IMG/VR virus record: IMGVR_UViG_3300030329_004193
Span: 1 to 20,215 of that record
Origin: a virus
Strand: one strand, 5' to 3'
DNA: 20,215 bases
Part shown: piece by piece, positions 1 to 20,215 of the stretch
Layout: every line of letters starts with the position of its first letter
Position numbering within the stretch: position 1 is the stretch's first letter
Program-made: the position numbers and the translations under genes
Notes under the pieces: model-generated
Databases searched by the model: none
What the model saw: the letters and a program-made list of their open reading frames with translations, nothing else
Told to the model about the DNA's origin: nothing

Positions 1-14
1 TTTTTTATTTTTCT

Positions 15-50
15 GAGGGAGTGAGGCTATATGCTTAATCCCCCCTTTGC
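15..50 (+). terminator. Possible terminator at the left edge
   Basis: GGGA (17-20) can pair with TCCC (39-42) around an inner stem AGGC/GCTT with loop TATAT, and a T-rich tail follows. It would end transcription entering from outside the window. The stem is weak, so this is tentative. Confidence 0.35.
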
Positions 51-96
51 TTTTCAAAACTTTGGATGCCCTACCCTTTTTTCTTAATTACCATTT

Positions 97-150
97 ATTT
101 TTCAACTTATTCATAGATAATTATTATATTAACTTAAACTATTTATTATG
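97..150 (+). repeat. Early leader repeat, copy 1
   Basis: First of four clear copies of a roughly 48-base leader with the core TTCAACTTA..ATAGATAA followed by an ATATTAA-rich stretch that ends at the start codon. It lies directly before the 54-residue membrane protein gene. The other copies lie before the genes at 683, 926 and 1928. Conserved position about 46 bases before the ATG suggests a promoter plus 5' leader, but no Bacteroidetes TANNTTTG box is present. Confidence 0.65.
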
Positions 151-312
151 GACACTTTATTCATCGTACTAACTGTATTGCTTGCAATTGCTAAACTATT
201 CTTATATGTTGCACTAATCATATTTGCTTGGGTATTAATTAAAAAGTACAGCCCATCTACTGCACAATCTATACAAAATATGATACCAAAAGACAAGAAG
301 GGAGACAAATAG
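148..312 (+). CDS. Small membrane protein, 54 aa
   Basis: Starts MDTLFIVLTVLLAIAK and ends KDKKGDK. One long hydrophobic stretch (about residues 4-31) is followed by a basic, polar tail, which predicts a single-span (or hairpin) membrane protein with its tail in the cytoplasm. The ATG sits at the end of leader repeat 1, and the stop codon lies in the loop of a strong terminator, so this is a self-contained one-gene unit. No family is recognised. A role in the infected cell's inner membrane during early infection is only inference. Confidence 0.7.
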   Translation: MDTLFIVLTVLLAIAKLFLYVALIIFAWVLIKKYSPSTAQSIQNMIPKDKKGDK

Positions 313-326
313 TCTCCTTTTTTTTT
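301..326 (+). terminator. Intrinsic terminator overlapping a stop codon
   Basis: GGAGAC (301-306) pairs perfectly with GTCTCC (312-317) around a 5-base loop, followed by nine T residues. The TAG stop of the membrane-protein gene (310-312) lies across the loop and the start of the second arm, so the gene and its terminator are compacted together. Confidence 0.9.
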
Positions 327-682
327 ATTCTTTTAACAAAAAGACATAAATATTGCGTATATAAGTGTGAGTAGTAAACAGTCTAATAACCCTTATAATC
401 ATACTAATAATAACTATAATAACAGTATAATTATTCTAAGTTATTGATAATCAATCAGTTATTGTTTAAATATCATTTATTGTATAAGTATAATATATCT
501 TCTAATATATTTAGCTGATTAATACAAATAACTAACTAATGAGTTGGCGAAGTTATACATTTAATTTGACATTGTCAAGCTTTTAGCAGTTTTTTTATTC
601 AACTATTATTCCTTAATATATTTAGCTGTTTAATTTTTACAACTTTATAATAGATAATAATATATTAACTAAACTATTTACT
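327..682. other. AT-rich gene-free stretch with palindromes and a direct repeat
   Basis: About 355 bases without a convincing gene. It contains two perfect 6+1+6 palindromes, ATTGAT-A-ATCAAT (443-455) and TTGACA-T-TGTCAA (566-578). It also contains a 21-base direct repeat with one mismatch (503-523 and 614-634, core TAATATATTTAGCTG), and leader repeat 2 at its end. It may be an early control region or an unwinding region of an origin. The sequence alone does not decide. Confidence 0.55.
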
Positions 683-685
683 ATG
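635..685 (+). repeat. Early leader repeat, copy 2
   Basis: Reads TTTTTACAACTTTATAATAG and continues as ATAATAATATATTAACTAAA up to the ATG at 683. Relative to copy 1 it has CAACTTT for CAACTTA and otherwise keeps the same order and distance to the start codon. Confidence 0.6.
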
Positions 686-853
686 TTAACCTTTTATGAA
701 GAACAAGAAATATCTGATTCAATCCTAATTTATGAGCAACTTGAGTCTGATTACAAAACTTATTGCAATCATTGTGATGATACACCATTATCTTTCAACG
801 ACTGGTTGCACTCTGATACATCTGATGTAAACACTGATGACTTACCATTCTAA
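683..853 (+). CDS. Small acidic protein with SSB-like C-terminal tip, 56 aa
   Basis: The protein starts MLTFYEEQEISDSIL, has a CNHCDD motif near residues 28-33 and the segment SFNDWLHSDTS, and ends TDDLPF. The strongly acidic tail closing on DDLPF matches the C-terminal tip of bacterial SSB proteins (usually D-D-D-I-P-F), which docks onto repair and replication enzymes. There is no room for an OB fold. If expressed it could be a decoy or recruitment peptide for SSB partners; that is inference. It is flanked by leader repeat 2 and a terminator. No family is recognised. Confidence 0.65.
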   Translation: MLTFYEEQEISDSILIYEQLESDYKTYCNHCDDTPLSFNDWLHSDTSDVNTDDLPF

Positions 854-858
854 TAGAC

Positions 859-882
859 GGAGCCTAGCGGCTCCTCTTTTTT
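859..882 (+). terminator. Intrinsic terminator
   Basis: GGAGCC (859-864), loop TAGC, GGCTCC (869-874), then TCTTTTTT. It lies 6 bases after the stop of the DDLPF protein, and its T tract runs straight into leader repeat 3. Confidence 0.92.
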
Positions 883-928
883 CAACTTAATTATAGATAA
901 TTAAATATTAATTAAAATAACTACTATG
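881..928 (+). repeat. Early leader repeat, copy 3
   Basis: TTCAACTTAATTATAGATAA begins in the T tract of the preceding terminator and runs to the ATG at 926 through ATATTAATTAAAATAA. It is close to copy 1 in both sequence and spacing. Confidence 0.65.
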
Positions 929-1186
929 ATAACTATAGGAATCAGTTGCTCTTGCGGCAACACAGAGGGCTTTAAGCTTTCAAACACAGCGGCTGAGTGT
1001 ACTCGCTGCTCAACAGTGCATACTATAACAGATGAACCAACATTCATCACGCGTAGTATTACACCTTTACACGAAATTGAACAACGTGCTAAAGATAAAG
1101 CAGTAATAGACATGTGGCTAGATGATCAGCCATTCATAGATTGGTCTACTTGCTTTGATACAGACAACATAAGAGTGGCAATTTAG
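926..1186 (+). CDS. Small zinc-ribbon-like protein, 86 aa
   Basis: Begins MITIGISCSCGNTEGF. Cysteines C8, C10, C25 and C28 (CSC...CTRC) form a four-cysteine set that could hold one zinc, as in small zinc ribbons. The rest is acidic and ends DNIRVAI. The ATG is fixed by leader repeat 3, and the gene is followed at once by a terminator overlapping its stop codon, so it is probably transcribed alone. A nucleic-acid or protein-binding adaptor role is plausible for this kind of fold. No named family is recognised. Confidence 0.7.
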   Translation: MITIGISCSCGNTEGFKLSNTAAECTRCSTVHTITDEPTFITRSITPLHEIEQRAKDKAVIDMWLDDQPFIDWSTCFDTDNIRVAI

Positions 1187-1197
1187 TCACTCTTTTT
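1172..1197 (+). terminator. Intrinsic terminator overlapping a stop codon
   Basis: AGAGTGGC (1172-1179) pairs with GTCACTCT (1186-1193) with one G-U pair around loop AATTTA, then a T run to 1197. The stop codon of the preceding gene lies in the loop and stem. Confidence 0.85.
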
Positions 1198-1229
1198 AAC
1201 CTAAACATTAACCTTTAAAATATATAATT

Positions 1230-1763
1230 ATGGCATTACTTGAAATAAATGCAACAGAACAACAAGATATTAAAGATAAAGTATCTAAAGAACCTGATTG
1301 GTATGTGACACAATATAAAAACATTTGGTACGTAATACAAAGACATCATCTAAATGGATATTTTTGTGGTTATGTAGGATTACCTGACTATATAAAGGTA
1401 TCAAGAAGATGTCCTGAAACAGGCGAAGAATATAAAGAAAAATTCTATTCACCTTATAATGGTGAGTATGATCTTGATCAAATTGTAGTTTATGGTGGCG
1501 TTACATATCATGGAAACCCAACAGACTTTCATCCTAATGATAAGTTAAACTGGATTGGATTTGACTGCAATCATGTTACAGATTATTGTCTTTCAAAAGG
1601 AGATGAAGATAGAACTTGGAACAATAAACCATGTACATACAAAACTCTTGATTTTTGTATAAACGAGTGTCAAAATGTTATATTGCAATTTTATAAGCAT
1701 ATAGAGCTTGATGTTGACCGAGAATATACAAACAGAAAAAATGCATTTAAAAGTATTAAATAG
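1230..1763 (+). CDS. Conserved phage protein with GFDC-H motif, 177 aa
   Basis: The central signature is GGVTYHG (residues 89-95) followed by WIGFDCNHVTD (108-118). This GG-T-Y-x-G ... W-x-GFDC-H--D pattern recurs in many uncharacterised phage proteins, but the biochemical role is unknown to me. Conserved His, Cys and Asp residues could bind a metal; this is inference. The C-terminal third has further cysteines (CTYKTLDFCINEC). The ATG is preceded by the typical leader ATATATAATT. The gene ends just before a Bacteroidetes-type -7 box that starts the next transcript. Confidence 0.75.
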   Translation: MALLEINATEQQDIKDKVSKEPDWYVTQYKNIWYVIQRHHLNGYFCGYVGLPDYIKVSRRCPETGEEYKEKFYSPYNGEYDLDQIVVYGGVTYHGNPTDFHPNDKLNWIGFDCNHVTDYCLSKGDEDRTWNNKPCTYKTLDFCINECQNVILQFYKHIELDVDREYTNRKNAFKSIK

Positions 1764-1769
1764 TTTTAT

Positions 1770-1777
1770 TATCTTTG
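1770..1777 (+). promoter_or_regulatory. Bacteroidetes-type -7 box for a small RNA
   Basis: TATCTTTG matches TANNTTTG. It sits in the 17-mer TTTTATTATCTTTGCAA (1764-1780), which is repeated exactly at 9637-9653 before the RusA gene. No -33 TTTG is obvious. It would start a transcript near 1783 that contains no good open reading frame. Confidence 0.6.
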
Positions 1778-1783
1778 CAAACT

Positions 1784-1881
1784 TTATAGAATGTAACGTT
1801 GTGCTATTCATAATAATTGTCGTATAAATACTTGTTTATCAACATTCTATTACACAGGGGCTTAGCACAGCCCCTTTTTTT
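1784..1881 (+). ncRNA. Probable small structured RNA, about 95 nt
   Basis: The gap between two genes holds its own promoter box (1770-1777), a perfect 9-bp long-range stem ATAGAATGT (1786-1794) with ACATTCTAT (1842-1850), and a strong terminator hairpin (1857-1874) with seven T residues. No coding gene fits the interval. Promoter, closing stem and terminator together are the layout of an independently made small RNA. I do not recognise the family, and the target is unknown. Confidence 0.6.
1857..1881 (+). terminator. Intrinsic terminator of the small RNA
   Basis: GGGGCT (1857-1862), loop TAGCAC, AGCCCC (1869-1874), then seven T residues that lead directly into leader repeat 4. Confidence 0.93.
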
Positions 1882-1930
1882 CAACTTAACTATAGCTAAA
1901 CTAATTTATTAACCAAAACATTTAATCATG
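1881..1930 (+). repeat. Early leader repeat, copy 4
   Basis: TTCAACTTAACTATAGCTAA (from 1880) runs through AATTTATTAACCAAAACA to the ATG at 1928. It is the most diverged of the four clear copies but keeps the CAACTTA..TATAG core and the distance to the start codon. Confidence 0.6.
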
Positions 1931-2263
1931 TCTAAGAACACATTAGCAAAAGGTATGTTCGTAAGAGAGCATACATTCAATTCAGGTACTAAAATCATGA
2001 ACGTATCTATAAATGTAGCAGATTTCTGTGCGTTTATTAAAGAAAACATGAATGAAGACAGTAAAGGTAACCAATGGGTTAACCTTAAACTAATACCTAA
2101 CAAAAATGTAGGAGAGAATAAACTATCTCATACACCTATTCTTAATGAATATACACCTAAGAGTGCAGATAAGGCTCTTGAAGCTCTAGCAACCAAGGTG
2201 TTAGCACCAGTTGCTGAAAGAGAAATAGTAGAAACACCTGAAAAGGCTGATCTACCATTCTAA
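1928..2263 (+). CDS. Probable accessory single-stranded-DNA-binding-like protein, 111 aa
   Basis: A beta-rich N-terminal part (MFVREHTFNSGTKIMNVSI, then NQWVNLKLIPNKNVGEN) is followed by a low-complexity linker and the tip EKADLPF. A compact domain, a flexible linker and an acidic-hydrophobic D-L-P-F end are the architecture of bacterial SSBs. The layout resembles small uncharacterised proteins of Bacteroidetes phages. DNA binding is inferred, not demonstrated by a catalytic or OB signature. Leader repeat 4 sets the start. The stop overlaps the next start codon (TAATG). Confidence 0.6.
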   Translation: MSKNTLAKGMFVREHTFNSGTKIMNVSINVADFCAFIKENMNEDSKGNQWVNLKLIPNKNVGENKLSHTPILNEYTPKSADKALEALATKVLAPVAEREIVETPEKADLPF

Positions 2264-2499
2264 TGGGTATTCTAGGAATATCATTCTGTGCTGCCATTGG
2301 CTACTATATCATTGTATATAAAGCCATTGGTAGACGCAGATTAGTTAAAACTCAGACATTTTGGGATATACTATTTACATTACTATTACCTCTGTTATTC
2401 ATTGGGACATTCAGTGGGCTAGCTACTGCTGTTATTGCTGGAGTATTCTTCTCAATATTTACAGCAATGACACCATCAGTGGAAGAGCCTAAAAATTAA
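2263..2499 (+). CDS. Two-segment membrane protein, 78 aa
   Basis: Starts MGILGISFCAAIGYYIIVYK. Hydrophobic segments lie at about residues 3-19 and 33-66, the latter long enough for two spans, separated by a basic loop (GRRRLVKTQ). The end is acidic (PSVEEPKN). It is translationally coupled to the upstream DLPF protein through a one-base overlap. No holin or transporter signature is recognised. The function is unknown. Confidence 0.65.
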   Translation: MGILGISFCAAIGYYIIVYKAIGRRRLVKTQTFWDILFTLLLPLLFIGTFSGLATAVIAGVFFSIFTAMTPSVEEPKN

Positions 2500-2519
2500 T
2501 CTAAACAAATACTTTTACT

Positions 2520-2903
2520 ATGAAAAAAGAAATCTATGAAATATCATCACAATATATGAAAGACCTTAAAAAACTACTTGATAAAAAGAAGATATCACAG
2601 TATGATATCGCACATCAATCATTCAGAAAGAACAATGCTGATTGGATAATCAAGCATGTTAATAAGGCTAAGCTTACAATCACCTATCTTAATGGAGATA
2701 CTAGAGTATTACCCACTTATAATGAGCTTATGAAAAGAGTCGGCTGGAGTAATAAAGACTACAAATCAGCTAGACGCAGGTTTATTAAAAGATATTATAA
2801 AATAGTTAATACTTTTACTAAACATAGAAACAGATTTAATAAGAATACAATAGCTAATACAATTGATCCTCAAAAGATTAAACAATTAGCATCACAATAC
2901 TAA
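2520..2903 (+). CDS. Basic protein of unknown function, 127 aa
   Basis: Highly Lys/Arg-rich, starting MKKEIYEISSQYMKDLKKLL. A middle stretch, TYNELMKRVGWSNKDYKSAR, could include a helix-turn-helix-like segment, followed by the very basic RRRFIKRYYK. Charge and composition suggest nucleic-acid binding, but no family is recognised. It is the last gene before three tandem structured RNA elements, which begin 7 bases after its stop and may form its 3' end. Confidence 0.65.
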   Translation: MKKEIYEISSQYMKDLKKLLDKKKISQYDIAHQSFRKNNADWIIKHVNKAKLTITYLNGDTRVLPTYNELMKRVGWSNKDYKSARRRFIKRYYKIVNTFTKHRNRFNKNTIANTIDPQKIKQLASQY

Positions 2904-2975
2904 ATAGATTGGGAGTAGGTGCGTGTGGCCACGGAATGATAACTAACGCGTAGCGGTTATTACTACTCCCTTTCT
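2901..2975 (+). ncRNA. Tandem structured RNA element A
   Basis: The outer stem GGGAGTAG (2911-2918) pairs perfectly with CTACTCCC (2963-2970). Inside it, TGATAAC (2937-2943) pairs with GTTATTA (2956-2962), with one G-U pair, and CGC/GCG pair around GTA. A GTGGCCAC palindrome lies on the 5' side. The flank AAATAGATTGGG precedes it and a short T-rich tail follows. It is homologous in layout to elements B and C just downstream. It could be a terminator with an embedded structure or a free RNA. Confidence 0.65.
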
Positions 2976-2978
2976 TGT

Positions 2979-3070
2979 TATAAAGGTTGGAAGGAGGGTT
3001 AGTAATTTAATTAATAACTGAGCGGTTATACTTTGTGAATAATTACAATTCCTTCTCTCCTTCCTTTTTA
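2979..3070 (+). ncRNA. Tandem structured RNA element B
   Basis: The outer stem GGAAGGAG (2989-2996) pairs with CTCCTTCC (3057-3064), extendable by G-U and G-C pairs. An inner stem GTAATT (3002-3007) pairs with AATTAC (3041-3046), and the hairpin ATAAC-TGAGCG-GTTAT spans 3014-3029. It shares ATAACT...AGCGGTTAT and the upstream TAAAGGTTGG with element A. The tail is TTTTT. Confidence 0.65.
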
Positions 3071-3138
3071 CAAATAGGTTGGGGTGGCTTAACGAATTGG
3101 ATAACACCTACGGTAAACTAGCCACCTCTTCCTTTTTT
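3071..3138 (+). ncRNA. Tandem structured RNA element C
   Basis: The outer stem GGGGTGGC (3081-3088) pairs with GCCACCTC (3121-3128) with one G-U pair, and CTTCCTTTTTT follows. The interior is shorter, with GGATAACACC and CGGTAAACTA corresponding to parts of A and B, and a small ACC-TAC-GGT hairpin. The flank AAATAGGTTGGG matches those of A and B. Its T-rich tail makes it the best terminator candidate of the three. Confidence 0.65.
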
Positions 3139-3159
3139 ATTAATTAAAAACAAATAGTT

Positions 3160-3333
3160 ATGGAAGAAAATATAATTGAAAGACTAAAACTAACTGAACA
3201 AGAAGTTCTTAGTATAGTTAGTGAATGGTATCAAAATGGAATGTATCCAGATATATTACAAAATGAACATGGACATGAATTGTGTGAAATAACACAAAGT
3301 CTATGGGAAGAAAATAACCTTAAAAACAAATAA
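3160..3333 (+). CDS. Small hypothetical protein, 57 aa
   Basis: Starts MEENIIERLKLTEQEVLSIV and ends ENNLKNK. It is acidic and mostly helical in appearance, with an LTEQEVLSIVSEWYQNGMYP segment. The start follows the leader AACAAATAGTT, of the kind used by neighbouring genes. The stop TAA overlaps the leader of the next gene (TAATTATG). It heads the long run of small + strand genes that follows RNA element C. No family is recognised. Confidence 0.65.
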   Translation: MEENIIERLKLTEQEVLSIVSEWYQNGMYPDILQNEHGHELCEITQSLWEENNLKNK

Positions 3334-3335
3334 TT

Positions 3336-3890
3336 ATGCCAAATTGGTGCTGGAACCACCTAGAAGTACATGGTGACGAAAAACAACTACATGAATTTGT
3401 AGAAAAATCTATGAAAGCTCATAAAGAAACAGAGTTTTCATTTGAAGGTACGCTCCCACGTGGTGATCGCGAAGACTGGTACAATTGGAGCTTAGATAAC
3501 TGGGGAACTAAATGGGACGCATGTGAACCCCATATAGATCATAATGATATAGATTACTTTGCCGTATCATTTGAATCAGCTTGGAGCCCTCCTATAGCTT
3601 GGATAAAAAACATTATGAAAGACTTTCCCGACTTATCTTTTACATTAGAATATGAAGAGCCAGGCATGTGCTTTGGTGGTAGATTATTAGCCCAACATAA
3701 TAAATTATGGGACGATTTACATTGGGATTTAGATCAAGCATCAGAATGCTGTGAAGCAGAAGTATCATTTGATGAAGAAGATTTTCATGGAGAGGCAAAA
3801 TGTCTTGCATGTGGAGAAGAAACAGAAACAATAAGTATGAATGTGGCTGATATTAAGCCAGCTAAAATTAAAATAAATGAAAGCAAATAA
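3336..3890 (+). CDS. Api92-like protein (DUF1281-type), 184 aa
   Basis: The N-terminus MPNWCWNHLEVHG is the hallmark of Api92/DUF1281-like proteins found on phages, plasmids and integrative elements. Further family signatures are WSLDNWGTKWDA (51-62), FESAWSPPIAW (79-89) and YEEPGMCFGG (106-115). The C-terminal part adds CC (138-139) and CLAC (156-159), which could form a zinc site. The biochemical role of the family is unknown to me. The gene sits in an accessory-type run of small genes and overlaps the next gene by 14 bases. Confidence 0.85.
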   Translation: MPNWCWNHLEVHGDEKQLHEFVEKSMKAHKETEFSFEGTLPRGDREDWYNWSLDNWGTKWDACEPHIDHNDIDYFAVSFESAWSPPIAWIKNIMKDFPDLSFTLEYEEPGMCFGGRLLAQHNKLWDDLHWDLDQASECCEAEVSFDEEDFHGEAKCLACGEETETISMNVADIKPAKIKINESK

Positions 3891-4125
3891 AACAGGAAAA
3901 CGCCTTACAAAATCATATAGTGAATGGAGAAAATATATAGCTGATAGTGTGCAATATACTATACTTAAAAAAGAGCTTCCAAGATCTATAAATAAAACTA
4001 AAAGTATATTAAGTAAATTAAACACAGAATTCTTAGGAAAATATAATCACTATCTTGATGTTAAGTTTATTAAAACTAAAACACAAGAGGCATACGAAAG
4101 AACTAAACGATTTATAAATAAATAA
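3877..4125 (+). CDS. Small basic protein, 82 aa
   Basis: Starts MKANKTGKRLTKSYSEWRKY. It is strongly basic, with many Lys/Arg residues spread along a predicted helical chain, and ends ERTKRFINK. The start codon lies inside the end of the Api92-like gene (ATGAAAGCAAATAA), so translation is probably coupled. Nucleic-acid binding is possible from charge alone. No family is recognised. Confidence 0.65.
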   Translation: MKANKTGKRLTKSYSEWRKYIADSVQYTILKKELPRSINKTKSILSKLNTEFLGKYNHYLDVKFIKTKTQEAYERTKRFINK

Positions 4126-4127
4126 TT

Positions 4128-4376
4128 ATGGAAACAAATACAATATCATTTAATGTCAGTAAAACTATTAACATAGGTAACTTTGAAGCTATTAAAATTA
4201 ATTATGGTCAAAGTATTACAGTTGATCCTACAAGAGACACTGAAGAGCAAAGACAAGAATTAATACAAGAGTGTTATAATGTTGTCAAGAAAGAAACAGC
4301 ATTGTGGACATTGAAAAGTGTACAACATGTTGATAGTCAAAAGAATACAAGAACATATAAAAGTAAAATAAAATGA
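4128..4376 (+). CDS. Conserved phage protein, 82 aa
   Basis: The N-terminal half (METNTISFNVSKTINIGNFE, then AIKINYGQSITVD) alternates hydrophobic and polar residues as in a small beta sheet. A helix rich in Glu/Gln (DTEEQRQELIQECYNVVKKE) follows. This SF-V-K-TINIGNFE-I-I-YG pattern resembles uncharacterised phage proteins, but I cannot give a function. The start follows AAATAAATAATT, and the stop overlaps the next start (ATGA). Confidence 0.7.
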   Translation: METNTISFNVSKTINIGNFEAIKINYGQSITVDPTRDTEEQRQELIQECYNVVKKETALWTLKSVQHVDSQKNTRTYKSKIK

Positions 4377-4633
4377 GTGAAGTAACAATTCATGGTAAAC
4401 CAGTAGAGCAATACTGGACAGAATTAACCGCTAAGCATTTAGTTGGTAAAAAGATAGTTAAAGTAGAATATTTTCCTAAAGATATGATGGAAGATATGAT
4501 GTGGCACAGCAGACCTATAACATTACATTTAGATGACGGATCTATTATAACTCCTCAAATGGATGATGAAGGCAATGATGGCGGGGCTATGCTTACTACA
4601 TTTAAAGAACTGCAAGTGATACCAGTAATATGA
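4373..4633 (+). CDS. Conserved phage protein with DDEGNDGGAM motif, 86 aa
   Basis: Residues 22-34 (HLVGKKIVKVEYF) and 46-56 (SRPITLHLDDG) lead to DDEGNDGGAM (64-73) and the end VIPVI. The pattern GK-I--V-Y ... L-L-DG ... D-EGNDGGA is one I associate with uncharacterised phage and host proteins. No enzymatic role is known to me. The acidic loop could bind a metal, which is inference. It overlaps both neighbours by four bases, typical of a translationally coupled operon. Confidence 0.7.
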   Translation: MSEVTIHGKPVEQYWTELTAKHLVGKKIVKVEYFPKDMMEDMMWHSRPITLHLDDGSIITPQMDDEGNDGGAMLTTFKELQVIPVI

Positions 4634-4932
4634 AATCATATATCTTAAAGAAACTTATAGCAGGTTACAAGATTAATCCTAGATATTCTGGGCTTGATCT
4701 TGTGGCTCTGCCATTTAAATACACTGGAAAGTCAAACAATCCAGAAAATATACACGAACAAAAATTTCCAAAAATAACTGTAAAATATGGAAACAAAAAA
4801 ATGATAATAGATAAAGATACTCCATTACTTGGAGAGCAAACGTTTCCAGATAAGTTTGGTAGAGACAAAACATATACTCTTTATTATTATCAATGGCAAC
4901 CTGATATTAATCAAATAAAATTAGAACTATGA
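4630..4932 (+). CDS. Hypothetical protein, 100 aa
   Basis: Starts MKSYILKKLIAGYKINPRYS and ends WQPDINQIKLEL. It is basic, with a beta-prone centre (KITVKYGNKKMIIDKDTPLL) and aromatic residues near the C-terminus (YTLYYYQWQ). No cysteine, transmembrane segment or catalytic motif stands out. It overlaps the upstream gene by four bases and the downstream gene by four. Not recognised. Confidence 0.65.
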   Translation: MKSYILKKLIAGYKINPRYSGLDLVALPFKYTGKSNNPENIHEQKFPKITVKYGNKKMIIDKDTPLLGEQTFPDKFGRDKTYTLYYYQWQPDINQIKLEL

Positions 4933-5198
4933 CGGCATTAGAAGTAGAAAAATACATATGCAAAACATATGGAAAAGAAGCTTTAAAGCATGATCCTCAT
5001 GCATTAGCAGAAGCCATAAATCAAACACAACAAGACATGGACTATTATGATGAATGGGATTTATTTCATTTAGTGATTGAAGATAAACCAATACCATCAT
5101 TATATACACATAGTTATGGATTTCACACACAAAACGGCAGGGGTATAATAGAAAGAGTTAAAAGTTATTATTATGAAAGAATATCAAGTAACAATTAG
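4929..5198 (+). CDS. Hypothetical acidic protein, 89 aa
   Basis: Starts MTALEVEKYICKTYGKEALK. It is rich in Asp, Glu, His and Tyr, with MDYYDEWDLFHLVIEDKPIP in the middle. The start overlaps the previous stop (ATGA), and its last 26 bases overlap the next gene. It reads like one of the many small host-takeover-type genes of phages, but no family or function is recognised. Confidence 0.65.
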   Translation: MTALEVEKYICKTYGKEALKHDPHALAEAINQTQQDMDYYDEWDLFHLVIEDKPIPSLYTHSYGFHTQNGRGIIERVKSYYYERISSNN

Positions 5199-5376
5199 TA
5201 GAACATATACTACAAATATAACATTAAAATTTCCAGATGATGGTAGAAATCATATGGATATAATAGATGAAAAAATATTGGCAGGAGATGAGGATATATG
5301 GGATCTAATAGCTGAAAAAGAGTTGGATCAAATGGATATTAGTAATGATAATTGGGAAATATATGAAAACAAATGA
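5173..5376 (+). CDS. Hypothetical protein, 67 aa
   Basis: Starts MKEYQVTISRTYTTNITLKF and ends DNWEIYENK. A beta-prone N-terminal half (VTISRTYTTNITLKF) is followed by an acidic helical half (EDIWDLIAEKELDQMD). The start lies in the previous gene, after the leader TTATTATG. Similar short TI-R-YT-NI-L proteins occur in phages, but the role is unknown. Confidence 0.6.
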   Translation: MKEYQVTISRTYTTNITLKFPDDGRNHMDIIDEKILAGDEDIWDLIAEKELDQMDISNDNWEIYENK

Positions 5377-5722
5377 AGAAAAAGAAATATTTTTTAATGA
5401 AATATCAGAAAGATTACAATTTTATATAATGGATTACTTTCAAATAGAAGAATTAGAAGATATTAATTCTTATAATGATTTACACGCAATGTTATTATAT
5501 GAAAATGCATTTGATATAGAAATAATATATTATTATAAAGCTATGAAATATTTAACAGAAAACGATCCTAGTTTATATGAAAGCATGGAAATGGCTGCTG
5601 AATTTGGATATTCTCCAGAAAACCTTAATAGTGAATTGTTAGCTACACTTCTAGCTACTAGAAAAGCTCAAGAAGAGTTTTGTGATTTAGAGCCAATAAT
5701 AAATGAATTTTTTAACAATTAA
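5363..5722 (+). CDS. Conserved phage-type acidic protein, 119 aa
   Basis: I chose the ATG at 5363 (MKTNEEKEIFFNEISERLQF), which overlaps the previous stop as in other gene pairs here; an in-frame ATG at 5345 would add six residues. It is entirely helical in appearance and acidic. Segments FDIEIIYYYKAMKYL and NDPSLYESMEMAAEFGYSPE are followed by LNSELLATLLATRKAQEEF. This combination resembles an uncharacterised family of Bacteroidetes phage and plasmid proteins. No catalytic motif is visible. Function unknown. Confidence 0.7.
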   Translation: MKTNEEKEIFFNEISERLQFYIMDYFQIEELEDINSYNDLHAMLLYENAFDIEIIYYYKAMKYLTENDPSLYESMEMAAEFGYSPENLNSELLATLLATRKAQEEFCDLEPIINEFFNN

Positions 5723-5733
5723 AACAAATAATT

Positions 5734-6195
5734 ATGGGAACAAGAAGCTTAACTTATATACAAGAATCATATGAAACTGCTATTGCAGATGAAGATAATA
5801 ACAATAAAGTGCATAAACACACGCATAATATACTTTGTATTTATCGTCAATATGATGGATATATGAGTGGACACGGCTGGGATCTTGCAAAATTTCTGCA
5901 AGAATTCATTATTGTTAATGGAATGAGTATAGGCGACCCAAGACGTACTGCAAACGGAATGGGGTGTTTAGCAGCACAAATAGTTGGGCACTTTAAAGAA
6001 GGGCCAGGCAATATATACATATATCATCCAGATGCTAGAGATTGTGGAGAAGAGTTTACTTATACTATCTATACAAAAGGTAAAGGAAGTATATATATTC
6101 GCGCTTATGATGTATGGTCAGAAAAAGTTATATTTGACGGCACTCCAGAAGATATGCTAGCAGAAATAAGTATGGAAAAACAAGCTATTGACTAA
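5734..6195 (+). CDS. Conserved phage protein starting MGTRSLT, 153 aa
   Basis: The sequence has MGTRSLTYIQES (1-12), a core beta strand ILCIYRQYDGY (33-43), ANGMGCLAAQ (73-82) and NIYIYHPDARDCGEEFTYTI. The order MGTRSLT ... YRQYDGY-SGHG ... NGMGCLAAQ is a conserved pattern of phage and plasmid proteins. I know no confirmed activity for it. A standard leader (AACAAATAATT) precedes the start. A strong terminator follows, so this gene ends the operon. Confidence 0.75.
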   Translation: MGTRSLTYIQESYETAIADEDNNNKVHKHTHNILCIYRQYDGYMSGHGWDLAKFLQEFIIVNGMSIGDPRRTANGMGCLAAQIVGHFKEGPGNIYIYHPDARDCGEEFTYTIYTKGKGSIYIRAYDVWSEKVIFDGTPEDMLAEISMEKQAID

Positions 6196-6207
6196 ACATA
6201 GAAACGA

Positions 6208-6227
6208 GGGGGCTATGCCCCCTTTTT
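6208..6227 (+). terminator. Intrinsic terminator
   Basis: GGGGGC (6208-6213), loop TAT, GCCCCC (6217-6222), then TTTTT. It closes the region 3 operon and runs into a partial copy of the early leader repeat. Confidence 0.95.
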
Positions 6228-6258
6228 CTACTTAATAATAACAAAAAAAATAATTATG
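6223..6258 (+). repeat. Partial early leader repeat, copy 5
   Basis: TTCTACTTAATAATAA follows the terminator T tract and matches TTCAACTTAATTATA of copy 3 at most positions. It then switches to the general leader AAAAAAATAATTATG. It again occupies the place between a terminator and a short gene. Confidence 0.4.
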
Positions 6259-6420
6259 AAATTAATAGTATTAGATTTTAGGAAAAATATAACTTATGTT
6301 TATACAAAATTAAATATAAAGTCAGATGATAGTGAAACAGAGCAAATATTATATGACTTAGGACATGACGCAACTAATTGTCAATGGATGATTACTAAAA
6401 ATGAAGTAATAATAAAATGA
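6256..6420 (+). CDS. Small hypothetical protein, 54 aa
   Basis: Starts MKLIVLDFRKNITYVYTKLN and ends ITKNEVIIK. A beta-alpha-beta-like pattern is seen: KLIVLDF and TYVYTKLN strands, an acidic helix SETEQILYDLG, then CQWMITKNEVIIK. It could be a tiny adaptor fold. Its stop overlaps the next start (ATGA), so the two genes are coupled. No family is recognised. Confidence 0.6.
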   Translation: MKLIVLDFRKNITYVYTKLNIKSDDSETEQILYDLGHDATNCQWMITKNEVIIK

Positions 6421-6602
6421 CCTATAAAGACTGGTTAGAGGGAATAAGACAAGGATATGAAGATCCTTGTGAATATCAATATAAAGAAAGATATTGTGAA
6501 GAGTGTGATATTGAAGAATCAAGAACATATTTTATAGATGATACTTGTATATGTGAAGACTGCTATAAAACAGAAAATTATGATTCTAAATGCAAAGATT
6601 AG
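6417..6602 (+). CDS. Small Cys-rich, zinc-binding-type protein, 61 aa
   Basis: Starts MTYKDWLEGIRQGYEDPCEY. Cysteines at 27, 30, 44, 46 and 49 (YCEEC ... CICEDC), plus C18 and C59, could coordinate zinc. The chain is very acidic. The arrangement resembles small zinc-ribbon proteins of phages, but no named family is recognised. It is the last gene before the DnaB promoter box. Confidence 0.65.
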   Translation: MTYKDWLEGIRQGYEDPCEYQYKERYCEECDIEESRTYFIDDTCICEDCYKTENYDSKCKD

Positions 6603-6605
6603 TTA

Positions 6606-6613
6606 TATATTTG
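6606..6613 (+). promoter_or_regulatory. Bacteroidetes-type -7 box before dnaB
   Basis: TATATTTG matches TANNTTTG and lies 19 bases before the helicase ATG. No convincing -33 TTTG is seen. Chance matches to this box are common in such AT-rich DNA, so the position is the main support. Confidence 0.45.
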
Positions 6614-6632
6614 TTAGCTTAAATAAAAATTT

Positions 6633-7922
6633 ATGGATAATCACGAAATAGAACAAACATTACTGGGAAAACTTATAGTTGAACCAGAATTATTAGACAA
6701 ATATTCTGAGTTACTTCATGAAAATTTATTTGAATATGATTTTAATAAATCTACATATCACGCTATAATAAGTTTAAAGAACAAAAACAGAACTATAGAC
6801 CTGCTGAGTGTGTCTAAGCTCATAAAAGGTGATGATGTCGTATTAAATCTATCTTATATGACTGAAAAGGCTTTTGATTTTATGAAGGCAATTACATGTA
6901 TAGGCGTATTAACAGAAGAATTTCAGAAAAGAACATTGTCTGGAATAGTCCATGATGTTCATAATCAATTAAGTAACAGAGACGAGCTAGAGTTAATAAT
7001 AGGAAAATTAACTACAGAAATGTCTAAATTACACATTGGAAAGCCAGAAAAATTAGGAGATATTGGCTCTCAGATTAAAAACTTTCTTAACGATATAGAA
7101 AAAAGAATGAATACCGATGGATTATTAGGTATAGCTTCTGGCTTTCAAGATATAGATAAGTTTACAGGCGGATGGCAAGAAACAGACCTTATCATAGTAG
7201 GAGGGGCATCATCTATGGGTAAGACGAGCTTTGCGCTTGCTCTTGCCTATAATGCTGCCAAATATACACAAACCCCTACAGTTATATTTTCTTACGAAAT
7301 GAGCGCCTTACAGCTGCTTAGAAGGCTTGCCTCTATGGAGTCCGAAATAAGTAATAGATATATCACTAATGGCACCTTAAATAATGAAGAATTGATTAAA
7401 ATACATGAAGCTATAGGAGATATAGAAAAAATACCATTACATATAGATGAAGGCAATATAACTTCTTTAGGATACTTAGTACATAGAATCAAAGAATATG
7501 TAAAAAATAAAGGAGTTAAGTTAGTAATGATAGACTATTTACAATTAGTTAGTTCTAAAAACAAATCTGGAAGCCGTGAACAAGAAGTTAGCAAAGTGGC
7601 TAGAACACTAAAAAATCTAGCTAAAGAGCTGAATATCACAGTTATAGCATTAAGTCAGCTTAATAGAGGCGTGGGAATGCGTAATAATAGTAAACCAACA
7701 TTATCAGATCTTAGAGAATCGGGAGAGATAGAACAAGCAGCAGATGTCGTAATGCTTATATATCGCCCTGAATATTATGGGATAGAATATAATGATGATG
7801 GAAAAGAAAGTAAAGGTACAGCCAATATTATATTTGCTAAAGGCAGAAACATAGGTGTTGGCGAAGTTACTTTGAGCTTTAAAAGTGAAATAACAAAATT
7901 TATAAATTATGAAAAAGTTTAA
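6633..7922 (+). CDS. dnaB: Replicative DNA helicase, DnaB family
   Basis: A 429-residue protein with both DnaB domains. The N-terminal domain starts EIEQTLLGKLIVEPELLDKY. The RecA-like motor has a Walker A GGASSMGKT (190-198), the catalytic Glu of YEMS (221-224), Walker B LVMIDYLQ (297-304), SQLNRG (341-346), and LRESGEIEQAADVVM plus AKGRN near the end. A hexameric ring would unwind the phage replication fork from 5' to 3'. It is slightly shorter than cellular DnaB. No separate primase or loader is seen in the window. The TATATTTG box upstream suggests this gene starts the replication operon. Confidence 0.97.
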   Translation: MDNHEIEQTLLGKLIVEPELLDKYSELLHENLFEYDFNKSTYHAIISLKNKNRTIDLLSVSKLIKGDDVVLNLSYMTEKAFDFMKAITCIGVLTEEFQKRTLSGIVHDVHNQLSNRDELELIIGKLTTEMSKLHIGKPEKLGDIGSQIKNFLNDIEKRMNTDGLLGIASGFQDIDKFTGGWQETDLIIVGGASSMGKTSFALALAYNAAKYTQTPTVIFSYEMSALQLLRRLASMESEISNRYITNGTLNNEELIKIHEAIGDIEKIPLHIDEGNITSLGYLVHRIKEYVKNKGVKLVMIDYLQLVSSKNKSGSREQEVSKVARTLKNLAKELNITVIALSQLNRGVGMRNNSKPTLSDLRESGEIEQAADVVMLIYRPEYYGIEYNDDGKESKGTANIIFAKGRNIGVGEVTLSFKSEITKFINYEKV

Positions 7923-8070
7923 AGTAATTGGCAGATATCCTATATTATCTATTGCTGTAATTGCTACTGCAATTTTTATTGTTGGGCCAATCATATTTGC
8001 TTTAATTATTGCTGGAATTATTGTACTCCCAATGTATTTAGCTGATCAAATACTTGGAAATAAGGATTAA
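7909..8070 (+). CDS. Small membrane protein, 53 aa
   Basis: Starts MKKFKVIGRYPILSIAVIAT and ends DQILGNKD. A basic N-terminus is followed by a hydrophobic stretch of about 33 residues containing one Pro-Gly break (IVGPII), so two spans or one long span. The start lies within the last codons of dnaB and the stop precedes the HU-like promoter. It could be a holin-like or membrane-anchoring peptide. No signature decides this. Confidence 0.6.
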   Translation: MKKFKVIGRYPILSIAVIATAIFIVGPIIFALIIAGIIVLPMYLADQILGNKD

Positions 8071-8083
8071 AATTGTATATTTG
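8054..8083 (+). promoter_or_regulatory. Bacteroidetes-type promoter with -33 and -7 boxes
   Basis: TTG at 8054-8056 and TATATTTG at 8076-8083 are separated by 19 bases, matching the TTTG-N19-TANNTTTG type. The ATG of the HU-like gene is only 7 bases beyond the -7 box, so the message would have almost no leader. Confidence 0.55.
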
Positions 8084-8090
8084 CCTATGT

Positions 8091-8330
8091 ATGGACAAGA
8101 AAAAGAAAGGCAAATCAACAGTAAAATCTATAGTAAACGAAATAGCTTACGACTTAGGAATTAACAAAAGACTTGTTAGACAGGTGCTGCTTCTTACATT
8201 TAAAGAGTTGGCAATTGCTTTAATATTAAAAGGCAAACCAGTGATGATAAGAAGATTTGTTAAATTAGTTGTAGCTGCTTCTGCACTAAGAAAAATGAAA
8301 AAATCAAAACAAAAAGAAATTTCAAAATGA
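8091..8330 (+). CDS. Short HU/IHF-like DNA-binding protein, 79 aa
   Basis: I start at ATG 8091 (MDKKKKGKSTVKSIVNEIAY); an in-frame TTG at 8073 would lie across the promoter box. Residues 11-60 follow the HU pattern: a helix (VKSIVNEIAYDLG), a helix (NKRLVRQVLLLTFKELAIAL), then GKPVMIRRFVKLVV for the first beta strands. The DNA-gripping arm with its R-N-P motif is missing, replaced by a short Lys-rich tail. It could bind DNA as a dimer through the body, or partner host HU. The stop overlaps the Rad52-like start. Confidence 0.65.
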   Translation: MDKKKKGKSTVKSIVNEIAYDLGINKRLVRQVLLLTFKELAIALILKGKPVMIRRFVKLVVAASALRKMKKSKQKEISK

Positions 8331-8797
8331 ATTTAAAAGATTTAAAGAAAGAATTACCATATAAATGGCGTGTACAGTCCACTAAATATGGAAAAACAAC
8401 CTGTGTAGCCTATATAGACGCTAGAGATTGTCAGGACTTATTAGATGAGGTAGTAGGTCCTGAAAACTGGCAAAGCATATTTTATGAAGAAAACGGACTA
8501 TTGTTTTGCAAAGTAGGTATTTGCTGTCACGAATCAACATCAGTATGGGTATGGAAATCAGACACAGGATCAGAATCTAATGTAGAAAAAGATAAAGGCC
8601 ATGTATCAGATGCTTTTAAAAGAGCGTGTGTATCGTGGGGTATAGGTAGATTCTTATATAGACTGCCAATACAAACTTTACAAACAAAACAATATAAAGG
8701 TAAAGATTATCCTTATGCTCCTGAGAAAGACAAAATTATCTTTGATGGAGACACATTAACTAAGTATATTAATTGGAAAATCAAAAACAATAAATAA
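8327..8797 (+). CDS. Rad52-family single-strand annealing protein
   Basis: The 156-residue protein matches the annealing core of Rad52/Rad22: KWRVQSTKYGKTTCVAYIDA, DLLDEVVGPENWQ (37-49), and the signature KDKGHVSDAFKRACVSWGIG with FLYRLP after it (89-114). It would bind and anneal single strands during phage recombination and end repair. The neighbours fit: a likely SSB, a RusA resolvase and an exonuclease downstream. The C-terminal protein-interaction half of eukaryotic Rad52 is absent, as in other phage members. The start overlaps the HU-like stop (ATGA). Confidence 0.93.
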   Translation: MNLKDLKKELPYKWRVQSTKYGKTTCVAYIDARDCQDLLDEVVGPENWQSIFYEENGLLFCKVGICCHESTSVWVWKSDTGSESNVEKDKGHVSDAFKRACVSWGIGRFLYRLPIQTLQTKQYKGKDYPYAPEKDKIIFDGDTLTKYINWKIKNNK

Positions 8798-8967
8798 TGG
8801 AAAATTATAATACAGTAGAAATACATCAAAACAAATCTGACGAAGAAATTATAGAATCTTTAAAAAGAAATAATCAGTCAGTAAGAGAAGAAAATGTTAA
8901 TTTAAAACTTCAAATAATTGAAGCAAAAGAAAAGTTACAAAAAATATTACAAATTATAAATAAATAA
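8797..8967 (+). CDS. Small coiled-coil protein, 56 aa
   Basis: Starts MENYNTVEIHQNKSDEEIIE. Residues 18-55 form a clear heptad-like helix (SLKRNNQSVREENVNLKLQI and onward), predicting a parallel coiled-coil dimer. The ATG shares the final A of the Rad52-like stop codon (TAATG), and the SSB-like gene follows 2 bases later. Position between an annealing protein and an SSB suggests an accessory to recombination; this is inference. Confidence 0.65.
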   Translation: MENYNTVEIHQNKSDEEIIESLKRNNQSVREENVNLKLQIIEAKEKLQKILQIINK

Positions 8968-8969
8968 AT

Positions 8970-9545
8970 ATGGCATTACCATTTAATTTAAACACAACAA
9001 CATCAAAAAGAGCTGTAGGAGAAAAAGTAGAATATATTACTCCTGGAGCGCATGAGTGTAGAATAACAGGATTAACTACATCAGAACAATTAGAGGACTA
9101 CAAGGGCTCTCCATTTATACAATACGCTGTAACAAGCAATGGTAAAGTAGGAAGATGTAGGTTTTGGGCAGTTAAAGAAACAGACAAAGACTCTACAAGA
9201 GAATGGAAAACTAAACAAATTAAAGACTTTCTTGTTAATGCAGGAGTAAGAGACTTTAGTGACGATAGTAAAGCTATGAACGATGCTATTGGAAATTCAT
9301 TAATGGTTACATTTATATCAGAAGAGTATATTGGTATAAATAAAGATAATGAAGAGCCAGTTATTAGAACAGCAACTAAATACAGATGGTCAGCAAAGTC
9401 AGGAGGAAAGTGTACATATAATCATGATATGAACCAAACCTTAAATGATGAGCAAATGGCTGAGTTTAGTAAAAAACATTCTGAATGGTCTAAAGCCAAT
9501 AGTTCTATGGCTGCAAACTCTAATGATGAAGACATGCCGTTCTAA
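8970..9545 (+). CDS. Probable phage single-stranded-DNA-binding protein
   Basis: 191 residues, starting MALPFNLNTTTSKRAVGEKV. A beta-rich body (HECRITGLTTSEQLEDYKGS, FIQYAVTSNGKVGRCRFWAV, NSLMVTFISEEYIGI) is followed by a Ser/Asn-rich linker and the acidic tip SNDEDMPF. A globular beta domain, flexible linker and DxPF tip match SSB architecture, and the gene lies between Rad52-like and RusA-like genes. It would coat single strands and recruit partners through the tip. I see no sequence match to canonical bacterial SSB, so the call rests on layout, tail and context. Confidence 0.7.
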   Translation: MALPFNLNTTTSKRAVGEKVEYITPGAHECRITGLTTSEQLEDYKGSPFIQYAVTSNGKVGRCRFWAVKETDKDSTREWKTKQIKDFLVNAGVRDFSDDSKAMNDAIGNSLMVTFISEEYIGINKDNEEPVIRTATKYRWSAKSGGKCTYNHDMNQTLNDEQMAEFSKKHSEWSKANSSMAANSNDEDMPF

Positions 9546-9556
9546 AGATATATAAA

Positions 9557-9640
9557 TGAGAGAGATAACAAATCCCTAGGATGGAGCAGTACCTATACGA
9601 GGTATCTGAAAATTCCAAAGGGTGCAACTCTCACATTTTT
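9557..9640 (+). ncRNA. Structured RNA element after the SSB-like gene
   Basis: TGAGAG (9557-9562) pairs with CTCTCA (9628-9633). Inside, CCCT (9574-9577) pairs with AGGG (9619-9622), GGA (9579-9581) with TCC (9614-9616), and CAGTACC (9587-9593) pairs with GGTATCTG (9601-9608) leaving a single bulged T around loop TATACGA. A five-T run follows the outer stem. Nested stems this consistent suggest a real structure: an elaborate terminator or a cis-regulatory RNA of the next gene. I recognise no known riboswitch or ribozyme. Confidence 0.55.
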
Positions 9641-9642
9641 AT

Positions 9643-9650
9643 TATCTTTG
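9643..9650 (+). promoter_or_regulatory. -7 box directly before the RusA-like gene
   Basis: TATCTTTG lies 4 bases before the chosen ATG and within the 17-mer TTTTATTATCTTTGCAA (9637-9653), identical to the small-RNA promoter region at 1764-1780. Transcription would begin at or near the start codon. Confidence 0.55.
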
Positions 9651-9654
9651 CAAG

Positions 9655-10020
9655 ATGGACGAAATTTTCATAGCAGGAAATGTCCCATCTAGTAAGAACG
9701 GAAAACGATGGACAGGTAAGTATTTAATTCATTCTAAAACAGTTATGAATTATATAAAACAAACAAAACAAGACTGGATTGAAAACAAAGAAAAGTTTAA
9801 AGAATTGATCAAAGACAAAGAAATGCCATACAAAATAGAGTTCACATTTATAAGAAATAGTAGAAGAAAGTTTGATTACATAAATCCTTGTCAAACAGCC
9901 CAAGACTTAATGGTTACATACGATTATATAGAAGATGATAACTGTAATTGTATGATACCTAGCTTTGGAGAATATCAATATGATAAAGAAAATTCAGGAG
10001 TAAAAATCAAAGTATTATGA
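9655..10020 (+). CDS. rusA: RusA-type Holliday junction resolvase, 121 aa
   Basis: The start at 9655 (MDEIFIAGNVPSSKNGKRWT) is preferred; an in-frame GTG at 9622 would run through the structured RNA and the promoter box. The RusA signature is present: PSSKNGKRW near the N-terminus, then RRKFDYINPCQTAQDLMV (71-87) and YDYIEDDN (89-96), providing D74, D84, D94 and D95 for the metal-binding active site. The dimeric enzyme cuts four-way junctions left by recombination and clears branched DNA before packaging. It overlaps the next start (ATGA). Confidence 0.9.
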   Translation: MDEIFIAGNVPSSKNGKRWTGKYLIHSKTVMNYIKQTKQDWIENKEKFKELIKDKEMPYKIEFTFIRNSRRKFDYINPCQTAQDLMVTYDYIEDDNCNCMIPSFGEYQYDKENSGVKIKVL

Positions 10021-10460
10021 CAGAAAACGAATCTTTAAAAGATTATTTTACAGAATATTGTGAAAAAGTAGAAATAACACTAGATCAGTTATATTCAAAA
10101 TCTAGAAAAAGAGACTTAGTAGAAAAAAGAATGGTTCTAATGTACACCTTAAGAAAATCAGTGGGAATGACATTAAATAAAATTGCTGAAGCTCTGGATA
10201 AAAATCATGCAACTATAATACATGCTGTAAAAAGCATAGAAGACTTTATAGTAGTATATCCACATATTCAAAGATATTATGATTTAGCTGACGAATGTCT
10301 AACTAATCATAAAGAAAATTTAGTAGAATATTATAGACACCCAATCTTTACAGAAGTAGAGAGAAATAGGGCTTTAGTAGACATACTAATAGACAGTAAC
10401 GACAAATTAAAATCAAAAATTAAAAAACTAAAAAAAGAATTAAATGGCGTTAAAGAATAA
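10017..10460 (+). CDS. DnaA domain IV-like DNA-binding protein, 147 aa
   Basis: Residues 35-75 correspond to the C-terminal DNA-binding domain of the initiator DnaA: VEKRMVLMYTLRKSVGMTLN, then KIAEALDKNHATIIHAVKSI, where NHATIIHAVKSIE matches the DnaA signature D-HSTV-HA---I-. The AAA+ ATPase domain is absent. The C-terminal half is a Lys-rich helix (KLKSKIKKLKKELNG). It may recognise DnaA boxes at a phage or host origin, or act as a repressor of host initiation. The second half could form a coiled coil. It is coupled to RusA by ATGA. Confidence 0.85.
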   Translation: MTENESLKDYFTEYCEKVEITLDQLYSKSRKRDLVEKRMVLMYTLRKSVGMTLNKIAEALDKNHATIIHAVKSIEDFIVVYPHIQRYYDLADECLTNHKENLVEYYRHPIFTEVERNRALVDILIDSNDKLKSKIKKLKKELNGVKE

Positions 10461-10479
10461 AAAAGAAAAGATTAAAATT

Positions 10480-10797
10480 ATGGGCAAAAAATATAAGGTT
10501 GAAAAACCTATATCAGACACAATGAAAGCTATGTCAGAAGCCTTAAGATCTCATGAGGTTGCTTTATTAACTTGGGTGCATAAAGATTATGTTGGCAATA
10601 AAAGATTTACTAAAGAGGACGTTAAAGGATTTAGAGACAGCCTAAATGAATATTGCCTACAAATTCCAGAAGCAGAAAATATTCTTAAAAGAATGGATGA
10701 GTTAGATAGACAATTAGAGGAAGATATCAAAAACAAGTCAAAACAAGAGAAGGAAGGTCAAAACAAACAAGAGAAAGATTCGGGAGCGAAAGAATAA
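10480..10797 (+). CDS. Charged hypothetical protein, 105 aa
   Basis: I prefer ATG 10480 (MGKKYKVEKPISDTMKAMSE), which has the local leader AAAATTATG. An in-frame ATG at 10444 would overlap the DnaA-like gene and add 12 Lys-rich residues. The chain is helical, with a highly charged tail (EEDIKNKSKQEKEGQNKQEK) predicted to be disordered. It is the last gene of this transcript, before two UUCG hairpins. No family is recognised. Confidence 0.65.
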   Translation: MGKKYKVEKPISDTMKAMSEALRSHEVALLTWVHKDYVGNKRFTKEDVKGFRDSLNEYCLQIPEAENILKRMDELDRQLEEDIKNKSKQEKEGQNKQEKDSGAKE

Positions 10798-10824
10798 TTT
10801 ACTACTTTTGTAGAACTTTCTTGT

Positions 10825-10848
10825 CCATGTTCGCATGGTTTTTGTTTT
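10825..10848 (+). terminator. Intrinsic terminator with UUCG loop
   Basis: CCATG (10825-10829), loop TTCG, CATGG (10834-10838), then TTTTTGTTTT. The UUCG tetraloop gives unusual stability to a five-pair stem. Confidence 0.85.
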
Positions 10849-10861
10849 GATTGCATTGGGG

Positions 10862-10877
10862 CCCTCCTTCGGGAGGG
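10862..10877 (+). other. Second UUCG hairpin in the leader of the exonuclease gene
   Basis: CCCTCC (10862-10867), TTCG, GGAGGG (10872-10877) is a perfect six-pair, GC-rich hairpin without a following T run. It lies 25 bases before the ATG at 10902, so it is more likely a 5' leader structure, an RNA-stabilising cap or an operator-like site than a terminator. Confidence 0.6.
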
Positions 10878-10901
10878 TCTTAATGTGTTTAAATAAAACA
10901 A

Positions 10902-11711
10902 ATGAAATTAATTAAAGATCATAATTTAACGCATCACAACTACTATACAGATACAGAATATATCTCTAATAGTATGTTGAATAATCTTACTGGTAAGTCG
11001 CCAGAATATTTTAAATACATGTTAGACAATCCTCAACCAAGTACTCCAGCTATGAAATTTGGATCGGCACTACATATGAATGTATTACAGCCTGAAGAAT
11101 TTAATAATTATTATGCTATAACCCCTAAGTTTGATAAAAGAACTAAACAGGGAAAGGCAGACTATGAGGAATTTACAAACAATAACATGTTTAAAACTAT
11201 TATATCAGAACAAGATAATGAGCTTATACAAAGAATGACAGATAGGCTATTCAAAGATTATGAAGCTCATCGGCTATTACTTAATGGCATTAAAGAGCAT
11301 ATTATAGCTTGGGAAAATGAAGAGTATGATGTTAAATGTAGAGGTATGCTTGATGTTTACAGAGAAGACGTTGGTATTATAGTTGATCTTAAAACAACTC
11401 AGGACAGCTCTTATTATGGATTTGCAAACTCTGTAAAGAAATTTAAATACTATAAGCAGGCTGCTTTTTATTTAGATGCCGTAAGGGCTGACGAATTCTA
11501 TATTGTAGCTGTAGAAAAAAGCGCTCCATTTAATATAAATATTATACAGATAGGGGATGACTTATTAGACAGAGGAAGAGAGCTGTATAATAGAGATTTA
11601 GAAATATACAAATATTGTCTTGATAATGATTATTGGCCATCCCAAGGATTTGACTATCTTGATAAGAAATCAGAACGAACTATACATATAATGAACGAAG
11701 ATATATTATGA
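10902..11711 (+). CDS. RecE-like PD-(D/E)XK exonuclease, 269 aa
   Basis: The N-terminus contains YISNSMLNNLTGKSPEYFKY, and FGSALHM (53-59) is a hallmark of the DUF3799/RecE-type nuclease family. The active-site core follows: CRGMLDVYREDVGIIVDLKT (146-165) supplies D151, D162 and K164. YYKQAAFYLDA (183-193) is the conserved Q--Y helix. It would resect double-strand ends to give 3' single strands for the Rad52-family annealer. Length and motifs agree with the phage family. The stop overlaps the next start by four bases. Confidence 0.92.
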   Translation: MKLIKDHNLTHHNYYTDTEYISNSMLNNLTGKSPEYFKYMLDNPQPSTPAMKFGSALHMNVLQPEEFNNYYAITPKFDKRTKQGKADYEEFTNNNMFKTIISEQDNELIQRMTDRLFKDYEAHRLLLNGIKEHIIAWENEEYDVKCRGMLDVYREDVGIIVDLKTTQDSSYYGFANSVKKFKYYKQAAFYLDAVRADEFYIVAVEKSAPFNINIIQIGDDLLDRGRELYNRDLEIYKYCLDNDYWPSQGFDYLDKKSERTIHIMNEDIL

Positions 11712-12100
11712 AAAATTCAGTAATATTTGAAGGAGGTATTGATAAAGTTAGTACCTTAGCAGACGGGAGCCTACGTATTTATGTAGGTACTCCTGAGCTA
11801 GCACACGAAACTATGGTTAATCTATTTGGATTAATTAAAAAGCCTGGCTATGTATTAATATCAGCTAACTATATTAATCAAGACCAGATAGATGCAGTAG
11901 AAAAAGCATCAGTTAATACAGAGTTTAGCGAGAAAACTCCTAGTCAAAGAATGAGAGGAGTGCTTTATAAGCTATGGGAGAAAACACAGCCCAAAACCTT
12001 AAATGGCGATACAGGTGAAATGGAATATGTAGATTTTGATTTATTCTACAAAAGACAAATGAATAAAATAATTGATCACTTTAAAACTAAATTAGACTAA
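11708..12100 (+). CDS. Conserved phage protein linked to the exonuclease, 130 aa
   Basis: Starts MKNSVIFEGGIDKVSTLADG, with a beta-rich N-terminal half (LRIYVGTPELAHETMVNLFG). A signature segment follows, KTPSQRMRGVLYKLWEK (about 76-92), and the C-terminal helix is FYKRQMNKIIDHFKTKLD. The SQR-R-VLY-LW ... Y---M--II-H-K--LD pattern is common in uncharacterised phage proteins encoded beside recombination genes. Coupling by overlap with the exonuclease supports a joint role, but the activity is unknown. Confidence 0.72.
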   Translation: MKNSVIFEGGIDKVSTLADGSLRIYVGTPELAHETMVNLFGLIKKPGYVLISANYINQDQIDAVEKASVNTEFSEKTPSQRMRGVLYKLWEKTQPKTLNGDTGEMEYVDFDLFYKRQMNKIIDHFKTKLD

Positions 12101-12384
12101 TGACAGAGCATAATAAATACTATTGGGAAGTTGGTAGAAATGGATATGTTGCAAACGATACTGACAATATTAACGAAAAAATACCAAAATATTATATAGG
12201 CAAATATCATAAATATGAAGCCCGTAAAGTGGTAGAGGATTTTGAATTAACCTACAATCTTGGTACAGCAGTAACATATTTGTTACGTGCTAATCGTAAG
12301 CATAACACCCCAATAGAATGTATTAAAAAAGCTATTGCTCATTTAGAATTTGAATTAGAAAAATTAGAAAAATGGAACAGTTAG
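12100..12384 (+). CDS. DUF3310-like protein, 94 aa
   Basis: Residues 47-90 read DFELTYNLGTAVTYLLRANR followed by IECIKKAIAHLEFELEKLE. This matches the DUF3310 pattern, in which an N-G-A-KY--R---K motif is followed by a K-KA--YL helix. Such proteins are frequent in phages and have been labelled nucleotide kinase-like without firm proof. The N-terminal half is Tyr-rich and not diagnostic. The gene shares a base with the previous stop (TAATG) and overlaps the next gene by 13 bases. Confidence 0.7.
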   Translation: MTEHNKYYWEVGRNGYVANDTDNINEKIPKYYIGKYHKYEARKVVEDFELTYNLGTAVTYLLRANRKHNTPIECIKKAIAHLEFELEKLEKWNS

Positions 12385-12593
12385 TTGTTTTTATTATTAT
12401 ATTTACATTAATACTAATTATTGTTAGCACTTATAAAAGTGTTAAACAAGATCAAAATAAAGAATTAATTAAAAACATGGAAGAACATGCCAAAAAAGAG
12501 AAAATTAAACAGCAAGAATCCAAAATATTGGGACAAAAGCAAATTAAAAGAAAAAGTGATCAAAAGAAAAGAACTCGCATGTACCATATCTAA
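12372..12593 (+). CDS. Small membrane protein with basic tail, 73 aa
   Basis: Starts MEQLVVFIIIFTLILIIVST, a single hydrophobic span (residues 4-20), then a long Lys/Gln/Glu-rich helix (KQDQNKELIKNMEEHAKKEK) ending RTRMYHI. An N-out, C-in single-span topology with a possible cytoplasmic coiled coil is predicted. It resembles small anchor or spanin-like peptides, but no lipobox or family signature is present. Unknown function. Confidence 0.6.
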   Translation: MEQLVVFIIIFTLILIIVSTYKSVKQDQNKELIKNMEEHAKKEKIKQQESKILGQKQIKRKSDQKKRTRMYHI

Positions 12594-12619
12594 TAATATA
12601 AAAGTATATAAAGTCTGGT

Positions 12620-12823
12620 ATGAATGAATTAATTTTACCCTTAACTGGTATAGCAATTACATTAGCCTTTGGAATTATAATAGGAGTTATAATTTCATTT
12701 TTATTAATGAAAAAAGAAAACAAAGCATTATCTGAAGAAGTTGATAAATTTAGAGATTTATACTTTAATGAAATGGATAAATGGAAAAATAAATATGATA
12801 ATGATAACTACGAAGCGTATTAA
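12620..12823 (+). CDS. Small membrane protein with coiled coil, 67 aa
   Basis: Starts MNELILPLTGIAITLAFGII and continues GVIISFLLMKKENK. One span at residues 5-30 is followed by an acidic helix (ALSEEVDKFRDLYFNEMDKW) that could form a coiled coil. Layout is very like the preceding membrane protein gene. The two could act together at the membrane, which is inference only. No family is recognised. Confidence 0.6.
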   Translation: MNELILPLTGIAITLAFGIIIGVIISFLLMKKENKALSEEVDKFRDLYFNEMDKWKNKYDNDNYEAY

Positions 12824-12826
12824 AAT

Positions 12827-12928
12827 ATGACGAAAGCAGATAAAATTAGATATTGGACAAAATACAGAACCTATTTACTAAAGTGGGTAAAAAGAGTAGA
12901 TAAACATATAAAAAAGCTTAAACGCTAA
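12827..12928 (+). CDS. Tiny basic peptide, 33 aa
   Basis: MTKADKIRYWTKYRTYLLKW and on to HIKKLKR; it is strongly basic and amphipathic. The start lies 3 bases after the previous stop in the same orientation. Its last 11 bases overlap the end of the convergent metallophosphoesterase gene. Short length makes this uncertain, though its tight spacing and ATG favour a real gene. Confidence 0.4.
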   Translation: MTKADKIRYWTKYRTYLLKWVKRVDKHIKKLKR

Positions 12929-14201
12929 CATTATAGTTTAATATCCCTTGTAAGCCATTATCTCTGCTATATATAAAGGCTTGTGCTTTCTTTATATTAC
13001 CTATAAATCCTTTACTATCATGCCAATAATCAGTTGCAGACATAGATGATAAGTTTCTAACGGTTATTCCGTTGAGCTCTTCTATGGCCTGTAACTTAGT
13101 GGCTTTATTAGTATGATAATGACCTCTATGCACTTCTACATATACAGTATCACTCCATAGGTTTTTGAATCTTTGAGCTATAATGCCAGGTAAATCATTT
13201 GTCTTAGGGCCATCACCATGATCAGATATAATAAGATTATTGCCATAAGGAATTGCTTTCATTAAACAATCATTGTTATCTACTTTAACATTTTTATTAT
13301 TTTCATAATAAAGCTCTAGTGTATCCCCAAGATGCATAACAGATTCTCTATCATGATTACCTGGAACTACCATTACATGAACATCAGCAACTTCAGACAA
13401 TATATCTATAGCCTTTATCATTAGTTTTCTAGCGCATCTATATATATCAATATGATAATCGCTATTAAATTGAGGCGTTCCTTTTGTTGTAGAAGGAATA
13501 GGCCAATCTCCGTCTGAGTTTAATAAATCGTGTCCTACGATAAAAAGTATCTTATCTATGTAATACCCTTGAGCTCTATATAATAAGTGCTCTATGGCGT
13601 TTAAAAGACGTTTCTCAGCTATTTTTAAACTATATTTATCTCCTTTGATTCCTATTTTACCTAAATGTAAATCAAATGCTGATATTTCTAATAAATGTAA
13701 CCCTTTTCTATCGTCAGGCCTATTTCTTTCAAATTTTGGAACTTCAGGTGATAAATTTCGTAAATCTTCTATAAGCTCTTGCTTTATCTTTTTTATATTT
13801 AGTTCTGGCCTTATTTTTTTTAACCAAGCTTTTGTTCTATACATAGTAACTGTAACAGGATTTCTGTCATTATCAAACCCTGTTACTTCATATGTACCTA
13901 TATCATATTTTTCTACATCCCATAAATCTAAATCCACTTCACATGCAGCTAATAAATCATCTAAAGACTTAACTCTTGTACAGTTTTCTGCGGTAAGTAC
14001 AGCATTAGATTTAGTTTCTTGAAAATTTATTACTTCTTTTTCTTTTGCATCTATATCTAAATTTTCTTCTCTAAGTTTTCGCGCAATATTTCTTATTTGC
14101 TCGTAATTGGTACCAAACTTTTTGGCTGTGTCTGCGTATTTACTACGCATTAAGTGAGGATTGTTCAATAAATACTCTCTAATTTTGTCATTTAAAGTCA
14201 T
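12918..14201 (-). CDS. Metallophosphoesterase with N-terminal helix-turn-helix, 427 aa
   Basis: Residues 1-47 (MTLNDKIREYLLNNPHLMRS, then ADTAKKFGTNYEQIRNIARK) look like a helix-turn-helix domain. Residues 168-370 hold the calcineurin-like phosphoesterase motifs: DLH (177-179), GHD (223-225), GNHD (281-284), SDHGD (326-330) and GHYH (360-363). These residues would bind two metals and cleave phosphodiesters, perhaps DNA. It ends the late - strand operon and converges on the + operon with an 11-base overlap. The substrate is unknown. A DNA nuclease or regulatory enzyme is plausible because of the HTH. Confidence 0.88.
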   Translation of the reverse strand: MTLNDKIREYLLNNPHLMRSKYADTAKKFGTNYEQIRNIARKLREENLDIDAKEKEVINFQETKSNAVLTAENCTRVKSLDDLLAACEVDLDLWDVEKYDIGTYEVTGFDNDRNPVTVTMYRTKAWLKKIRPELNIKKIKQELIEDLRNLSPEVPKFERNRPDDRKGLHLLEISAFDLHLGKIGIKGDKYSLKIAEKRLLNAIEHLLYRAQGYYIDKILFIVGHDLLNSDGDWPIPSTTKGTPQFNSDYHIDIYRCARKLMIKAIDILSEVADVHVMVVPGNHDRESVMHLGDTLELYYENNKNVKVDNNDCLMKAIPYGNNLIISDHGDGPKTNDLPGIIAQRFKNLWSDTVYVEVHRGHYHTNKATKLQAIEELNGITVRNLSSMSATDYWHDSKGFIGNIKKAQAFIYSRDNGLQGILNYNVSV

Positions 14202-14212
14202 TGCTTAGTTTT

Positions 14213-14464
14213 TTAGTTATCTTCAACACCATAACCGTGCTGGCTTAATAGTGTTAAATTTACGGGAACAAGCTTTTTCTTTGAACGACTTCTTATTAAT
14301 TTATTAACAAGTTTGTTAACAATTTTTTTATCAGTAAATATAGATCCTTTATTATATCCTTTTACTATTTGATTATCTATTTTGTAAATCTTATTTCTTT
14401 GATCTTTAAATACCCAATTAGAAAGCCATATAGGAATTTTGAATATATCGTTTGGACTATCCAT
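14213..14464 (-). CDS. Hypothetical basic protein, 83 aa
   Basis: Starts MDSPNDIFKIPIWLSNWVFK. It has a Lys-rich C-terminal half (DKKIVNKLVNKLIRSRSKKK) and ends GYGVEDN. The first 8 bases overlap the end of the upstream 198-residue protein gene. The sequence gives no catalytic, membrane or repeat signature. It could be a minor virion or assembly component by position, which is weak evidence. Confidence 0.55.
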   Translation of the reverse strand: MDSPNDIFKIPIWLSNWVFKDQRNKIYKIDNQIVKGYNKGSIFTDKKIVNKLVNKLIRSRSKKKLVPVNLTLLSQHGYGVEDN

Positions 14465-15053
14465 CGGTTGAACTAATAGTTATATTTGGCCCTGCAACAG
14501 AAGATGTGCAATAAAAATGAATATCTTTACTTACATTTTTAAAAGAACGACTTACCATATCTCCTAACGAAACAGTTCCATTATATGAAAAACTATCGCC
14601 AAATAAATTGGTTAGAGTCATAGGTTTAGACGCTGTTATAACCCCGCTTGAAACAGTAAAAGCAGCCCCATCTTGATCTCCCGTAGTCCAATATAAGTTT
14701 ATTGTAGACCCTGTTCCTCCAGCATTATAATTATGTATTATAATATCATTTAAAGTACTACCAGTATTTAAAGTGAAAATTAGATCAGCTTGATTAGCAA
14801 GAGAAATAGAAAAACGAGATATAAAAGATTGTGGTTTTGTTTCTATAGGCAGTACGTCAGAAGATGATAAATTTGAGATTTGCGATCTATTTGCTGCATT
14901 AGCTCTATAAGACTCTTTAGCTAATTCTTGTTTTTGTTGAGTAGACAAACCTTCAGGTACAGAATCTGAAATAGCTTTATTTTTTGATCTTGTTAAAAAC
15001 TTAGACCTTGTTTGAGATCCTTTAGCTCCATACTTATCTTTTATTATTGGCAT
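14457..15053 (-). CDS. Probable tail or fibre-associated virion protein, 198 aa
   Basis: Residues 1-65 are basic and polar, starting MPIIKDKYGAKGSQTRSKFL. From about 77 the chain is Ser/Thr/Gly-rich beta sequence (SRFSISLANQADLIFTLNTG, TINLYWTTGDQDGAAFTVSS, SKDIHFYCTSS), as in small phage decoration or adhesin domains. It is in the late operon immediately after the tail-fibre-like gene. Receptor binding or fibre capping is a reasonable guess, with no motif to confirm it. A -7 box lies 4 bases before its ATG. Confidence 0.6.
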   Translation of the reverse strand: MPIIKDKYGAKGSQTRSKFLTRSKNKAISDSVPEGLSTQQKQELAKESYRANAANRSQISNLSSSDVLPIETKPQSFISRFSISLANQADLIFTLNTGSTLNDIIIHNYNAGGTGSTINLYWTTGDQDGAAFTVSSGVITASKPMTLTNLFGDSFSYNGTVSLGDMVSRSFKNVSKDIHFYCTSSVAGPNITISSTDG

Positions 15054-15057
15054 AATA

Positions 15058-15065
15058 CAAATATA
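15058..15065 (-). promoter_or_regulatory. -7 box directly before the 198-aa protein gene
   Basis: On the - strand it reads TATATTTG, four bases before the ATG at 15053, the same close spacing as at 9643 and 8076. A chance match is quite possible. Confidence 0.35.
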
Positions 15066-15075
15066 ATAATATTAA

Positions 15076-15885
15076 TTAAGGTGTTGAGTCTATTTCTCTT
15101 GTTGTTCCAGCTAAATATGTGGTCCAGTCATCTTCTATTACTAGCGTTACATAAAAACGCTCATTAGACCCCCATTCGTCAGAAGAAGACTCTATTGATA
15201 TAGCGAACATATCTGTAGAGTCCCAATGCTTAGCATCACTAAAAACAAAATGAAATACATGTTGATCATCATCTGTATTTGCAGTAATATTTTCTGTTTC
15301 TATTACACTAAAATTACTAGAATAAGCAATACCAACCACATTTGTCTCCACCCCCATAGTTAAAGTAAAATCACCTGTGCTTCCAGACATTTGCTCTAAT
15401 CTAACAGTAGCAGAAACAAGCCTTCCATCACATACGGCTAATTCTGCAACTTCTTCTCTAGTAATAGTAGCACCAGAAAATTCGTCTTGAGCTTTTAAAG
15501 GAAGATAATGTTTTGTTGTTCCTATATCATCTCTAAACGAAGTATTTATTATTCTATAGTTTTTACCAGTTTGTACTGTGGCGTGTAAAGCTGCTGCGCC
15601 AGATGGGGTAACCGCTCTTGATGAATCTGTTCCAGTTGTAGTTTCTGCTGTAGTTGCTAATTCTACCACTCCTTTACTAACTAAAGAAGCATCTCCTATA
15701 TCAGCCCTAAGATTTGCTCCAACAGATCTATACGAAAGCACATCGTTATTATTAAGAACTAAATACTTACTGTCTTCACCATCATAATTAAGAGTATTAT
15801 TAATATCTACTTGGCCGTCAATTTCAACATTATGTTTAAAATGTTTTTTAAATGACTCTATACTATTGCCAATCCATTTTGCCAT
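15076..15885 (-). CDS. Tail-fibre-like protein, 269 aa
   Basis: Residues 67-100 (SLVSKGVVELATTAETTTGT, then DSSRAVTPSGAAAL) are the classic phage tail-fibre repeat, in which S-KG-V-LAT-AE-- -GTD---AVTP precedes a shaft. The N-terminal part (AKWIGNSIESFKKHFKHNVE) may attach it to the tail. The C-terminal half (REEVAELAVCDGRLVSATVR onward) is Ser/Asp-rich beta structure and ends in TTREIDSTP, suiting a receptor-binding tip. The fibre would mediate host adsorption. Confidence 0.82.
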   Translation of the reverse strand: MAKWIGNSIESFKKHFKHNVEIDGQVDINNTLNYDGEDSKYLVLNNNDVLSYRSVGANLRADIGDASLVSKGVVELATTAETTTGTDSSRAVTPSGAAALHATVQTGKNYRIINTSFRDDIGTTKHYLPLKAQDEFSGATITREEVAELAVCDGRLVSATVRLEQMSGSTGDFTLTMGVETNVVGIAYSSNFSVIETENITANTDDDQHVFHFVFSDAKHWDSTDMFAISIESSSDEWGSNERFYVTLVIEDDWTTYLAGTTREIDSTP

Positions 15886-15886
15886 A

Positions 15887-16366
15887 CTAATCTTGTATAC
15901 CGTCTAAATCTATATATTGAATAGTAACCTCCTCCCCTTCTTCTAACGCTTTAGCGATATTTGGATATATTCTTTTGTACGCATTAGTTGATTTCCCAAT
16001 GAACCCATCCTTGATGATGGTGTTGTTTTCTTGCGAATCGCCCACAAGAAGGCATCCAGCAGTATGCTCATCAGTATTACCAGTGTGTATAAGAATCCAT
16101 TTGAAATTTGGGACATCAATAACGTGTAACATCCCTTTATGCATTCCTGCAAATCTTTTAGTGTATTTAGCATGAAATCCTCCTTCAGTTCTTAATTTAA
16201 TTTGATAGGTGCCAGCAGGCACTCTAGTTTCTCCTCTAACTTTTAGAGCTCTAGCTTCATCTTCTAATGTATAACATAGAAATTCTAAGCCTAAATCTCC
16301 CTCTAAAAAAAGTAAGCCAGAAGTACTGTCCTCCTGGCTACTAAATCTTAATACTTTAAGTTTCAT
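15887..16366 (-). CDS. DUF5675-family protein with L,D-transpeptidase-like signature, 159 aa
   Basis: The order LEGDLGLEFLCYTLEDEARA, then GETRVPAGTYQIKLRTEGGF (45-64), HVIDVPNFKWILIHTGNTDE (81-100) and HTAGCLLVG (101-109) fits DUF5675. H94 and C105 in HTGN ... AGCLLVG recall the catalytic His and Cys of YkuD-type L,D-transpeptidases. A peptidoglycan-acting role in entry or lysis is plausible, and holin-like genes lie upstream in the same operon. It could also be a structural virion domain. Biochemistry for this family is not known to me. Confidence 0.75.
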   Translation of the reverse strand: MKLKVLRFSSQEDSTSGLLFLEGDLGLEFLCYTLEDEARALKVRGETRVPAGTYQIKLRTEGGFHAKYTKRFAGMHKGMLHVIDVPNFKWILIHTGNTDEHTAGCLLVGDSQENNTIIKDGFIGKSTNAYKRIYPNIAKALEEGEEVTIQYIDLDGIQD

Positions 16367-16383
16367 TTGTATTTCTTTAATTA

Positions 16384-16809
16384 TTAGTCATCTGATGATA
16401 TTCCAGTATCAGGACCGTCACATAATAAGTATTGTGCTTTTTGTGCAGCAGTAGTTGCTATTAAATCTAAATTTGTAGAGCCGTCTCCAGCACCATCTAC
16501 ATGAACTGGTGAGAAAAAGCATTCACCTGGCTTTAAATTTGCAATTACATCACCATCTGGCTGTACTGCTATTGGGTAATCTGTATCTACATTTTTTACA
16601 AATGTAAAAATCATATCTTTATTGTTGCTAGCACTTGAGATTGTTGTTGCTCCTGTGCCTACTAAAATTTCTCCTGTATGTAGTATATTAGAATCTACAG
16701 TTGTACTGTTTGTTGTAAAAGAAGGAGAAAATGATAATACTTGATTTCCATCTGAATCTGTTAAGGTCAAGCTTCCTGTAACTGTTACTGATAATGATTG
16801 TGTTGCCAT
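16384..16809 (-). CDS. Probable virion structural protein, paralogue 1, 141 aa
   Basis: Starts MATQSLSVTVTGSLTLTDSD, rich in Thr/Ser and alternating beta pattern throughout. It ends LLCDGPDTGISSDD. The segment DGDVIANLKPGECFFSPVHV corresponds to ATDLIGILEPGQFLMTIIRG of the gene just upstream, suggesting duplication and divergence. Such small all-beta proteins are commonly decoration or fibre-adaptor proteins. The assignment rests on composition, position and the paralogue. Confidence 0.6.
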   Translation of the reverse strand: MATQSLSVTVTGSLTLTDSDGNQVLSFSPSFTTNSTTVDSNILHTGEILVGTGATTISSASNNKDMIFTFVKNVDTDYPIAVQPDGDVIANLKPGECFFSPVHVDGAGDGSTNLDLIATTAAQKAQYLLCDGPDTGISSDD

Positions 16810-16820
16810 ATTGTTTTATT

Positions 16821-17210
16821 TTAAGCGTTTGAATCTATTTCTATTGCTGCATATTCTATAGTTACAGCTGCTGTATCTGCTCTTGCAGTAGTTGTTCCTG
16901 TTCCTCTAATGATTGTCATTAAAAACTGACCTGGCTCTAATATACCTATTAAATCAGTAGCTGAAGAGGCTCCGTCATATATTTTTACAAAATTAGTATC
17001 ATCTAAATTTCTTACGTATATCATTCTACCATAACCTGGAGCAGCCATTACCGTTGAGTCTCCATCATGGGCTACATCTATTCTACCTGTTGCTATTTGG
17101 TCTACACCCGTTATATTTAATGTGTAAGAGCCATTTTGTGTTTGTGCATATCCTGTAGAAGAATTTGCAGTCATACCTAACGAGCAATTTAATGTGTAAT
17201 TTTTTGCCAT
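16821..17210 (-). CDS. Probable virion structural protein, paralogue 2, 129 aa
   Basis: Starts MAKNYTLNCSLGMTANSSTG. It has a beta-rich body (GRIDVAHDGDSTVMAAPGYG, RMIYVRNLDDTNFVKIYDGA) and the shared LIGILEPGQFLMTIIRGTGT region. It ends TIEYAAIEIDSNA. It lies 11 bases before its paralogue in the same operon. A cupin- or lectin-like beta sandwich is possible; no ligand motif is seen. Confidence 0.6.
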   Translation of the reverse strand: MAKNYTLNCSLGMTANSSTGYAQTQNGSYTLNITGVDQIATGRIDVAHDGDSTVMAAPGYGRMIYVRNLDDTNFVKIYDGASSATDLIGILEPGQFLMTIIRGTGTTTARADTAAVTIEYAAIEIDSNA

Positions 17211-17224
17211 CTTATTTTAATTTT

Positions 17225-17491
17225 TTACAAATTTATGAAATTTTTCTTATATTCTTTTGATTCTTTTAATTTTTTAAGCTCTGCACACTTCTCATACTCC
17301 TCTAAACTACAAAAATAATCAATTATTTTATCAATGACCTTATTATCTATAGCTTTTTTTGGATTAAAAGGTAAAGAGCATCCATTATAATCTAACAATT
17401 CTTCAAAAGATAGTTTTTTTGTTATTATCATGTAGCAATTTGTCATTGATTCATGTAATAGTTGTTCAGGACTATCTTCCAGTTCTTTCAT
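17225..17491 (-). CDS. Small hypothetical protein, 88 aa
   Basis: Starts MKELEDSPEQLLHESMTNCY. It is helical, acidic in the first half and Lys-rich at the end (LKKLKESKEYKKNFINL). The start codon directly abuts the stop of the holin-like gene, so it belongs to the same transcript. Its position between holin-like and structural genes does not point to one role, and no family is recognised. Confidence 0.6.
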   Translation of the reverse strand: MKELEDSPEQLLHESMTNCYMIITKKLSFEELLDYNGCSLPFNPKKAIDNKVIDKIIDYFCSLEEYEKCAELKKLKESKEYKKNFINL

Positions 17492-17884
17492 TTACTTTTT
17501 TACTTTTTCTAATGATCTACCGCCAAAATAAGCACCTATTACTGTTATTAATACTAATTGTAATAAATCCACCCATGTGTCTTTTACTTCAAATGCAATT
17601 ACGCCTGCATCAATAAATATCATTAATACTGTTGATACAACTAAAAATATAAGAGTCATAGGTCGTATATTCTTAGAAAGCCATGAGTCAGAATTCATAT
17701 CAACCTTCCATCTTTCGGTTACTTGTTTTTGCATTTCTGCTTCATAACCCATTATCATGTCTTTTATTTTTCTTTCAGCCTCAAGCTTTTCTTCTTTAGA
17801 TGTGTGTAAGTTATCTATAACGCCACCTACACCTTTTACTAATTCTGTAGCTCCGCTACTAAATATTGTTCCTAATATGCTCAT
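17492..17884 (-). CDS. Holin-like protein (3TM holin family), 130 aa
   Basis: An amphipathic N-terminal region with a charged helix (SKEEKLEAERKIKDMIMGYE) is followed by WLSKNIRPMTLIFLVVSTVL (68-87) and further hydrophobic residues to about 98. A second span, VDLLQLVLITVIGAYFGGRS (105-124), precedes the end LEKVKK. The W-S-NIRP motif and the final aYFGgRslEK match the gene-transfer-release/3TM holin family. It would perforate the inner membrane at lysis, timing release of a peptidoglycan-degrading partner. Confidence 0.8.
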   Translation of the reverse strand: MSILGTIFSSGATELVKGVGGVIDNLHTSKEEKLEAERKIKDMIMGYEAEMQKQVTERWKVDMNSDSWLSKNIRPMTLIFLVVSTVLMIFIDAGVIAFEVKDTWVDLLQLVLITVIGAYFGGRSLEKVKK

Positions 17885-17886
17885 AA

Positions 17887-18126
17887 TTAACTTTCTTTTT
17901 TATTATTATTATTATTATTATTTGCGAATTTTTCTAAACCAGCTATTCCAAAACATCCTATAACTACTAATACAAATGAGTCATATATAAACTCATTTAT
18001 AACCAAATCTTTACCCACCCATCCAGTAATAAGATCTGCTATCATTATTAAACACATAATTGTAAAAGCAACTGCGCCTATAATAGACTTTTCATTATAA
18101 TTATTGTTGTCTTTAAATATTTTCAT
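17887..18126 (-). CDS. Second holin-like or accessory membrane protein, 79 aa
   Basis: Starts MKIFKDNNNYNEKSIIGAVA. Two hydrophobic segments (IIGAVAFTIMCLIMIADLIT at 15-34; YDSFVLVVIGCFGIAGLEKF at 48-67) are joined by a short loop, and a run of seven Asn lies near the C-terminus (67-76), encoded by an AAT trinucleotide repeat. The FGIAGLEKF end echoes the FGGRSLEKV of the holin-like neighbour. It may be an anti-holin or partner. Its start overlaps the stop of the large upstream gene by one base. Confidence 0.65.
   Translation of the reverse strand: MKIFKDNNNYNEKSIIGAVAFTIMCLIMIADLITGWVGKDLVINEFIYDSFVLVVIGCFGIAGLEKFANNNNNNNKKES
17899..17922 (-). repeat. AAT trinucleotide repeat
   Basis: About seven AAT units on the coding strand encode a poly-Asn run at the C-terminal end of the membrane protein. 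Slippage would change tail length without shifting the frame. Confidence 0.8.
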
Positions 18127-20215
18127 TACTTTATTATTTTCTTTCTCTCTACACTACCATCTTCATATATATATAATAAAATACGATTTTTTATTTCTTT
18201 AACTTCTCTTCCTAATAAATCTGTAATTTTTATTATTTTTTTATTAACTGTTCTAGCAGGAGGCGCTGGCCAACCACCATAACAGTGATCATAAGTTAAT
18301 TGACATATTTCGTCCCACTCATTTTCACAACAATATTCGTCTACTTCTATCACCCAAGCATAACACTCGTCATTCAAAAAGAATGGCTCTCCAGGCTCTG
18401 TTGCCGTACAATTAGCAGCATATAAACAACCTAAAGAATCGTGTCCATGATTTATATTTGCTAAAGGATTATAATTCCACGCATTCGGATCCATACATCC
18501 TTGAACAATAGCAATACACGAACCATTGTCAGTATTAGCCAATGAATCATAGTTAAGAGCAGTACTATCCATACAGCCGTAAACGTAAGGTATGCAAGTG
18601 AAGTCTTCTGTATTAGCGGATGGATTGTAGTTAAGCATTGAAGGGTCAGTGCAACCATAAATAAAAGGAATGCAAGAGTTATTATCAGCATTAGCTAAAG
18701 GATTAAAATTAAACATTGTTGAGTCAGTACATCCAAACACATAGGGCTCACAACTACCATCATCTGTATTACAAGTATCACAATAATTATACATTGTCGC
18801 ATCAGTACAGCCATATATAAACGGGATACACCCTCCGTCATCTGTATTTGCATTAGGATCATAATTAAAAGCTAAAGGCTGCATACATCCTAATATTACA
18901 GGAACACAACCTCCATTATCTATATTAGCCACTACATCATAATTAAAAGCCGTGCTATCTGTACATCCCCATATAGCTTCTGTTTGACAAGATCCATCAT
19001 TAAAGTCTGCTACAAATCCTTGAGTATAATATTCTAAGAAAGAAGAATTAGTACAGCCAGGAATGTAGTAACAACTACTATCACTAGTATTTGCTAAGCT
19101 ATCATAATTAATAGCTAAAACATCCAAACAACCATAAACCATCTCTTCACAAGTATTGCCACAATTTGTAATTAAATTATAAGGTAACAATGGTTGTATA
19201 AAAGGAGGTTGTATACTAATCATGGTATCTCCTTCTGGATTAATTAAAGTAAATCCACACTCTATAGTTGTTAAGGCTGCTTGTGATGATATGTGAAATT
19301 TAAATGTTATAGGATCTGGAGCAGTAAGCCCAACATAATGTATATCATTAAAACCTCCACCATGTACAAATTGATACGTAGTATCTGGGTGTATTAAGTT
19401 TAAATGAGAACCAACCCAACCATTGCCCATTAAATCGTGTAATACTAATGTATAAACACAAGTATCAATAAGATCCATTGTATTAGCATTTGGATCATAG
19501 TTAAACATAGTTGAATCTAAACAACCAAATATTTTTAAAGTTTGACAACTTCCGTCATCAACATCTGCAAAAGGATTCCACTCTACATAATCATCATCTA
19601 TACACCCATATATAGGTGGGCAAGAATCAGATACAAACGTATGAGTAGTATCAAATCCAAAAGCAGCATCAGTACCATACACTAAAGTATCGTTACACTG
19701 TACCACATAATAAGAACCATCTTGTCCTTGCCATAAAGCACCATTTAAACCATCACCATATGTATCATAAATAGTAAAGTTTAAATCACCTTTTGGTATA
19801 CAAACCGGTATTGTTATAGATGAATAATCTGGACTACTACCGTAGCCACTGCCAGAACTAACTACCGTTCCAGTGGAATCTGTTATCTCCCAAGATGTTT
19901 CACTTTGATATTGATCTAGATTAATAATAACTTTTGCCGGCACACAAACTACAACCGGCGGCGCGTTTGGTTGGCAAGGTCCTAAATTAAAGTTAATTAC
20001 TTCTGTAGCAAAGTAATTTGTTGGGCTACATATATAATTTACTATTGTATCTTGACAATCATTCCAAACTCTAAAATAACCAGCAAAGCTAGATGTTTGC
20101 CACCCATCACCATAGCTATCTAACAATATAGCTGAATGAACACCCACTGATGTCCATATTGTATCCAAATAATATTCATTAGGTGAGGTTGGTATTTGAT
20201 GAAGTATAGTATCAT
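18126..20215 (-). CDS. Large Cys-repeat extracellular protein with T9SS sorting domain, 5' end outside the window
   Basis: The frame stays open to the right edge (696 codons visible), so the true start lies beyond the window; a TTG at 20166-20168 is probably internal. Residue numbers count from that TTG. The order is GDG-type motifs (SYGDGW at 18-23, TYGDGLNGA at 136-144, LMGNGWVGS at 246-254), then eleven repeats of the form GC-D--AFNYDP-AN-DDGSC between 188 and 581. A Cys-rich block (CYAWVIEVDEYCCENEWDEI, 602-621) follows, then a type IX sorting-like domain (641-680: KIIKITDLLGREVKEI, then YIYEDGSVERKKIIK). It heads the visible late operon, directly before the holin-like genes. A fibre, adhesin or exported effector are all possible. 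Confidence 0.9.
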   Translation of the reverse strand, partial: DTILHQIPTSPNEYYLDTIWTSVGVHSAILLDSYGDGWQTSSFAGYFRVWNDCQDTIVNYICSPTNYFATEVINFNLGPCQPNAPPVVVCVPAKVIINLDQYQSETSWEITDSTGTVVSSGSGYGSSPDYSSITIPVCIPKGDLNFTIYDTYGDGLNGALWQGQDGSYYVVQCNDTLVYGTDAAFGFDTTHTFVSDSCPPIYGCIDDDYVEWNPFADVDDGSCQTLKIFGCLDSTMFNYDPNANTMDLIDTCVYTLVLHDLMGNGWVGSHLNLIHPDTTYQFVHGGGFNDIHYVGLTAPDPITFKFHISSQAALTTIECGFTLINPEGDTMISIQPPFIQPLLPYNLITNCGNTCEEMVYGCLDVLAINYDSLANTSDSSCYYIPGCTNSSFLEYYTQGFVADFNDGSCQTEAIWGCTDSTAFNYDVVANIDNGGCVPVILGCMQPLAFNYDPNANTDDGGCIPFIYGCTDATMYNYCDTCNTDDGSCEPYVFGCTDSTMFNFNPLANADNNSCIPFIYGCTDPSMLNYNPSANTEDFTCIPYVYGCMDSTALNYDSLANTDNGSCIAIVQGCMDPNAWNYNPLANINHGHDSLGCLYAANCTATEPGEPFFLNDECYAWVIEVDEYCCENEWDEICQLTYDHCYGGWPAPPARTVNKKIIKITDLLGREVKEIKNRILLYIYEDGSVERKKIIK
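18129..18248 (-). other. T9SS type A C-terminal sorting-like domain
   Basis: Encodes the last 40 residues of the large repeat protein. The pattern K-I-KI-DLLGRE-KE ... YIY-DGSVE-KKIIK matches the sorting domain common in Flavobacteriia, in the variant with a Tyr-Ile-Tyr-Glu-Asp-Gly turn. In host bacteria this tail directs export through the outer membrane and attachment to the surface. Confidence 0.85.
18423..19606 (-). repeat. Eleven Cys-repeat units in the large protein
   Basis: Coding repeats, seven of them (first Gly at residues 401, 427, 453, 479, 505, 531 and 557) spaced exactly 26 residues (78 bases). Earlier units at 188, 215, 346 and 371 are less regular and one lies after the third GDG motif. 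Each has a Cys pair and an acidic NYDPxANxDDGSC segment that could hold calcium. Confidence 0.85.

Follow-up and report, generated by a model that had tools for sequence, protein, structure and literature searches.

In a 20,215-base virus record from IMG/VR (hereafter the window), belonging to an uncultured, mostly marine virus, three hairpin-closed elements termed A, B and C lie in the 256-nt gap that separates ORFs 2520-2903 and 3160-3333. The question raised by this locus is whether the elements are copies of a single structured RNA or different RNAs, and what such RNAs might do. The three elements were present with the closing stems, positions and lengths given in the original prediction (Table 1), which also rightly described the region as gene-free: it is intergenic, and the sole overlapping ORF is an antisense frame of 54 aa with a GTG start. 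On the gene strand the folds were more stable than dinucleotide shuffles, with z-scores of -2.7 (A), -2.6 (B) and -3.2 (C). A flank AAATAGRTTGG said to be common to the elements was found at 2902 (AAATAGATTGG) and 3072 (AAATAGGTTGG), but at 2980 only as a copy with two mismatches (ATAAAGGTTGG). A common interior held to the extent that a hairpin tip (ATAACT..AGCGGTTAT) is common to A and B in some members; otherwise the cores are unrelated and all three elements have only an outer frame in common, made up of a AATAGGTT-like 5' flank, P1 as the closing stem and a 3' flank rich in U.

Table 1. Features of elements A, B and C in the window
Feature	Position	Strand	Description
A 5' frame	2902-2910	+	AAATAGATT; partly complementary to U-rich 3' flank
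Element A	2911-2970	+	60 nt; P1 GGGAGTAG 2911-2918 / CTACTCCC 2963-2970; conserved GCG, self-complementary 8-mer, GGAATGATAAC, P3 hairpin with palindrome-bearing loop
A 8-mer	2925-2932	+	GTGGCCAC; in relatives GAGATCTC, AAGATCTT, GTGATCAC, GAGTACTC, GTGGCCAT
A P3	2938-2960	+	GATAAC 2938-2943 / GGTTAT 2955-2960; loop ACGCGT 2946-2951
Element B	2989-3064	+	76 nt; P1 GGAAGGAG 2989-2996 / CTCCTTCC 3057-3064; P2; P3
B P2	3002-3046	+	GTAATT 3002-3007 / AATTAC 3041-3046
B P3 hairpin	3014-3035	+	ATAACT 3014-3019 / GGTTAT 3024-3029, then conserved ACTTTG 3030-3035
T-run after B	3065-3069	+
Element C	3081-3128	+	48 nt; P1 GGGGTGGC 3081-3088 / GCCACCTC 3121-3128; CTTAACRAA 3088-3096, exchangeable inner hairpin, ACGGTAAACTAG 3110-3121
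C tail	3129-3138	+	TTCCTTTTTT

Each of A, B and C represents an RNA family of its own; the three are adjacent here and dispersed or absent in other phages. Their unrelated cores and the separate recurrence of each family in other phages rule out the earlier view of tandem copies of one element. Since the three are not homologous, the differences between their stems do not represent covariation within a single genome, as had been proposed. Real covariation became visible inside each family after homologues had been collected, and selection for RNA structure was confirmed in this way, strongly for B and with the same pattern in A and C. We regard it as practically certain that structured RNA families are present at this locus.

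The proposed check, a covariance model combined with a search of viral metagenomes, was carried out for B; homologues were found and their stems covary. The model (R1) scored window positions 2989-3059 with 82.3 bits (E 1e-14). In an alignment of 34 distinct sequences the fold comprises P1 with 10 pairs, an internal loop, P2 with 6 pairs and the terminal hairpin P3. Two-sided compensatory changes were seen in 14 of the 22 pairs and, for P2, in five of six, and RNAalifold reported compensatory changes in 13 of 19 pairs. Paired cells amounted to 95.1% compared with 80.3% after shuffling, with covariation values of 0.403 and 0.175, respectively, and all slid registers were worse, none of them close. 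The first search pattern (76 IMG/VR contigs) left P1, P2 and the flanks free and fixed P3 and ACTTTGT, so that the invariance of the core is partly by construction. With the P3 tip free in a second pattern (71 contigs, partly identical) the loop changes and the stem is kept. Long forms of B carry an insert of 80-110 nt ahead of the 3' arm of P1; such forms were seen in L001 (1539-1640), L024, L030, L042, L059 and L079, and the insert holds a conserved ATTGAYAAACAACAATAAAT-like stretch.

Within P1 and P2 of B, G-U pairs outnumbered A-C combinations by 28 to 8 (two-sided P 0.001), an excess that indicates selection on the gene-strand RNA. This bears on the possibility that the elements are DNA-level boundary cassettes, i.e. 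short homologous blocks that promote modular recombination, with RNA structure being secondary and the palindrome of A serving as a dyad protein or recombination site. Mosaic combinations of elements, the common outer frame and the self-complementary 8-mer of A would all fit such cassettes. The sequence of P1 varies, however, without loss of its pairing, and G-U is accepted in preference to A-C, which argues for selection on RNA rather than on DNA homology, and we consider the cassette explanation, including the proposed role of the palindrome, very unlikely.

Family A was aligned from 11 IMG/VR variants. A first pattern retrieved 12 contigs and looser patterns 25-29, some of these matches being unrelated (L148, L153, L156-L158 and L160 were left out for this reason). 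The P1 arms vary in sequence with near-perfect pairing; P1 stems of both A and C differ in length, with no clean alignment across members. The segment between GCGN and GGAATGATAA was self-complementary in all six versions, the GTGGCCAT version by means of G-U, an outcome reached by 27 of 100,000 column shuffles. In unrelated sequences caught by the A pattern the same segment was non-palindromic. An alternative hairpin register of the 8-mer, CGNN/NNCG with 4 bp, fails in three of the six types and was rejected; the palindrome register holds. The loop of P3 is likewise exchanged in relatives, where AACGTT, AAATTT, AAGCTT or ACGT replaces ACGCGT. As a loop-less palindrome cannot pair with itself within one molecule, intermolecular pairing is the natural reading of the 8-mer, and predicted dimers engaged it in two of four tested variants (A2 and L147). 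This suggests that the 8-mer pairs between two molecules, with few independent versions behind the suggestion.

For family C, nine distinct variants were available (10 contigs in a pattern scan of IMG/VR). Its P1 alternates between GGGGTGG/CCACYCC and GAAAGAGC/GCTCTTTC with CTTAACRAA and ACGGTAAACTAG being kept, and the inner hairpin is swapped or doubled among relatives.

In nine IMG/VR contigs that carry a homologue of the upstream ORF, this ORF is followed by differing sets of elements, with A, B and C alone or together, plus further elements D-H (D was found in 4 contigs by pattern scan of IMG/VR). Overall, A, B and C are combined with six further elements. The order in the window is J..A-B-C; other contigs showed J..E-A-B, E-A-D-C, A-F, H-B, G-B, E-B-C, A-H-B and C..H-B..A. 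Counted per contig, on contigs of up to 89 kb that are mostly fragments and of which none is reported as at least 90% complete, B was present once in each of 34 B-bearing records, two of which have an additional marginal match (E 0.02 and 0.06), and in a second count once in 18 of 18; A was single in 12 of 12 and C in 6 of 6. A regulatory array of equivalent units, as was once considered, is unlikely with each family occurring at most once per contig. All A, B and C elements are intergenic and on the gene strand. B is always flanked by co-directional genes that fall into 19 upstream and 33 downstream clusters, and is often located about 10 nt or less from the upstream stop codon, with the next ATG often 25-35 nt downstream. 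Several neighbours of B resemble replication or recombination genes, and the same region of the window encodes a DnaB-like helicase, an Erf-like annealing protein and an exonuclease VIII.

The constant position between co-directional genes, often near the upstream stop codon, together with a long covarying duplex in P1, would agree with mRNA processing or stability elements that guard upstream 3' ends within a polycistronic early mRNA, with the RNase III sites between T7 early genes as a parallel. A generic site of this kind should however recur across many intergenic gaps, in contrast to families with at most one copy per contig, and would need no invariant core, which makes this function improbable.

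The outer frame may point to a role in termination. P1 is followed by five or more T in a row in 52 of 83 B elements (63%), in eight of nine C and in six of 12 A elements, compared with a background of 6% at comparable positions, and no such run precedes P1. We conclude from this enrichment that in many cases the closing stem probably serves as a terminator or 3'-end signal. The suggestion of tandem terminators fits only the frame, and many B elements have no such run, among them members with P1 stems of 11-18 bp (e.g. L019, L028, L052); elements E, G and H are also without it. A terminator scan of the phage yielded 21 ordinary short-loop candidates and A, B and C were not among them. Long-stem B elements without a T-run, together with these ordinary terminators, leave the conserved cores unexplained by termination. 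Directly 5' of P1, ATAG was seen in 49 of 83 B elements (59%, background 10%); it may reflect processing, a remnant of a promoter or pairing with the tail. A T7-like or Bacteroidetes-type promoter at TATAGG/TATACTTTG was rejected, as no conserved upstream box was seen by eye and the start would lie inside P1.

The same signals could be those of cis-acting attenuators or regulated terminators, in which the structured head would bind a factor and thereby control how much transcription reads on into the gene that follows. The T-run after the closing stem in most members speaks for them, as does the short distance to the next ATG, which is often too close for a separate promoter. A consistent single type of downstream gene, as expected for a riboswitch or cis-regulatory leader, was not found for B among its 33 clusters. 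The single copy per contig, the absence of a fixed downstream gene, the long-stem members without a T-run of five and the ordinary short-loop terminators of the phage all weigh against attenuation, which we hold to be possible though on balance doubtful.

We favour, with a probability of roughly one half, the reading that A, B and C are single-copy trans-acting phage RNAs that are cut or terminated out of an early transcript. The elements are single-copy, independent of position and structured, as is expected of trans-acting phage sRNAs, and their single occurrence, changing neighbours and invariant core together point to an RNA acting in trans. Each family would represent a structured RNA gene of 50-80 nt that sits as a swappable cassette between early (replication/recombination) genes of the same direction and is transcribed together with the early operon. 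The 3' end would arise at the closing stem, which is terminator-like, or through processing of this stem, and the released RNA might act on a host or phage target via its conserved core, while A-type RNAs may work as homodimers through their self-complementary segments. An intergenic location on the gene strand is equally expected of cis elements and is a point against action in trans, and the absence of a U-tract in part of the B elements counts against it as well. Among the functions suggested originally, processed small RNAs remain the best candidate. More tentatively, the elements might form an exchangeable repertoire of at least nine types of single-copy RNA gene with distinct cores, mostly in a terminator-like frame at early gene borders, that would act in trans, e.g. 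in counter-defence or host take-over, with A possibly forming homodimers via fast-changing self-complementary segments.

Database searches returned no known family. Against Rfam 15 (including RAGATH, hammerhead, twister and 6S) there was no match at gathering score for the A/B/C region. The best score, 25.7 bits for RAGATH-7 with 111.8 needed, straddled B, C and an ORF, and the matches to RAGATH-7, MIR529 and MicX at permissive thresholds were dismissed as all lying below gathering. ARAGORN found no tRNA or tmRNA in the element region, INPHARED phage isolates gave no usable match to A, B or C, and the B model under stricter filters found none in 295 sampled Bacteroidia genomes. A Prevotellaceae MAG with an exact match to the B core was rejected as a carrier, since its match is without the structure of B and the B model gave no hit there.

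Compared with known systems, the elements resemble Rho-independent terminators in that most members of A, B, C and D carry a U-run behind the stem. Unlike these, they show no short apical loop as in intrinsic terminators but structured loops of 30-150 nt, in which conserved cores fold separately; some members are without a U-run, and there is one copy per contig. PeSLs of T4-type phages are small intergenic stem-loop cassettes that combine an early promoter with a stem-loop, are mosaic among related phages and have been proposed as promoters of modular recombination. A, B and C are also small, intergenic and mosaic, but differ in their many unrelated conserved cores and their covarying stems; ATAG is enriched before P1, but no conserved upstream promoter was seen by eye. 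The OOP RNA of lambda is a short trans-acting antisense phage RNA with a terminator-like stem end, encoded near replication genes; A, B and C are likewise short, with a terminator-like stem and a location near replication genes, but lie on the sense strand of the early operon with several families per phage. A large catalogue of viral structured RNAs has reportedly been compiled by Fremin et al.

Using comparative genomics, Weinberg et al. 2010 (PMC2864571) identified structured RNAs in marine phages and metagenomes, among them manA, wcaG, PhotoRC-II and Ocean-V. Like A, B and C, the motifs of that study are small covarying RNAs, mostly from environmental sequence and some of them phage-borne, but A, B and C match none of those having Rfam models. 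Ocean-VI and GUCCY-hairpin have no Rfam model in Table 1 of that paper (PMC2864571). By comparison with the Rfam models A, B and C appear to be undescribed; a prior description, as Ocean-VI or GUCCY-hairpin or in the Fremin catalogue, is possible. Small structured phage RNAs are known as a kind; what is new is that many single-copy families form a mosaic within one frame, and that A has a variable segment which stays self-complementary. Phage regulation is usually interpreted in terms of proteins, and here widespread uncultured phages carry several swappable single-copy RNA families with strong covariation. If these act in trans, they would provide a reservoir of RNA effectors from phages that could be tested in plasmid systems, and family A would offer a small and clean natural case of RNA dimers.

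Several further features were observed. The window encodes a repeat protein on the minus strand (18126-20168) with GCTDSTAFNY-type repeats, whose C-terminus resembles a type IX secretion sorting tail and had no Pfam or NCBIfam match. Element J (window 1786-1878; relatives in L001 and L093) has a closing stem ATAGAATGT/ACATTCTAT and a conserved CATAATAATTGTCGTA, and is followed by an ordinary terminator. The TAGCACA loop of this terminator is complementary to a TGTGCTA within J, which makes a pseudoknot possible. Another hairpin-closed intergenic element, with AAGATATAAC..TTAACCGACCAGAGATAGAGG..GTTATATCTT and then a T-run, was seen in L001 (164-248) and L012 (12927-13011). Element H (about 100 nt, GGTCGGGCAACTATTTGTAGAATTAAT..; L006 3433-3540, L032, L040 and L056), which is without a U-run, is near-identical across phages and is usually located immediately upstream of B.
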